Source: Synechococcus sp. BIOS-U3-1 (GTDB lineage: Bacteria > Cyanobacteriota > Cyanobacteriia > PCC-6307 > Cyanobiaceae). Taken from it: a DNA stretch of 64,000 bases. Positions 1-64,000 of the stretch are shown one piece after another. The stretch covers positions 2,480,001 through 2,544,000 of the forward strand of contig NZ_CP047936.1 in assembly GCF_014279975.1 (NCBI RefSeq), in the 5' to 3' direction. The notes beneath the pieces were generated by a model. That model had not been told where the DNA came from. It searched no databases and saw nothing but the letters and a program-made list of their open reading frames with translations. A program made the translations under genes and the position numbers. The stretch's first letter is position 1; each line of letters begins with the position of its first letter.

Positions 1-1417
1 GGGCCAGCATGCGATCAAACGAGAACTGGTAGTTGGTGATCCGGTTCTGACTGAGGTCGGCATATTTCACCGCCGCCAGGCCGACGGTACTGGCCACATG
101 GTTGATGAAGTCTTCCGGCTCACTGCGCTCTTCTTCCTTGAGGCGCGAGCGCAGGTCCGCTTCAGCGCGCTCTTCCGCCTCATCCAGTAAATCGCGAAGA
201 CGCACGGTGTCACCGGCCCGGGTCTTGAGCTTCTTGCCGTCTTCTCCCTGCACCAACCCGAAGGGAACATGCTCCAGGCGAGAGCCGTCGGGAATCCAGC
301 CGGCCCGCTCGGCCACCTGGAACACTCCCGCAAAGTGATTGGCCTGACCGGAATCGGTCACGTAGATCACCCGGCGGGCTGCATCACCATCGGGAGCCGC
401 CGCGAACCGGTAACGAATCGCCGCGAGATCGGTGGTGGCGTAATTGAAGCCCCCATCACTCTTTTGCACAATCACCGGCAGCGGCTTGCCATCCTTGCCG
501 CTGACCCCTTCCAAGAAGACGCACTCTGCCCCGTCGTCGGTAACCAGCAGACCGACCTGCTTCAGCCCATCGATCACCGCAGGCAGGAAGGGGTTGTAGA
601 ACGACTCACCTCGTTCGCTGAGGCGGATGTCAAGCCGGTCGTAGATCTTCTGGAACTCGCGCCGCGACTGATCACACAGGAGCCCCCAAGCTTTGAGCGA
701 CAGAGGATCGCCTCCCTGCAGCTTCACCACTTCCTCGCGGGATGTGGTCTGAAACGCCTCGTCATCATCAAAGCGTTTTTTAGCCTCCCTGTAGAAGGCA
801 ACGAGATCACCGAGGTCGATGGCATCGGCGGTCTCGAGAGCATTGGGAGCCACCTGCTTGAGGTGGGTGATCAACATCCCGAACTGGGTTCCCCAGTCGC
901 CTACATGGTTCAGCCGTAGCACCGGGTGCCCACGGAACTCCAGCACTCGCGCTAAGGAGTCACCGATGATCGTGGAGCGCAGATGGCCCACATGCATCTC
1001 CTTGGCGATGTTGGGACTGGAGAAGTCCACCACCACCGGCGCTGAATCCTTGACAGGCGGAACGCCAAGCCGCTCATCACCGAGCCGGGAGGCCACCTCA
1101 GCAGCGAGACGCTCCGGTCGGATCGTGAGGTTGATGAAGCCAGGCCCAGCGATCTGCGGCTCCAGACACAGCTCGGTGAAGGCCCCGTCCGTTTGCAGCT
1201 GCTCAACGATGGCCGTGGCGATCTGACGCGGCGCCTGCTTCAGCGGCTTGGCCAGTGGCAGAGCACCGTTGGACTGGAAATCCCCGAATTCAGGCTTGCT
1301 CGCTGGCGCCAGCTGGGGGTCCAAGCCAGCTTCCCCCGCCTCAGCCCAGGCCTCGGGGAACGCCCGTTGCATCGCACCGCGCAACTGTGTTTCAAGGGCG
1401 TTGGCGATGCGGAGCAT
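1..1417 (-). CDS. argS: Arginyl-tRNA synthetase, 3' end cut off by window
   Basis: Charges tRNA-Arg with arginine in the cytoplasm (class I aminoacyl-tRNA synthetase). The reading frame is open from the ATG at 1417 down to base 1 with no stop, so about 472 residues are present and the C-terminal anticodon-binding part lies outside. The N-terminus starts [20 protein letters not shown], typical of the ArgS Add1 domain. The class I HIGH signature is seen as HVGHLRST inside a stretch beginning [15 protein letters not shown]. The start follows an in-frame stop at 1448-1450, and no other ATG lies between, so the start is well supported. nadC lies just upstream on the same strand (31 bp gap), so the two may be co-transcribed. 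Confidence 0.95.
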
Positions 1418-1447
1418 GGACGGATCAACGGGCTTGGCAAGCCCTGA

Positions 1448-2326
1448 TCATCCCCCGGCAGGTGCGAAACGCATACTCAGATCCAGCCAGCGGCTGCGCG
1501 TGACCGGAGCACTGGTGGAAATCAGATCGATGCCTGTGGCGGCATAGGCACGCAGATCGCCGGGTTGAATCCCGGAGGCTTCGAGGACCACAGCCCCAGA
1601 AGCAGCCCGCTCCACCGCCAGCTGGCGCAACCTGGGCACCAAGCTAATCAGCTGCTCAGGCGTGAACTCATCCAGCAGCACAGCATCGGCTCCGGCAATC
1701 ACGGCCTTCGAGGCTTCCTGCTCGGTTTCGGCTTCCACAATCACCCTCGCCGGCCATGGAGCGGATGCCCGCACAGCAGCAATCGCCGCTTCAATGCCAC
1801 CCGCCCAGGCCAGATGGTTTTCCTTGAGCATGGCGGCGTCATCCAGGCCCAGTCGGTGATTGACGCCGCCACCCATGCGCACGGCGTACTTCTCAAGTTC
1901 ACGCAGTCCTGGCGTGGTCTTGCGCGTGTCGGCCAAGCGCACTCCGCTTCCCTGCAGTTCTCTCACCAGGGCCGCTGTGGCCGTGGCGATACCGGAAAGA
2001 CGCATCGCCAGATTCAGCGCCGTCCGTTCAGCCCCAACCAATGCAGTGGCCTGACCCTCGAGTCGGAGCAGCGTGTCGCCGGACTGCACAGCAGCACCAT
2101 CGGGCACCAGGCATTCGGCCTCGAGCTTGGGATCCAACAGGCGAAAGAGCTGCAGAGCAAGGCTGCCACCACAGAACACACCCTCTTGCTTCGTGATCCA
2201 ACTCGCCTGAGCACGCCGTCCGCCGAGGGCCGGTGCGGTGAGATCGCCGCGGCCAAGATCCTCTTCCAGCCAGTGCTGCAGTTGCCCCTGAAGCCGGGGT
2301 GTCGTTAGGGGCTGCTCAACGTTCAT
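1448..2326 (-). CDS. nadC: Nicotinate-nucleotide pyrophosphorylase (quinolinate phosphoribosyltransferase)
   Basis: Converts quinolinate and PRPP to nicotinate mononucleotide, CO2 and PPi in de novo NAD synthesis. About 292 residues, the normal family length. Visible family signatures are EDLGRGDLT near the N-terminus, the ADTRKTTPGLRELEKYAV block, the GGGVNHRLGL stretch with substrate-contacting Arg/His, LKENHLAW, and a C-terminal EASGIQPGDLRAYAATG barrel strand. A GTG three bases upstream (2329) is an alternative start; the ATG at 2326 is preferred. It is followed at 31 bp by argS on the same strand. Confidence 0.95.
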   Translation of the reverse strand: MNVEQPLTTPRLQGQLQHWLEEDLGRGDLTAPALGGRRAQASWITKQEGVFCGGSLALQLFRLLDPKLEAECLVPDGAAVQSGDTLLRLEGQATALVGAERTALNLAMRLSGIATATAALVRELQGSGVRLADTRKTTPGLRELEKYAVRMGGGVNHRLGLDDAAMLKENHLAWAGGIEAAIAAVRASAPWPARVIVEAETEQEASKAVIAGADAVLLDEFTPEQLISLVPRLRQLAVERAASGAVVLEASGIQPGDLRAYAATGIDLISTSAPVTRSRWLDLSMRFAPAGG

Positions 2327-2413
2327 CACTGCGGAACCGCCCGCTCATAGGCCTAGATCCATCATGCGGGCACGACGGTTCGGACTAGACCCACGGCGCT
2401 TTATTTGCCAACT

Positions 2414-3775
2414 TCATTTGCCAATGCAAAAGCGGGAAAAAATACGATCCAGCACCGATTCCGTGAGCTCTTCGCCCGTGATCTCGCCAAGGCTGTGAAT
2501 GGCCTCACGCAGGTCAATCGTCCAAAAATCCCAGGGCAATCCATCGGCGGCAACCTGCTCACTGCGATCAAGGGCAGCGGCCGCCAGCCGTGCCAGGTCA
2601 GCCTGTCGTTGGTTGAGCGCCAGCAACAGGGAGCCATCACTAACGGCGCCGCAACGCTCCAGAAGAGCCTGCACGAGCTGCGCTTCCCCCACTCCTGTCA
2701 CAGCCGACAAATGCACATCGGCGGGAGCCTCAGCATTGCTGAGATCAGCCTTATTTCCGACCAGCAGATGGGGCACATCAGCTGGGATCTGCTCACGCAG
2801 CAGCTGATCCTCAGCGGTCCAACCATCAGCGAGATCAAACAACAGCACGACCAGATCGGCACTGGCCAAAGCGTCGTGGCTTCGGGCGATGCCCAACCGC
2901 TCAACGGCATCATTGGTGCTGCGGATGCCGGCGGTGTCGAGCAGCGTGATCGGAACGCCCTCCAGCACGATTTCGCTTTCCAGCAGGTCTCTCGTGGTTC
3001 CGGGCAAATCGGTCACGATGGCTCTCTCCCGCCGACTGAGCCGATTCAGAAGGGAGCTCTTGCCAACGTTGGGCCTACCGACGAGCGCCACCCGCAGCCC
3101 CTGACGCAGGGCGATACTGCGCTCCCCATCTGCCACAAGTTGCAGCAGCTCGTCGCGCACCGACTGCAAAGCCTTCAGCAAGTTCGGGCCATCGAGAACT
3201 GGGAGATCATCTTCAAAATCCACCCTGGCCTCCAGCTCGCTGAGCTGATCCAGCAGTCGTTCACGCAACAGCTGGATCCGGCGCTGGATGCCGCCGTCCA
3301 CCCCTGCCATGGCCAACTGCGCAGCACGCTGACTGCGGGCGGCCACCAGATCACCGATCGCCTCAGCACGCGTGAGCTCAAGGCGCCCATTCAGGACAGC
3401 TCTCTGACTGAATTCACCGGGCAATGCACGGCGAATCCCAGGCTGCTCAAGCACACGGGCCATCACCTGCTGCACTGCCATCACGCCGCCATGGCAATGG
3501 ATTTCCACCACATCTTCAGCGGTGAAACTGCGCGGAGCCAGCATCAACAGCACCAGCACTTCATCGAGGTGCTCCACTCCATCGGCTGCCATCACGTGGC
3601 CGTAGAGCACTCGATGGCTCTCCCACGGCTGTTCACCAGGGAAGCAGGTGACCTCACGCACAGCCTGTTGCGCATCAGGGCCTGACAGACGAATGACCGC
3701 GATGCCGCCCTGCCCGGGTGCCACTGCCGTGGCCACGGCAGCAATCGTTTGCCTCTTCAGGTTGATCTCCTGCAT
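2414..3775 (-). CDS. mnmE: tRNA uridine-5-carboxymethylaminomethyl modification GTPase
   Basis: With MnmG, installs the carboxymethylaminomethyl group on wobble U34 of certain tRNAs, using GTP hydrolysis and methylenetetrahydrofolate. The protein has 453 residues. It shows the N-terminal folate-binding domain (IAAVATAVAPGQGGIAVIRLSG), a helical domain, the inserted Ras-like G domain (P-loop GRPNVGKSSLLN, DTAG switch II, NKAD specificity motif), and the C-terminal FCIGK, whose Cys is the family's essential residue. Complete with no oddities. It is divergent from the DUF2062 gene, with 76 bp between starts. Confidence 0.96.
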   Translation of the reverse strand: MQEINLKRQTIAAVATAVAPGQGGIAVIRLSGPDAQQAVREVTCFPGEQPWESHRVLYGHVMAADGVEHLDEVLVLLMLAPRSFTAEDVVEIHCHGGVMAVQQVMARVLEQPGIRRALPGEFSQRAVLNGRLELTRAEAIGDLVAARSQRAAQLAMAGVDGGIQRRIQLLRERLLDQLSELEARVDFEDDLPVLDGPNLLKALQSVRDELLQLVADGERSIALRQGLRVALVGRPNVGKSSLLNRLSRRERAIVTDLPGTTRDLLESEIVLEGVPITLLDTAGIRSTNDAVERLGIARSHDALASADLVVLLFDLADGWTAEDQLLREQIPADVPHLLVGNKADLSNAEAPADVHLSAVTGVGEAQLVQALLERCGAVSDGSLLLALNQRQADLARLAAAALDRSEQVAADGLPWDFWTIDLREAIHSLGEITGEELTESVLDRIFSRFCIGK

Positions 3776-3851
3776 CGCAGTGCTGCAACAGCCCCTACCC
3801 CAGTCCCTACGATCACATCTTCATTGCCATGCGGGAACCGCCGACACTCCC

Positions 3852-4307
3852 ATGGGCCTGATGCTGAGAAAGGCACATCGACGCCTGCAGAGAAGTCTGC
3901 AATGGATCTGGCAACAGGAAGGCACTCCAGGACAGCGCGCCCGTGGGCTTGCAGCCGGCATCTTCTGTGGCTGCTTTCCAATCTTCGGTTTGCAGACACT
4001 GGTGGGAATCGCCCTGGCCAGTGTGGTGCGCGGGAACCATTTGCTGGCAGCCGCTGGCACCTGGATCAGCAATCCCTTCACCTATCTGCCGCTTTACTGG
4101 TTCAACTACCGAATCGGGGCTCTGCTGCTAGGCCCGGGTCGCGAATGGCCAGGCTTCGACACCCTTCAGCTGAATGGATTCAGCCAGTTGGGCTGGAGCG
4201 TGATCAGCCGTTTGCTGCTGGGCTCCAGCATCACAGGGACGGTCTGCGCGGCACTGGGATGGTGGCTCAGCCTGAGTTGGCTCCTACAGCAACAGCGCAA
4301 ACGCTGA
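3852..4307 (+). CDS. DUF2062 small membrane protein
   Basis: About 151 residues. The sequence GLAAGIFCGCFPIFGLQT followed by hydrophobic helices, and a NPFTYLPLYWFNYRIG stretch, matches the DUF2062 pattern (a short two-to-three-helix membrane domain also seen fused to glycosyltransferases). The function of stand-alone members is not established. The open frame extends upstream to 3648 but overlaps mnmE antisense and reads like non-protein sequence, so the ATG at 3852 (MGLMLRKAHRR) is chosen; Met at 3861 is possible. It converges on the rel/spoT gene with a 17 bp gap, so the two genes share a very short termination zone. Confidence 0.8.
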   Translation: MGLMLRKAHRRLQRSLQWIWQQEGTPGQRARGLAAGIFCGCFPIFGLQTLVGIALASVVRGNHLLAAAGTWISNPFTYLPLYWFNYRIGALLLGPGREWPGFDTLQLNGFSQLGWSVISRLLLGSSITGTVCAALGWWLSLSWLLQQQRKR

Positions 4308-4324
4308 GAGCAAAGGCGAACAAA

Positions 4325-6658
4325 TCAGGTGCCGCTGCTGCGTGCAATGTCGATCACATCCGCCATTGAACGGATCTGGTGCATCGTGCGCTGCAGCTGC
4401 TCGGCACTGGCCAGCTCCAGACGCAGATCAATGCGTGCCGGCTTTCCATAGCTGGTTTTGACGCGGGCATCACTGACATTGATGCGTCCATCGGATAGGC
4501 GCATCAGGATGTCTTTGAGAATCCCGACACGATCGATGACCTCAATCCGCAGCTGAGCAGGGAAGCGTTGGCTTCTGGTCGCTAAGGCCGGGTTCCAGCG
4601 AACAGGCAATCGCCGTTCACTCGGAATCGCCTCCACATTGGAGCAGTCCTGGCGATGCACGGTAATGCCATGGTTGCCGAGGGCAACCGTGCCCAGAATC
4701 GCCTCACCGGGGAGAGGGCTGCAACAACCACCGAGGCGGTAATCGAGACCCTCAACACCAAGGATTGGATCCTGCTGATCATGACTAGGTCGTGGAGTGC
4801 CGGTTTCCGCCTGCTGCACCAGCTGGCGGGCAACGTCTTCGTTACTGAGCGGTGGCTCAGCGATGGTGGCCTGCAGACGAATCTCCTCTCGCAGCCGGTT
4901 GAGCACCTGATGCAAGGTGACAGCTCCGAAGCCGAGGGCCGCGAGCAGATCCTCGGTGCTGAGCAGGTTACAACGCTCAGCCACACGCGTCATCGCATCA
5001 CTGCTGAGCAGAGCATCAAAACCGCTGCGTCCCAGCTCCCGTTCGAGCAGATCCTTGCCGCGCTCGATCGTTTCATCCCGATGACTGCGCTTGTACCACT
5101 GGCGGATGCGATTGCGGGCAGTGGGCGTCGCCACAAAATTGAGCCAATCCAGGCTGGGGTGTGCAGTCTTGCTCATGAGCACATTCACAAAATCGCCGTT
5201 CTGGAGCGGCGTCGACAGAGGAGAAAGTCGGTCGTTAATGCGCACGCCATGGCAGTGATTGCCCACTTCTGAGTGGATGCGATAAGCAAAATCCACGGCC
5301 GTCGAACCCTTGCGCAAACCCAAGACATCGCCTTTCGGGGTGAAAACGAACACCTCTTCATCGAAGAGATCTTCCTTAATCGAGGCGAGGTAGTCGTTGT
5401 GGTCGTCAGCTCCCCCCTCCTGTTGCCAGTCAACAAGCTGCCGCAACCAGTTGAAGCGTTCCGTATCGCCACCGGCGGCTGGTGAACCACCCTCCTTGTA
5501 TTTCCAGTGCGCAGCAATTCCGAACTCCGCCACCCGGTGCATTTCAAGCGTTCGGATCTGCACTTCGATCGGACGATGCCGTCCGATCACAGCCGTATGC
5601 AACGACTGATAGCCATTGGGCTTGGGCAGACCGATGTAGTCCTTGAAGCGACCAGGAATGGGGCGGAAGGTGTCGTGGACAACCGCAAGAGCCCTGTAGC
5701 AGGCTTCAACGCTGGGGGTAAGGATCCTCAGAGCCGCCACGTCATAGATCTCGTGGAAGGCTTTTTGTTGGCGCTGCATCTTGGTCCAGATGCCGAAGAG
5801 GTGCTTGGGCCGGCCGCTCACCTCGCAGTTCTCAAGCCCGACAGCCGCCAGTCGATCACTGAGCAACTGAACGGTGACCCCTAGACGATCCTCCCGCTCG
5901 CTGCGCTTGGTCGCAACTTCCTGCTGAATCTCCCTGAAGGCTTCTGGCTCAAGCAATTTGAAGGACAGATCCTCCAGCTCCCATTTGAAGCGGCCGATGC
6001 CAAGCCGATTGGCCAAAGGTGCATAAATCTCCCGCGTTTCCCGAGCAATGCGCTGACGCTTTTCCTCCCGCAACGCCCCAAGAGTGCGCATGTTGTGCAA
6101 CCGATCCGCAAGCTTCACCAGCACGACTCGGATATCACTGGCCATCGCCAGAAACATCTTGCGCAGGTTTTCAGCCTGAGCCTCGGTGCGATTGGTGAAG
6201 TGAAGACCCCCAAGCTTGGTGACCCCTTCCACCAGCTCCCGAACCTCCGGTCCGAAATGACTCTCCAGTTGCTCTGGGGTGACGTCCGTGTCCTCCACCA
6301 CATCGTGGAGGAATCCGGCAGCGATCACACTGGCACTGGCACCGATATCCCTGAGCAGATCAGCCACCGCCACCGGATGGACGATGTAAGGGTCTCCGCT
6401 AGCTCGGAACTGGCCCTCGTGCAACTGAAAAGCGAAATCAAAAGCCGCCGCCAGCAGAGCCTCTGAATCGGTGGGGCAGCTGTGACCGATTCCTGGTGGC
6501 ACATGATCGATGCACTCACGCAACCAAGGAGGCAGATCAATGCCGTAGTCGTCCGCTGTGCGGATAGGGCGATCCCTCAAAGCCACAAGACCGCAAGCCG
6601 GTGCAGCAGATCCGTTCCGGATCTCCACTGCAACCGTCTCGGAGGTGGCGTTGAGCAT
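4325..6658 (-). CDS. spoT: Bifunctional (p)ppGpp synthetase/hydrolase Rel/SpoT
   Basis: Makes and degrades the stringent-response alarmone (p)ppGpp. The chosen start at 6658 gives 777 residues, normal for Rel. An N-terminal HD hydrolase domain has the HDVVEDT motif at residues 118-124. The synthetase domain has RFKDYIGLPKPNGYQSLHT and EVQIRT; RFKD is the version found in bifunctional enzymes, whereas RelA-only proteins carry an acidic variant. The TGS domain begins VFVFTPKGDVLGL, and an ACT domain is C-terminal (LRIEVIDRVGILKDIL). An upstream in-frame extension to 6889 overlaps the divergent ABC gene and is not protein-like. Only 33 bp separate the two divergent starts, so promoters must overlap the opposite 5' ends. 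Confidence 0.95.
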   Translation of the reverse strand: MLNATSETVAVEIRNGSAAPACGLVALRDRPIRTADDYGIDLPPWLRECIDHVPPGIGHSCPTDSEALLAAAFDFAFQLHEGQFRASGDPYIVHPVAVADLLRDIGASASVIAAGFLHDVVEDTDVTPEQLESHFGPEVRELVEGVTKLGGLHFTNRTEAQAENLRKMFLAMASDIRVVLVKLADRLHNMRTLGALREEKRQRIARETREIYAPLANRLGIGRFKWELEDLSFKLLEPEAFREIQQEVATKRSEREDRLGVTVQLLSDRLAAVGLENCEVSGRPKHLFGIWTKMQRQQKAFHEIYDVAALRILTPSVEACYRALAVVHDTFRPIPGRFKDYIGLPKPNGYQSLHTAVIGRHRPIEVQIRTLEMHRVAEFGIAAHWKYKEGGSPAAGGDTERFNWLRQLVDWQQEGGADDHNDYLASIKEDLFDEEVFVFTPKGDVLGLRKGSTAVDFAYRIHSEVGNHCHGVRINDRLSPLSTPLQNGDFVNVLMSKTAHPSLDWLNFVATPTARNRIRQWYKRSHRDETIERGKDLLERELGRSGFDALLSSDAMTRVAERCNLLSTEDLLAALGFGAVTLHQVLNRLREEIRLQATIAEPPLSNEDVARQLVQQAETGTPRPSHDQQDPILGVEGLDYRLGGCCSPLPGEAILGTVALGNHGITVHRQDCSNVEAIPSERRLPVRWNPALATRSQRFPAQLRIEVIDRVGILKDILMRLSDGRINVSDARVKTSYGKPARIDLRLELASAEQLQRTMHQIRSMADVIDIARSSGT

Positions 6659-6691
6659 CCGACCCAACAGGTGAGTCCATGGTATGTAGCC

Positions 6692-8320
6692 ATGAGCACC
6701 AGCGCTTCGATTGCCATGACAACCGCGCCAGGGACTGTGCTGGAACTCGACCAGTTCCGGCTCCGTTACCCCGGAAGCCAGGCGTGGACTCTTGATGGGC
6801 TTGACCTGCGTCTGCGTCCGGGCGAACGCCTGGCCTTGGTGGGACCCTCCGGCTGCGGCAAGAGCACGGTGGCCAGAGCAGCGCTGCAACTACTGCCCCC
6901 AGGCAGCAGTTGCGAAGGAGGACTCACCCTGAACGGTCACGACCCACGCAGCCTGAACCTGGCCGATCTAAGGAGATTGCGCGGTGAATCGGTGGGACTG
7001 GTCTTTCAGGATCCGATGACACGTCTGAATCCACTGATGACCGTGGGCGGTCACCTACTAGACACCCTGCGTGCCCATAGGCCAGAGATGAACGATATGG
7101 AGCGTCTCCAGCGAGCCGAAGAGTTACTGGAGCAGGTGGGCATCGGCGCCACTCGCTTCCGCGCCTACCCGCACGAGTTCAGCGGCGGCATGCGCCAGCG
7201 CCTGGCCATCGCACTGGCCATCGCCCTCAGCCCTCCGCTGGTGATCGCTGACGAACCCACCACAAGCCTGGATGTGGCCGTGGCAGGCCAGGTGATGGCG
7301 GCTCTAAGAACGCTGTGCGAGGAACTTGGCAGCGGATTGTTGCTGATCACCCACGATCTGGCGATGGCCCATCGCTGGTGCGAACGCATGGCGGTACTGG
7401 ATGGTGGACGCGTCGTGGAGATCAACCGCAGCGACGTGGTCCTGACCTATCCCAGCTCCAGAGTGGGACAAAGGCTGCTTGCGGCTGCCCGAGCCAGAGA
7501 GGGGGGCAGCAGCCCTGAAGCACCTGACGCGAACACAGTGCTGTCTGTGCAGGAACTGCGCTGCTGGCACAACCTTGGTGGTCCACCTTGGAATCCTTCC
7601 TGGCTGAAAGCGGTGGATGGCATCAGCTTCCAGTTGCGAGCTGGCGAAACCCTGGGAGTGGTGGGAGGTTCTGGCTGTGGCAAAAGCACCCTCTGCCGAG
7701 CCCTGATGGGACTCACGCCGATTCGTGGCGGCTGGGTACAGCTACTCGGCAAGGATCTACTGAAGCTGCGGGGACGTGAGGCTCGTCAGGTGCGACGAAC
7801 CATTCAGATGGTGTTCCAGGACCCTCTGGCCTGCCTGAATCCAGCCATGTCGGTGCTGGATGCCATCGTCGATCCACTGCTGATCCACAATCTGGCCTCA
7901 CCAGCAGGAGCTCGGGAACAAGGCCGTCAGCTGATGGAACGCGTCGGTCTTGGACCAGCAGATCGTTACCAAAACCGTCTTCCCCGACAGCTTTCCGGAG
8001 GCCAGCAACAACGGGTAGCCATTGCCCGCGCTCTGGCGCTGAAACCGAAGGTGCTGATCTGTGATGAAAGCGTGAGCATGCTTGATGCCGAAATCCAAGC
8101 GGAGGTTCTGGCACTGCTTCGCCAGCTGCAGCATGAACTCGGGCTGGCGATGATTTTCATCACCCATGACCTTTCAGTGGCCAGTGGCTTCTGCCATCGA
8201 CTGATCGTGCTCAACAAGGGGCACGTCGTGGAAGAAGGGCCCGGTGACCAACTGCTGCATCAACCGCAAGCCGAGATCACGCGAACACTCGTCGAAGCCT
8301 GTCCGCGCCTACCCAGCTGA
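6692..8320 (+). CDS. Fused double-ATPase ABC transporter protein (oligopeptide/nickel type)
   Basis: About 542 residues with two complete ABC ATPase domains in one chain, the DppD and DppF/OppF type. Domain 1 has Walker A GPSGCGKST (about residue 51), signature FSGGMRQR and Walker B VIADEPTTSLD. Domain 2 has Walker A GGSGCGKST, signature LSGGQQQR and Walker B ICDESVSMLD. These fusions energise import of peptides, nickel or glutathione-like solutes; the substrate cannot be read here because no permease or binding-protein gene is adjacent. An ATG at 6716 is an alternative start. Domain 2 has Ser where Pro usually follows the catalytic Glu (DES for DEP), a minor oddity. Confidence 0.92.
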   Translation: MSTSASIAMTTAPGTVLELDQFRLRYPGSQAWTLDGLDLRLRPGERLALVGPSGCGKSTVARAALQLLPPGSSCEGGLTLNGHDPRSLNLADLRRLRGESVGLVFQDPMTRLNPLMTVGGHLLDTLRAHRPEMNDMERLQRAEELLEQVGIGATRFRAYPHEFSGGMRQRLAIALAIALSPPLVIADEPTTSLDVAVAGQVMAALRTLCEELGSGLLLITHDLAMAHRWCERMAVLDGGRVVEINRSDVVLTYPSSRVGQRLLAAARAREGGSSPEAPDANTVLSVQELRCWHNLGGPPWNPSWLKAVDGISFQLRAGETLGVVGGSGCGKSTLCRALMGLTPIRGGWVQLLGKDLLKLRGREARQVRRTIQMVFQDPLACLNPAMSVLDAIVDPLLIHNLASPAGAREQGRQLMERVGLGPADRYQNRLPRQLSGGQQQRVAIARALALKPKVLICDESVSMLDAEIQAEVLALLRQLQHELGLAMIFITHDLSVASGFCHRLIVLNKGHVVEEGPGDQLLHQPQAEITRTLVEACPRLPS

Positions 8321-8738
8321 CAGGCGCCTGGCCACAGTGAAACCAACCAGACAATTACACCAGGGGTTCAATCAGGAGTTTTAGGCATCAAGCAATACCC
8401 CTAATGGGTATTTGTAGAGCATAAAATCAAAGCTCAATCGCTCGAACATGGCTCGTCGAAGCAAAGACCGAGAAGCCACACAGCAGCAAACCAAGGCTCA
8501 TCCAAAAAACAAATCCGAAACAAGCAACAGCAACACAAACAACGTATTTTAATTTAGACTCAAGAACCTCACATCCTTCATTTGAAAGATGCAAGGAAAC
8601 AAGCATTGAAGGCTGAATAAAAGAACGACAGATCAAGAGAAGACGATCCAAGTCGGATTCAGACACACTCTGAACGTCATGAGTTTTATCTGAATCACAT
8701 CCCGTCGCTGCACTGGATCTGTACCTCTCATTCATGCC
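8321..8738. other. AT-richer intergenic stretch with a short hairpin
   Basis: 418 bp between the ABC gene and the CBM-like gene, clearly richer in A/T than its flanks. A 7-bp perfect hairpin (AATACCC, five-base loop, GGGTATT) lies at 8394-8412 and could be a weak terminator for the ABC gene, although no T-run follows. No tRNA or other RNA was recognised. A weak minus-strand reading frame is listed separately. Confidence 0.5.
8427..8735 (-). CDS. Possible small membrane protein (weak)
   Basis: 102-residue reading frame with one clear hydrophobic segment (about residues 66-92, YVVCVAVACFGFVFWMSLG and on) after a charged N-terminal half. It would be head-to-head with the CBM-like gene, with only 3 bp between the two starts and no visible ribosome-binding site, which argues against it. 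I recognise no family. It could equally be a chance frame in an AT-rich spacer. Confidence 0.25.
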   Translation of the reverse strand: MNERYRSSAATGCDSDKTHDVQSVSESDLDRLLLICRSFIQPSMLVSLHLSNEGCEVLESKLKYVVCVAVACFGFVFWMSLGLLLCGFSVFASTSHVRAIEL

Positions 8739-10346
8739 ATGACGCCATCTGAGTCACTGCAGGTCTCAATCGGTGGGGACATTTGGTGGGGCGGCTTCAC
8801 TGCCGATCTGGCCATCACCAATTCAAGTGATCAAGCGCTTGAAGACTGGACCATCAGCTTCACCAGTCGCCATCAACTCGACCGCAATGCTTGGGGAGTC
8901 GCTCTCGAAAGCGAGTCCTTGGAGAACGGACTGACGCGCTACACCCTCACAGGCGCGGATTGGGGCAGTCGCATCCCAGCAGGAGCAACTATCAATGTTG
9001 GCTTCAACGGAACACAGGGCAGTGAGCTTGGACGCGACGGCAGCTTGACCGAACAGATGCTGGTTTCAGAGGCTGGCTGGAACACCAACACCAGCACCGA
9101 CACCAATCCCGACTACGCCATGACCATGGCCGAGATGTCGATGAACGCAGCCGGAATGGACGACCATGCCGGCCACGATCACTCCATGCATCAGCACGCT
9201 GCCTCAGCAGGGGCTTACAGGGATATCAACAGCTGGGGAAATTTCCATGACTCCAATCACAATTCCGAGCACAACGAACTGGTCGGAGGCCGCACAGCCA
9301 TCACGACCGAAGCCTTAACGGCCTACAACGGCTTACGTGCTTTCGCAGGACTTGATGCTGTTGGCGTTGAAGCGGTTGGCGAATGGGCGTTTACCAACGG
9401 CATGACCAACAATTCACAAGCCTGGGGGAATGACACCAAAGGGGTCGGACTTTGGTATGCCATGCAGGGAGCCAAGGTGGGCTGGATTGCAGATCAGGCG
9501 TATGACCCTCAGATCCTCGCTGATATCCAACGAACGGCACGACTGGGATCCCAAGACGACGTCATGGAAATGGTCCGTGAGTTTGGCCATGCGGGATTTG
9601 CCGACTACATCGAGCAATCCGGGCTGAGGAACAACTTCATTAACACCTTGAAAATGGAGCCCCATTACGGAGGCTGGATGCATGGCCGCACCCATGGATT
9701 TTTAGACATTGAAGGTGTGGCGATTGCCCATGACATCAATCACCTCACGGTTCTGGGATGGGATCAGGACCAACCGTTCATGAATGACACCTTTGACTGG
9801 CCACAATGGCCGGCACTGGATGTTTCTGACTCCACGGTGATCAACTACTACCAGGGGATTGTTTCGCTGGGCAATCCACTTGCTCAGAATTTGGAGGCAC
9901 TAGCAAGCCCTGGAGTCATCAATCAGGAACCACAACCCGTTCCTTCGCCAGGATCAATTCTCCCCGAAATCCAACCAGAAGAAGCTGATCCTCTAACAGG
10001 CGAACCTCTCGATATCGAGATCAGCGGTGATCTGTGGTGGGGAGGATTCACCGCCTCCCTCACAGTGACGAATCAGAGCGAACAGCAACTTGAGGACTGG
10101 TCGCTGAGTTTCAACAGCAACCACAAGTTCTATGGCGAGTCCTGGGGAGTCGACGTGGCAACTGAGCAGTTAGGTGGAGAGCTCTATCGCTACGAACTCT
10201 CCGGAGCGGATTGGGGCTCATCGATCGGTGCTGGCCAATCCATGACGGTGGGCTTCAATGCGCTCTCAGGCACGGATCTAGGCCGTAGCGGAAACCTGAG
10301 CGAAGCCATGTTGCTAGCAGCAGATAGCGAAATCACACCGCTCTGA
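8739..10346 (+). CDS. Protein with two CBM2-like domains flanking an unrecognised core
   Basis: 535 residues. Residues 7-108 and 424-527 are two copies of one beta-sandwich-like domain. Shared landmarks are GD(I/L)WWGGFTA, TN.S, LEDW, GADWGS, VGFN and LGR.G.L.E.ML, a pattern resembling family 2 carbohydrate-binding modules (cellulose/chitin binders). Residues 125-160 form a Met/His-rich linker (DDHAGHDHSMHQH, 141-153) that could bind metal. Residues 160-385 are a conserved-looking domain I do not recognise, with a His/Asp-rich part (EPHYGGWMHGRTHG and AIAHDINH). Residues 392-422 are a Pro/Glu linker. There is no N-terminal signal peptide, and no Shine-Dalgarno sequence precedes the ATG. Carbohydrate binding is inferred from pattern only, and no catalytic function can be assigned. 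Confidence 0.8.
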   Translation: MTPSESLQVSIGGDIWWGGFTADLAITNSSDQALEDWTISFTSRHQLDRNAWGVALESESLENGLTRYTLTGADWGSRIPAGATINVGFNGTQGSELGRDGSLTEQMLVSEAGWNTNTSTDTNPDYAMTMAEMSMNAAGMDDHAGHDHSMHQHAASAGAYRDINSWGNFHDSNHNSEHNELVGGRTAITTEALTAYNGLRAFAGLDAVGVEAVGEWAFTNGMTNNSQAWGNDTKGVGLWYAMQGAKVGWIADQAYDPQILADIQRTARLGSQDDVMEMVREFGHAGFADYIEQSGLRNNFINTLKMEPHYGGWMHGRTHGFLDIEGVAIAHDINHLTVLGWDQDQPFMNDTFDWPQWPALDVSDSTVINYYQGIVSLGNPLAQNLEALASPGVINQEPQPVPSPGSILPEIQPEEADPLTGEPLDIEISGDLWWGGFTASLTVTNQSEQQLEDWSLSFNSNHKFYGESWGVDVATEQLGGELYRYELSGADWGSSIGAGQSMTVGFNALSGTDLGRSGNLSEAMLLAADSEITPL

Positions 10347-10477
10347 GCACGACGGCCAAACCGCAAAGAATCAGACATCTGAATCATCCTTGGCCATACC
10401 TAATGGATGATTCAGACCCCTGGGCGGAGGCAAGAAGAGCAAACAGCGCATCGTGGTTTTGACTAGTCACCAGTGCG

Positions 10478-11602
10478 ATGTGGCCTTTGATGTCGAGACG
10501 ACTAAGAACCGTCCTAATCCTGAGCCTGGGTACTTTCTGGGGTTGTGCGATGGGAGGTTTGCAGCACCCGTCTCACGCCAACAACGAGATCACGGATGCT
10601 CAGGATCCTGTGGACGTGATCTGGTTTCCCAATCCTCCCTATGCCGTCAACCGCAAAGGCGTGCCCGCAGGGTTTGAGATCGATCTGTGGCGCATGATTG
10701 CCGAAACACGCCAGATCCCCTATCGCATTCGCAAGGCGGACAGCTTTGAAGACTTACTGGAAGCCATCCAAACCAACCAAGCCGATCTGGCCATTTCCGG
10801 TGTTCTGATTAACGAGAATCGCAGCAAACAATTCCGGTTTTCCTTTCCAACTGCCAGTAGTGATCTGAAGATCTACACCCTGGACAACCAGGAGCCAACA
10901 GCTATCAAAATGTTGCGCATTTTGCTATCGAAGCAGGTGTTATTGATCTTCCTGGGACTAGCAGTAATCGCCTGCATCTTCGCGCTACCGGTTTGGTTCG
11001 TGGAGCGGAAAAGGCCTGATCTTGCGGATAAGCGCAAGCGGCACCAACTGGTGTTCATTCTTCAAAAGACCCTGCTGCTCTCAACAGATCACACACGCCA
11101 TACCCGCACTCGCTTGATCTCTATCGGCTCCCTGTTCGCAAGAGTTCTGCTCACGGCCTATTTCACATCATTCATCCTCAAAGTCGCGACCAGCGAAACG
11201 AACGCGAACAGCGGCAATCAGATGGAAGACCTCAACTTCGAGATCCTGAAAAACAGCACATTTGCCGCCATCCCTGGATATATCCAAACGTCAATCCTGA
11301 AAAGCAGCGGCGCCAAAACAGTGGATTGCGACGTTGCAGAAACCTGCATTGGCCTACTCCAGTCAGGGAAAGCCGATGCCATTCTCGACGACATGCTGAC
11401 GATGCGTTCAGCCTTGAAAACCATGCCACCAGAACCGAAGGTGACACCAGCATCGGAGAAGCTGATGACCTTGTTCATGGCCTTTGCGATCTCCGACCAA
11501 TTCGGCAAGGATCCACGATCCCGCATAATCAACGACGGCATTGCGCGCAGCTATTACGACGGCACTCACGCCAAGTTGAGTCGAATCTGGCTTCAGGAAT
11601 AG
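10478..11602 (+). CDS. Prokaryotic glutamate-receptor-like protein (split binding domain around two membrane helices)
   Basis: 374 residues. A signal-like N-terminus (about 8-26) is followed by lobe 1 of a family-3 solute-binding fold (WFPNPPYAVNRKGVPAGFEIDLW, LAISGVLINENR). Next come a membrane helix at about 154-175, a re-entrant-like stretch at about 189-203, and a second helix at about 213-236 ending AYFTSFI. The second half of the binding domain follows, with KADAILDD near residues 298-305. This S1-M1-P-M2-S2 order is that of bacterial GluR0-type ionotropic receptors. The pore stretch lacks the TVGYG-type potassium filter of GluR0, so conduction and ion preference are unknown. An ATG at 10490 is an alternative start. 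No transporter partners are adjacent. Confidence 0.75.
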   Translation: MWPLMSRRLRTVLILSLGTFWGCAMGGLQHPSHANNEITDAQDPVDVIWFPNPPYAVNRKGVPAGFEIDLWRMIAETRQIPYRIRKADSFEDLLEAIQTNQADLAISGVLINENRSKQFRFSFPTASSDLKIYTLDNQEPTAIKMLRILLSKQVLLIFLGLAVIACIFALPVWFVERKRPDLADKRKRHQLVFILQKTLLLSTDHTRHTRTRLISIGSLFARVLLTAYFTSFILKVATSETNANSGNQMEDLNFEILKNSTFAAIPGYIQTSILKSSGAKTVDCDVAETCIGLLQSGKADAILDDMLTMRSALKTMPPEPKVTPASEKLMTLFMAFAISDQFGKDPRSRIINDGIARSYYDGTHAKLSRIWLQE

Positions 11603-11777
11603 ATCGATCCATTGAACAAATCAGGACAGCGCAGAATTCACCACCATGCTTGACCAAAAGCAATCAGAAATCTCACGAAGAGAATCGAACCAAAATCTTG
11701 CCATTGGCCTTCATTTACAACGATAGATTTTTCACTCCTTAAGCATGCAAAAAGTTGCTTCAATGATCAAAGTTCAA

Positions 11778-12770
11778 TCAGACCCGTCTCCTAAGCACCA
11801 TCAGTAATTTCTCCATCACCGGCGGAAGTGGAGATTCAAACAGCATCCGCTCACGGCTGATCGGGTGATCGAGGCCGAGTTGAAAGGCATGCAGGGCCTG
11901 GCCCGGCAATTCAATCGGTAATTTGCGGCAGCGGCTGTAGGTGGGATCGCCTACAACCGGGTGATTCATGTGCGCGCAATGCACCCGGATCTGATGGGTG
12001 CGGCCGGTATCCAGCTTGAAACGGAGCAGCGAATAATCACCGAGTCGCTCCTCCAGGCTCCAGTGCGTGCGGGCGTGACGGCCATTGTCTCCACTGACAA
12101 CCGCATATTTCTTACGGTCGACCGGGTGGCGACCGATCGCTCCCACAATCGTGCCGCTGTCTCCAGCAGGCACACCATGCACCACTGCCAGATATTCCCG
12201 TGAAGCGATACGTTTCTGGATCTGGATCTGAAGGCGCACCAGAGCCTCTTGGCTTTTGGCAATCACGATGCAACCGGTGGTGTCCTTATCGAGCCGGTGC
12301 ACGATTCCAGGCCGCAGCTTGCCGCTGATGCCGGGCAGATCGGGGCAGTGATGCAGCAAACCGTTCACAAGAGTGCCGTCTTTGTTACCCGGTGCCGGAT
12401 GCACTGTGAGACCGGCAGGTTTGTTGATCACGATCAGATGCTCATCCTCAAAGAGCACATCGAGATCCATCGGCTGCGGCTTGAGATAGGGCAGCGGCTC
12501 CGGTGGAGGCATCCAGAGCTGCACCTCATCGCCCTCGCGTAGCGGTGTCTTGGCCTTGCCGGTCTTGCCGTTCACACGCACATACCCAGCATCAATGAAC
12601 TTCTGAATGCGGGCGCGGCTCTGCTCGGTGCGCTGACTCACCAGCCAACGGTCCAGCCTCATCGGCAGCGGCTTGGGATAGGTAAGCGACAGCAAATCTC
12701 CATCCCCCTCGCCGAACCCGTGAGTGAACGTTTCTTCCGGCAGCGGAGGGCGACTCCAGGCACGACTCAT
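11778..12770 (-). CDS. rluD: 23S rRNA-type pseudouridine synthase, RluA/RluD family
   Basis: Isomerises specific uridines to pseudouridine in structured RNA, most likely large-subunit rRNA. 330 residues: an N-terminal S4 RNA-binding domain (RLDRWLVSQRTEQSRARIQKF, about 38-95), then the catalytic domain with the family motif HRLDKDTTG, whose Asp is the nucleophile. The C-terminal KLDTGRTHQIRVHCAHMNHPVVGD block is also typical. RluA, RluC and RluD cannot be separated reliably by eye; the length and S4 domain favour RluD. Its start overlaps the upstream GTPase stop by 4 bp (ATGA), so the two are translationally coupled. Confidence 0.9.
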   Translation of the reverse strand: MSRAWSRPPLPEETFTHGFGEGDGDLLSLTYPKPLPMRLDRWLVSQRTEQSRARIQKFIDAGYVRVNGKTGKAKTPLREGDEVQLWMPPPEPLPYLKPQPMDLDVLFEDEHLIVINKPAGLTVHPAPGNKDGTLVNGLLHHCPDLPGISGKLRPGIVHRLDKDTTGCIVIAKSQEALVRLQIQIQKRIASREYLAVVHGVPAGDSGTIVGAIGRHPVDRKKYAVVSGDNGRHARTHWSLEERLGDYSLLRFKLDTGRTHQIRVHCAHMNHPVVGDPTYSRCRKLPIELPGQALHAFQLGLDHPISRERMLFESPLPPVMEKLLMVLRRRV

Positions 12771-13633
12771 GCCGGCAACTCCAAAGCGATGCTGCCCAGC
12801 GCTGACTTACGAAAATCATCCAGTAAGCGCTGGGCCATGCGCGCCGTGTCTGAAGAGGTATGGCGCTGTGCCACTGCCTGAAGCCACAGGGCCGGGTCTT
12901 CAGTCTCACCCGACAGTGGCGTTCCATAACGCCCTTCCAGCACAGCAAGCGACACGCCGGAGAACTGTTGCTGCTGCAAACCCATCAGCAACCGCAAAAA
13001 CGCCTGAGCAACAAGTTCACCGTCATAAGCGGCCTGACCGATGTCATCACAAAGGGCCAGATGCAACGCAGCCTGCTGGTCGTCCAGACGTGGCGGCAGT
13101 ACTCCCGGCGCATCCAACAGGTCAATGTCTTGGCCAAGGCGCACCCAACGCAGGGTGCGAGTGACGCCAGCCCGACGGGCACTAGCCACGACCTTCTGCC
13201 TCACCAGCCTGTTGATCAGTGCTGATTTACCCACATTGGGGAAACCAAGTGTGAGTGCTCGTACGGGCCTTGGGCGCATATCCCTATTACGCCTGCGTTC
13301 ATTCAGCTGATCGCCGGCGCGAATTGCCGCCTGCTGCACTTGCTTGACCCCAGTACCAGCCTTGGCATCACACCAAACCGTGCGCTGCCCCTGGCCCTTG
13401 AACCACGCCTCCCAGGCGGTTCGCGCCTCAGCAGTGACCATGTCTCGGCGGTTGATCACCAGCAAGTGCTGCTTGCCCTTGATCCAACGGCTGAGGTGGG
13501 GATGACCTGTGGCCAGAGGGATGCGTGCGTCACGCACCTCGATCACCAAATCAACCTTGTCGAGATTGCGCCGGAGTTGCTGCTCCGCCTTGGCAATGTG
13601 GCCTGGATACCACTGAATCGGTGGTGAACTCAC
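12767..13633 (-). CDS. rbgA: Ribosome biogenesis GTPase YlqF/RbgA
   Basis: 288-residue circularly permuted GTPase that helps late 50S subunit assembly in its characterised relatives. The motifs run in permuted order: the G4-like NRRD (NKxD in most GTPases) first, then the P-loop GFPNVGKSALINRL, then DAPG (G3). The N-terminal PPIQWYPGHIAKAEQQL is a hallmark of the family. It starts with GTG. It lies between a universal stress protein gene and the pseudouridine synthase, with 4-bp overlaps on both sides, so the three form one operon with an RNA/ribosome theme. Confidence 0.93.
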   Translation of the reverse strand: MSSPPIQWYPGHIAKAEQQLRRNLDKVDLVIEVRDARIPLATGHPHLSRWIKGKQHLLVINRRDMVTAEARTAWEAWFKGQGQRTVWCDAKAGTGVKQVQQAAIRAGDQLNERRRNRDMRPRPVRALTLGFPNVGKSALINRLVRQKVVASARRAGVTRTLRWVRLGQDIDLLDAPGVLPPRLDDQQAALHLALCDDIGQAAYDGELVAQAFLRLLMGLQQQQFSGVSLAVLEGRYGTPLSGETEDPALWLQAVAQRHTSSDTARMAQRLLDDFRKSALGSIALELPA

Positions 13634-14013
13634 GGCACCACCAACACAGGACAGGACGCCCGTTGAAGCACCCCTGCAGCCGTGCTGCCGCTGTCGGATT
13701 CCAAATTCAAGCCCCCGATTCCCATCACAATCACATCCACATTCAACTCATCAGCCACATCACAGATCACAGAGGCGGGCATGCCACTGCGCTCGACCTC
13801 TTGGCAAGTGACGCCGGCCTGTTCAACGCGTTCACGGGTTTGCCTGAGCACCCCTGCACCCACTTCGTGGTCATGCCTCTCAGCACTAACAGGCTGCAAC
13901 ACCGACAGCAACACCAGACGACTGCCATAACGGCGGGCAAGCTCTAGGGCCTTGTCCGCGGGATCCAGGGCCCCACGGCTCTGATCGATCGGGAACAGCA
14001 CGGTCTCGAACAT
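13630..14013 (-). CDS. Universal stress protein (UspA family)
   Basis: 127-residue single-domain Usp. The fold is visible as an N-terminal FETVLFPIDQSRGALDPADKALELA segment and the C-terminal nucleotide-binding loop MGIGGLNLESDSGSTA followed by CPVLVV, the ATP-binding type pattern (G-2x-G-9x-G-S/T). The usual role is stress survival, through an unknown mechanism in most bacteria. It is the first gene of the usp-rbgA-rluD operon and overlaps the next start by 4 bp. It diverges from pgk across a 102-bp spacer that should hold both promoters. Confidence 0.88.
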   Translation of the reverse strand: MFETVLFPIDQSRGALDPADKALELARRYGSRLVLLSVLQPVSAERHDHEVGAGVLRQTRERVEQAGVTCQEVERSGMPASVICDVADELNVDVIVMGIGGLNLESDSGSTAAGVLQRASCPVLVVP

Positions 14014-14115
14014 TCACACGACCTCCAGCCCATGCCCATTAAGCCAGTCCTAGCGCTGGGCCTGCAGAACTCGGGTTAATCTCTCCCCGTTTTCTTACCG
14101 CACCACACAACCCCC

Positions 14116-15321
14116 ATGGCGAAGCGTTCCCTGGCCAGCCTCTCCGGCGCCGACCTCAGCGGAAAACGTGTTCTCGTGCGGGTCGATTTCAATGTGCCCC
14201 TGAATGATGCCGGGGCCATCACAGATGACACCCGCATCCGTGCCGCGCTGCCCACCGTTAAGGATCTGATCGACAAGGGAGCCAAGGTGATCCTGTCCGC
14301 CCACTTCGGACGGCCCAAGGGTCAGGTGAATGACGCCATGCGTCTCACTCCCGTTGCTGCACGTCTGAGCGAACTGCTGGGCAAGCCTGTCTCCAAGACC
14401 GACAGCTGCATCGGACCTGACGCCGAAGCCAAGGTGAACGCCATGGCGAATGGTGATGTGGTTCTGCTGGAGAACGTGCGTTTCTTCGCGGAAGAAGAGA
14501 AGAACGAAGCTGGTTTCGCCGAAAAACTGGCAGCTCTGGCTGAGGTGTATGTGAACGACGCCTTCGGCGCCGCCCACCGTGCTCACGCCTCCACCGAAGG
14601 AGTGACCAAGTTCCTCAAACCCGCGGTAGCGGGCTTCCTGATGGAAAAGGAGCTGCAGTACCTGCAGGGTGCTGTTGACGATCCCAAGCGTCCCCTCGCC
14701 GCCATTGTCGGTGGCTCCAAGGTGAGCTCCAAGATCGGCGTGCTAGAAGCCCTGATCGACAAGTGCGACAAGGTGCTGATCGGCGGCGGCATGATCTTCA
14801 CTTTCTACAAAGCGCGCGGTCTGTCAGTCGGTAAGAGCCTGGTAGAAGAAGACAAGCTCGAACTGGCGAAGGAGCTTGAAGCCAAAGCCAAGGCCAAAGG
14901 TGTTCAACTGCTGCTTCCCACAGACGTGATGCTCGCCGACAACTTCGCTCCCGACGCCAACAGCCAGATTGCTGACATCAACGCCATTCCTGACGGCTGG
15001 ATGGGTCTGGACATCGGCCCTGACTCCATCAAGGTGTTCCAAGACGCTCTCGCCGACTGCAAGACCGTGATCTGGAACGGCCCCATGGGCGTGTTCGAGT
15101 TCGACAAGTTCGCAGCCGGTACCAACGCCATCGCCACCACGCTGGCTGAACTCAGCGGCAAAGGCTGCTGCACGATCATCGGCGGAGGCGACTCTGTTGC
15201 AGCTGTGGAGAAGGCTGGCCTGGCCGAGAAGATGTCTCATATCTCCACTGGTGGTGGCGCCAGTCTGGAGCTTCTGGAAGGCAAGGTACTGCCAGGAGTG
15301 GCTGCTCTCGACGCCGCCTGA
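14116..15321 (+). CDS. pgk: Phosphoglycerate kinase
   Basis: Interconverts 3-phosphoglycerate plus ATP and 1,3-bisphosphoglycerate in the Calvin cycle and glycolysis. 401 residues, full length. Signatures are [13 protein letters not shown] at the N-terminus, [11 protein letters not shown], the AHRAHAS substrate loop, [11 protein letters not shown], and the C-terminal [15 protein letters not shown] nucleotide loop. The upstream spacer has a -10-like GGTTAAT near 14074-14080, not proven. It ends before a canonical hairpin terminator at 15371. Confidence 0.97.
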
Positions 15322-15370
15322 TCAAAGGCCAACAGGCGGTGTAACGCAGCCAGCAACCATTCCCGATTCA

Positions 15371-15394
15371 GCCGCTCCACTGGAGCGGCTTTTT
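15371..15394 (+). terminator. Rho-independent terminator after pgk
   Basis: Perfect 8-bp GC-rich stem (GCCGCTCC, loop ACT, GGAGCGGC) followed by five T on the plus strand, 50 bp after the pgk stop. The opposite strand has no T-run after the hairpin, so it should act only on pgk and not on the converging membrane-protein operon. Confidence 0.9.
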
Positions 15395-15413
15395 GCTGGG
15401 CAGCATCGCGATG

Positions 15414-15965
15414 TCATGCGGCCTTGAACAACATGCCAACAGACAAGAAACCGGCGGCAGCGATCCAGCTGCCCGCCACACGAACCGCAATGCAAAAGCC
15501 ATTGCTGCGGGTTGCCGCCACCTGAGCGCTGATCAACACCGACAGCACCGCCACGCCACTGACCACCCCCAACACATCCAGGGGCAATCCACTCGCAGCG
15601 GAGGGCATCGTGAACCCATTAATCAGGCCAAAAAGCAACCCTGAGCCAGCCACGGTGAACGCGAGCAAAAGAGGAGACAGACGCAGTGACAACGCCACCA
15701 GCACACCCACCGAGCTGAACAGCATGGTGGTGAGCAACGCCAGCGTGAAATCCAGGCCCCAATGCTGACCGACGGCAAGCCCGATCCACCAACTCAAGGG
15801 CAGAAGCGTCAGCAGCAGTCGACCTCCTTGGGGTCCCTGCTGACCGGCCAGTAACGCCAGACCCAGCACCAGCAACAGATCCGATGGCGTCAGAAATAGA
15901 TGAGCGACGCCGTCGTAAAAGCCGCCGAAACCGGTCTGCATAAGGTGCGCAAACAGCAGAGGCAT
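15414..15965 (-). CDS. HupE/UreJ-like membrane protein, degenerate signature (last gene of operon)
   Basis: About 183 residues, nearly all hydrophobic, with five or six predicted membrane helices. It aligns in style with the two upstream HupE/UreJ-like proteins, but the metal-binding HX5DH signature is degraded: the corresponding region reads HLFLTPSDLLLVLG, where the His of DH is replaced by Leu. The second HG motif is also missing (LLFGLINGF). The start is the ATG at 15965, overlapping the preceding stop as TGATG; a GTG at 15968 is possible. It is the terminal gene of the DUF3604 operon. The function is unknown, and loss of the His residues suggests it is not an ordinary nickel permease. 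Confidence 0.7.
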   Translation of the reverse strand: MPLLFAHLMQTGFGGFYDGVAHLFLTPSDLLLVLGLALLAGQQGPQGGRLLLTLLPLSWWIGLAVGQHWGLDFTLALLTTMLFSSVGVLVALSLRLSPLLLAFTVAGSGLLFGLINGFTMPSAASGLPLDVLGVVSGVAVLSVLISAQVAATRSNGFCIAVRVAGSWIAAAGFLSVGMLFKAA

Positions 15966-16555
15966 CACGCTGCTCCCGCCTGGATCAACGACCAGACCCC
16001 CACCACTGCAATCACGGCACCGACCACCTGAAGCAGGCGATGCCCCCAGGCCAGACGCCGCGCTTCACCCAGGCCGATTCCCACCAGATGCAGCAGGCCC
16101 GTGGCACCGACGAATGCCAGGCTGAACAGCAGCGCATCGGCACCATCGGGAAGCTCCACGCCATGGGCGTAACCATGAAATAGCGCACACAGACCAACGA
16201 GCCCGGCAGCCAGGGCGAGCGGCAGGCGCTGCTGCAGCATCACCATCACCCCCAGCACCAGGGCCGATAGGGCAATGCCGGTCTCGACTCCAGGCAACGG
16301 CAGATCGAGCAGGCCCATGACGCCACCGAAGGCCATCACCATCGGGAAAGCAACTGGCAGCAGCCAGATCGCCGGTGCTCCCAACACCGCACCCCAGAGC
16401 CCGACGGCCACCATCGCCACCACGTGATCGATTCCGGTCACGGGATGGAGCAGCCCAGCCATCACACTGCCGGCGCCGCCCTCCGGCACATGGGCCAAGG
16501 CAGCAGACGGGAGGAATGACAGCAGCAGAGCCAGAAGCAACCAACGCCAACGCAT
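15965..16555 (-). CDS. HupE/UreJ family membrane protein (nickel/cobalt-type permease family)
   Basis: About 196 residues with a cleavable-looking signal (LLLALLLSFLPSAALAHVPEGG) and six or so helices. Both family signatures are present: HPVTGIDH (HX5DH) and FHGYAHGVE. HupE/UreJ proteins are usually regarded as secondary Ni/Co permeases or accessory proteins of hydrogenase and urease loci. No such enzyme is adjacent here. The ATG at 16555 is chosen because AAGGAGG lies at 16564-16570, 8 nt upstream; the GTG at 16564 lies inside that site. The upstream stop is 1 nt before the ATG. Confidence 0.88.
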   Translation of the reverse strand: MRWRWLLLALLLSFLPSAALAHVPEGGAGSVMAGLLHPVTGIDHVVAMVAVGLWGAVLGAPAIWLLPVAFPMVMAFGGVMGLLDLPLPGVETGIALSALVLGVMVMLQQRLPLALAAGLVGLCALFHGYAHGVELPDGADALLFSLAFVGATGLLHLVGIGLGEARRLAWGHRLLQVVGAVIAVVGVWSLIQAGAA

Positions 16556-16556
16556 C

Positions 16557-17573
16557 TCAAACACCTCCTTTGATCAGGGACACCGTGGTCTCGATCGTCC
16601 AGTAGGCACCGGCACAACCGATGGTCCAGGCGGGCACGCACCGGACCCAAAAAGGCCAACGGATCTGCAGCTGTCGGAAGGCACGCTCCAGCGCCAGCAC
16701 CAACACCACAAAAACGTCTTGACCGATCTCGATGCCCACGTTGAACAACAACAAGGCAAGCAGCAATTCATGGTGCGGTAGTCCCAGCTCCGCAAGGCCA
16801 CGGGCATACCCGAAGCCATGCAGCAGCCCGAAACCACAGGCCAGAACCCAGGGATGACGGAGCGTGAAACTGGTCTGTCCGCGCCTGAAACGCACCACTT
16901 CCGTGCCGATAAACAGGATCGACAAGGCAATGGCCGCATTCAGGGGAGCTACAGGCACCTGAACGATGCCAATGGCAGACACCGACAAGGTGATGCTGTT
17001 GGCGAGCGTGAACGCCGTGACTGTTTTAAGCAGCATCCAGCCATCACGAACAATCAGCACAAGGCCCAGCAGCAGCAGCAGGTGGTCGACACCCAGAAGA
17101 ATGTGCTCGATTCCCAGGCGCAGATACGACCAGACGCCTGGCTGCTGATCCGCCTCGGAAGCGGTTGGGATAACGGCTTCGGGCTGCTCCGGCTGAATCA
17201 GGAGGGTCTGCAGCGCTTCCGTCTGCCACGGGCGCACCCGCAGCAGCACCTCCGTACCTGCGGATGCCAGCCCATCAATGCTGATCAAGCGGCCTTCCAA
17301 AGGCTCACGGCAGCTGAGCTCGGCTCGATACACAAGGGCGGAGGCCTCCTGACGACTGTCAGGTGCACTCTGCAGCGCACAGTCGTCGGGGAATCGTGGG
17401 GCGATCGGCAGACGTTGCCCCTGCAGCAGCGGCAACTTCCAGAGCACCTGATAGGTGCTGGCACTGGTGGCCTGCACTTCGAGAAAGCCAGGAAATAGGT
17501 CGTGTGCTGAAACCAACCGCGGCATCAACAAGGCCGCGAGCATCAGTAAGGGCACCAGAACGCGACGGACCAT
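16557..17573 (-). CDS. HupE/UreJ-like membrane protein with periplasmic N-terminal domain (HupE_UreJ_2 type)
   Basis: 338 residues. A signal peptide (about 1-23, ending LVSA before HDLFPG) is followed by an extracytoplasmic domain of about 120 residues rich in beta-type sequence, then a multi-helix membrane domain. The latter carries HILLGVDH (HX5DH) and GFGLLHGFGYARGL. This matches the longer HupE/UreJ subfamily whose substrate is not established. It follows the parvulin-like gene with a 2-nt gap and precedes the short HupE, so all are one transcription unit. Confidence 0.85.
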   Translation of the reverse strand: MVRRVLVPLLMLAALLMPRLVSAHDLFPGFLEVQATSASTYQVLWKLPLLQGQRLPIAPRFPDDCALQSAPDSRQEASALVYRAELSCREPLEGRLISIDGLASAGTEVLLRVRPWQTEALQTLLIQPEQPEAVIPTASEADQQPGVWSYLRLGIEHILLGVDHLLLLLGLVLIVRDGWMLLKTVTAFTLANSITLSVSAIGIVQVPVAPLNAAIALSILFIGTEVVRFRRGQTSFTLRHPWVLACGFGLLHGFGYARGLAELGLPHHELLLALLLFNVGIEIGQDVFVVLVLALERAFRQLQIRWPFWVRCVPAWTIGCAGAYWTIETTVSLIKGGV

Positions 17574-17575
17574 GG

Positions 17576-18430
17576 TCAGAACTGGGGCACCCGCACGCTG
17601 TAACGGGCCAGCAGATCGCGGTAGTAGCTCTCCTGGTGCTGTTGCCGCTGCACCTCTTGCCAGTCACGCAAGACGCCATCGCGCACCTGCTCCAGGGACG
17701 GGAGCTCACCGGGAACGATGGACGACACATGCACCAGATGCATGCCGTAAGCCGAGCTGATCGGACCGACCCAGCGGCCCTTTGGCTGTTGCTGCAGAGC
17801 GTCGGTAAAGGTGGAGCCGAACTGAGCAAGCATTTCACTGCGGCTTTCACTCTCCCAGCTTGCTGAAGCCATCGCCAGGGGATCCCCCAATGCCGAAAGA
17901 TCAGCTGCGGCATCACCCTGGTTGAGCTGGGCCAACAACGCCTCCGCATCGCGATTCAACTGCTCACCCCGAAGGGATGGATCGAGGAACACCTGCTGAA
18001 AGCTGAAGCGAGGCTCGCTGCTGAAGCGTTCAGGATGGGCCTCGAGATGCGCCTGCAGCTGCCCAACGCTGGGGGTTGTCAGGGGCTGCTCGCCATGGCT
18101 GACAAATTCCATTTTTTGGCGCAAGCGGCGACGCACGATCGTGTCGTTCCGATCCAGCCCCAGGGCCATCGCCTCGCGCACGAAAACCTCCGTTCGCACG
18201 TGTTCATCGAACAAACTCTCCAGCTCCTCTTGCGAGGGGGGGCGTTGCCAGGTGCGTGTGAAAGCCTGGACCATCGCCACCGCCTGGTCGTTGCTGATAA
18301 CGATCTCCTTGTCTCCCTTGGGAGCCTTTGCATCCAAGGCTCCCTGCAGGCCATACAGGCCAACACCCACGATCAGAAACGGAACGATCGGTTCCTGAAC
18401 CAGCGTGCGCAGTCGATCAGACCAGCGCAT
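17576..18430 (-). CDS. Membrane-anchored parvulin-type peptidyl-prolyl isomerase
   Basis: 284 residues. A single N-terminal membrane helix (about 14-35, PFLIVGVGLYGLQGALDA) would anchor it with the rest in the periplasm or thylakoid lumen. Next come a SurA-like helical region (FTRTWQRPPSQEELESLFDEHV, VRRRLRQKMEF) and a PpiC-like domain with GRWVGPISSAYGMHLVHV. Such proteins catalyse proline isomerisation or act as chaperones for exported proteins. The start is the ATG at 18430, overlapping the upstream stop as TGATG; an ATG or alternative start further upstream (18448) lies inside the DUF3604 gene. It is second gene of the operon and presumably assists folding of an exported partner. Confidence 0.85.
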   Translation of the reverse strand: MRWSDRLRTLVQEPIVPFLIVGVGLYGLQGALDAKAPKGDKEIVISNDQAVAMVQAFTRTWQRPPSQEELESLFDEHVRTEVFVREAMALGLDRNDTIVRRRLRQKMEFVSHGEQPLTTPSVGQLQAHLEAHPERFSSEPRFSFQQVFLDPSLRGEQLNRDAEALLAQLNQGDAAADLSALGDPLAMASASWESESRSEMLAQFGSTFTDALQQQPKGRWVGPISSAYGMHLVHVSSIVPGELPSLEQVRDGVLRDWQEVQRQQHQESYYRDLLARYSVRVPQF

Positions 18431-20343
18431 CAGGAGGGGTTGTACCAAATCGGGCTGGTATAAGCCCGCTCCTGACTGGTGTAAGGAGCCGTTGCAGGCA
18501 TCTCGTCGTGGAGGTTGTAGTTCTTGCGGTCATAGGCGAGCCAGGTCGGTGTGGGGATCTCCATGACACGGACGTAATAGAACGCCTTCTGGGTGGGATC
18601 GAAAGAGGGATCCTTCCAGTACCCCATCAAGATCGGCGCGCCAATGGCGTTGGTATAGGTGGCCTCACGCTCATTCACGCTCGAACCGACGGATGGCACC
18701 TTGCCATCGGCACCCCGCATGCGCTGATCCGGATCACTCCACGACACATCGAAGACCTGTTCATGTGTTTCGCCATTGGCATCCAGCCAACCCTTGACCA
18801 CCTGAATTCGATCGAGATTGGCACCATCCGGATCTTTCCTGGCCTGCACCAGCAAGGAGGGAATCTGACCCTCGGTGGCTGCCATCAGGTCGCCGCCCAT
18901 CGGTACACCGTTGGCACAAACCTGCTTAGCCCAGTCCGCCGCCTTGAGCTCCTCACCGGTGTAGTCGTAACCGCCGTAAACACGCACAGTGAGACGCGTG
19001 CCGCTGGTGCCGAACACCTCCTTGCGCGCCATCGCATCCCAGAGGGCCGTGCGGGTGTTACTGGAGGCCCAAACCCCAGCCAGGCCGGAAGCACCCAGCT
19101 GCAATGCGGTGAGGTCGAGCGAAGCGTCTTTCGACGACTTGATCAGCACATCCTTCCAGCGCTCAGGGCTGGGCTCAAGCGCTGGGGACTTACCCCACCA
19201 GTTGTCTTCAGCTGTGGATGGAAGACTGGAGTGGGAGTCGGTGGAACCGACCATCCCGAATTTGAACGGGTTCACCCCGAGTTGCTGCTCCAGCTGCAGG
19301 CCCCGACGCAGAGCGGCACGGCTGTACTCGTAGGGGAGCATCTCGGGCGTGGTCGCCACAATCCCGCCGAGATTGGAGTTATCGACGATGTTGAAATTGG
19401 CGAACTCATCTTCAGGGGACAGCAGAGGGTGCGTTTCACTCGTGCCTTTGGCTTGCGTCACCTCCACCAGCGGCTCGAAGCGGTCGCGCATGCGGGCGTA
19501 ATCGGCATCGATCGCCTTACCGGTTTTTTGGTGGCTCGGCAGGAACATCGTGCCGCTCGAAAGGTTGCCGTTATGAGGGATCGCCAGCACCCGTCCACCG
19601 GTGTTCTTCTCGTAAAAGTTCATGAAGGCCCAGAGATCCTCCACGTCCTCGGAATCGAAATTGGAGAACGGCAGGATCTGATCTGCCAGTGCCTTGTTGT
19701 CACGGAAGACGACAACCCGGTGGAGATTGCCTCCACCGGGTTGACTCGTCCACTCGTAGCCAATCAACGCTGTGAACTTGCCAGGATCGTTGTAACGCTC
19801 CGCCGCCTCGGTGTTGTGTTTCCAGACATTGCGCATGAAGGTCTCGTTCGAGATCTTCGCTTCCGGCCCCTTGGCCATCTTCTGCACCAGCAAATAGAAG
19901 GCTTCACGCCCCTTGCCAGCCTTGAGCAACTCGTTGAGCTGCTGGCCGAGAGGCGACTTGAGCAGTTCAGGGTCGGAATCCGCCAAACCCTGAGCGAGGC
20001 CCAGGTTTTCGGCATGATCCGCCACCACGAGGAAATCGAGCGGTCGCTTCAAGGCCGCTTGCTGACCGGAATTACTGGTGACCGTTTCACCTCTGGCAAA
20101 GCGATAGGCCTCGTCGAGTCCCAATTTCGTGCCCGCCAGACCGGCATCAGGCGACAACGCAGTGTGGAGATGGGTGTCACCGAAGTAAGCGCGGTTACCA
20201 CTGGCGCACTGGGCACCCTCGATCACCGCCGATGTCGCGGCCTTGGATTCGAGCGGGGTTCCAGGTCCACTGGTGCAAGACGACAGCCCGGAGGACAGAA
20301 CCATGACGCCGGTGAGGGCCAGAGCACGAACACGACTGCTCAT
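18430..20343 (-). CDS. DUF3604 lipoprotein (PHP-like putative metal-dependent hydrolase)
   Basis: About 637 residues. The N-terminus has a lipobox-like signal (LTGVMVLSSGLSSC), so it should be a lipoprotein. The DUF3604 domain shows PHP-fold metal-ligand clusters: FGDTHLHTALSPDAG, VADHAENLG, AIPHNGN and GSTDSHSS. No substrate is established for the family. The ATG at 20343 is favoured over 20370 because it gives a normal signal sequence. It is the first gene of a five-gene operon (isomerase and three HupE-like proteins). The opposite strand carries a long open shadow frame produced by GC bias, which is not a gene. Confidence 0.88.
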   Translation of the reverse strand: MSSRVRALALTGVMVLSSGLSSCTSGPGTPLESKAATSAVIEGAQCASGNRAYFGDTHLHTALSPDAGLAGTKLGLDEAYRFARGETVTSNSGQQAALKRPLDFLVVADHAENLGLAQGLADSDPELLKSPLGQQLNELLKAGKGREAFYLLVQKMAKGPEAKISNETFMRNVWKHNTEAAERYNDPGKFTALIGYEWTSQPGGGNLHRVVVFRDNKALADQILPFSNFDSEDVEDLWAFMNFYEKNTGGRVLAIPHNGNLSSGTMFLPSHQKTGKAIDADYARMRDRFEPLVEVTQAKGTSETHPLLSPEDEFANFNIVDNSNLGGIVATTPEMLPYEYSRAALRRGLQLEQQLGVNPFKFGMVGSTDSHSSLPSTAEDNWWGKSPALEPSPERWKDVLIKSSKDASLDLTALQLGASGLAGVWASSNTRTALWDAMARKEVFGTSGTRLTVRVYGGYDYTGEELKAADWAKQVCANGVPMGGDLMAATEGQIPSLLVQARKDPDGANLDRIQVVKGWLDANGETHEQVFDVSWSDPDQRMRGADGKVPSVGSSVNEREATYTNAIGAPILMGYWKDPSFDPTQKAFYYVRVMEIPTPTWLAYDRKNYNLHDEMPATAPYTSQERAYTSPIWYNPS

Positions 20344-20477
20344 CCGGTTGTCTCGTGAATCAACTCTCAAGCTGAAAAGAAACTCAGATCAAGACAACAA
20401 CATTGAGACAGACGGCATCCAAAATCTGCACTTCCCGGATCATCGCCAGTGCGGATCGCCCCAGCAGAATCCGAGGA

Positions 20478-20540
20478 ACGGCGGCCGGAGTTGAGCCATG
20501 CCAGACGTTGGTCATCACTATCAAGCTCCCAGCGGCGACG
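20478..20540 (-). pseudogene. Decayed partial copy of the neighbouring small exported protein gene
   Basis: In one minus-strand frame this segment reads RRRWELDSDDQRLAWLNSGR, matching RRRWGLSSYNQRLALLKSGQ of the intact gene at 20591-20986 (about 13 of 20 positions identical). The copy is downstream on the same strand and in a different frame from the intact gene. It has no start or signal peptide of its own, so it looks like a tandem-duplication remnant. The rest of 20344-20590 shows nothing else recognisable. Confidence 0.6.
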
Positions 20541-20590
20541 ACTCGGTTGCGGCCGTGGAGAAGGCTTGTCGAGCCAGGGGAGGAAGAGCG

Positions 20591-20986
20591 TCAGCCCCTC
20601 CCTTGGCCTTGCCACCAGAAATCGCGCAGAGGCGTGAGACCCAAGCGGCGACGCTCGGCATTCACGACCTGTCGCCCCTGCTCCATCAGACGCCGGCGAG
20701 CCTGCTTCTGTTGCTTCATGCACGTCTTGCCAGCATCAGGGGTCTGGGCACGCTGAAGGCAGCTTTGGCCGGACTTAAGCAGCGCAAGCCGTTGGTTGTA
20801 GCTGCTCAGACCCCAGCGGCGGCGGGCCTGGAACAGCTGCTGCTTCTGGCTTTGCGTGAGCTGAGACTCAGGCATCCTTCGGTCTGGAGCCGCTTCCGCC
20901 AGCCCGCCGGTCTGCTGCAGAGCAGCGGCGGTGAGTGCAACGCAGGGAATCAGAAGTGCTCGTCGCCAGCGATTGGTGAACGGCAT
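20591..20986 (-). CDS. Small exported protein of unknown function
   Basis: 131 residues. A signal peptide (about 1-32, RRALLIPCVALTAAALQQTG) is followed by a basic, helical mature part with two Cys 13 residues apart (SCLQRAQ...KTCMKQQ) and a C-terminal RRRLGLTPLRDFWWQGQGRG. The motif RRRWGLSSYNQRLALLKSGQ is echoed in the decayed copy just downstream, which supports this being a genuine gene. ATG at 20995 and GTG at 21010 are alternative starts. No family recognised. It is divergent from the dehydrogenase gene, 75 bp apart. Confidence 0.65.
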   Translation of the reverse strand: MPFTNRWRRALLIPCVALTAAALQQTGGLAEAAPDRRMPESQLTQSQKQQLFQARRRWGLSSYNQRLALLKSGQSCLQRAQTPDAGKTCMKQQKQARRRLMEQGRQVVNAERRRLGLTPLRDFWWQGQGRG

Positions 20987-21061
20987 GCAGACCATCAACA
21001 GTGAACGCACTCAGGTTGCTGCGAGTGCCGAGCCAAGATCTGACTCAAATGGCCTGCAACT

Positions 21062-21979
21062 ATGACCGGATGTGATCTCACGCCCAAGAGCCGATTGGCC
21101 TTCATCGGCCTGGGAGCCCTGGGATTACCGATGGCGCTGAACCTTCAGGCCGCCGGCTATCGACTGCAGGTTCACACCCGCAGTCGATTAGCGGAATCTG
21201 ACGCCGGCCTAGCCGGAGCCATACCCGCGGCAAACCCAGCATTAGCAGCGAGTGGCTGTTCTGCCCTGCTGCTCTGCGTCAGCGACGACGCTGCCGTGGA
21301 GTCAGTGCTGTGGGGCACACAGGGTGCAGGGCCCGCCCTGGATCCAGGCAGCCTCGTCATCGACTGCTCGACCATCAGCCCCTCCGCCGCCAAAGCGATG
21401 GCTGAACGTCTCGCCAAACGAGACATTGCCTATATCGATGCTCCCGTCACCGGCGGTACGGAAGGCGCGAAGGCCGGCACCCTCACCGTGCTTTGTGGTG
21501 GAGAGACCGCTGCAGTGAACAAAGCGCGACCGCTACTGGAGGTGATCGGTGGCTCAATCCACCATTTCGGCGACGTGGGTAGCGGACAGCAGGTCAAAGC
21601 AATCAACCAGGTGCTGGTGGCGGGTAGTTACGCCGCCGTGGCGGAAGCCATCGCCCTGGGACAGCACCTGCAGCTGCCGATGCCGCAGGTGGTAAATGCG
21701 CTGCGCCAGGGAGCTGCCGGCTCCTGGGCACTGGAGCATCGATCCCAGGCCATGCTAAACGACGACTACCCACTCGGCTTCAAGCTGGCACTGCACCACA
21801 AGGATCTCGGCATTGCACTCGATGCAGCGCAGCAGACGGGACTGAAGCTCCCGATCACCAAGGCTGTGCACGACCAGGAGCAGGCCCTGATGGACGCTGG
21901 GCTCGGGGATGCGGATGTATCAGCTCTGCGCCGAAGTCTTCCTGCGAACCCCAATCCTGCTCAGCAGCTCAGGGATTGA
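21062..21979 (+). CDS. Beta-hydroxyacid dehydrogenase (3-hydroxyisobutyrate/tartronate semialdehyde reductase family)
   Basis: 305 residues. The NAD(P)-binding Rossmann motif is FIGLGALGLPMALNL near residue 14. The substrate-binding DAPVTGGTEGAKAGTL and the catalytic-Lys region GQQVKAINQVLVAGSYAAVAEA are typical of this family. In a photorespiring cyanobacterium, tartronate semialdehyde reductase is one possible role, but the substrate cannot be fixed from sequence. The last 11 bp overlap the convergent exported-protein gene. Confidence 0.9.
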   Translation: MTGCDLTPKSRLAFIGLGALGLPMALNLQAAGYRLQVHTRSRLAESDAGLAGAIPAANPALAASGCSALLLCVSDDAAVESVLWGTQGAGPALDPGSLVIDCSTISPSAAKAMAERLAKRDIAYIDAPVTGGTEGAKAGTLTVLCGGETAAVNKARPLLEVIGGSIHHFGDVGSGQQVKAINQVLVAGSYAAVAEAIALGQHLQLPMPQVVNALRQGAAGSWALEHRSQAMLNDDYPLGFKLALHHKDLGIALDAAQQTGLKLPITKAVHDQEQALMDAGLGDADVSALRRSLPANPNPAQQLRD

Positions 21980-22718
21980 GCTTGCTCTGATCGTTCACAA
22001 CCTGAACGCGTTTGCTCACCGTGATCACCCCATCGGGATGCACCAGCAGAGCAGCCCAGGTCTGAATCCCGGGCTGAAAAGGAGCCTGCACCGACTTGAA
22101 CAACCCACCACCGCCCAGGGGCTCCAGCTGTACATCCGGGCTCTGCTGGGCCATGACCTGCTGAGGTGTGACCGCCACAAGACCTCCAGCCAGCAAGGCT
22201 TTACCCAGTGGTTGATCCACCACCACATCCACGTCATAACGGCTGCCGGTGAGCACCGTGTCTGGAATCAGCAGCGAAATCGGCAATGACTTGCGAGCGC
22301 TGGTCAGCACCGATTGATCACTGAGAACCTCCTGAGCAGTAATCAGGCCTGCTTGCGTGGAAAAGGCAAGCCGCTGGTTGGCTTTGAAGGAGTAGCTGAG
22401 CCCATCCTGCTGGCGGGTGCCGTTGACGGCGAGCTTCACTGTGGAGCGACCATCGGCGAGAGGCTGGCCTGGCATGACGGCCCAGCGTGTTTCCGGGAAA
22501 CGCATGCTGAAGCGACGAAAGCTCTCCAACAGGGTCGTTGCTTGGTCCGGTGCCATCAAGGCGGACAGGGCCTGCACGCGATCGTCTGCATTGAGTGCCA
22601 GCTGCAAGCGGGCACTGAGATCAACGGCATTCCCGCTAACCGCCAAAGCTGGCAGGGCACTGATCACGGCCGCGCCCGAGAGCACAGTCGCCAACGAGGC
22701 TCGCAGGAGCGGAACCAT
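21969..22718 (-). CDS. Exported conserved-type protein of unknown function
   Basis: 249 residues. A signal peptide is clear (LRASLATVLSGAAVISALPALA, about 5-26). The mature protein has an N-terminal helical part (LQLALNADDRVQALSALMAP) and a beta-rich remainder (RFPETRWAVMPGQPLADGRSTVKLAVNGT; SRYDVDVVVDQPLGKALLAGG). No enzyme motifs or membrane segments are seen beyond the signal. I do not recognise a named family. It diverges from murG by 54 bp and overlaps the convergent dehydrogenase by 11 bp. Confidence 0.75.
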   Translation of the reverse strand: MVPLLRASLATVLSGAAVISALPALAVSGNAVDLSARLQLALNADDRVQALSALMAPDQATTLLESFRRFSMRFPETRWAVMPGQPLADGRSTVKLAVNGTRQQDGLSYSFKANQRLAFSTQAGLITAQEVLSDQSVLTSARKSLPISLLIPDTVLTGSRYDVDVVVDQPLGKALLAGGLVAVTPQQVMAQQSPDVQLEPLGGGGLFKSVQAPFQPGIQTWAALLVHPDGVITVSKRVQVVNDQSKLNP

Positions 22719-22772
22719 GAATCAGCCTCAGCATTCGAACTAAGTTAGGCCGCGTTTTCATGGTCTGCTCCC

Positions 22773-23849
22773 ATGCCCCGGCTTCTCATCGCCGCCAGCG
22801 GCACCGGTGGCCATTTGTTTCCAGCGCTGTCGGTGGCGGAAGCACTTCCAGCTGACTGGAGCGTGCGCTGGCTGGGGGTTCCAGATCGCTTGGAAACAAG
22901 TTTGGTGCCTGACCAGTACAAACTGGTCACCGTGAAAGCCGGAGGTCTCCAGGGCCGAGGCCTAAGCAAACTCATCCAGTTGCTGCGGCTGCTGGGGGCC
23001 AGCCGCGATGTACGCCGGATGATCCGCAGGGAACAGATCGATGCGGTGTTCACCACAGGTGGTTACATCGCCGCACCGGCAATCCTTGGAGCCCGGTGGT
23101 GCGGTGTCCCCGTTGTGCTGCACGAATCCAATGCCATTCCAGGTCGGGTGACCCGGCTGCTGGGGCGCTTCTGCACCCGCGTGGCCGTCGGTCTTGATGC
23201 AGCAGCAAGTCGCATCCCCGGATGTGCGGCCGTGGTCACGGGCACACCGGTGAGGGATGCTTTTCTGCAACCCCAGCCACTGCCGAACTGGGTCCCGAAC
23301 GGTGAGGGACCCTTGCTTGTGGTGATGGGCGGCAGCCAAGGAGCTCTTGGCCTCAACCGCATGGTGCGGGTGCTGCTGCCGGAGCTGCTCAGCAAAGGCT
23401 GCCGGGTGGTGCACCTCACAGGCAGCAACGACCCTGATGTGAACAGCATCGCGCACGCCGCCCTGGTGGAGCGGCCCTTCAGCGACGACATCCCCGGACT
23501 GCTGCAACACGCGGATCTCGCGGTTAGCAGAGCGGGTGCAGGCAGCCTCAGCGAGCTTGCCGTGAGCGGCACTCCCTCGGTGCTGGTGCCATTCCCGCAG
23601 GCCGCCGATCAACATCAGGATGCCAATGCGGCCTGCGCCGCATCCCTTGGTGCCGCTGTGATTGTGCACCAGCACCACCCGAACCATCCAACCTTGCGCG
23701 ACACGCTCTGGCGACTGCTGGGACAGAACCTTGGCAGCAACGCAGCCGCTGACAATCCACTTCCGGGGATGAAACAAGCCATGCAGAAGCTGGCGGTGCG
23801 CGACGCTGATCAGCAACTAGCAACATTGCTGCAAGCGCTGGTGTCTTGA
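22773..23849 (+). CDS. murG: MurG: lipid I to lipid II GlcNAc transferase
   Basis: Transfers GlcNAc from UDP-GlcNAc to lipid I on the inner face of the cytoplasmic membrane, giving lipid II for peptidoglycan. 358 residues. The N-terminal [17 protein letters not shown] loop, [30 protein letters not shown] and the C-terminal [28 protein letters not shown]-sugar motif are all present. It converges with the aminotransferase gene with only 8 bp between stops. Nothing unusual. Confidence 0.97.
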
Positions 23850-23857
23850 TCCAAGCG

Positions 23858-24970
23858 TCAGCGCAGTTCCTCCCTCAGGGCTTTGAGGATGCGCCGGTTG
23901 CCACGGCGATCCTGCAGACCAATCCGCAGCCAACATTCACCTAAGCCAGTGAAAGAACGGCAGTCGCGCAGGAGTACGCCACGGAGCGCAGCGCGCTCAC
24001 GTAGCTCCAGCAAGGAGCCGTTGCCACGAACCAGCAAATAGTTAGCACTCGACGGCATGGGTGAGAGGGCGGGCAAATGGGTCAGCTGACGATGGAACCA
24101 GCTCCCCTCCTGGGCAACCCAGTCCTGCACCCGCAGCAACCAACGATTCATTCCGAACTGATCAGCCATCACAGACCGACCAGCAGCCAGAGCCAGACCA
24201 TTCACCGGCCAGGGATCACGCCATTGTTGCCAGCGTTTCAAACGTTCTGGGGAGGCCACTGCATACCCCAGACGTAGCCCCGCGATCGCCAACAGCTTGG
24301 TGAGGCTTCGGATCACCACAAGGTTGGGATGGGTCTCCACCAGAGGCAACAGAGACTGCGCTTCTCCCGAGGGCACGAGCGGCAGGAAGGCTTCATCACA
24401 GATCACCAATGAGTAGTGCTGCAGCAGTGGCTCAAGCGACGCACGACTCCAGAGCTGACCCGTGGGGTTGTGAGGATTGGTAATCCAGAGCACCTGAAAG
24501 GGTTGATCCGGCGCTGCCGGCAAGGGCCATGGCTGGGGCCAGGTTCGAGGCCAACTCAGGCTGAGAGGCAAGCTATGCACTGCACCATCCCAGCAAGCCA
24601 GCGCTCGGCGATAGTCCGCAAAACCAGGTTCAGGCAGGCCACTGACACCACAGGCGACAGCATCCCGAGCCGCCCAAGTGAACAGTTCCGCCGCACCATT
24701 ACCGGGAAGAACGGCCGTGGCCTCGAGACCATGCCAGGTCGCTATCACCTGCCGAAGTTCTTGCTGTTCGCGGTCGGGATAGTTGCGCAGAGCGCTGCCA
24801 GCGATCGCATGGTTCAATGCACGCCGGAGGACCCTTGGTGGGCGGAAAGGCACCAGCGAAGCGCTGGCATCAAGAAGCTGCGACGGCTTCAAGCCGAGGC
24901 GGAGGGCCTCCTGGGTGAGATTGCCTCCATGCCGTGGAAGGCCGCTGCTCAAGATCAACGCAGGCGACAC
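23858..24970 (-). CDS. PLP aminotransferase-fold protein, CobC/CobD (threonine-phosphate decarboxylase) type
   Basis: 370 residues. It belongs to class I/II aminotransferases. The N-terminal HGGNLTQEALRLGL and LDASASLVPFRPP resemble L-threonine-O-3-phosphate decarboxylase (CobD/CobC), which makes the aminopropanol-phosphate arm of cobalamin. Other landmarks are ITNPHNPTG and CDEAFLP, with the PLP-binding Lys in SLTKLLAIAGLRLGY. Histidinol-phosphate aminotransferase is the close alternative; the early HGG and short length favour the cobalamin enzyme. No other cobalamin gene is adjacent. Its 5' end lies 77 bp from the divergent pentapeptide gene. Confidence 0.8.
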   Translation of the reverse strand: MSPALILSSGLPRHGGNLTQEALRLGLKPSQLLDASASLVPFRPPRVLRRALNHAIAGSALRNYPDREQQELRQVIATWHGLEATAVLPGNGAAELFTWAARDAVACGVSGLPEPGFADYRRALACWDGAVHSLPLSLSWPRTWPQPWPLPAAPDQPFQVLWITNPHNPTGQLWSRASLEPLLQHYSLVICDEAFLPLVPSGEAQSLLPLVETHPNLVVIRSLTKLLAIAGLRLGYAVASPERLKRWQQWRDPWPVNGLALAAGRSVMADQFGMNRWLLRVQDWVAQEGSWFHRQLTHLPALSPMPSSANYLLVRGNGSLLELRERAALRGVLLRDCRSFTGLGECWLRIGLQDRRGNRRILKALREELR

Positions 24971-25047
24971 ACAACACCATCCTGCCCAGTCGCACTCGAC
25001 GGCGGCAGCAGTGCCCGATACAACCAGTCGGCCGAGAGCCGCCGCCC

Positions 25048-25884
25048 ATGAACGACTCGGAATGCAGCCTGACCCGAATCCAACGACTCTCTGGAGGTGT
25101 GATGTTGAGTGCTCTGCTGAGCATGACCAGCATGCAGGCGAAGGCCAGTGATGCGCTGATTCAGGTGCTTCAGGAGCGCAGCTGCAGCGGCTGCCGGCTG
25201 ACAGATGTCGATTTAGTCCACGCCGACCTTCGTGATGCTGACCTCAGCGAGGCCAAGCTGATGCGAACCAATTTGGGCCAGGCTCAGCTGGATGGTGCCG
25301 ACCTCAGCGGAGCCGATCTCAGCTTCACAAGCCTGCGCGGCGCCTCGCTGCGAGGAGCCAACCTCACTGGGACCCGCCTCTACGGAACGGACCTACGCGA
25401 TGCAGACCTCACCGGTGCCCTGTTGAATCCCAATGCACTGGATGAGGCTCACTGGCAGGGTGCAAGTGGCATCACTGATGGGATCCGCAGTCATGCCGCG
25501 CTGCACAACGCGGGAGTGAACGCTTTCCAGGCCGGCCGCTGGTCAGCGGCGGAGCAGCTGTTCAGTGATGCGATCAGCAGGCAACCTGGGGAACCTCTGA
25601 GCTGGGTGGCCCGGGGCATCACCCGCAGCGAACAAGCTAAAGATGACATTGCTGCAGCCGATTTCAGCTATGCCGCTGTGATTTACGAAAAAAACGGCCA
25701 AGCCAACTGGGCAATTCAGCTTCGCAAGGCAGCAAAATCAATTAGCGGTCGACGCTTGAAGGAGCAAGCACCGGGTGAAGGCAAAGGCCTTGGGATTCAG
25801 CTCCTAAACAACACACTGGCAGGGCTGCGGATGCTGGCACCAATTGCAGCAAAGGCGCTGATCCCAATCGGGCTAGGCTTTTAA
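25048..25884 (+). CDS. Exported pentapeptide-repeat protein with TPR-like C-terminal part
   Basis: About 278 residues. A signal sequence (LSGGVMLSALLSMTSMQAKA) is followed by a CSGCRLTDVDL start and about 12-14 pentapeptide repeats of A(D/N)Lxx type (ADLRDADLSEAKL, GADLSGADL, GANLTGTRL; roughly residues 48-125), which form a right-handed beta-helix. Residues about 150-225 look like one or two TPR helices (FQAGRWSAAEQLFSDAI). The open frame upstream to 24934 overlaps the divergent gene antisense, so the ATG at 25048 is chosen. Lumenal or periplasmic location is inferred from the signal; the function is unknown. Confidence 0.82.
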   Translation: MNDSECSLTRIQRLSGGVMLSALLSMTSMQAKASDALIQVLQERSCSGCRLTDVDLVHADLRDADLSEAKLMRTNLGQAQLDGADLSGADLSFTSLRGASLRGANLTGTRLYGTDLRDADLTGALLNPNALDEAHWQGASGITDGIRSHAALHNAGVNAFQAGRWSAAEQLFSDAISRQPGEPLSWVARGITRSEQAKDDIAAADFSYAAVIYEKNGQANWAIQLRKAAKSISGRRLKEQAPGEGKGLGIQLLNNTLAGLRMLAPIAAKALIPIGLGF

Positions 25885-25948
25885 GGTGAAAGTCTTTAAG
25901 TTAAAAAACTAATAACTCAAATAAGCGAAAAACAATTGATGTTTACAA

Positions 25949-28171
25949 TCAATTCATCATGCGTCGAGCAGCCGGAAGATTAGGCTGATATCCGTATCCA
26001 TATTGACCACCTTGCTTATCATCAACAATCCGAGGCGTCACGAGAATCACTAACTCTCTTTTGGCCCTATCTCCAGTAGTTTGCCTAAAAAACTGTCCGA
26101 TCAAAGGAATATCACCAAGGATGGGCCATTTTCTCACAATCCTGGAGTCAGCATCTGAAATAACGCCTGTCAAGATCAACGTTTGTCCATCCCTCACGCG
26201 CAAGGATCCAGTATCCAACCTCCGAACGCTGAGAATACTGATAAGACCACAACCTTCAACATTCTGAGAGCGTGTGACTGCAGCTATCGAAGGAGATAGT
26301 GCAAAGCTCACAAAACCATTGTCATCAATTTTTGACACCCTTGCCCCAAAAGTAAGGCCTGCTGTTTGGAATTCTGGCTGGCAAGTATTAGCAGCACCGT
26401 TCTGGCCAGCTTGAACGCTGTAATCCACAATCTCCTGCGTACCGACCGTCACAAACGATTCGTTGGCTCGCTCGCGGCCAATCGCGCCACTCGACAAAGC
26501 CGACGCTGGATCAGAGACACTCGCTGAAGAACCTCCCTGCAACTCAACCGGGGACTCAGAAAGAAGCAGAGTTGGGGAGGCAAGTGTTTTTGCACTATTC
26601 GACTGAATTAGTGCTCTCAGGAAGTCCAGAAACCCATCCGGAGAATCTGGGTAAGACAAACCAGGATTCACTCGCGCAGGCTCAAGAGGCTTCAACTCCT
26701 GAACAGCAACATTCGCATTTTCACCAGTCGAGATAATTCTTTGCCTCTTTCCACTCTCAGCTTCGCCTGCAATTACATTGAAATTATCTGAATTTGGCGG
26801 AAGGTTGGAGCCAAACGCCCCGATCAGCTCCCCGCGATCGCTAACAATAAAATTATATCCATCTCTAAACGCAAAGCTATTAGAGATGGATGACTCATTA
26901 TCAAGAGTAATATCCAAAATTTTCACCGAAAGCGCCACCTGCCTCTGACGAAGATCAATCTGCTTCAGATAATTTTCAGCCACTTGAATCAGGCCTGAAT
27001 CACCGACCAATGTCAAAGTCTGCAATCTTGAATCGGTAGTCAGCACAAGCCCACGCAAAGGCCCAACAGAAGCACCGAAGGACTCAGTACTTGTCAATTG
27101 AGACTTCTCTTGAGAGGTTGTATTGCTGATTTCAGATGTACCTTCAGAAGCCGGTTCTCCAGCCGTTACGGTAATCGTGTTCGTGAAATTAACTGTTGCT
27201 CCAAGGTTTCCTAAATACTCAGCTCCTGCTCTTGCACTGACCTGATTTAGTCGAATCACTTTTGACACTTGAGGGCCAAATGTCTTCGACGAAATTGATG
27301 TTCCCACCAGCAACATACGTCCGTCGAGCTTTCCTTGAAGACCCGAAGCAAGCAGGATCCCGTTCAGAGCACGTGAATAAGATTCATTCGCAAATGCCAT
27401 CGAAACCGGAAGGCCACCGAGGTTCGCTGAATTAGCTCCGGAAGTATCAATTCCTTGATTAACCCCAGCATCATCTCCAACAAAAACAAAGCCATACCCC
27501 CCTAATCGAGCCAGTGCCATCAGCGCATCTTTGGCTGGCGCATTGTTCAGTGTGAGCGTCACGGGTGGACCACTGACATTCACATAACTGCGGTTCTGCA
27601 GCACCATGGTCCCGACTGCCATATCCCCAAGCGGTGGTGCCACGGCTCGAGGCCGCAATGGAGGTGCATAGCGTGCTTGGGGTACCGAACCTGGCGTATT
27701 GAGATCCAGGCGTCCTGTTTGGAGAGTCGGAGCCGCTACCAACCCTGGAAACTTGAGAATCAGGTTGCGGCCGTCAGCGCTGACCTCCGGCTCCTGCAAG
27801 GTCTGCCCTGGCTCGGGGACCACCTCCAAGCGATAGACACTGCCAGATCCAGTGATGGCCACCCGCTGCAAGCCTGCGACGGCATTAGAAATCTGTTGGC
27901 GGCCATTGAGAATCCCAGGGGTTCCCTGTGTCTGCAAACTGCCCTGCCAAACCTGGCCGTTGAGCCGTTGCTGCAACATCGGCTGGGGCCCTACGCCTTG
28001 AATCACCACCTCCACGCTGCCCTGGCCACTTCGGACAAGCAATGACATGGCCCCCTGCGCTAACGCCGCGCGGTAGCCAGATCCCATCTTTGCTTCCAAA
28101 AAGCCCAGGTCAACCGCGCTGAGACCAGCGACCAGCAAGAGTGAGCTCAGGCGAGAAGGGGTTAGAGGCAT
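25949..28171 (-). CDS. pilQ: Type IV pilus secretin PilQ
   Basis: 740 residues forming the outer-membrane pore of the type IV pilus. In order: signal peptide (SSLLLVAGLSAVDLGF), an AMIN-like domain (about 35-130), an STN-like domain (VTLTLNNAPAKDALMALARLGGYGFVF), secretin N-type repeats (SKVIRLNQVSARAGAEYL; GLVLTTDSRLQTLTLVG), and the C-terminal secretin core with LASPTLLLSESPVELQGG and GDIPLIGQFFR. It closes the pilM-N-O-Q operon, 89 bp after pilO. Its A/T content is higher than in the adjoining pil genes. In cyanobacteria this pilus serves motility, attachment or DNA uptake; which applies here is unknown. Confidence 0.92.
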   Translation of the reverse strand: MPLTPSRLSSLLLVAGLSAVDLGFLEAKMGSGYRAALAQGAMSLLVRSGQGSVEVVIQGVGPQPMLQQRLNGQVWQGSLQTQGTPGILNGRQQISNAVAGLQRVAITGSGSVYRLEVVPEPGQTLQEPEVSADGRNLILKFPGLVAAPTLQTGRLDLNTPGSVPQARYAPPLRPRAVAPPLGDMAVGTMVLQNRSYVNVSGPPVTLTLNNAPAKDALMALARLGGYGFVFVGDDAGVNQGIDTSGANSANLGGLPVSMAFANESYSRALNGILLASGLQGKLDGRMLLVGTSISSKTFGPQVSKVIRLNQVSARAGAEYLGNLGATVNFTNTITVTAGEPASEGTSEISNTTSQEKSQLTSTESFGASVGPLRGLVLTTDSRLQTLTLVGDSGLIQVAENYLKQIDLRQRQVALSVKILDITLDNESSISNSFAFRDGYNFIVSDRGELIGAFGSNLPPNSDNFNVIAGEAESGKRQRIISTGENANVAVQELKPLEPARVNPGLSYPDSPDGFLDFLRALIQSNSAKTLASPTLLLSESPVELQGGSSASVSDPASALSSGAIGRERANESFVTVGTQEIVDYSVQAGQNGAANTCQPEFQTAGLTFGARVSKIDDNGFVSFALSPSIAAVTRSQNVEGCGLISILSVRRLDTGSLRVRDGQTLILTGVISDADSRIVRKWPILGDIPLIGQFFRQTTGDRAKRELVILVTPRIVDDKQGGQYGYGYQPNLPAARRMMN

Positions 28172-28260
28172 ACCCTGACCTGTACGCCAATGACATGGGC
28201 GGATGGTATCGATCGGAACCCAAGGGGGCCAGCCCTGATCTCCAAGCTGAATGCCTGAAT

Positions 28261-29037
28261 TTAAGAAGGGGCTTGGGGAAGAGGCGGAGGATTGCTGTCT
28301 GGCTCCTCCGATTCCTGACTGATACCTGGGTCACCCTTAACGGTCTTCGAAGCTTGGTCAAAAAAGGTCAACCTCAACTTCAATCGAGTGCGAGGCGGGC
28401 CGATGCTCTCTGGCTGATCTTCAGCTTCGTCAGGATCCTCCAGAGCGGTGAGCTCGAGATCACTTGGCTGCACTAAAAGCTCAAGCCGCTCCATCCGCCT
28501 TAAGAACTGCAGTAATCCCTGATAAGGCCCCTCCACCTGCAACAACACCACGCTTTTCTCATATCCCAAAGCCTGGAGCGGATCATTGGTCGCAGTGGTG
28601 GTTGTCTTGCCCTTAGTCCTCTGATCTTGATCGCCTCTGGGCTTCGGGGTATCAGATGAGCCCACTGGTACAGGTTCATACAGGTTGATCACCACGCCGC
28701 TGGAGGCAGAGAGACGACTCAGCTGAGCTAAAAAAGTCTGAATCTGGCCACGACCTGCCACCAGGTCCACCAGCAACGCCTGCTGCTCCACGACCTCACC
28801 AAGGGTTTTGTCGTTCTGCTTGAGCTGAATCTCCAGAGAAGGAAGAGCGTCACGCTTGCTTTCGAGCAGCGCTAGCCGCTGGCGCTGCTGGTCCATCCGC
28901 TCCCATAACGGAAAGCCAAATGCCGTGAATACACCCCCAGCCAGCACCAGACCGAGCAGACCAGGAACAACCACTAACAGTCGCTCCCTGGTGATTTGAT
29001 GGCGCCAGGCCGGACGATCAGCGCTGAGATTGGTCAA
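28261..29037 (-). CDS. pilO: PilO-like type IV pilus inner-membrane assembly protein
   Basis: 258 residues. One N-terminal membrane helix (about 20-42, LVVVPGLLGLVLAGGVFTAFG) is followed by a coiled-coil (ERMDQQRQRLALLESKRDALPSLE region), a ferredoxin-like periplasmic domain (VVLLQVEGPYQGLLQFLRRMERLEL), and a Pro/Glu-rich C-terminal tail (from about 240) that may substitute for the missing PilP. Low sequence conservation means the identification rests on topology and operon position after pilN. The start overlaps the pilN stop by 4 bp. Confidence 0.85.
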   Translation of the reverse strand: MTNLSADRPAWRHQITRERLLVVVPGLLGLVLAGGVFTAFGFPLWERMDQQRQRLALLESKRDALPSLEIQLKQNDKTLGEVVEQQALLVDLVAGRGQIQTFLAQLSRLSASSGVVINLYEPVPVGSSDTPKPRGDQDQRTKGKTTTTATNDPLQALGYEKSVVLLQVEGPYQGLLQFLRRMERLELLVQPSDLELTALEDPDEAEDQPESIGPPRTRLKLRLTFFDQASKTVKGDPGISQESEEPDSNPPPLPQAPS

Positions 29038-29732
29038 AGAGCGACCCCCTGCTGTTCCAGCAAGCGGTAGCGCTGCACCAGGCCCGTCGCGCCAAGCTGC
29101 TGCAGCTGCTGGATCGACGGTTGGACTTTGGGGTCGAGTAACCAGTCGAGGCTGAAGCGCACCGACGTCTCCTCGCCGTCATCGCGGTTGACCTTCAGCA
29201 CCTTGACCCCGTTGGAGCGGGAGATCGGCAAACGCTCCAACGTGAGCACGAGGGCATTAATCCGCTCAAGCGGTCCTGGCTTGCCGCCAAGACCAACCCT
29301 CCCAGACAGTGTGATCTGGTCGTTCTGCACCGAAACATCCTCCAGCTGAATGCCCATCGGCGTGACACGACTCAGTTGCTCCAGCAGAGGCGAGCCGGCC
29401 GGAACTGCCAACAACTGTTCGGTGATGTGCTGATTGTCCTGGCGCACTGTTGCCAGCTGCTGCTTGCCAGTGCGCAAACGACCCTCGGCCGATCTCACCC
29501 GCTGTTCAAACGGCAACAGCGCCTGCAATTGCTGCTGCAGCTGGCTCTCAATCCGACCCATCCAAACAATCGTACCAACAGACAAAAGCAACGCCACTCC
29601 GCCGATCAAAGCTCCACGCAACAGCAGCGGGCGCATGGGTTGCCATGGGCTTGCACGATCCAGCAAACCGAGTTCGAGTCGGCGCTCCCGCAGGAGATCA
29701 GGCAGTTGCTGCTGATTGGGTGTATCAGGCAT
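29034..29732 (-). CDS. pilN: PilN-like type IV pilus inner-membrane assembly protein
   Basis: 232 residues. A short cytoplasmic N-terminus with a conserved-type PilM-binding segment (DLLRERRLELGLLDR) precedes a membrane helix (about 34-56, LLRGALIGGVALLLSVGTIVW), a coiled coil (about 60-105) and a periplasmic domain (SPLLEQLSRVTPMGIQLEDV...). This is the PilN plan. The start overlaps the pilM stop by 8 bp, and pilO overlaps its end by 4 bp. It forms the PilM-PilN-PilO bridge between the motor and the secretin. Confidence 0.85.
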   Translation of the reverse strand: MPDTPNQQQLPDLLRERRLELGLLDRASPWQPMRPLLLRGALIGGVALLLSVGTIVWMGRIESQLQQQLQALLPFEQRVRSAEGRLRTGKQQLATVRQDNQHITEQLLAVPAGSPLLEQLSRVTPMGIQLEDVSVQNDQITLSGRVGLGGKPGPLERINALVLTLERLPISRSNGVKVLKVNRDDGEETSVRFSLDWLLDPKVQPSIQQLQQLGATGLVQRYRLLEQQGVAL

Positions 29733-30612
29733 CGCGAGCCCCCAGGGATGCCGTCAAAGCCAGATCGAGCAACGACAGTTCGGCATCGGAACGCAAAGGC
29801 CCCTGCCGGGAATCATGCTCGGCGGCCCAGCAGCCCTGCCACTGAGGTGCGGCGGTGACCCACCATCCAGGCAAGCCGACAGGAGCCCAGGCTTCAACCA
29901 GCCCCAACACCTCATCCCTGAGCGCTGGTTGTTTCAAGGCCTGGAGGCTGAGATCAACCTCAGGGCAACCATTGCTGATCAACAACAAGCGCCAGCGTCC
30001 CTGCTGCTCCACCAACCAAACCAGATGCTCATCAGCACCAGCATGGGCATCACAGAGGCCGCGCCAGCCGGCCGTTAACAACCATTCAGCGCGCAGCAAA
30101 GGCAGATCTGCCTCCTTCAACGTGTCCGCCCACGCCTGCAACAGCTGCCGCTCAATTCCCACAACAACAGCGACATCGGCTTGAGGCTGCTGCTGCACAT
30201 CCAGGTAACTGTCCTCCAAGGACAACGACCAGCCGAGCTCGGGCTGGAGCGCGCGCAATTCGTCGCCGGTCAGCGCAGCCGATGCAGTCCCCTCAAGTAG
30301 ACGCCACTGACAGCTGATGAGAGGCAACAGCAACTCAACCTCAACCTGGGGAAGACTGAATCCCCTTTCCAGCAACAGATCGGCAATGCTCTCCCCCAAC
30401 ACCTCGGGATTGAGAGGGTGTCCAGAGCGGCACAGGTCTGGCGGCAGAACCATTGTCGACATCTCCCACCCATCCTGCGACCGCCAGGCCAAATGGAGCG
30501 CTTCATCCTCCGGAACCAGGAGCACCCTGCGCGGATCCAGCAGACCCCGCAGCTGCATCAACAAGCCATCGAGGGCAGGGAAGCGATCACGCAGTTCAGC
30601 AAGCACCACCAT
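29725..30612 (-). CDS. pilM: PilM-like actin-fold type IV pilus assembly protein
   Basis: 295 residues. The position upstream of pilN and pilO and the length fit PilM, a cytoplasmic actin-like ATPase-fold protein that binds the PilN N-terminus. The sequence is divergent: segments such as VAVVVGIERQLLQAWADTLKEADLPLLRAEW and EHLVWLVEQQGRWRLLLISNG fit the fold, but the nucleotide-binding motifs are not obvious. The open frame continues to 30771 but overlaps pyrD, so the ATG at 30612 (MVVLAELRDRFP) is used. It is the first gene of the pil operon. Confidence 0.75.
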   Translation of the reverse strand: MVVLAELRDRFPALDGLLMQLRGLLDPRRVLLVPEDEALHLAWRSQDGWEMSTMVLPPDLCRSGHPLNPEVLGESIADLLLERGFSLPQVEVELLLPLISCQWRLLEGTASAALTGDELRALQPELGWSLSLEDSYLDVQQQPQADVAVVVGIERQLLQAWADTLKEADLPLLRAEWLLTAGWRGLCDAHAGADEHLVWLVEQQGRWRLLLISNGCPEVDLSLQALKQPALRDEVLGLVEAWAPVGLPGWWVTAAPQWQGCWAAEHDSRQGPLRSDAELSLLDLALTASLGARDA

Positions 30613-30658
30613 GAAACTCCAAGCCAGTGGGTGCTGAGACTTATTTGAAGGGTATCGG

Positions 30659-31837
30659 CTACTGCCAGGGAGCGCCGCTTCCCACCGCTTCACTGATATG
30701 ACGGATCCCGTGTCGATCCAACTGATCCACCAGCCCCTCCAGCACCCGTGGCACCAGATCCGGACCTTCAAAGATCCAACCGGTGTAGAGCTGGATCAGG
30801 GAGGCTCCAGCGGCGATCCGCTCCCAGGCGGCCTCGGGCGTACTGATCCCTCCGACCCCCACTAGCGGGAGTGCCGGACCAGCTGTGGCACGCAACCGCC
30901 TGATCACCTCCAAAGCCCGCTGGCGCAGTGGATCACCGCTGAGGCCCCCCGCCTCCTCGGCAAGGCTGCGGCCGGTCTGAGTGAGCAGCCGCTGCCCCAG
31001 CCCAAGGCGATCGAGACTTGTATTAACGGCGATCACACCGGCGAGCCCCTCCTCATAAGCCAACCGTGCGATGCCATCGATGGCGTCATCTTCAAGATCC
31101 GGTGCAATCTTCACCAGCAATGGCGGGCAGCCCGGAAGCCTGCGCAAGCGCTCCACCAGCCGTCGTAACTGAGTGGCGTCCTGCAGGTCCCGAAGACCAG
31201 GCGTGTTCGGCGAACTGACATTGATCACCGCATAGTCAGCCAATGGCGCCAGCATTTCCAGCGAAGAGGCATAGTCATCGGCCGCCAGCTCCAACGGCGT
31301 CACCTTCGATTTGCCCAGATTGATCCCCAGCACGGCAGGCCGCTGACCGCGAGGCGGAAGCGCCTGTCGCTCGAGGGTTCGACGCAACTCCTCCGCACCT
31401 CTGTTGTTGAAACCCATGCGATTGAGTGCCGCGCGCTCCTGGGCCAGACGAAACAGCCGCGGCCGCGGATTGCCAGGCTGACCATGCCAGGTGACGGTGC
31501 CGACTTCAGCAAACCCGAACCCAAAACGATCCCAGACCCCAGCGGCGACGCCGTTTTTGTCAAAACCAGCCGCCAGCCCCAGGGGATTGCTGAAACGACA
31601 TCCAAACAACACCTGCTCCAGGCGCAGGTCCCGGCGTGTCAGTTCAGCAGCCACACCATCCAGCACGCCGGAGAGACCTGGCCACCCACGGCGAAGACTG
31701 AGCTGACCCAGTGCCTGAAGGGCTGTCTGGCTGAGCTGTTCAGCATCCACGCCTTCGTCTCTAGCCAGCACAGGCCCCAACCAGCGCCGGTAAAAACCTG
31801 CGGTGGACATCACCCCGGACGATGACGGCTGGGTCAT
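30659..31837 (-). CDS. pyrD: Dihydroorotate dehydrogenase (quinone), class 2
   Basis: Oxidises dihydroorotate to orotate with quinone as acceptor in pyrimidine synthesis. 392 residues. The N-terminal membrane-associating extension ([15 protein letters not shown]) marks class 2. The core has [17 protein letters not shown], the FMN-binding [22 protein letters not shown] with the catalytic Ser, and the [21 protein letters not shown] phosphate site. The start overlaps the rnhA stop by 4 bp (ATGA), so it is probably co-transcribed downstream of rnhA. An internal Met at about 31810 is a possible alternative start. Confidence 0.96.
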
Positions 31838-32619
31838 CTGGGTTCCTCGATCGATCTCGATCCTGCCTCGGCGCGGCGCAGCCGCCAGCAGTCTCCCTCC
31901 GCCGGCTCAACCAGCCAATCACGCCAGCTCCAGGCCTGTTGACGCTCCGCAAGGCGCGTCAGAGGTTGCTCCACCAACTGGGCGAGTTCCACCAACGACA
32001 GTGCATACCCACCAGCAGCCAAACGATCAGCCAGCTCAAGTCGGGTGAGCAGCCATTGCAAGGATTCGGGTGCTGCATCATCTCCTGTGGATTGCGTCCC
32101 ACCTGCTGTTGTCCTGGCCTTGGAGGCCGCTGAGTTGGCAACTCGACCCAGTTTTGGTGACGTCCCCTTGGAGAAAGCCACAGCGATTTGATCGACCCGA
32201 TCGTTATCTGGGTCACCGCTATGTCCCTTCACATAGGTGAGCGGCACATCGGACAGTCGTGCAGCGTCGAGAGCCTGCCAGAGGTCCTGATTGAGCACGG
32301 GTTTGCCCGCCGCGGTTTTCCAGCCCTTGCGTTTCCAGCCCGCCATCCAGGAGCCAAGGCCATCGATCAGGTACTTGCTATCGGTCCGCAGGGCGAGATC
32401 GGGATGACGAGGCAGCTCCGCCAGTCTCTCCAGCATCCCGAGAGCTGCCTGCAGCTCCATACGGTTGTTGGTTGTCGCAGGGTCGGCACCACCGAACTCC
32501 TCCACACTGCCGTCCTCAAAACGGATCAAGGCCCCCCAGCCTCCAGGACCGGGGTTGCCGCTGCAGGCTCCGTCGGTGGCAGCCGCCACAACTCGACCTC
32601 TTTGATCAGCCTCAGCCAT
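31834..32619 (-). CDS. rnhA: Ribonuclease HI with long C-terminal extension
   Basis: Cleaves RNA in RNA-DNA hybrids. Residues about 10-150 are the RNase H fold with the DEDD-type acidic residues in [38 protein letters not shown] and [15 protein letters not shown]. The usual bacterial enzyme is about 150-160 residues; this one has 261, with about 100 extra residues. The extension is a low-complexity linker ([18 protein letters not shown]) and a helical domain ([18 protein letters not shown]...WSWRDWL). The role of the extension is unknown, but such tails occur in related cyanobacteria. It overlaps pyrD by 4 bp. Confidence 0.93.
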
Positions 32620-32679
32620 TGGTCACCCCACGCCTTCTTCGGTACAACACGGTTCTTAGACACCCAGGAGGACTGGGCC

Positions 32680-33384
32680 ATGGGCCGAACCTACTTCCGC
32701 AAAGCTGCGCTGAGTGCTGCTGCCGTGGGAGTGGCGGCGATGGCCGGGAGCCTGCCTGGATGGGCCCGGGCCCTGTTCGACAGCAGTCCACTGCAAGAAG
32801 AACGTTTCGCAATCCTGGCCCAGGCAGTGGGACGAGATCGCTGGAAGCTTCTGGTGCTGGAACAGATCAAAGCCAGACCGCTCTGCTGGGAAGAACGTCA
32901 GGACGGACTGATGAACCCCTCGCTGAACAACTTCGACTTCACTGGAATCTGCAGCCGCTACCTCGACAGCAACGGCTACTCCCTGCGCACGTCCGGCAGG
33001 GATGTCGACAAGCGCTATCGCCTGCGTCTGAAACAGAGCAAAAACGGTCTGGCTTTACAGGCGTTGGACTCTGTCCGCGGCGGCGGCTTCACAGTGGCGA
33101 GAGCCAGCAATGTGCGTAGGGACAAAAACGCCTTTGTGAAACTGACGCTGGAGCCGGGCTGGTCGTTGGAACGTCGTAGCTACAAGGGGCGCACGTTGAG
33201 CCACGTGTATTTCGCGAACACGAAACCAATCAACACCCTGATGGCTGCCAGCAAAGCGAGAACATTTGATAGCAGCCTGACCTTCACCGCCAGCGCGCCC
33301 AAGCCCCCTTCACAGCCAGGTGGACGACGTCTGAACCGCCAACGTGGGCCGGTCCGTCTGACGGTGATTCCCTTCCGACCCTGA
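32680..33384 (+). CDS. DUF3747 exported protein
   Basis: 234 residues. The N-terminus carries a signal peptide (RKAALSAAAVGVAAMAGSLPGWARA, about 7-30). The mature part holds the DUF3747-type sequence: RWKLLVLEQIKARPLCWEE, NFDFTGICSRYLDSNGYS and the C-terminal LERRSYKGRTLSHVYF and SLTFTASAP. No biochemical role is established. The start is fixed by a strong AGGAGG at 32666-32671, 8 nt before the ATG, one of the best Shine-Dalgarno sites in the window. The longer upstream frame to 32188 overlaps rnhA and is rejected. It stands alone between rnhA (divergent) and a candidate small RNA. Confidence 0.88.
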   Translation: MGRTYFRKAALSAAAVGVAAMAGSLPGWARALFDSSPLQEERFAILAQAVGRDRWKLLVLEQIKARPLCWEERQDGLMNPSLNNFDFTGICSRYLDSNGYSLRTSGRDVDKRYRLRLKQSKNGLALQALDSVRGGGFTVARASNVRRDKNAFVKLTLEPGWSLERRSYKGRTLSHVYFANTKPINTLMAASKARTFDSSLTFTASAPKPPSQPGGRRLNRQRGPVRLTVIPFRP

Positions 33385-33465
33385 ACCGCTTCCGAGCTGA
33401 AGGACAGTTGACAGAGCGCCCCAGCACAACGCGCAATTCAGAGTGCGATTTTTTAGTTTAGGCTT

Positions 33466-33563
33466 GTGTGAGGAGTGGAAAACGCCTCTTCTGGGTCGAA
33501 ACAAGGACAGACTCCGGCAACGCGTTTCACTTCTGAGCTCTGCCTTTGGCAGGGCTTTTTTTT
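33466..33563 (+). ncRNA. Candidate structured small RNA (about 95 nt) with intrinsic terminator
   Basis: No protein gene fits here, yet the plus strand folds well. GGAGTG (33472-33477) and AAACGC (33480-33485) pair with GCGTTT (33522-33527) and CACTTC (33528-33533), giving a 12-bp stem with a 2-nt bulge. Inside it CTGGGTC (33491-33497) pairs with GACTCCGG (33510-33517), presenting a loop GAAACAAGGACA. A strong terminator follows: GCTCTGCC / GGCAGGGC (33537-33555) with eight T. A -10-like TAGTTT lies at 33454-33459. The GAAACA-type loop recalls the cyanobacterial Yfr2 small-RNA family, from memory and unverified. The start coordinate is approximate. Confidence 0.65.
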
Positions 33564-33602
33564 GCGCGATGAAACCAGTTTGTCTGGAATCCTGCAGACA
33601 TC

Positions 33603-33624
33603 AAAAAACCGACCCGAAGGTCGG
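33603..33624 (-). terminator. Terminator of the rplJ-rplL transcript
   Basis: On the minus strand, CCGACC, a TTCG tetraloop and GGTCGG form a perfect 6-bp stem followed by six T, about 50 bp after the rplL stop. It is back-to-back with the terminator of the small RNA on the other strand. Confidence 0.9.
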
Positions 33625-33674
33625 TGTTGATGCAGGGAAGGGATCGGCAAGTGCAAGATGCCGATCCAACAAAC

Positions 33675-34067
33675 TCACTTGAGAGTGACCTTGCCGCCCA
33701 CCTCTTCAATGGCCTTCTTGAGGGCTTCGGCATCATCCTTAGAGACACCTTCTTTGATGGTCTTCGGAGCAGCCTCGACCATGGCCTTGGCATCGCCCAG
33801 GCCAAGGCCTGTGGCTTCACGCACAGCCTTGAGGACTTTGATCTTGGCGGAAGCATCGAAGCTTTCCAGCACAACATCAAATTCGGTCTTTTCTTCAGCA
33901 GCCTCGCCACCACCACCAGCGGCAGCGCCGGGGGCAGCCATCACCACACCCGCGGATGCGGCAGCGGAGACACCGAAGGCCTCTTCAATCTGCTTCACAA
34001 GCTCGGAAGCTTCAAGCAGCGAAAGAGACTTCAACGATTCGAGGATTTCGTCGGTTTTTGGAGACAT
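33675..34067 (-). CDS. rplL: 50S ribosomal protein L7/L12
   Basis: Forms the ribosomal stalk that recruits translation factors. 130 residues: the N-terminal dimerisation domain ([22 protein letters not shown]) anchors to L10, followed by an Ala/Gly hinge ([15 protein letters not shown]) and the C-terminal factor-binding domain ([34 protein letters not shown]). The N-terminus matches cyanobacterial L12. It follows rplJ at 47 bp and ends before a clear terminator. Confidence 0.97.
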
Positions 34068-34114
34068 GGTTGGGATTCAGCAACAGATCAAAAAAACAGT
34101 CGGGTCGAAGACGT

Positions 34115-34642
34115 TCAGCTTTCGCCGGAATCGGCGTGCTGCTTGAGCGCCCGAGCAAGACCGGAGGGAACCTCGTTGATGCCCACAGCCACCTTGGTGG
34201 CAACGGCATTAATGGAACCAGCGATCTGAGCCATAAGTACTTCCTTGGTGGGAAGGTTTCCGATGGCCTTGATCTCGTCCTGAGACAAAAGCTTGCCTTC
34301 GAAAAGGCCGCCCTTGGTTTCGGACTTCTTGGTGTCCTTCTGAAAAGCCTGAAGGGCCTTCACTGCACCGCCAATATCGCCCTTAACCAGGACGAACGCG
34401 TTGGTACCGCTCAGAAGGGGATCGAGGTTGGACCAGGCACTATCACCATCAATGGCGAGACGCATCAAGGTGTTTTTGGTCACCTTGCAGACGCCGTTGC
34501 TGGCCTGAAGACGAGTCCTCAGATCAGACATTTCCTTGATGGAGAGACCCTGGTAATCCAGGACCAATGCCATTTCGGCCTCACCGAGGAGCTGCTTGAG
34601 CTCTTCGACGATCTGTTGCTTGCTCTCCAGAGTGCGGCCCAT
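34115..34642 (-). CDS. rplJ: 50S ribosomal protein L10
   Basis: Base of the L7/L12 stalk. 175 residues from [15 protein letters not shown], the usual cyanobacterial start; an in-frame extension to 34795 is leader sequence and not coding. Landmarks are [31 protein letters not shown] and the C-terminal L12-binding helix. It is preceded by a 280-nt structured leader, where autoregulation by L10 is expected from other bacteria. Confidence 0.97.
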
Positions 34643-34922
34643 AGGATTTGGATCGGATCGGGGGAACAAGCTGGACACACGGCCGTTCAGTACTCCAGTA
34701 GGAGACGAGGCCGCGTATCGATCCAAATCCCATGAGGGAGCAAAATCGTCGCGTCTGCCTCGGCAGGTCTTATGCATCAGGCACGGTTGAAACAACCGCT
34801 TGAAGCAACCTGCTGTCTTGGGCCGGGCGCGTGCCCGTTGTCTGGCTTACGCCAGCAGCCAAACCTACAACAAAGCCCCCACAGAAGTGGAGGCTAGATA
34901 GCACCAAGCCGGCTGAGCGGAA
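34643..34922 (-). promoter_or_regulatory. rplJ leader region, probable L10 autoregulatory RNA
   Basis: 280 bp without a gene between rplA and rplJ. On the minus strand it contains the rplA-proximal hairpin (listed separately) and a 6-bp stem (CGGTTG/CAACCG, plus coordinates 34784-34798) in the part nearest rplJ. A shorter CTGC/GCAG-type hairpin lies near 34755-34766. L10 leaders in this position bind the L10(L12) complex to repress translation in other bacteria. I can see the stems but cannot confirm the kink-turn by eye. Confidence 0.45.
34871..34894 (-). terminator. Hairpin after rplA: partial terminator or attenuator
   Basis: On the minus strand GCCTCCAC, loop TTCT, GTGGGGGC (one G-T pair) is followed by TTTGTT, about 30 bp after the rplA stop. 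The T-run is interrupted, so leaky termination that sets the ratio of rplKA to rplJL transcripts is plausible. Confidence 0.6.
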
Positions 34923-35630
34923 TTAGCTCTCTTTGTCGATGTCCTGAAGGGCTGAGATATCCACTTCCACTGAGGGACCCATGGTGGAGGTCACGTACAG
35001 GCTCTTCCAGTAACGACCCTTCGCACCGCTGGGCTTATTGCGGTCGATGGTCTCCTGAAGCATTTTCAGGTTGTCGAGCAGGTTGGCAGCATCAAAGCTG
35101 GCCTTACCGAAACGCACATGCACGATGCCGGTGCGGTCAGCGCGGAATTCGAGCTTGCCAGCCTTGAATTCCTTGATAGCAGACGCTAGATCAGTCGTGA
35201 CGGTGCCAGCTTTGGGGTTTGGCATCAGACCACGAGGGCCAAGCACGCGACCCAGCTTGGCGACCTTGGGCATCATGTCTGGAGTGGCAATCAGCAGGTC
35301 GAAGTTCATCTCCCCCTTGCTGATGGTGTTGACCAGATCCTCATCGCCAGCGAGCTCGGCGCCAGCTGCTTTGGCGGCTGCAACCTTCTCACCACTGGTG
35401 ACCACAGCAATGCGCACGGTCTGACCAGTGCCGTGAGGTAGTGCCACGGTGGTGCGGAGCTGCTGATCGGTGTATTTGGGATCGATCCCGAGACGCACGT
35501 GCGCCTCCATGGTCTCGTCGAACTTGGCGTTGGCGTTGTCCTTGACCAGCTGAATGGCTTCAAGCGGCTCGTAAGCACGCTCTTCAACCTTGGTGACCAG
35601 GCTGGCCAGGCGTTTTGAAAGTTTTGGCAT
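34923..35630 (-). CDS. rplA: 50S ribosomal protein L1
   Basis: L1 stalk protein that helps release deacylated tRNA. 235 residues. Typical stretches are [54 protein letters not shown], the classic L1 signature region, and GRTGIVH-type [18 protein letters not shown]. It follows rplK by 77 bp in the conserved order secE-nusG-rplK-rplA-rplJ-rplL. Confidence 0.98.
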
Positions 35631-35707
35631 GGCTTAGATGGGGTTCAGACGACCGCAAGGTCTCCCCCAGAAGAATTTGGAAGTGAGCAATGACCGACAC
35701 AGGAGCG

Positions 35708-36133
35708 TCAGTCGCTGATGGCGACGCCCATGTTGCGGGCAGTGCCTTCGATGATGCGCATGGCCGATTCAACGCTGGTGCAGTTGAGGTCGGGCAGCTT
35801 GGTCTTGGCGATCTCTTCAAGCTGGGATCGCTTGATGGAGCCGACGCTTCCCTTGGCGGACTCTCCAGAACCTTTCTCGATTCCAGCAGCCTTGGTGATC
35901 AGCACGGACGCTGGGGGCGTCTTGGTGATGAAGGTGAAACTGCGGTCTTCGAAGACCGAGATTTCCACCGGGATCACGAACCCGGCTTTGTCCTGGGTGC
36001 GGGCGTTGTACTCCTTGCAGAACGCCATGATGTTGACCCCGTGCTGACCGAGGGCAGGACCCACGGGCGGTGCAGGGTTGGCTTTGCCGGCCTGAAGGGC
36101 CAGCTTGATCACAGCTACGACTTTCTTGGCCAT
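35708..36133 (-). CDS. rplK: 50S ribosomal protein L11
   Basis: Part of the GTPase-associated centre. 141 residues, full length. The N-terminal [35 protein letters not shown] is the thiostrepton-region signature, and the C-terminal RNA-binding domain ends [22 protein letters not shown]. It is preceded at 110 bp by nusG. Confidence 0.98.
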
Positions 36134-36243
36134 CGGCGGACGGAGTTGAACATCTGTGGATCACCTGGCCCTCGGGGCAGGTGCGGCGAGGTGAAGAACC
36201 ACCCCTCAGGCCGCCCTCCACAGGGAGACGGCCGCCGCTGATA

Positions 36244-36912
36244 TCAGTTCTGCTTGCTCACCTGAGAAAACTCGAGTTCAACCGGCGTCTCACGGCCAAA
36301 AATAGAAAGGAGTGCCTTGAGCTTGCTGCGCTCACCGGAAACCTCGATGACCTCTCCCTGGAAATCCTTGAACGGACCGGCAGTGACCAAAATTTGATCA
36401 CCTTCAGTGAGATCAACCTTGACAACCGTCTTCTTCTCGGCAGCCCGCTTGAAGATGCGGTCGACTTCCTGACGGCTCAAAGGACGTGGCTTGATGTGAC
36501 CTCGTGCTTTACCTGTGGCGCGTCGATCTTCCGCACCGACAAAGTTGATGACGTTTGGAGTGCTACGCACGGCCATCATCGTGTCTTCATCCAGCACCAT
36601 GCGCACAAGCACATAACCGGGGAACACCTTCTCCTCTGTGGACTGGCGGCTGCCGTCTTTTTTGATTTTGACCGCAGGCGTTTCGGGAATTTCGATCTCA
36701 AGAATGCGATTGCTCACACCGAGAGTCACAGCCCGCTGCTCCAGCGTGGCCTTCACCTTTTTCTCGCAACTTGATGCCACCTGAACCGCATACCAGCGGG
36801 CGACACCCGTGCGGATTGTTGGGCTTTCGAGGGTGCCCTCATCTCCGTCATTCGGCGCCGGAAGATCAAGCACCTCAGTGGAGTCCGACTGGCTTTGATC
36901 GAGATCAGACAC
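36244..36912 (-). CDS. nusG: Transcription termination/antitermination factor NusG
   Basis: Binds RNA polymerase and couples transcription with translation. 222 residues: an acidic N-terminal tail (about 1-35), the NGN domain (WYAVQVASSCEKKVKATLEQRA; FPGYVLVRMVLDEDTMMAVRSTPNVINFVG) and a C-terminal KOW domain (EGDQILVTAGPFKDFQGEV). The start codon is GTG. It is 60 bp downstream of secE. Confidence 0.97.
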   Translation of the reverse strand: MSDLDQSQSDSTEVLDLPAPNDGDEGTLESPTIRTGVARWYAVQVASSCEKKVKATLEQRAVTLGVSNRILEIEIPETPAVKIKKDGSRQSTEEKVFPGYVLVRMVLDEDTMMAVRSTPNVINFVGAEDRRATGKARGHIKPRPLSRQEVDRIFKRAAEKKTVVKVDLTEGDQILVTAGPFKDFQGEVIEVSGERSKLKALLSIFGRETPVELEFSQVSKQN

Positions 36913-36972
36913 GAGGCAGGGCAGGAACGAAGGATGAACTGGAAAAGACTCCGGATCGGACCGGAGAGGGGG

Positions 36973-37221
36973 TCAACGGAACACCTGGGACGCGGCCCAG
37001 CCGTAGAAGCGACTCAAGGCGGCAATAGCCGCAGCGGAAAGGCTCACCATCAGGATCACCGCAATGGATTCGCTGAACAGCTGTTGTCGGCTGGGCCAGA
37101 CCACAAGCTTCAGCTCCTCGTAGGTGGCCTGCAGAAAACCACCCTTTTTCTCAGGCTGTTCAGGGCCTGATGAGGGGGGCGTCGTCGCTGCTGTGGTGTC
37201 CTCGGAAGTGGGGCTGGTCAC
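36973..37221 (-). CDS. secE: Preprotein translocase subunit SecE
   Basis: Small essential subunit of the SecYEG channel. 82 residues: a Thr/Ser/Pro-rich N-terminus, then the conserved amphipathic part (FLQATYEELKLVVWPSRQQLFSESIAVIL) leading into a single membrane helix. The start is GTG. It is the first gene of the secE-nusG-ribosomal protein block. ClpB lies 96 bp upstream on the same strand. Confidence 0.96.
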   Translation of the reverse strand: MTSPTSEDTTAATTPPSSGPEQPEKKGGFLQATYEELKLVVWPSRQQLFSESIAVILMVSLSAAAIAALSRFYGWAASQVFR

Positions 37222-37317
37222 GGATGACGGATCAAAAAGTCGTCTGGGCCGGTGCTGACGCCGGCTCTGAGGGCACGTGACAGCAATGGATCATCCTACC
37301 GGACGTCTTAATGGACG

Positions 37318-40083
37318 TTATTCCGGTTCGAACAGGAAAGGATCGTTTGGTGTCGCTCCAGCCTGCACACGAACCGCCTGAGCCCCGCTGAAACGGTCCT
37401 CTAGTAATTCAGTCGCCAAGGGATTCTCCAGACGACGACGCAACACCCTTCGCAGTGGTCTCGCTCCATATTCGGGCTCATAACCGAGGCTCACGATCGC
37501 TTCAATCACACCTTCTTCAACGCGCAGCTCCAGCCCTTGTTCTCTCAGTAGCGAGGCCAGATCTGCCAACTGCAGGCGCACGATCTTGCTCAGATCATCG
37601 AGGCCTAGGGGCTGAAAACGGATCAATTCATCGATGCGGTTCAGAAATTCAGGCCGGAAATGTCGCCCCAAGGCTTCATCCACAGCCCCATCTAGAGCGG
37701 ATGCATCAATCGATGCTCCCGCTTCCCTGTCCTGGCGTGCTGATTCAAGAATGGCGCGGCTGGCCAGATTGCTGGTCATCACAACCACGGTGTGGCGGAA
37801 ATCGACCGTGCGCCCCTGCGAATCGCTGAGGCGTCCGTCATCCAGCACCTGCAACAGCACGTTGAAGACATCAGGGTGAGCCTTCTCCACCTCATCCAGA
37901 AGCAACAGGGCATAAGGACGCCGCCGCACCGCTTCGGTCAGCTGTCCTCCTTCCTCGTAACCCACATAACCGGGAGGGGCACCGAGCAAGCGCGCGACAG
38001 CATTGCGCTCCATGAACTCGCTCATGTCGAGGCGCACCATCGACTCCTCCTCGTCGAACAGCTGTCCAGCAAGAGCCTTAGCCAGTTCGGTCTTGCCAAC
38101 ACCTGTCGGCCCCAGAAACAGAAATGAACCCACGGGGCGTCGCGGATCCTTCATGCCGGCTCGGGCCCTGCGAATCGCCGCGGCCACAGCGCCCACGGCA
38201 TCGGACTGGCCGATCACCCGCTGTGCAAGGCGCTGGTCAAGCTCCAGCAGCTTCTGACGTTCGCCTGCCAGAAGCCGCTGGATTGGAATCCCTGTCCAGC
38301 GCGCCACCACATCGGCAATGTCTTCAGGCTCCACCTGCTCCCGCAGCAGTGCCGTGCCGTCTTGCTGCGCATTCTTGAGTGCTTCCTCCAGGTCACTACG
38401 ACGCTGCTGAAGACGATGCAGCTGGTCGTACTGCAGCCGCGCAGCCTCTTCAAGCTCGCCCTGTCGCTCTGCTTCAGCAACGGCATGGCGCAGATCCTCA
38501 TCTTCCTGCAGCAGCTGGCGCAGTTCTTGCAACTGTTCCCGCTCTGCCTGCCAGCGCTCACGCAGTTGAGTGAGCTGAGACGAAGCCTCCAGTCGCTGGC
38601 GCTGAAGCTGAACGCGCTCCGATTCAGGAGCCTGCTCTGCAGCGAGCACCGCCAATTCCACCCGACGCAAATCCATCTCAGCGTCCTCCACAACCTGCGG
38701 CTTAGACGTCACATCCATCTTGAGTTGTGCCGCCGCTTCGTCGATCAAGTCGATGGCCTTATCAGGCAAGCAACGGTCACTGATGTAGCGATCAGCTAGG
38801 CGTGCTGCAGCCATCACTGCGGCATCGGTGATCGTCACGCCGTGATGCAGCTCATAGCGCTCCTTCACACCCCGCAGAATCTCGACGCTGTGGTCGATCG
38901 AAGGCTCGGAGATCTGCACCTGCTGAAAGCGACGGTTCAGAGCTGGATCCTTCTCAACTGTGCGGCGGTAATCCTCTGGCGTGGTTGCGGCAATGCAACG
39001 GAGATCCCCTCTAGCCAATGCAGGCTTGAGCAGGCTGCCCGCATCGGAGCTGGAGCGATCGCTATTGACCACGGTGTGCAGTTCGTCGATGAACAGCACC
39101 ACGCCAGCTTCGGGATCACTCACCTCCTGCAGCACCTCGCGCAGGCGTTCCTCGAACTGCCCGCGGAACTTGGCACCAGCGATCAGCGCACCCACATCCA
39201 GGGCAACAAGCCGCAATCCCTGAAGTGATTCCGGAACTTCTCCGGCAACGATGCGCTGAGCAAGCAGCTCGGCGATAGCCGTCTTCCCCACACCGGGCGC
39301 TCCGATCAGCACCGGATTGTTCTTGCCCCGACGCGAGAGCACCTTGATCAAGCTGCGGATCTCGCCATCACGGCCGACCACAGGGTCCAGGAGCCCTTGT
39401 GCCGCCGCGGCAGTGAGGTCACGGGCATAACGATCCAGCGCCGTTGGCTCTGGCTCATTGGCACGATCAAGCGCCGGATCATCAACAAAGTCTGAAGGCC
39501 CCGGCCCCGACTGAACAGGCTCGGTGAATGACTGAACGGGTGGAACAGCAGGAGTTGGCGCTGCTGAACGAATCACAGGTGCAGGAGAAGTGGGCAGTGG
39601 AGATTCAGCGGATGAGGTCGGTTGCCGCAGCTCGGCCTCCAGGCGATCGGCAGGCAACCCGAAACGGGATAGGAGATCGGCGCCAATGCGTGGGTCACGG
39701 CCGATGGCGATCAGCAAATGTGAAACATCAATCAGCCTTGAACCCCAGAGACCACGCACCCTGTCGGCCGCCTCGAGCAAGGTCTCAAGGTCTTCACCGA
39801 CAAACAGCTCATCACCTCGCGCCATGGGCTGGTCTTCCAGAAAGCCCTCGAGCTGATCGAGCAACTGGTTTGGAGCCAGAGGCAATGCGGCCACGTCCGA
39901 CTCAAAGCGTGGATCACTGAATAGAGCCTGGAGCAAATGCTCCACATCGAGATCACCGTGACGCCAGCGACGGGCTGAATCCTGGGCAGAGAGCAACAAC
40001 TCCCAGGCGTCATCGCTGAAACGGTCTGGCTCCACCGTGAGACTGGCTGGAGGTTGAGGAGTCACGCCGAAATCGGATGTCAT
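37318..40083 (-). CDS. clpB: ClpB-type AAA+ chaperone (second-copy style, long Pro-rich linker)
   Basis: About 921 residues. A Clp N-terminal repeat domain (about 20-150) is followed by an unusually long Pro/Ser/Ala linker (about 155-215: [13 protein letters not shown]...PVQSGPGPS). Next come AAA domain 1 ([16 protein letters not shown]), the coiled-coil middle domain (about 410-520) that marks disaggregases, and AAA domain 2 ([26 protein letters not shown]). ClpB works with DnaK to dissolve aggregates. The divergent N-domain and long linker resemble the second ClpB of cyanobacteria more than the canonical heat-shock copy; this is inference. A GTG at 40098 is an alternative start. Confidence 0.92.
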
Positions 40084-40098
40084 CGCGGGCGACTCCAC

Positions 40099-40500
40099 TC
40101 AAGCGGCCGTCGATCGGGACGCAAGCTCAATCAGCTCCACTTTGTATCCATCAGGATCCTCCAGAAAAGCGATCACCGTGCTGCCGTGCTTCATCGGGCC
40201 CGGTGCGCGCACGAGCCTTCCGCCTCGCTCTGCAATGCCCGAACAGGTGGCATGGATGTCCTGCACCCCGAGAGCGATGTGGCCATAGCCATCGCCCAGG
40301 TCGTAATGCTCGGTGTCCCAGTTATGCGTGAGCTCCAGCACGGTGTGATCTTTTTCGTCGCCGTAGCCCAGAAAAGCCAGTGTGAAACGACCGGAGGCAT
40401 AGTCCTTGCGACGAAGCAACTGCATGCCCAGGACATCGGTATAAAAAGAGAGCGATCGCTCAAGATCACCAACACGAAGCATGGTGTGCAACATGCGCAT
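40099..40500 (-). CDS. gloA: Lactoylglutathione lyase (glyoxalase I)
   Basis: Converts the methylglyoxal-glutathione hemithioacetal to lactoylglutathione. About 133 residues from MRMLHTMLRVGDLERSLSFY, the standard GloA start; the frame opens further to 40512. Metal-binding His and Glu residues sit in LHTMLRVG, HTVLELTHNW, GHIALGVQD and KVELIEL-type positions. It lies directly upstream of clpB on the same strand (15 bp before the clpB ATG) and diverges from eno. Confidence 0.95.
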   Translation of the reverse strand: MRMLHTMLRVGDLERSLSFYTDVLGMQLLRRKDYASGRFTLAFLGYGDEKDHTVLELTHNWDTEHYDLGDGYGHIALGVQDIHATCSGIAERGGRLVRAPGPMKHGSTVIAFLEDPDGYKVELIELASRSTAA

Positions 40501-40618
40501 GATCGGGGTCAATCGCTGTCACCAGCATGGTGCATCCTCAAGATCAGCGGTAGAGGAGCAGCAGGTGTCTTGAGCTGTTGGCAGGGATGGGGAATCAGCG
40601 TTGCAGGGGGACCCATAG

Positions 40619-41938
<1,320 letters not shown>

Positions 41939-42250
41939 ATCAGTTCATCCGAACGCAAGGAAGCTGCCATTCACTCTTTCATTTCAAGAGTGAATGGCAG
42001 CCTTCATGGTGCTTGAAGCAAAGATTCGAAATCATCAGATAAGGCCAAGAAGAAACTTGAACCGATCAGGAAAGACCCTTTCATCAACAAATCATGACTT
42101 CCACGAGAAAGCAAACTCAAACTTAGAGCCATCTACAACAGATAATCAGGAGCAAGATTGATGGTTTTCCTAGAAATTAATATCGAATAATCAATCAAAC
42201 TGATTTAATTATTTACGGCCAAACAACCAGAGCTTGGCAATCAATCCGAT
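41939..42250. other. Gene-free, AT-rich spacer after eno
   Basis: 312 bp between the convergent ends of eno and the ABC1 kinase gene. Apart from the perfect hairpin at 41963-42001 it contains only AT-rich sequence. No tRNA, no open frame of note, and no T-run terminator was recognised. Confidence 0.6.
41963..42001. repeat. Perfect 16-bp inverted repeat after eno
   Basis: GCTGCCATTCACTCTT at 41963-41978 is exactly complementary to AAGAGTGAATGGCAGC at 41986-42001, with a 7-base loop. It begins 25 bp after the eno stop. Neither side has a T-run, so it is not a textbook intrinsic terminator; transcript end protection or a mobile-element remnant are alternatives. Confidence 0.9.
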
Positions 42251-43933
42251 TTAGCGTTGTGATGAAGACAAAGCTTCCATCCGGGCATCCTTGCGAAGTT
42301 TCACCTGGAGTTTGAGCCAACCCATCCCGACCGGAACAGCCGCACCAAGAGGCAATAGAGCCCAAAGAGGACGCACGCTGGCACCGAGGATCGCAGCCGC
42401 TAGGGCCAGGCCTCCGAGCAGCACCGACTGACCAATGGAATTCTGAGCATTGACCATGCGGCGGAACTGACGATCCGATTCACCCATGCGGATCTGTAGC
42501 TGCAGATCCCCTTGCTCGAGGCGCTCGAGACTTTCATCCAAGCGACGGGGAATCCCCACAGCCCGAGAACTCAGGGCACCCACCTGTCGGCCGAGCTCAT
42601 TGAAAAGATCATTGGAACCGGATCCACTGGAAGTCATGAGAGGCAGCAGATAAGGCTTAGCGATCCCCACCAGGGTAAAGCCGGGATCGAGGCTGCGACC
42701 CACTCCCTCGAAGGTCGACAACGCTCGCATCACGAAGATCAGCTCCACTGGCAGCCGAAACGGTTGGCCATAAACCAACTCGTAAAGATCTCCCGACAAT
42801 TTGTCAATCACCGAAGCGCTGAAAGGAGGGGTGAGTGCATCTCGCAGCATCAGGCGAACCAGACGCCTCACAGGCCCGAGATCGACATCTCCAGCGATCA
42901 CTCCAGCCACCTGCATCTCCTCCACAAGTGCTGATGCATCGCGGGATGCAGCTGCCCGAACCATCGAACCAAGTCGTCGTCTCAAACGCTCGGAAAGCTG
43001 GCCCATCATTCCGAAGTCGTAGTAAATCAGCGCACCATCGCTGGCAACCGCCAGATTGCCGGGATGGGGGTCGGCATGGAAAAAGCCGAAACGTACGAGC
43101 TGCTGCAGATAGCTGGCAGCACCGATCTCAGCGACCTCGCCCGGATCGATGCCAGCCGCCAGCAGTGCAGAACGGTTGTTGATCTTGATCCCCGGCAAAT
43201 AATCGAGGCAGAGCACCTGGCGGGTACTCAGTTCCCAGATCACTCCAGGGACACGAATGCGGGGGTCATCCAGAAATTGCTGACGAAAACGAGCAGCGTG
43301 CTGGGCTTCCAGTCGAAAATCCAGCTCGCGCAACAACACACGACGGCATTCCTGTGCAATGGCGACCCAATCGCGACCTCGCCCCCATTGAGGATGACGC
43401 TGCAGCACAGAGGCCACCTGTTGCATGACCTCAAGATCAAGCCGGAACACCGACTCCAGACCGGGACGTTGAATTTTGAGCACCACCTGACGGCCACTGC
43501 GCAAGCTGGCGCGATGCACCTGGGCCAATGAGGCAGCCGCAAGCGGATTCTCATCAAGATCAATGATCTCTGCACAGCGAGCACCCAACTCAGCTTCCAA
43601 GAGAGCCTGGGCCTCATCAAACGGGAAAGCCGGAACTTTGTCCTGCAGATCCGCCAGTTCAACGACCCAGCCCGCCGGCAGCACATCAGGACGCGCCGAG
43701 AGCAATTGGCCGAGTTTGATGAACGCCGAACCGAGATGGAGTAGTTCCCGGGTCAGCCAGCGGGCACGCTGCTGCTGACGGCTTTCACGACGCTCCTGCG
43801 AAACACCACCGGGGTAAGTCCAGTCACGGCTATCCCACCAGAGCAGGAACAGCAACACCAAGACAGTGCGCCAGATGCGCAGTGCCCTCAGCCCCCTGCG
43901 CCAAGGCAGAGGGCGCGCACGCCAACGACTCAA
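42251..43933 (-). CDS. ABC1/UbiB-family atypical kinase
   Basis: 560 residues. The UbiB/ADCK fold is shown by LGSAFIKLGQLLSARPDVLP (the KxGQ motif), QVVLKIQRPGLESVF (nucleotide-binding Lys), FGFFHADPHPGNL (catalytic loop) and YYDFGMMGQLSE (metal-binding DFG). Two hydrophobic helices lie at the C-terminus (QSVLLGGLALAAAILGA; LWALLPLGAAVPVGM). Family members in plastids and cyanobacteria affect quinone or prenyl-lipid metabolism; the substrate here is unknown. It overlaps the upstream small gene by 4 bp. Interestingly, a Coq4-like gene is also in this window at 61.8 kb. Confidence 0.92.
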   Translation of the reverse strand: MSRWRARPLPWRRGLRALRIWRTVLVLLFLLWWDSRDWTYPGGVSQERRESRQQQRARWLTRELLHLGSAFIKLGQLLSARPDVLPAGWVVELADLQDKVPAFPFDEAQALLEAELGARCAEIIDLDENPLAAASLAQVHRASLRSGRQVVLKIQRPGLESVFRLDLEVMQQVASVLQRHPQWGRGRDWVAIAQECRRVLLRELDFRLEAQHAARFRQQFLDDPRIRVPGVIWELSTRQVLCLDYLPGIKINNRSALLAAGIDPGEVAEIGAASYLQQLVRFGFFHADPHPGNLAVASDGALIYYDFGMMGQLSERLRRRLGSMVRAAASRDASALVEEMQVAGVIAGDVDLGPVRRLVRLMLRDALTPPFSASVIDKLSGDLYELVYGQPFRLPVELIFVMRALSTFEGVGRSLDPGFTLVGIAKPYLLPLMTSSGSGSNDLFNELGRQVGALSSRAVGIPRRLDESLERLEQGDLQLQIRMGESDRQFRRMVNAQNSIGQSVLLGGLALAAAILGASVRPLWALLPLGAAVPVGMGWLKLQVKLRKDARMEALSSSQR

Positions 43934-44241
43934 GACCTTTCCTCCAGCCGCATGCTCAGATCAGCAACCTGCGCACGCAGCCGATCGATGCGCAGCTGCA
44001 GTGACTCTGGCTCTGTGCCAGAGCGATCAGCTGCGGATGCTGTGCAGGGCTGTTCGTCCTGTTGCAAACGTTCCGCTTCTGCCTTCACCTCTTCCTGAAA
44101 CAGATCCCATTCCTGACGAATACGCTCAGGCGCATCTTGAACAGCGACAGCAACACCCGCAGCTGCATCGGCCACTCCTTCACCCACCCGGGCGATCAGA
44201 CGATTCATCGCCGCTCTCAACAGGGCGTCCGGAGGAGTCAT
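43930..44241 (-). CDS. Small coiled-coil protein co-transcribed with the ABC1 kinase
   Basis: 103 residues, no signal peptide or membrane helix. The N-terminal half is small-residue rich (GVADAAAGVAVAVQDAPERIRQEWDLFQEEVKAEAERLQQ) and the C-terminal part is a heptad-like helix (LQLRIDRLRAQVADLSMRLEER). No family recognised. The ATGA overlap with the kinase start argues for coupled translation and a joint role. Confidence 0.75.
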   Translation of the reverse strand: MTPPDALLRAAMNRLIARVGEGVADAAAGVAVAVQDAPERIRQEWDLFQEEVKAEAERLQQDEQPCTASAADRSGTEPESLQLRIDRLRAQVADLSMRLEERS

Positions 44242-44298
44242 GGCCTGACTAGCGATGCAGAAACTGTGGCAGATACGCAGACAGGGTTGTGACCACCC

Positions 44299-44943
44299 TC
44301 AGGGAGAGGGTGGAGTCACAGGTGGAGTGGCCGGTGGTGCTTTGAAAATGAGCGACTCATCGATCGCTGGTTGCGGGCTGGCAACGACGGCAGGTGCAGG
44401 GTCCGGGGCAACTAGAACAGAAGGCTCGAAGGCAGGATCAGTAGCCGAAGCCGGCTCAGCCACCACAGTTTCAGTATCAGGAGACAAAAGGGCAGCAGGC
44501 TGAGCCCCATCGAGACCCGCATCCTCAACAACATCCTGAGCGGGTACCGCCTCTGGTGCAGCCGTTGACACTGGCTGCTCTTGGATCTCCCAAGGCTCCG
44601 GCAGAGCAGCCTGCTGGGCTTGCTCACGCTGCTTCGCTTGCTGAGCGATGGTCTCGGCCTGTTCACTGACCTTGCGTTGCTTGGCGTCAAGAGCTTCCTT
44701 CGCTGCCACATCCCCCATCAGTGGTTGATCAGCGCCGTACCGGCGCCTCAACCCGTCCAAGGTCTCTCCAGGAAAACTGTTTTGGCGAAACGTCGCCTGC
44801 TGTGGCTTTTCCCAGGCCTGCTGCATCAGGACCACCCGCTGGGTGATGCCGTAACCGAGAGCAAAACAAGCGCCCGCAACCAGAGGTCCAACCCAGTAAC
44901 GAGGTCGTCTGGATCGCTGCTGATTAGGGGTTGTTGTTGTCAT
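44299..44943 (-). CDS. Single-pass membrane protein with Ala/Pro/Glu-rich tail
   Basis: About 214 residues. A short basic N-terminus (NQQRSRRPRYW) precedes one membrane helix (about 17-36, VGPLVAGACFALGYGITQRVVL), a Gln/Lys/Ala-rich helical stretch (KQRKVSEQAETIAQQAKQREQAQQ) and a long disordered tail rich in Ala, Pro and Glu ending TPPVTPPSP. The function is unknown. The ATG at 44943 (MTTTTPNQQ) is used; 44958 and 44991 are alternatives. It sits between argJ and the small coiled-coil gene on the same strand. Confidence 0.7.
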   Translation of the reverse strand: MTTTTPNQQRSRRPRYWVGPLVAGACFALGYGITQRVVLMQQAWEKPQQATFRQNSFPGETLDGLRRRYGADQPLMGDVAAKEALDAKQRKVSEQAETIAQQAKQREQAQQAALPEPWEIQEQPVSTAAPEAVPAQDVVEDAGLDGAQPAALLSPDTETVVAEPASATDPAFEPSVLVAPDPAPAVVASPQPAIDESLIFKAPPATPPVTPPSP

Positions 44944-45031
44944 CGCTGTGGCAGGCATGAACAACACCGGAGATCCGGCGCAACCCATCATCGCGTCTGA
45001 TCACCGGTGCTGCATCACCTCCCTGAATGGA

Positions 45032-46267
45032 TCAAGTTGTGTAATCGGCATTAATGCGCACGTATTGATCGGACAGATCGCAACCCCAGGCACGACCTTG
45101 GCCAAGGCCAGAGCCGATCTGCAGACGGATCAGGACAGCATCGTCGTCGAGGTAGCGCCCGGAAGCACGCTCTCGCAGGTAGGTGGACGCCGCCGCCCTA
45201 TCAAAGCCAAGCGGCTGACCGTTCACCATTAAATGATGCTCTCCGATCCAGAGAGAAACTGCCTGCGCGTCAAAGGCCACTCCCGAGCGTCCAGCCGCCG
45301 CCACAATGCGGCCCCAATTGGGATCACGGCCATGCACTGCCGTTTTCACCAGCGACGATCCACACACTGTGCGGGCCATCTGTAAGGCGTCTGCTTCTGA
45401 TGCAGCTCCCTCCACAAGCACCTCAATCAGGCAGGTCGCACCCTCACCATCACGCGCGATCGAGCGCGCGAGGTGTTGAGCGACAAGGGTCACCCCTTGC
45501 TCAAGTCGTTCAAGCTGATGGGCCGCGAGAGGGTCACCCGCGGCAAAGGCCAGGACAGTGTCATTGGTGCTGGTATCGCCATCAACGGTGATGGCGTTAA
45601 AAGAGCGCTCAACGGCGCGGCGAACCATGGCCTGCCAAGCATCTGCTGGCACTCCGGCATCACAAGTGAGATAGCCGAGCATGGTGGCCATATCCGGGTG
45701 AATCATTCCCGAACCTTTGGCCATCCCGCCAATGCGCACGATGCGGCCTTCAATCTCTGCCTCAACAGCGATCTGCTTCTCCACCAAATCCGTGGTGAGG
45801 ATCGCGTTCGCAGCCGCCGAACCGCCGTCAACGGCCAGAGCCTCCACGAGCGGGTCAAGACCAGCCAACAACTGCTGCATCGGGATCGGCACGCCAATGA
45901 CGCCCGTGGAGCAGATCAGGACCTGATCACTTACCACTCCCAGACGGTCTGCCAGAACTTGAGTGGCACGCCGACTATCGATCAGACCACGGTCTCCAGT
46001 GCAGGCATTCGCCTGGCCGGAATTGATCAGCACAGCTCTGCACTGACCCCCCATGATTTGCAGGCGCTCCGCACAGAGATCCACACAGGCTGCCCGCACC
46101 ATCGAGGTAGTGAAAGTACCGGCACAGACGGCACCCTGCGGCGCCAGCAGCAGAGCTAGATCCGGCTTTCCGGAGTCCTTGAGTCCAGCTGTGATGCCTG
46201 TGGCCTGAAAGCCACTGGGAGCAGTGACACCGCCTTGAATAGGCGTCCAGCTGGAAGATTGCGCCAT
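45032..46267 (-). CDS. argJ: Bifunctional ornithine acetyltransferase / N-acetylglutamate synthase
   Basis: Recycles acetyl groups in the arginine pathway: acetylornithine plus glutamate gives ornithine plus acetylglutamate. 411 residues from MAQSSSWTPIQGGVTAPSGF, with 46291 as an alternative start. The autocleavage site is visible as GMIHPDMATMLGYLTCD (cleavage before the Thr of ATMLG), along with NSGQANACTG and TSMVRAACV. The C-terminus DLSDQYVRINADYTT is standard. It diverges from coaE with 44 bp between starts. Confidence 0.96.
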   Translation of the reverse strand: MAQSSSWTPIQGGVTAPSGFQATGITAGLKDSGKPDLALLLAPQGAVCAGTFTTSMVRAACVDLCAERLQIMGGQCRAVLINSGQANACTGDRGLIDSRRATQVLADRLGVVSDQVLICSTGVIGVPIPMQQLLAGLDPLVEALAVDGGSAAANAILTTDLVEKQIAVEAEIEGRIVRIGGMAKGSGMIHPDMATMLGYLTCDAGVPADAWQAMVRRAVERSFNAITVDGDTSTNDTVLAFAAGDPLAAHQLERLEQGVTLVAQHLARSIARDGEGATCLIEVLVEGAASEADALQMARTVCGSSLVKTAVHGRDPNWGRIVAAAGRSGVAFDAQAVSLWIGEHHLMVNGQPLGFDRAAASTYLRERASGRYLDDDAVLIRLQIGSGLGQGRAWGCDLSDQYVRINADYTT

Positions 46268-46311
46268 CGAAGGACTGAACAAGCGATCCACACGACTTAT
46301 TCAAAACGCCC

Positions 46312-47037
46312 ATGCGCCGCTATCTACGCCGCGCGAGTTACAGACTGGAATCAGTCATCGAGCACTGGCACTTGAGTGCAACATCCCGCTGGAACGGTGC
46401 GCAGCACCGCATCGGTCTCACCGGTGGCATCGCAAGCGGCAAAAGCAGCGTTGCGCGCTACTTGCAAGACCTTGGGGTTGTGGTTCTTGATGCAGACCGT
46501 TACGCCCATGAAGCTCTCAAGGCTGGAAGTCAGGCCTCGGAGGCCGTGCTGAAGCGTTATGGACGACAGGTTGAAGCTGCACCGGGTTGCGACATCGAGC
46601 AGAGCTCAAGTCAACGCAAGATCAATCGCCGGGAGCTGGGCAGGATCGTCTTTAACAACCAAGACGAAAGACGATGGCTAGAGCAGACCATCCACCCAGT
46701 GGTCCGTGCGCGCTTCGAGCTCGAACTGGCGAAGCATCCAGAAACTTCAACAGTTGTCTTGATGATTCCGCTTCTGTTTGAAGCCGATCTCACAGAACTC
46801 GTCTCCGAAATCTGGGTGGTTCACTGTCTACCGGCACAGCAGCTTGAGCGGCTGAAGCAGCGTGACGGTCTCAGCACGGCCGAAGCCGAAGCAAGAATCA
46901 GCGCTCAATGGCCCATGAGCCGGAAATGCGAACAGGCCGACCTGCTGCTTGACAACTGTTCAGCGCCCATCGGCTGGGAACGACAGATCCAGACAAGGCT
47001 TGCGCGGATCATTCCCAGTCAGCGATTGATTCCCTAA
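46312..47037 (+). CDS. coaE: Dephospho-CoA kinase
   Basis: Last step of coenzyme A synthesis, phosphorylating dephospho-CoA. 241 residues; the P-loop is GLTGGIASGKSSVAR, with DADRYAHEAL, LEQTIHPVVRARFE and VLMIPLLFEADL typical of the family. It has an N-terminal extension of about 33 residues (RRYLRRASYRLESVIEHW) before the kinase fold, so a later start is possible though no convincing one is seen. Confidence 0.94.
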   Translation: MRRYLRRASYRLESVIEHWHLSATSRWNGAQHRIGLTGGIASGKSSVARYLQDLGVVVLDADRYAHEALKAGSQASEAVLKRYGRQVEAAPGCDIEQSSSQRKINRRELGRIVFNNQDERRWLEQTIHPVVRARFELELAKHPETSTVVLMIPLLFEADLTELVSEIWVVHCLPAQQLERLKQRDGLSTAEAEARISAQWPMSRKCEQADLLLDNCSAPIGWERQIQTRLARIIPSQRLIP

Positions 47038-47157
47038 GGCCTGAACTCTGACAACGATCAGTGCATCCAACAACATCCAAATCAGACGATTGAAACGAGC
47101 TCAGAGTCACATTCAGCGAACGATGGCAGGATTCGATTGATCAGATCGATCGAACCG

Positions 47158-47868
47158 ATGAACTTCTTCCGCCAGATCGTCGTCTTCAGTTCCTGCCTGA
47201 CAGTCTCATTGGCTGGAACTGCTCCGGTTTTTGCTGACTCACAGAAAGCCACCATTCAAGAAATCCTGGACGGAGACGAGCTGTTCATCGACGATCAAAA
47301 AGCCAAAATCGAAGAAAAAGCACAGCCACCACAAGTCATCAGCACAGGCCTGAGCCGCGGCCAGATTGCCTTCAGCGGCGGCGCTGTCGGTCGAATCAAC
47401 CGCCAATCGCTGGTCAAGCTCGGCAGCAGCTGTTTCCTGCTGAACAAAGGCCAGATTCTGATCTCAGGACGTCAGGACGGTTGTACAGCTTCAAGTCGAT
47501 TGAGCGTTCGCGGCACCAATTACGTTCTCAAAATCAGTGATGACGGCAGTGCAGATCTGGCCGTGCTGGAAGGGTCCGTTGAAGTCACGGACAACAGCGG
47601 TGAAAAGGAGGCTGTCACCGTTGAAGCCGGCCAACGCCTTCAACTCAGCCCGGCGGGTGTGGTGATCGGACTGCTGCAATTGGCAGCCGGGGACTACCAG
47701 AGAATCCTTGATGGTCCCCTGTTCATCGGCTACACAGCGCCATTGCCGGGGTTGGCTGATCTCAGGCGTTATCTGAATCTGAATGTGCCTGGGTTACGCA
47801 TCCCCAGCGTGCCGGGAAGCCAAATCCGAATCACACCCAGCCTGCCCAGCCCAGTTCGTTTCTTCTGA
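47158..47868 (+). CDS. Exported FecR-domain protein (unit A of cyclase pair)
   Basis: 236 residues. A signal peptide (FRQIVVFSSCLTVSLAGTAPVFA, 4-26) is followed by a FecR-type beta domain (STGLSRGQIAFSGGAVGRINRQS; LSVRGTNYVLKISDDGSADLAVLEGSVEV; VEAGQRLQLSPAG). Two Cys at 92 and 109 are spaced exactly as in the second FecR protein of the window (90 and 107), suggesting a conserved disulfide. There is no TonB-receptor or sigma-factor gene nearby, so this is not a classical Fec regulator. Instead the next gene, 35 bp downstream, is a CHASE2 cyclase. A periplasmic partner of the cyclase is inferred. Confidence 0.85.
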   Translation: MNFFRQIVVFSSCLTVSLAGTAPVFADSQKATIQEILDGDELFIDDQKAKIEEKAQPPQVISTGLSRGQIAFSGGAVGRINRQSLVKLGSSCFLLNKGQILISGRQDGCTASSRLSVRGTNYVLKISDDGSADLAVLEGSVEVTDNSGEKEAVTVEAGQRLQLSPAGVVIGLLQLAAGDYQRILDGPLFIGYTAPLPGLADLRRYLNLNVPGLRIPSVPGSQIRITPSLPSPVRFF

Positions 47869-47903
47869 TGGCCTGATCACCCCAACTCCACGTACCACGG
47901 CGG

Positions 47904-49778
47904 ATGAGAACCACCACCGGACAGGCCAGAACAAGCATCGCGATCACGCTGTTCGGCTTGCTCTGTGGTGGCCTCGGCGGCTGGCCACCCGCTCTTTGGC
48001 GCAGCTGGTCTAAAGACATCAGCGATCAGATCACACTCTGGGCCGGGCCCAGCACACCTCCGGCAGAGGTAGTGGTCATCGCCGTGGATGATGCATCTCT
48101 GCAGCAGGCAAGATGGGTTCTGGAGGATACGTACCCAGATCCCTGGAGCGAAGGTCTCGACCGCTGGCCTTGGCCAAGAGCGGTCTACGGGCAGCTGATT
48201 GAACGCGTCATCGCAGCTGGCAGTCGTGGTGTAGCGATCAATGTGCTGTTTGCCGGGCAAAGCATCTATGGCCCTGAGGATGATGCTCGCTTCGCGGGAA
48301 CACTGAAGCGCAATCGTTCATCTGTGGCTCTGGCCGCCGAAATGATGGAACCGGTTGATCGCCAGGGGGCGGGCGGGCTCTCCCTCGAACCCCCCGCATC
48401 AACCCTGCTGGATGCTCTGGGTGGCCTGCCCTATCTGGGCCTCACCAACATGCTCAACGCCGAAGACGGCAGTATCGGTCCACATCCAGAAGCCTATGGA
48501 CATCGGGTGCTGCGGCCTTACGGCTTCGAGTTGCAGCAATCCCTCCCATCTGCCCTGCTGAAGATCGCCGGGCTCGAACCACCGCTCGATCAGGCTGATC
48601 GTTCGCTACGGCTGTATGGACCAGAGGGAACCATCACCCGACTGTCAGCCTGGGAAGTGCTGGACCCGCAGCGCTGGCGCAATCACCCCTTGCGAGCCAG
48701 GCTCAGGGACAGTCTGGTGCTGATCGGTCCAACGCTCGAAGACAACCAGAGCGGACAGTCCACACCCTTTGGAACCCTATCTGGGGTGGAACTGCTGGCC
48801 ACAGCAACCGCCAATGACCTCGACGGCAGCGGCCTGCGTCAATGGCCTCAGCATCCCTGGCAGAAAGCTCTGTTCAGCGCTGCCTGCAGCTGGCTGATTG
48901 CCTACCTGGCCACGCGACGCCTCACGCTGCGCTGGCGGCTGGTCACCTGCTCACTCGGTCTGACCAGCCTCCTTCTGATCAGCATCATCACGCTTGTGCA
49001 ACGCCAGACCGTGCTGCCTTTGCTGGCACCAAGTGCCGGGGTCGTTGGTCTGGCTTCCACACTTGCCGTCAGCAGTTTCTGGCGGGAAGAGCAAGAGCGT
49101 CGACGACTCCGCCAGACGTTTGAACGCTACGTCTCTCCAAGCGTGGTCCAGGAAATCCTCAAAGACCGCGACAGCGCCGAGGGAATTCTTAGAGGCAAGA
49201 CGCTTGCAGTGACAGTCCTGTTCAGTGACCTTGAGGGATTCACGGCCCTAACCCGAGAACGATCGCAACAAGGGCGCAGCGAAGAGCTCATCCATCAGCT
49301 GAATCGCTACCTGGGCCGAATGGTGGAGGTGATCACCCAGCATGGGGGCACGGTCGACAAGTTCATCGGCGATTGCGTCATGGCCGTTTTTGGATCACCC
49401 GTCAGTCGAGGGACTGAGCTGGAAGCCAGGCAGGCAGTTCGTTGTGCTGTAGCCATGCGTCAGGCCTTGGAAGAACTCAATCAGGAGTGGACAGAAAGGG
49501 GGCTTGATCCGCTCAGCTGTGGAATCGGCCTAGCCAGCGGGGAAGCGGTGGTTGGCCAGATCGGCAGTCCACAACGGATGGATTTCACCGTGATCGGCGA
49601 CACGGTCAACCTGTCCAGCCGCCTGGAATCACTGACCAGAAAGCTCGGCACGCCCGTCCTGATGGATGAGCAAACTGCACTCCTTGCTGGGGCTGAGATC
49701 GCCACAGATGATCTCGGTGAGCAGGCAATCAAGGGTATGGATCGCTGCCAGGTCTATCGACCCAGGCTCACCCCTTGA
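47904..49778 (+). CDS. CHASE2-domain class III adenylate cyclase, copy A
   Basis: 624 residues. One N-terminal helix (about 10-32) precedes an extracytoplasmic CHASE2 sensor (VVVIAVDDASLQQA; LDRWPWPRAVYGQLIERV; to about 300). Three membrane helices (about 310-400) and a cytoplasmic class III cyclase domain (about 430-615) follow. Metal-binding Asp are D442 (FSDLEGFT) and D490 (DKFIGD); the purine-selecting Lys is K486 with Thr in DFTVIGD, the cAMP-forming set; Asn and Arg of NLSSRLE complete the site. It should be catalytically competent. It follows the FecR gene closely and overlaps gatB (convergent) by 11 bp. Confidence 0.93.
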   Translation: MRTTTGQARTSIAITLFGLLCGGLGGWPPALWRSWSKDISDQITLWAGPSTPPAEVVVIAVDDASLQQARWVLEDTYPDPWSEGLDRWPWPRAVYGQLIERVIAAGSRGVAINVLFAGQSIYGPEDDARFAGTLKRNRSSVALAAEMMEPVDRQGAGGLSLEPPASTLLDALGGLPYLGLTNMLNAEDGSIGPHPEAYGHRVLRPYGFELQQSLPSALLKIAGLEPPLDQADRSLRLYGPEGTITRLSAWEVLDPQRWRNHPLRARLRDSLVLIGPTLEDNQSGQSTPFGTLSGVELLATATANDLDGSGLRQWPQHPWQKALFSAACSWLIAYLATRRLTLRWRLVTCSLGLTSLLLISIITLVQRQTVLPLLAPSAGVVGLASTLAVSSFWREEQERRRLRQTFERYVSPSVVQEILKDRDSAEGILRGKTLAVTVLFSDLEGFTALTRERSQQGRSEELIHQLNRYLGRMVEVITQHGGTVDKFIGDCVMAVFGSPVSRGTELEARQAVRCAVAMRQALEELNQEWTERGLDPLSCGIGLASGEAVVGQIGSPQRMDFTVIGDTVNLSSRLESLTRKLGTPVLMDEQTALLAGAEIATDDLGEQAIKGMDRCQVYRPRLTP

Positions 49779-51252
49779 GTTTTTGACTAAGGATCTGGTT
49801 GGCAAGCTTGGGATCGGCCTTGCCACCGGTCTTTTTCATCAGCTGGCCGACAAAAAATCCCTGAAGCTTGGTCTTGCCGCCACGGAACGCCTCAACCTCG
49901 TCGGGATGAGCCGCGAGCAGCTCTTCAACGATGGCGGTGATCGCTCCAGGATCGCTGATCATTCCCAAACCGCGTTCATCCACGATCGCCTTAGGTGAGC
50001 CGCCCTTTTCGAGCAGTTCAGGGAGGATTTCCTTGGCAATCTTGCCGCTGATCTTGCCGCCATCGATCAGCTTCACCATCTCCGCCAACTGATCAGGACG
50101 GAACGGGAGTTCTGCATAACTCAGCCGGTTGCTGTTCACGTGGGCAGCAATATCTCCAGTGATCCAGTTGGATGCGAGCTTGGCGTCAGCACCGTCACTC
50201 ACCACGGCCTCGAAGTAATCGGCCATCGGACGCTCATCGGTGAGCACGCGGGCGTCGTACTGAGACAGACCCAGATCGTCGGCATAGCGATGCCGCTTGG
50301 CGGCTGGCAACTCAGGCAGTTCAGCCCTCCACGCCTCACGCTGTTCAATGCTCACTTCGATGGGTCCCAGATCAGGATCGGGGAAATAGCGGTAGTCGCT
50401 GGCCCCTTCCTTGCTACGCATGCTCTTGGTGAGCTGCTTGCCTTCATCCCAGAGACGGGTCTCCTGAACAATCGGCTCGCCGCTCTCATAAGCCTTGATC
50501 TGGCGCTGGATCTCGTATTCGCAGGCCTTCTGAATCGCGGAGAAGGAGTTCATATTCTTGATCTCCACCTTGGTGCCGAAGGGGGCATCCGGCCCGCGGC
50601 GCACGGAGATATTCACGTCGCAGCGCAGCGATCCCTCCTGCATGTTGCCGTCGCTCACTCCGATGTAACGCACGATCCGACGGATCTCCGACGCGTATTC
50701 AGCCGCTTCACGACCGGTGCGGAGATCGGGCTTACTAACGATTTCTGCGAGCGCCACTCCAGCACGGTTGTAATCCACCAGCGAATGGGTGGATCCCGCC
50801 AGACGATCACTGCCGGCGTGCACAAGCTTGCCGGCATCTTCTTCCATGTGCAGGCGCTCGATGCCGATCTTTTTGAGATAGGTGTCCTTGCCCTTTTCAG
50901 CCACCTCCACCTCGATCCAACCCTCTTCCGCGATCGGCTCGTCGTATTGAGTGATTTGGTAGTTCTTGGGTAGATCCGGATAGAAATACTGCTTGCGATC
51001 GAACTTGCAGTGCTCCGCAACGTTCAGATTCAGGCCCATCGAAGCCTTGACCGCGAACTCGAGCACCTTCTGGTTCAACACCGGCAGCGTTCCCGGCAGA
51101 CCACAAACCACCGGATCAATGTGGGTGTTGGGATCATCCCCAAAGGTGGTGGAAGATGCTGTGAAAATCTTGCTGTCGGTGCCCAGCTGCACGTGGGTTT
51201 CAAGGCCAATCACAGCTTCCCAGGCCTGTTCAGTCGCTGCAGGTGCCGACAT
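49768..51252 (-). CDS. gatB: Aspartyl/glutamyl-tRNA amidotransferase subunit B
   Basis: Part of GatCAB, which converts Glu-tRNA-Gln (and Asp-tRNA-Asn) to the amide form. 494 residues from MSAPAATEQAWEAVIGLETH; the in-frame extension to 51765 overlaps thiO and is spurious. Signatures are LETHVQLGTDSKIF, CGLPGTLPVLN, FDRKQYFYPDLPKNYQITQ, the LVDYNRAGVALAEIVS loop and the C-terminal YqeY-like tRNA-binding domain (ANQILSQKLKG end). It diverges from thiO by 54 bp. Confidence 0.97.
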   Translation of the reverse strand: MSAPAATEQAWEAVIGLETHVQLGTDSKIFTASSTTFGDDPNTHIDPVVCGLPGTLPVLNQKVLEFAVKASMGLNLNVAEHCKFDRKQYFYPDLPKNYQITQYDEPIAEEGWIEVEVAEKGKDTYLKKIGIERLHMEEDAGKLVHAGSDRLAGSTHSLVDYNRAGVALAEIVSKPDLRTGREAAEYASEIRRIVRYIGVSDGNMQEGSLRCDVNISVRRGPDAPFGTKVEIKNMNSFSAIQKACEYEIQRQIKAYESGEPIVQETRLWDEGKQLTKSMRSKEGASDYRYFPDPDLGPIEVSIEQREAWRAELPELPAAKRHRYADDLGLSQYDARVLTDERPMADYFEAVVSDGADAKLASNWITGDIAAHVNSNRLSYAELPFRPDQLAEMVKLIDGGKISGKIAKEILPELLEKGGSPKAIVDERGLGMISDPGAITAIVEELLAAHPDEVEAFRGGKTKLQGFFVGQLMKKTGGKADPKLANQILSQKLKG

Positions 51253-51306
51253 CCGTTGAGAGGATCGATGAGGGCTTGATCCTATGGAAAGGCTAGACAT
51301 TCGGTC

Positions 51307-52443
51307 ATGACCGCGTCCGAGAGAACAGCCACCGAAGCGATTCTGATCCTTGGTGGAGGCCTGATGGGACTGGCCATCGCCCATCAACTGGCACGCCGCG
51401 GCCTCCAAGTCGCTGTGCTCAGCCGGCGTCGAAGCGAAGCAGCAGGTTTCGTCGCAGCCGGCATGTTGGCGCCGCACGCCGAAGGTCTCGAAGACCAATT
51501 GCTGGCATTGGGCGAGATCAGCCTGAAACGCATCTCCGGTTGGGTGGCCCAGATCGAAGCCGACAGTGGTCTGTCCTGTGGCTTGCGCTCCACAGGCATC
51601 GTGGTGCCCTTTCGCAGTGCCGAGGAACGTGACCGATATCCCACAGCCAACCAAGGCGAACCCCTCAACCGAGACGACCTGGATCAAGAGCTTCCCGGGC
51701 TTGCCGCAGCTTGGACAGCCGGCCTGCTCTTTGCTCAGGACGGTCAGATCGACAACCGACGGCAATTAATGCGGGCTTTGGAGAGCGCCTGCGTGGACCG
51801 AGGTGTGCACTTCCAGGAGGGTGTGGAAGTGTTGGATCTGATCCATAGGGACGGACGCCTCAGCGGCGTGCGTGCCCGCGACTCTGAGGGGAGTTTGTTC
51901 TCCCTCCCATGCCGCCAGGCAGTTCTCTGCAGCGGAGCTTGGAGTGCCCGGCTGCTACCTGAATTGCCGGTATTCCCAGTCAAAGGGCAAATGCTCTCGC
52001 TCCAGACCCCCCGCGGAGCTCTTCGGCGGGTGATCTTTGGACCTGGGATTTATATGGTTCCAAGAGAGGACGGTCTCGTGGTGGTGGGCGCCACATCAGA
52101 ACGCGAAGCAGGATTCAGCGAAGGCCTCACTCCGCACGGCCAAACCACACTCAAGGAAGGCATCGCCGCATTGATGCCGGAAGCCATCCATTGGCCGCCC
52201 ATGGAGCGATGGTGGGGGTTCAGACCCTGCACGCCAGATGAGGGACCGCTACTTGGCTCGAGTCCGATCGAAGGGTTGCTGCTGGCCTGCGGCCACCATC
52301 GCAACGGCGTATTGATGGCCAGTGCGACCTCTGAGCTGATCGCCGACATCGCCAGTGGACAGGAGCCTCGACAGGATCTAACCCAGCTCATGCCCTACTT
52401 CCGCTGGGATCGCTTTTCGCACAAAAAAGCCTCGAAGACCTGA
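51307..52443 (+). CDS. thiO: Glycine oxidase ThiO-type FAD enzyme
   Basis: Makes the dehydroglycine needed for the thiazole of thiamine. 378 residues; FAD-binding ILGGGLMGLAIAHQLARRG near the N-terminus, AAGMLAPHAEG, VLCSGAWSARLLPELPVFPVKGQMLSL, and the C-terminal LLLACGHHRNGVLMASATSELIADI are typical of the DAO family's ThiO branch. The last five or so codons coincide with one arm of the ndk terminator hairpin coming from the other strand. No other thiamine gene is adjacent. Confidence 0.93.
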   Translation: MTASERTATEAILILGGGLMGLAIAHQLARRGLQVAVLSRRRSEAAGFVAAGMLAPHAEGLEDQLLALGEISLKRISGWVAQIEADSGLSCGLRSTGIVVPFRSAEERDRYPTANQGEPLNRDDLDQELPGLAAAWTAGLLFAQDGQIDNRRQLMRALESACVDRGVHFQEGVEVLDLIHRDGRLSGVRARDSEGSLFSLPCRQAVLCSGAWSARLLPELPVFPVKGQMLSLQTPRGALRRVIFGPGIYMVPREDGLVVVGATSEREAGFSEGLTPHGQTTLKEGIAALMPEAIHWPPMERWWGFRPCTPDEGPLLGSSPIEGLLLACGHHRNGVLMASATSELIADIASGQEPRQDLTQLMPYFRWDRFSHKKASKT

Positions 52444-52455
52444 GGTCCTCGAGGC
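52423..52455 (-). terminator. ndk terminator overlapping the 3' end of thiO
   Basis: On the minus strand an 11-of-12-bp stem (arms 52444-52455 and 52429-52440, loop TCA) is followed by six T (52428-52423), about 40 bp after the ndk stop. The distal arm and T-run are inside thiO coding sequence (codons for KKASKT), so the two genes share this DNA. Confidence 0.9.
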
Positions 52456-52494
52456 TGCAAGCAATCAGCAATCAGCAATCACTGAAAAAATAAA

Positions 52495-52953
52495 TCAGCT
52501 CTCCACACGCCATTCCTGGTCGGAAGGGGCCCAGTCATTGAGCTCAGAGGGCTGGAACCAGAGACCGATCTCAAACTGAGCCGTCTCAGGAGCATCAGAG
52601 CCGTGGATCACATTGCGGCCGATATTCACAGCCAAGTCGCCGCGGATGGTGCCGGGCTCAGCTTCAAGGGGCTTTGTGGCCCCGATCAGTTTGCGGGCAC
52701 TGGCAATCACTCCATCTCCTTCCCAGACCATGGCCACCACTGGGCCTGAGGTGATGAACTCGACCAGGCCAGCAAAGAAAGGGCGCTCTTTGTGAACGCC
52801 GTAGTGCTGTTCAGCCAATTCACGGCTGGGGGTGATCTGCTTCAACCCCACAAGCTTGAAACCCTTGCGCTCAAAACGGCCAAGGATTTCACCCACCAGC
52901 CCGCGCTGGACACCATCGGGCTTGATGGCGATGAACGTGCGTTCGGTGGCCAT
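52495..52953 (-). CDS. ndk: Nucleoside diphosphate kinase
   Basis: Balances nucleoside triphosphate pools by ping-pong phosphate transfer. 152 residues, full length. The phosphorylated His is in [15 protein letters not shown]; the N-terminal [19 protein letters not shown] and the EWRVES tail agree with the family. The start is ATG at 52953 beside ACATTC-poor sequence without a clear Shine-Dalgarno. It diverges from speA (137 bp spacer). Confidence 0.98.
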
Positions 52954-53090
52954 GAAGAATTACAAGAGTGAAGTGGGGCATCCTCTGTGCTGACCCACCC
53001 ACTTGGCAAGCAAGCCGCAGACGATTTGTTTCTGCTGCTCTGATGCAGGCTCCTTAGATTTGCTCAAACAACAACAGCGCTTTCTCACGC

Positions 53091-55070
53091 ATGGTGCTTG
53101 CCGACGCCAACCAACCGGAACGTGAGGGCACAGACGGCAGACCAGCACTGAGCACGCCCTGGAATATTCAAGACAGCTCTGAGTTGTACGGGCTGGAGCG
53201 TTGGGGGGATCCCTACTTCTCTATCAACCTGCGCGGGCACGTGAGCGTGCAACCCCGCGGAGAGCGCGGCGGAAGCCTTGATCTGGTGGAACTCGTGCAA
53301 GGTTTGCAAGGCAGGAACCTGAACCTGCCACTGCTGATCAGGTTCGACGACATCCTCGAAGACCGGCTCGAGAGCCTTCATGCCGCCTTCGAGCGAGCGA
53401 TCACTCGATACGACTACAGCGGTCGGTACCAGGGAGTGTTCCCTGTGAAATGCAACCAGCAATGCCATGTTGTGGAGGAGCTGGTGAGCTGCGGCAAGCG
53501 CTGGCACTTCGGCCTTGAAGCCGGCAGCAAAGCTGAATTGCTGATCGCCCTGTCGCTCATTGACGACCCCGAGGCATTACTGATCTGCAACGGCTACAAG
53601 GATCAGCGTTACATCGAGACGGCAATCCTGGCCCGAAGGCTGGGCAGGCGGCCGATCGTCGTGATCGAACAAGCCGACGAGGTGCAACGAATCATTGATG
53701 CCAGCCAGGAACTAGGCGCAGCACCCCTGATCGGGATCCGCGCTCGACTCTCCAGCCGAAGCACAGGCCGCTGGGGCAACTCGATCGGCGATAAGGCCAA
53801 ATTCGGCCTGCCAGTCCCAGAGATCCTCGCGACTGTGGAAGCTCTAAGGAACGCCGGACTGCTGGAAGAACTGCGCTTGCTTCACTTCCATGTCGGTAGC
53901 CAGATCAACGACATCGGTGTTGTCAAAGACGCGCTGCAGGAGGCGTCCCGCATCTACGTGGAACTCCACAAACTGGGAGCCCCGATGGGCTATCTGGATG
54001 TGGGTGGCGGACTGGGAATTGATTACGACGGAAGTCGGACAGCGACCGCTGCCTCCACGAACTACTCGCTCCAGAACTACGCCAACGACGTTGTTGCGAC
54101 AGTCAAGGAAGGTTGTGAGCCCCATGGAGTGGCAGTCCCGACCCTGGTGAGCGAAAGCGGCCGAGCCATCGCCAGTCATTTCTCAGTTCTGGTCTTCAAT
54201 GTTCTCGGTACAGGCGGACTTCCGCAATCGGCACCTTCACGCTCCGAGACAGAATCTCTGATCGTGAGCAACCTGCACGACACCCTTTACGGGATCAAGA
54301 CGCTTCCGAATGACGGCAGTGCAGATGTCTCTCGACTGCAGGAAGCCTGGAACGATGCCCTCAAATTCAAGGAGGACGCGTTAGCAGCATTCAGACTCGG
54401 CTATCTGAGCCTCACCGAACGCAGCCAGGCCGAACAACTCACCTGGGCCTGCGCACGGGCCCTTGTCGAAAAACTGCCTGAAGATGCCGTGCTTCCCGAG
54501 GAACTTCAGTCCTTGCCTGCAGTGCTGGCTCTCACCTATTACGCGAACCTATCGATCTTCCGCTCAGCCCCCGACACCTGGGCCATTCAGCAGCTATTTC
54601 CCCTAATGCCAATCCACAGGCTGGGAGAAAAGCCCACCGAACTGGGACATTTTGCCGATCTCACCTGCGATTCAGATGGTCGGCTCAACCGCTTCATCGC
54701 CGATGGACGCAGTAAGCAACTGCTGGAGCTGCATTCTCTCCATCCGCAAGAGCCCTATCTAATCGGCATGTTTCTGGGTGGGGCTTACCAGGAAGTGATG
54801 GGCAACCTCCACAACTTGTTCGGCACCACTGATGCCGTGCACATTCGTCTGGCACCAGGTGGTGAATACCAGGTGGACCATGTGGTGCGTGGAGACACCA
54901 ACGCCGACGTTCTCATGGCGATGGAACACAACCCGGAAACACTGTTGGAACGCCTGCGGGTCGCCAGTGAGCGGTCGATCCGTGCCAACCAGCTCAAAAT
55001 CGCCGAAGCTCGACGGCTGATGGATCATCTGGAAATCAGCCTGCGTCAGAGCACCTATCTGCAGAACTGA
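53091..55070 (+). CDS. speA: Biosynthetic arginine decarboxylase
   Basis: Decarboxylates arginine to agmatine, the first step of one polyamine route. 659 residues, normal for SpeA. The PLP-binding Lys is in YQGVFPVKCNQQCHVVEEL; the barrel has LHFHVGSQINDIGVVKDA and LDVGGGLGIDYDGS, and the C-terminal half has LFPLMPIHRLGEKPTE and LAPGGEYQVDHVVRGDTNADVL. The next gene, an MscS-type channel with a cNMP-binding domain, starts only 5 bp after the stop, so the two are probably in one operon. Confidence 0.97.
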   Translation: MVLADANQPEREGTDGRPALSTPWNIQDSSELYGLERWGDPYFSINLRGHVSVQPRGERGGSLDLVELVQGLQGRNLNLPLLIRFDDILEDRLESLHAAFERAITRYDYSGRYQGVFPVKCNQQCHVVEELVSCGKRWHFGLEAGSKAELLIALSLIDDPEALLICNGYKDQRYIETAILARRLGRRPIVVIEQADEVQRIIDASQELGAAPLIGIRARLSSRSTGRWGNSIGDKAKFGLPVPEILATVEALRNAGLLEELRLLHFHVGSQINDIGVVKDALQEASRIYVELHKLGAPMGYLDVGGGLGIDYDGSRTATAASTNYSLQNYANDVVATVKEGCEPHGVAVPTLVSESGRAIASHFSVLVFNVLGTGGLPQSAPSRSETESLIVSNLHDTLYGIKTLPNDGSADVSRLQEAWNDALKFKEDALAAFRLGYLSLTERSQAEQLTWACARALVEKLPEDAVLPEELQSLPAVLALTYYANLSIFRSAPDTWAIQQLFPLMPIHRLGEKPTELGHFADLTCDSDGRLNRFIADGRSKQLLELHSLHPQEPYLIGMFLGGAYQEVMGNLHNLFGTTDAVHIRLAPGGEYQVDHVVRGDTNADVLMAMEHNPETLLERLRVASERSIRANQLKIAEARRLMDHLEISLRQSTYLQN

Positions 55071-55075
55071 ATGCC

Positions 55076-56545
55076 ATGACTCTGACTCTGAGCATTCTGG
55101 CAATTTTGACGCTGCTCACAGTTCATCGAGTCTGCAGGCGCCAACATCTCAGCCCACCGCCCTTACGACTGCCTCTGATTGCAGCCATCGGCATCCCTGT
55201 GCTGAACAAGCTGGCTGAAATCGTCAGCTACGGGGGCCTGCCGGTGCTGCAGAGCTCGCTAGCAGCATCCATCACTCTGCTTTGGGCTCTGAACCTGGTC
55301 CGAATCCTGACTTGGGCCATCCTGCAAATTCCTGCTGAACTCGGCTGGTGGAAACCCACTGCCAAGATCCTGCGCGACCTGCTGACCCTTGCAGTGATCA
55401 CGGTCGTCACGATGGTGGTGATTCACCGAGACTTCCAGGTCAATCTTGTCGGGCTGGCAGCCACGTCAGCCGTCGTCACCGCCGTCATCGGTCTTGCTGC
55501 GCAGGAGACGCTGAAAAATCTGTTCGCAGGCATCTCACTGCAAGTTGATTCACCGTTCGAAGAAGGTGACTGGATTGACCTGGGTTCAGCAACCGGCGTC
55601 GTGACATCGCTCCGTTTAATGACGACCCGAGTACGCGGACTAGACGGCTCAATCACCGTGGTACCGAACAGCCGCATCGCCGTGGAGGGGCTGCGCCGCT
55701 TCAAACCTGAAGAACCCGTTGGACAGATGATTGATGTGGGATTGGATTACAGCCTGCCTCCAAGCCAGGCGATCCAGTTGCTGCAACAAACTCTTCAACG
55801 CAACCGCAAGGTGCTCCGTCAACCAACCCCGAAAGTCTGGGTGTCGTCCTTCGAAGACAGCTCAATCACCTACCGCTTACTGACCTGGCAGACATCACCA
55901 CTGGAATTACGGCATCTGAGGAGCACAGTGCTTGAACAGATTTGGTACGCCCTCCATCGCGTTGACCAGTCCATCCCCTACCCAATTCGAGACATTCGCA
56001 CCAAGCCCAGCCAAGCCAAGTTGCCATCCAATGACATCACGTTGGAACAAAAGCAAAACCTCCTGGCCTCAACTGAAATCTTCAGTCATCTCAATGAGCA
56101 TCAGCTTGCAATGCTGGCGGACCTGGCAAGCTGCGAAACCTTTGCACCCGGCGAATCGATCGTTAGGCAAGGAGAGCGCGGTGACAGCCTATATCTCGTA
56201 GTTCGTGGAACCTTGGAGGTGTTACAGACAAACGCCAATAACTCCACCACCCAGCCAAGCCGACATGTCGCGGATCTTGAGACAAGTGACAGCTTCGGCG
56301 AGATGGCACTCTGCACCGGTGAAGTTCGTTCAGCAAGTGTGATCTGCAAGAGCGAATGCGTCTTGATCGAGATCGAGCGCAAACACCTTCTGCCACTGCT
56401 CGAAGAACAACCAGAAATTCTCGAAACAATGGGCTCGATCATGGCCGCACGGCAGCAACAACTCAAAGTCAACAAAGAGCAACGCGCTGAAACCCGTCGA
56501 CTCGCGTTGATCGCACGCATGCAGAGGCTTTTTAACCTCACCTGA
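55076..56545 (+). CDS. MscS-family channel with C-terminal cyclic-nucleotide-binding domain
   Basis: 489 residues. Several membrane helices (about 1-125) lead into the MscS pore helix and beta domain (LAATSAVVTAVIGLAAQETLKNLFAGISLQ; FEEGDWIDLGSATGVV; VVPNSRIAVEGLRRFK). A cNMP-binding barrel follows at about 345-470 with the phosphate-binding cassette FGEMALCTGEVRSASV. Its Glu and Arg are intact, so it can be expected to bind a cyclic nucleotide. This architecture is that of the bacterial cyclic-nucleotide-gated MscS (bCNG) group. Together with two cyclases nearby it is a likely output of local cAMP. It directly follows speA, a regulatory coupling worth noting. Confidence 0.92.
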   Translation: MTLTLSILAILTLLTVHRVCRRQHLSPPPLRLPLIAAIGIPVLNKLAEIVSYGGLPVLQSSLAASITLLWALNLVRILTWAILQIPAELGWWKPTAKILRDLLTLAVITVVTMVVIHRDFQVNLVGLAATSAVVTAVIGLAAQETLKNLFAGISLQVDSPFEEGDWIDLGSATGVVTSLRLMTTRVRGLDGSITVVPNSRIAVEGLRRFKPEEPVGQMIDVGLDYSLPPSQAIQLLQQTLQRNRKVLRQPTPKVWVSSFEDSSITYRLLTWQTSPLELRHLRSTVLEQIWYALHRVDQSIPYPIRDIRTKPSQAKLPSNDITLEQKQNLLASTEIFSHLNEHQLAMLADLASCETFAPGESIVRQGERGDSLYLVVRGTLEVLQTNANNSTTQPSRHVADLETSDSFGEMALCTGEVRSASVICKSECVLIEIERKHLLPLLEEQPEILETMGSIMAARQQQLKVNKEQRAETRRLALIARMQRLFNLT

Positions 56546-56575
56546 GCAGAGTGATCACTCAGTCCAACACAAGCA

Positions 56576-57262
56576 TCAGGGAATCAGATCACGCTTGCGA
56601 AGCGGCATGAGATCAGCCAGACGCAAGCACCCGTTCTGCTCACTAATCGTTCCTCGAGTCCGCAGCTTGCTGAGCGTGCGTGAAGCAGTCTCCCTCGCCA
56701 AACCGGCTAGAAGGGCGATCTCCCTCTGTGCCAATGGCGGGAGTTCCGCCTGCAAGTCCTCCCCTCCTGAGCTTTTACGGGCCAAATACGCCAGCGCATC
56801 CAGCACCCGAGTGGTGGCATCGGCGCTCTGCAAAGCGAAACGCTGGTTGAGATCACGCAGTCGACTGGCCTCCAAGCGTGCCAGCCCCAAAGCGAATGGA
56901 GCGAGCTGACCCAGCAGCGATGCAAAGGGGGCAGATCGCATCTTGATCAGATTCAGAGGCGTCAGAGCGACAACATCTGCTGAACGTGTAGCGCCATCCA
57001 GTGCTGCCATTTCACCAAAAACATCACCAGGGCCCAGCAGCGACATGATGACTTCATCCCCGTCAGCTGTGTAAGTGCGCACCTTGGCTAAGCCATCGCG
57101 GATCAAGAACAGTGATTCACCCCAGTCCTGTTCCATGACGATCACCTGGTCGAGCTGGTGACTGATCACCCGATGACGATCAAGCAACAGAGTCAGCTGT
57201 TCAACCGGTAGGCAGGCAAACAGCGGCATGGACCCAAGTTCCTCAGGTGTAAGCGCAGACAT
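56576..57262 (-). CDS. Crp/Fnr-family transcriptional regulator
   Basis: 228 residues. N-terminal cNMP-type barrel (about 10-130) with cassette FGEMAALDGATRSADV, where the Arg-Ser-Ala typical of cAMP contact is present. The dimerisation helix is at about 125-150, followed by a Crp-type winged HTH (about 175-215, LAQREIALLAGLARETASRTLSKLRTRGTI). DNA binding and cAMP response are therefore both plausible; cyanobacterial relatives such as NtcA sense other ligands, so the effector is not certain. It is divergent from the cNBD-remnant gene across a 185-bp spacer, which may hold its own operator. Confidence 0.9.
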   Translation of the reverse strand: MSALTPEELGSMPLFACLPVEQLTLLLDRHRVISHQLDQVIVMEQDWGESLFLIRDGLAKVRTYTADGDEVIMSLLGPGDVFGEMAALDGATRSADVVALTPLNLIKMRSAPFASLLGQLAPFALGLARLEASRLRDLNQRFALQSADATTRVLDALAYLARKSSGGEDLQAELPPLAQREIALLAGLARETASRTLSKLRTRGTISEQNGCLRLADLMPLRKRDLIP

Positions 57263-57447
57263 CGTTGATAAAGAGTGCCACCGGAAGGAAGGCCAGCCAC
57301 AGAATCACCATGACGATGTTGGAGTCAGGCCGCAACTAGCTCTGCCCAAACCAGTGGTTCGGATCTGAGGAACTTCAGAACATGACGTGAACAAAGCCTG
57401 ATCGACCTCCTATGACCAGCATGAGCTCATCCGCTCCCCGGCGACAC

Positions 57448-57858
57448 ATGCAGGGCAGGAACCGACAGCTCAGCACGATGTGCAACCGGTTACGGATGCT
57501 GTTGAGCAACCATCGATCAGCCTTGAATCACAGCACACTCAAAACGGCGCTCACAGAGGTAGTAATCCAGCAAGACACACCGGCTGAACGCTTCCTAGAC
57601 GTATTGGCGGATGACCTTCTCCAAGCCATGATCTATGACAGCGATCTGGTGATGGAACCACTAGGTCTCAGCAGTCGCCCCTGCAGGAAGCCCAATCAGC
57701 ATCTGGCACTGTTTCTGGAAGGGCTCGAAGCCCTGAACAGCAGAGAATCCCTAACGCTTGAACCTTGCTGCCAAGAGCTGGGAAAGGAGTCCGATCAGAT
57801 CCTTGCCATTCCCGCAGATCGACTGCGAAGACTGGATCAGATTCTTAACCAACGATGA
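57448..57858 (+). CDS. cNMP-binding-like protein with the binding barrel deleted in frame
   Basis: About 136 residues. It matches the protein at 63212-63787 over the N-terminal helix (NRLRMLLSNHRSALNHSTLKT against DRLRMLLSTHLSTVSHQTLTA), the VIQQDTPAE strand, and the whole C-terminal module (ADDLLQAMIYDSDLVMEPLGLSS). It lacks about 55 residues in between, residues 49-103 of the paralogue, which hold the barrel and the phosphate-binding cassette. The frame is intact, and its stop overlaps the cyclase start by 4 bp (ATGA). ATG at 57412 is an alternative start; 57448 aligns with the paralogue. It cannot bind a cyclic nucleotide, and may persist for coupling or for its C-terminal module. Confidence 0.8.
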   Translation: MQGRNRQLSTMCNRLRMLLSNHRSALNHSTLKTALTEVVIQQDTPAERFLDVLADDLLQAMIYDSDLVMEPLGLSSRPCRKPNQHLALFLEGLEALNSRESLTLEPCCQELGKESDQILAIPADRLRRLDQILNQR

Positions 57859-59756
57859 GAAGAATCTCATTTCTCCGATGGATGCGTGGCCACAGCGCTG
57901 TTCTGATCCTGAGTGGGGTTATTGCTATTGGCGGTGGTCTGAGCAGCACCTGGTTGAGGGGCATCGAGTTGCGTTTCGCAGGAGTGGTGCAGGAAACCCG
58001 CGGGGTTCGATCCGTACCTGATCGGTTGATAATCGTTGCCATTGACGACTTCAGCCTGCAACAGGCAGCGAATGCCGATCTCAGCAACGACCCGCTGCTG
58101 CAAAGCCTGAGCCAGTGGCCCTGGCGACGACGCATCCATGCCACGGTGCTGGATCGCCTGATCGAAGCAGGGGCGACCGCGGTGGCTTTCGATTTGCTCT
58201 TTGAGTCGCCCAGCAGCCATGGAGAAGCAGATGATGCTGCATTCGCCAAGGTCCTGAGACGTCATCGTGAGCAGGTGGTGCTTGGAGTTCAGGTTCTCAG
58301 CAGTCAGGGCCCCGTTGCAGGGATGTCCCTCTTAGATGTCACACCAACCCTGCGGCCTGCTGACACACCCATAGATCGAGGACTACTCAACGGCGAACCG
58401 GACAGCGATGGAGTAATTCGACGCCGTCCGGGGCAAGTCACTCAGTTCATGCGTGAACAGTTGGATCCGTCCATACCGGATGGGCTGGCCATCGCGCTAC
58501 TCAAGAAACAAAAGCAAGCAGCTGATTTCAGCATCTTCAGCCAAGACCTTCTAGATCCCTACGGGCCTCCGGGCACCATCCCCACCCTCTCCATCTGGGA
58601 GCTACTTGAACCACAGGCCTACGCCTCGATCAAGAGGTCCGGTCGGCTGCGCAATGCCCTTGTTCTGGTGGGACCGACGGCAGCCGTGTTGCAGGATCTC
58701 CACCCGGCAGTGTTCTCAGGAGCTCAGGGCATGCCAGGAGTGGAACTGCATGCAACGGAACTGGCAAACCGTCTGGACTCCCGCTCACTGCGCTGGATCC
58801 CCACACCTGCAGGATGGAATCTGGTGATGGCGTTCCTAGTCATTGTCGCCGGGGTGAGCACAGCCCGGCTTGAACGACCACTTGCTCGCCTGGGCTTTCT
58901 CCTAAGCGCAGCAGGACTTTTGGTCGCAGGAAGTGCTGGTCTGATCGTCTGGGGCGGGGTTCTGCTGCCGATTCTGGGGGTGGCAGGAAGTGTGGCGATC
59001 ACCGGAATCGTGACAAGTGCCGATGCAACCGTGCGACTGCAGTGGCAGCGACGGCGTCTGCTCCGCACGCTTGGGCGCTATCTCTCTCCCGCTGTGGCAG
59101 CAAAGATCGCGGACCAGCCCGAGGAGACCGATGGTCTGCTGGGAGGACAACTAATGAATGTTGTAATCCTGATGAGCGACATCCGGGGCTTCACCGGCTT
59201 CACCCAGGAAATGACAGAACAAGGGAAGGTGAAGGAACTGGTCAACCGACTGAATCAATACTTCAGTGAGGTGGTGAATGCCGTGCATTCCGAACAGGGG
59301 ACCGTTGACAAATTCATCGGCGACGCTGTTCTGGCCGTGTTCGGTGCTCCGCTGAAACAAAGCCGAAGCGCGAATGTGCGTGCTGCGGTCAGAACCGCGC
59401 TCGCACTGCAGGAAAAGCTGGCGGTTCTGAATCGTGGCTGGGAAAAGCAAGGCCAAAAGCCATGGGAGCAGGTGATCGTGCTCAGCCATGGCTGGGTCTT
59501 GAGCGGCAACATCGGTTGTGCAAGCCGCATGGACTACACCGTCATCGGTGATGCCGTCAACACAGCCAGTCGCCTAGAGACAATCGCCAAACAAACCGGT
59601 CAGCTGATCGTAATAAGTGCCGCTGTGGCCGAGCAGCTCCCAAGTAATTTTCCTCTCCGGAACATCGGAACATTCGCCATGCGCGGGCAAGAGAAGCAAC
59701 AGGTGTTCGCACTTGGAACTGACACTGATGCTGACGACTGGCCAGACACTCTTTAG
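57855..59756 (+). CDS. CHASE2-domain class III adenylate cyclase, copy B
   Basis: 633 residues, same plan as copy A: one N-terminal helix, CHASE2 sensor (LIIVAIDDFSLQQA; LSQWPWRRRIHATVLDRLIEAG), three membrane helices (about 320-395), cytoplasmic cyclase domain. Catalytic residues occur at identical numbers: D442 (MSDIRGFTGFT), K486 and D490 (DKFIGDA), Thr in DYTVIGD, and Asn/Arg in NTASRLE. One region before that, VLSHGWVLSGNIG, departs from the usual GIG..xG pattern, but the key residues are kept. It follows the barrel-less cNBD gene with a 4-bp overlap and precedes the second FecR protein by 33 bp. Confidence 0.93.
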   Translation: MRRISFLRWMRGHSAVLILSGVIAIGGGLSSTWLRGIELRFAGVVQETRGVRSVPDRLIIVAIDDFSLQQAANADLSNDPLLQSLSQWPWRRRIHATVLDRLIEAGATAVAFDLLFESPSSHGEADDAAFAKVLRRHREQVVLGVQVLSSQGPVAGMSLLDVTPTLRPADTPIDRGLLNGEPDSDGVIRRRPGQVTQFMREQLDPSIPDGLAIALLKKQKQAADFSIFSQDLLDPYGPPGTIPTLSIWELLEPQAYASIKRSGRLRNALVLVGPTAAVLQDLHPAVFSGAQGMPGVELHATELANRLDSRSLRWIPTPAGWNLVMAFLVIVAGVSTARLERPLARLGFLLSAAGLLVAGSAGLIVWGGVLLPILGVAGSVAITGIVTSADATVRLQWQRRRLLRTLGRYLSPAVAAKIADQPEETDGLLGGQLMNVVILMSDIRGFTGFTQEMTEQGKVKELVNRLNQYFSEVVNAVHSEQGTVDKFIGDAVLAVFGAPLKQSRSANVRAAVRTALALQEKLAVLNRGWEKQGQKPWEQVIVLSHGWVLSGNIGCASRMDYTVIGDAVNTASRLETIAKQTGQLIVISAAVAEQLPSNFPLRNIGTFAMRGQEKQQVFALGTDTDADDWPDTL

Positions 59757-59789
59757 TAACACCTATTTGTCCACTGCAGAGAGCAAGCG

Positions 59790-61736
<1,947 letters not shown>

Positions 61737-61760
61737 AACGACAGAAACGGCACTCTTTTA

Positions 61761-62423
61761 ATGCAAATCAATCTCCAAGAACGACTGCAGAGCCTGAAGC
61801 TTTTAGCCAGCCTTGCGGCATTCCTCAAAAACCCTGGCTCTCTAGACAGCGTCCTCGCAGTGAGCGCCAGCTTGAAGGACAGCCCGCTTGCCGAACAGAT
61901 GACCCGACATCTACTGGACAATCCCGACTTCGCCCAACTGGTAAAGAACGGTTGGCGTCCTCAGTCAATCGACTTGTCTGCACTCCAGACACTCCCGGCG
62001 GGCACGCTCGGACGCTGCTATGCCGATCAGCTCATTAGCCAGGGAATCACTCCCGACTCGCTGATCGACCCCTCACCCATCAACGATGAGCGTGATTACA
62101 TCACGCATCGCCTCAGGGAGACCCACGACATCACGCATGTATTGACCGGATTTGGAATCGATGGCGACAGTGAACTGGGCCTACAGGGATTCAACCTTGC
62201 CCAGAACCGATCACCACTGGCGGTGATGCTGATCTTCGGAGGCATGCTCACGGCACTTCAGAACGATGAACCTCTGGCCCCAATGCTGCGCGCACTGGCG
62301 AAAGGCTTCCAAATGGGACTGGATGCTGAGCTTGTGATCTCCCGCAAACTGGAAGAAGGCTGGGATCGCCCGCTCAACGAGTGGCGCAGTGAGCTGAGGC
62401 TTCCTGAAGCAATCCCTAGCTGA
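61761..62423 (+). CDS. Coq4-like protein
   Basis: 220 residues. The segment RETHDITHVLTGFGIDGDSE is the Coq4 family motif (HDxxH with a downstream Glu), followed by GLQGFNLAQNRSPLAVMLIFGG. Coq4 binds metal and supports ubiquinone assembly in eukaryotes. Cyanobacteria use plastoquinone, so the local role is open. No signal peptide, no obvious membrane helix. It is 24 bp after the FecR-barrel gene and 65 bp before a cNBD-like protein, so it is embedded in the cyclase B operon. Confidence 0.8.
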   Translation: MQINLQERLQSLKLLASLAAFLKNPGSLDSVLAVSASLKDSPLAEQMTRHLLDNPDFAQLVKNGWRPQSIDLSALQTLPAGTLGRCYADQLISQGITPDSLIDPSPINDERDYITHRLRETHDITHVLTGFGIDGDSELGLQGFNLAQNRSPLAVMLIFGGMLTALQNDEPLAPMLRALAKGFQMGLDAELVISRKLEEGWDRPLNEWRSELRLPEAIPS

Positions 62424-62488
62424 TCCTTGCAGGCACACGGGCGCTATCGCACGAATGCAGGTATCACGGAGAGATAAGCCGTGAAGCA

Positions 62489-63055
62489 ATGTGGGGAGAC
62501 GAGCCTCAGCTGCAGGCCTTCCGAGAACGACTGAAACTCCTACTGGTTGGACACCAGCAGGAGCTCAATCCGGAGAAGATCGTCGCAGCAGAAGGAGACA
62601 TTCTGTTTCACCAGGGCGACTCGGTGAAGACATTGATGTTGCTGAACCAGGGCCGTGTCGCCGTTGACATTCATTTCGGCGATGAGATCCACACACTGGC
62701 AGAAGTTGAGGCCGTGGAATTACTTGGCGAAGTTGGTTTCTTCGCTAATGGCAAGCACTACGCCGACTTCCGGGTTGTCAATGGACCCGCAAAACTGCTG
62801 GCTATTCCAGGCCAAGCACTACTCCAGGCCATGTTGTTTGACTCTGATCTCGTGGTGGAGATGCTGTCACTGGTGAGTGAGCGCTGCCGCCGCGGCAATC
62901 AGGTCATCGCCATGCTGCTGAGTGGCATTGAAGCCGTACATGACGATTCCCAGGAGAAAATCGAACAAGCAACGACAGAGCTTGGGGGCATCCATTTCTG
63001 CATCTCCAAAGCCAGCAAACAACTGCAGCAGCTACGTCAACGGCAACGAAGTTGA
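62489..63055 (+). CDS. Stand-alone cNMP-binding-like protein with shared C-terminal module (paralogue 1)
   Basis: 188 residues. N-terminal helix (FRERLKLLLVGHQQ), a cNMP-type barrel (about 33-110; EGDILFHQGDSVKTLMLLNQG, cassette LLGEVGFFANGKHYADF), then a module shared with two neighbours (LLQAMLFDSDLVVEMLSLVSERCRRGNQ) in place of a helix-turn-helix. In the cassette the Arg that contacts the cyclic phosphate in CAP is replaced by His (GKHYAD). Ligand binding is doubtful; the fold is not. Cytoplasmic, no signal peptide. Confidence 0.85.
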   Translation: MWGDEPQLQAFRERLKLLLVGHQQELNPEKIVAAEGDILFHQGDSVKTLMLLNQGRVAVDIHFGDEIHTLAEVEAVELLGEVGFFANGKHYADFRVVNGPAKLLAIPGQALLQAMLFDSDLVVEMLSLVSERCRRGNQVIAMLLSGIEAVHDDSQEKIEQATTELGGIHFCISKASKQLQQLRQRQRS

Positions 63056-63211
63056 ATGACTCACTCCATCCAGAGCCACCAGCACCAACAGGATCAGAGC
63101 ATCCGACAAGGGGATGGACATTGAGCAACGTCGGAACATGACGCTAAGGAAAGGAGAGATGCCTGATCTTCCAGGAACAGCCAGCATGCATGCAGCGGCT
63201 CCCCGCAATGC

Positions 63212-63787
63212 ATGAAGAGCGAAAACCAACAGCTCAACCAAATTCGTGATCGTCTGCGGATGTTGCTGAGCACCCATCTCTCCACAGTCAGCCATCAAAC
63301 GCTTACAGCAGCTGTGGGTGACGTGCTGATCCAACAGGACAGCCCTGCCGTAAAGGTGCTGATTGTGCAAACAGGGGAATTGAAAGTTGAGCGCTGTGAA
63401 CCAGGTGGCACGCCTCAAGTGATCGCCCGAATCGGACCGGATGAGCTGGTCGGAGAAATGGCGTTGATCGGTGATCAACACCACAGCGCAAGCGTCACAG
63501 TGAGTCGCGGACCGGCCGAGATCCTGGTGGTTAAGGCAGATGATCTACTTAAGGCTTCCATCTACGACAGCGACCTGGTGATGGAACTGCTGGCCCTAAG
63601 CAGCAGCCGCTGCCGCCAAACCAATCGCCATCTAACTTTCATCCTTGAAGCCCTAGGGGCTTTGGATCAAGAGGATTCCTCCGCACTGGATCGGTGCTGC
63701 AAAGAACTAGAGCAATGCTCTGATCCAGCCCTTTCCAATGCAGCCCGACGGTTGAGGCGACTGGCGCAAATACAGGAAAAACCATGA
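63212..63787 (+). CDS. Stand-alone cNMP-binding-like protein with shared C-terminal module (paralogue 2)
   Basis: 191 residues. Same plan as paralogue 1: N-terminal helix (RDRLRMLLSTHLSTVSHQ), barrel (about 35-108; VLIQQDSPAVKVLIVQTGELKV, cassette LVGEMALIGDQHHSASV) and C-terminal module (LLKASIYDSDLVMELLALSSSRCRQTNRHLTFILE). The cassette Glu is present but the Arg position is His (HHSAS). It is the full-length relative of the barrel-deleted gene at 57448, and DNA similarity between the two extends a little upstream of the starts. The 156-bp gap before it may hold its own promoter. Confidence 0.87.
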   Translation: MKSENQQLNQIRDRLRMLLSTHLSTVSHQTLTAAVGDVLIQQDSPAVKVLIVQTGELKVERCEPGGTPQVIARIGPDELVGEMALIGDQHHSASVTVSRGPAEILVVKADDLLKASIYDSDLVMELLALSSSRCRQTNRHLTFILEALGALDQEDSSALDRCCKELEQCSDPALSNAARRLRRLAQIQEKP

Positions 63788-64000
63788 GAGAACAACCCCA
63801 TCTCCGCTGAATTCCGCGTCATGGCGAGAACCCCATCTCAGTGGTTACTTCACAGCCGTCGCAGGAATCAGCCGGGATTGATTGAGCCGTGGACATCCAT
63901 CAAGCGATGAAGCAAGTGGGGGGGTCTTCGCCAACGGTGTTCATAACGTCAACTGGTGCGAAGCTGTTTCAGACCCTGCGATTCAACACGGTCTTCCAGT
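63788..64000. other. No gene recognised to window end
   Basis: 213 bp after paralogue 2 contain no open frame of convincing length on either strand and no recognisable RNA or terminator. It may be the upstream region of a gene beyond the window. Confidence 0.5.

Follow-up and report, generated by a model that had tools for sequence, protein, structure and literature searches.

Possible survival and later relaxation of a helical remnant in a CNB-family gene that lost its beta-roll ahead of a CHASE2-cyclase in Synechococcus sp. BIOS-U3-1

The closest described relatives of the CNB proteins considered here are regulators of the CRP/FNR family (2pqq, 3i54 and 4ev0), whose CNB domain is matched in sequence by a full-length protein encoded at 63212..63787 (+; 191 codons; referred to as 63212). 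In contrast to these regulators, neither 63212 nor its shorter relative at 57448..57858 (+; 136 codons; referred to as SHORT) has a Pfam match to an HTH domain. An Arg is a defining feature of the phosphate-binding cassette; at this position of its two best PDB relatives 63212 aligns a His (DQHHSA), while SHORT lacks the barrel altogether. The second described case is a class of pseudogenes. Pseudogenes can form through deletion between short direct repeats, and with these SHORT shares similar in-frame motifs at the breakpoints and further decay of the gene in another species (G001). Unlike such pseudogenes SHORT stayed open and, once the barrel was lost, shows signs of constraint at the codon level. 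As a mere relic the gene would be unremarkable, whereas a barrel-less CNB-family protein with signs of past selection is a novel form of a familiar type. For a stand-alone CNB protein the locus amounts to an internal deletion made by nature, in which the barrel was apparently lost in one step and two species can be compared for what selection retained. Literature searches, judged by title, yielded no paper concerning this gene cassette, which says little beyond the library searched.

The window, i.e. the whole stretch of 64,000 nucleotides analysed, comprises bases 2480001-2544000 of the single 2.71 Mb contig of the genome (G000), which by gene content and genome size presumably belongs to a marine-type picocyanobacterium. 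SHORT and 63212 begin at homologous start codons; with a further ATG in the same frame, at 57412, the ORF would extend to 148 codons. Alignment of both proteins confirmed the initial annotation that 63212 can be aligned at both ends of SHORT and that 55 codons are absent. They form a single gap corresponding to residues 49-103 of the paralogue, and the 134 retained codons are 53% identical in amino acids. The gap takes out the core of the CNB beta-roll: it removes most of the PF00027 match of 63212 (residues 36-114, 55 bits), and a Pfam search with SHORT gave no match at E<=0.1. According to the same alignment the phosphate-binding cassette is missing from SHORT. Its loss, as annotated, thus stands with respect to the extent of the gap; because of the His in 63212, however, the lost cassette was already non-canonical and canonical cAMP binding already doubtful. 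The retained frame and the ATGA overlap with the downstream cyclase were also confirmed. SHORT is open over 136 codons without the stop that would mark a disrupted pseudogene, and its stop codon overlaps the cyclase start at 57855-57858. AlphaFold models made from three window proteins were of poor quality. That of SHORT was all-helical with a pLDDT of 52, that of 63212 had a pLDDT of 55, both being of low confidence. A fold search with the 63212 model produced no match at E<=0.001; CRP-type structures ranked top with a TM of ~0.3, which we did not count as evidence.

The slot of SHORT is delimited by a divergent neighbour, a Crp-family regulator with HTH (56576..57262, -; Pfam), and by cycB, a CHASE2 plus adenylate/guanylate cyclase gene (57855..59756, +; Pfam). 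A gene that we named FecR-like by eye, from its resemblance to 47137-47868, follows cycB (59790..61736, +); a FecR Pfam match of its own is absent. Among the 31 genomes of the genus in our collection, G000 included, nine carry a cycB orthologue of about 60% identity or more, with the own genome counted. Cyclase matches at E<=1e-60 were obtained in 12 of the 31, three of which possess only the other cyclase type at 36-37%. Directly upstream of cycB, seven of the nine cyclase genomes (G004, G007, G009, G013, G020, G025 and G026) have a full-length CNB ORF of 178-192 codons; the remaining two hold SHORT (G000) and a broken remnant (G001). With start codons placed by hand, the CNB stop overlaps the cyclase start (ATGA, GTGA or TAATG) in five of the seven full-length cassettes, and gaps of 2 bases (G025) and about 14 bases (G020) separate the two genes in the others. 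SHORT likewise lies between the Crp-type regulator and the CHASE2-cyclase and has the coupled start. Because full-length CNB ORFs stand at the syntenic place in seven of nine genomes, the gene in the slot is best taken for a CNB gene that belongs to the cassette itself. Simple decay had been anticipated in the event that the full-length form was absent in all relatives and the C-terminal part under no selection; the full-length form is present at the locus in these seven. 63212-type stand-alone CNB proteins have the N-terminal segment, the DSDLVMELLALSSxRCR helix and the C-terminal helices in common with SHORT, and genes of this type are found directly before the CHASE2-cyclase in the seven full-length cassettes. 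Unlike them SHORT is devoid of residues 49-103 and departs from 7 of the 39 residues that are invariant in 12 full-length relatives.

Several features of the surroundings were recorded alongside. A mechanosensitive-channel protein with a C-terminal CNB domain (55076-56545; Pfam) adjoins the cassette. The gene after the cyclase contains a long Pro-Glu repeat at 61398-61553, and the matching residues 531-591 in G001 fail to align. A second FecR-like and CHASE2-cyclase pair occurs in the window at 47137-49778 with the gene order opposite to that of the cassette; its cyclase shares no more than about 35% identity with cycB at 57855.

Is SHORT a recent duplicate of 63212 that lost its barrel, as the initial annotation had offered as one of two readings? 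Both belong to the same family. In the protein tree SHORT fell inside a 13-row clade (support 100/99), its placement within the clade being weakly supported, and the AU test on protein did not reject uniting SHORT with the genes of 63212 type from G000, G001 and G002 (p=0.158). In G000 the upstream sequences of SHORT and 63212 also resemble one another, with a local score of 49 compared to at most 33 in 300 shuffles. Yet the codon-partitioned DNA AU test rejected the grouping (p=0.005), and in the best of five DNA trees SHORT stood next to the 'x' copies of G016, G024, G002 and G003. The nucleotide-level alignment, which had been proposed as a check, showed that SHORT and 63212 have reached saturation at synonymous sites, to the point that an NG86 dS could not be computed, and so the pair is not recent. 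The upstream sequence of SHORT also reached scores of 42 and 35 with the genes of G025 and G021 (shuffles at most 37 and 33), while those with G001, G002, G004, G009 and G013 (30, 30, 31, 24 and 29) did not exceed the best shuffle. The upstream likeness of SHORT and 63212 points towards duplication. Nevertheless, a recent gene duplication is disfavoured by the DNA trees, by the saturated sites, by the full-length genes in the syntenic slot and by the deletion in common with G001, and we consider it highly improbable.

The deletion junction of SHORT is located at 57580..57603 (+; PAER / FLDV), where 55 codons are lost compared to 63212. DNA relatives were sought in the 31 genomes of the genus and in 300 genomes drawn from the family. 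The G001 slot matched with 81% identity over 104 query bases that span the junction, and the match was ungapped across it. In a protein search 22 of 60 relatives gave a match, but the G001 remnant was missed; it was found by the DNA search alone. Outside the genus three genomes gave four DNA matches of 28-44 bases, none of which spanned the junction. A protein scan of genome contigs returned only two Providencia loci with 24 residues at 58%, which were taken as chance. The G001 frame is disrupted in the manner of a pseudogene: it has lost its start together with about 36 codons, a single base ahead of the DSDLVM helix and two further internal stretches. ATGA is retained at the end of its last frame, while the broken frame preceding it ends in TGATG. 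The same ungapped junction in a sister species makes an assembly error very unlikely; such an error had been envisaged as a cause, and together with the single-contig assembly of G000 this led us to reject an assembly or sequencing error as next to impossible.

Full-length homologues have similar in-frame motifs (PAE-x-hydrophobic) at either end of the lost stretch of 165 bp, for example PAERVLLV at the front and PAEILVV at the back in G009, 56 codons apart. Since the deletion joins two such motifs the frame was kept. Judged by these motifs, the loss would have arisen by recombination or slippage between them. The simplest account of the junction found in both species would be a single deletion that preceded the divergence of the G000 and G001 alleles. 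All differences between the alleles would then postdate the deletion, on the assumption that it was one event inherited by both.

SHORT and the G001 remnant can be compared at 57 codons in hand-placed blocks. The N-terminal part of SHORT has no counterpart in G001, and the omega values of the comparison therefore cover the C-terminal part. The changes numbered 11, 10 and 24 at codon positions 1, 2 and 3, i.e. 24 of 57 third positions changed compared to 21 of 114 at positions 1 and 2 (Fisher p=0.001). Pairwise omega was 0.15 (p=1.2e-5), a value reached by none of 200 neutral simulated pairs. When both branches after the split were treated as one class, omega was 0.25 and 0.27 in two topologies, with p against 1 of 1.7e-4 and 3.1e-4. 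The SHORT branch alone yielded 0.29, 0.30 and 0.16 in three topologies with p against 1 of 0.114, 0.110 and 0.042. By block, the third-position excess was not significant in the first 32 codons, which span the junction (p=0.25). It was detected in the 43 codons without the stop-anchored tail (p=0.026), in the 14 codons of the tail alone (p=0.0055) and in the LALFLEGLEAL block of 11 codons (p=0.02). The block-wise tests thus locate the selection signal in few codons of the C-terminal part. Between G000 and G001 the SHORT slot had an NG86 dS of 0.96, the cyclase one of 0.80, the FecR-like gene one of 1.75 and 63212 one of 0.22; five genes outside or flanking the cassette (a gene which we take to be speA-like, MscS-CNB, Crp-type, Coq4-like and cNMP1) had values of 0.50-0.83. 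Three of the seven departures of SHORT from invariant residues are to proline, and six controls depart at 0-4 of 39-43 invariant residues. Taken together, amino-acid constraint on SHORT following the deletion is likely, with moderate support. The dN/dS check on the retained parts, as suggested in the initial annotation, came out significantly below 1 for the pair and for the two-branch class, and for the SHORT branch in one of three topologies. The annotated idea of an N- and C-terminal module that is useful alone receives moderate support from the selection on its C-terminal part after the deletion; the loss of the gene in G001, the missing invariant residues and a SHORT branch not clearly below 1 speak against use at present.

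A plain pseudogene in progress would explain part of these data. The barrel loss would then have ended the function, the frame in G000 would be open by chance and the omega signal would reflect few codons or a brief earlier constraint. The broken G001 copy, the invariant residues lost in SHORT and the proline substitutions among them, the SHORT-branch omega that is indistinguishable from 1 in two of three topologies and the lack of a significant excess at third positions in the 32 codons that span the junction all fit this explanation; under neutral substitutions alone the chance of a still-open frame is 0.04-0.35, depending on the branch length assumed. It is at odds with the low pairwise omega between the two deletion-bearing alleles, which the neutral simulations did not reproduce, and with 136 codons free of stops. 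We regard it as unlikely, though a serious contender. Another explanation is that SHORT was kept open as a leader frame, from which ribosomes restart on the cyclase at the ATGA while the amino acids matter little. The start overlaps of five full-length cassettes and G000, subject to the hand-placed starts, and the ATGA and TGATG frame ends of the G001 remnant agree with this. On the other hand, if coupling were all that mattered, codon positions 1 and 2 should not be conserved relative to position 3, and the TGA in ATGA is partly dictated by the cyclase start. A role as mere leader frame appears doubtful to us. The retained-module, pseudogene and coupling-leader readings are not exclusive in time.

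We therefore give about an even chance to SHORT being an old helical remnant, once selected and now relaxing. In this sequence of events SHORT would be the CNB gene proper to a cassette of Crp-type regulator, CNB protein, CHASE2-cyclase and FecR-like gene, instead of a recent 63212 copy. The common ancestor of the G000 and G001 alleles would have lost the 165 bp between the in-frame motifs, whereby the beta-roll core was removed and the N-terminal segment, the C-terminal helices and the ATGA at the cyclase start were left. Selection on the amino acids, to the extent that the C-terminal part allows a test, would then have maintained the remaining protein for some time, before constraint relaxed in G000 and the gene was lost in G001. 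We infer that the C-terminal helices may have served as a protein-contact module independent of nucleotide, e.g. by pairing with the coupled cyclase or with other CNB proteins, and that SHORT may once have been a partner of that cyclase or of CNB proteins of full length. Should the helices indeed have a role by themselves, the C-terminal ones would be the working surface of the cassette. A more specific version is tentative and rather improbable: the barrel-less protein could have acted as a nucleotide-blind partner whose helices, fixed in ratio to the cyclase by translational coupling, set the assembly of the cyclase or of a full-length CNB protein, with the sensing half supplied in trans from 63212.

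The full-length gene 63212, which has slot-like upstream sequence and a Pfam CNB match (our dn copy), stands 5.4 kb away and would derive from a second cassette now without its own cyclase. Behind it, at 63784..63889 (+), lies a cycB stump of about 105 bp in the register of the 5' end of G009 cycB, with a stop at codon 9. It matched the first 107 bases of the G009 cyclase in register with 73% identity over 93 columns (E=8e-9). The 63212-type genes of G001 and G002 are likewise followed by matches in this register, shorter ones of 57 and 45 columns, respectively (E=1.7e-4 each), while none of 20 shuffled control sequences matched at E<=0.01. Two further G001 matches, one of 35 columns on the opposite strand (E=0.002) and one of 22 columns (E=0.007), were out of register and were taken as chance. 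Upstream of 63212 local scores of 103 and 85, determined without shuffles, were obtained with the slot genes of G009 and G004. On the grounds of the stump and the slot-like upstream sequence, the most likely origin of 63212 is a second CNB-cyclase cassette whose cyclase has since been lost. The two cassettes would thus show complementary losses, of the barrel in one and of the cyclase in the other. If the helical part of SHORT has no role, the locus would clearly illustrate how, in a compact genome, two signalling cassettes decay in complementary ways.

The dS of 63212 among G000, G001 and G002 was 0.15-0.22, compared to 0.37-0.74 for three nearby genes, with some of the bootstrap intervals overlapping slightly. 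The low value suggests arrival or exchange of 63212 after the species split. With arrival after the split, the barrel loss would have come first and 63212 later, an order that gene conversion could mimic. Between the two cassettes lies a gene for a Coq4-like protein (61761-62423; Pfam PF05019), which was present in 14 of the 20 stretches examined; cyanobacteria make plastoquinone rather than ubiquinone. It is followed by cNMP1 (62489..63055, +; Pfam), a second stand-alone CNB gene and more distant paralogue. The cNMP1 of G004 (L054:17620-17928) looks broken, as only residues 86-187 of 188 align.
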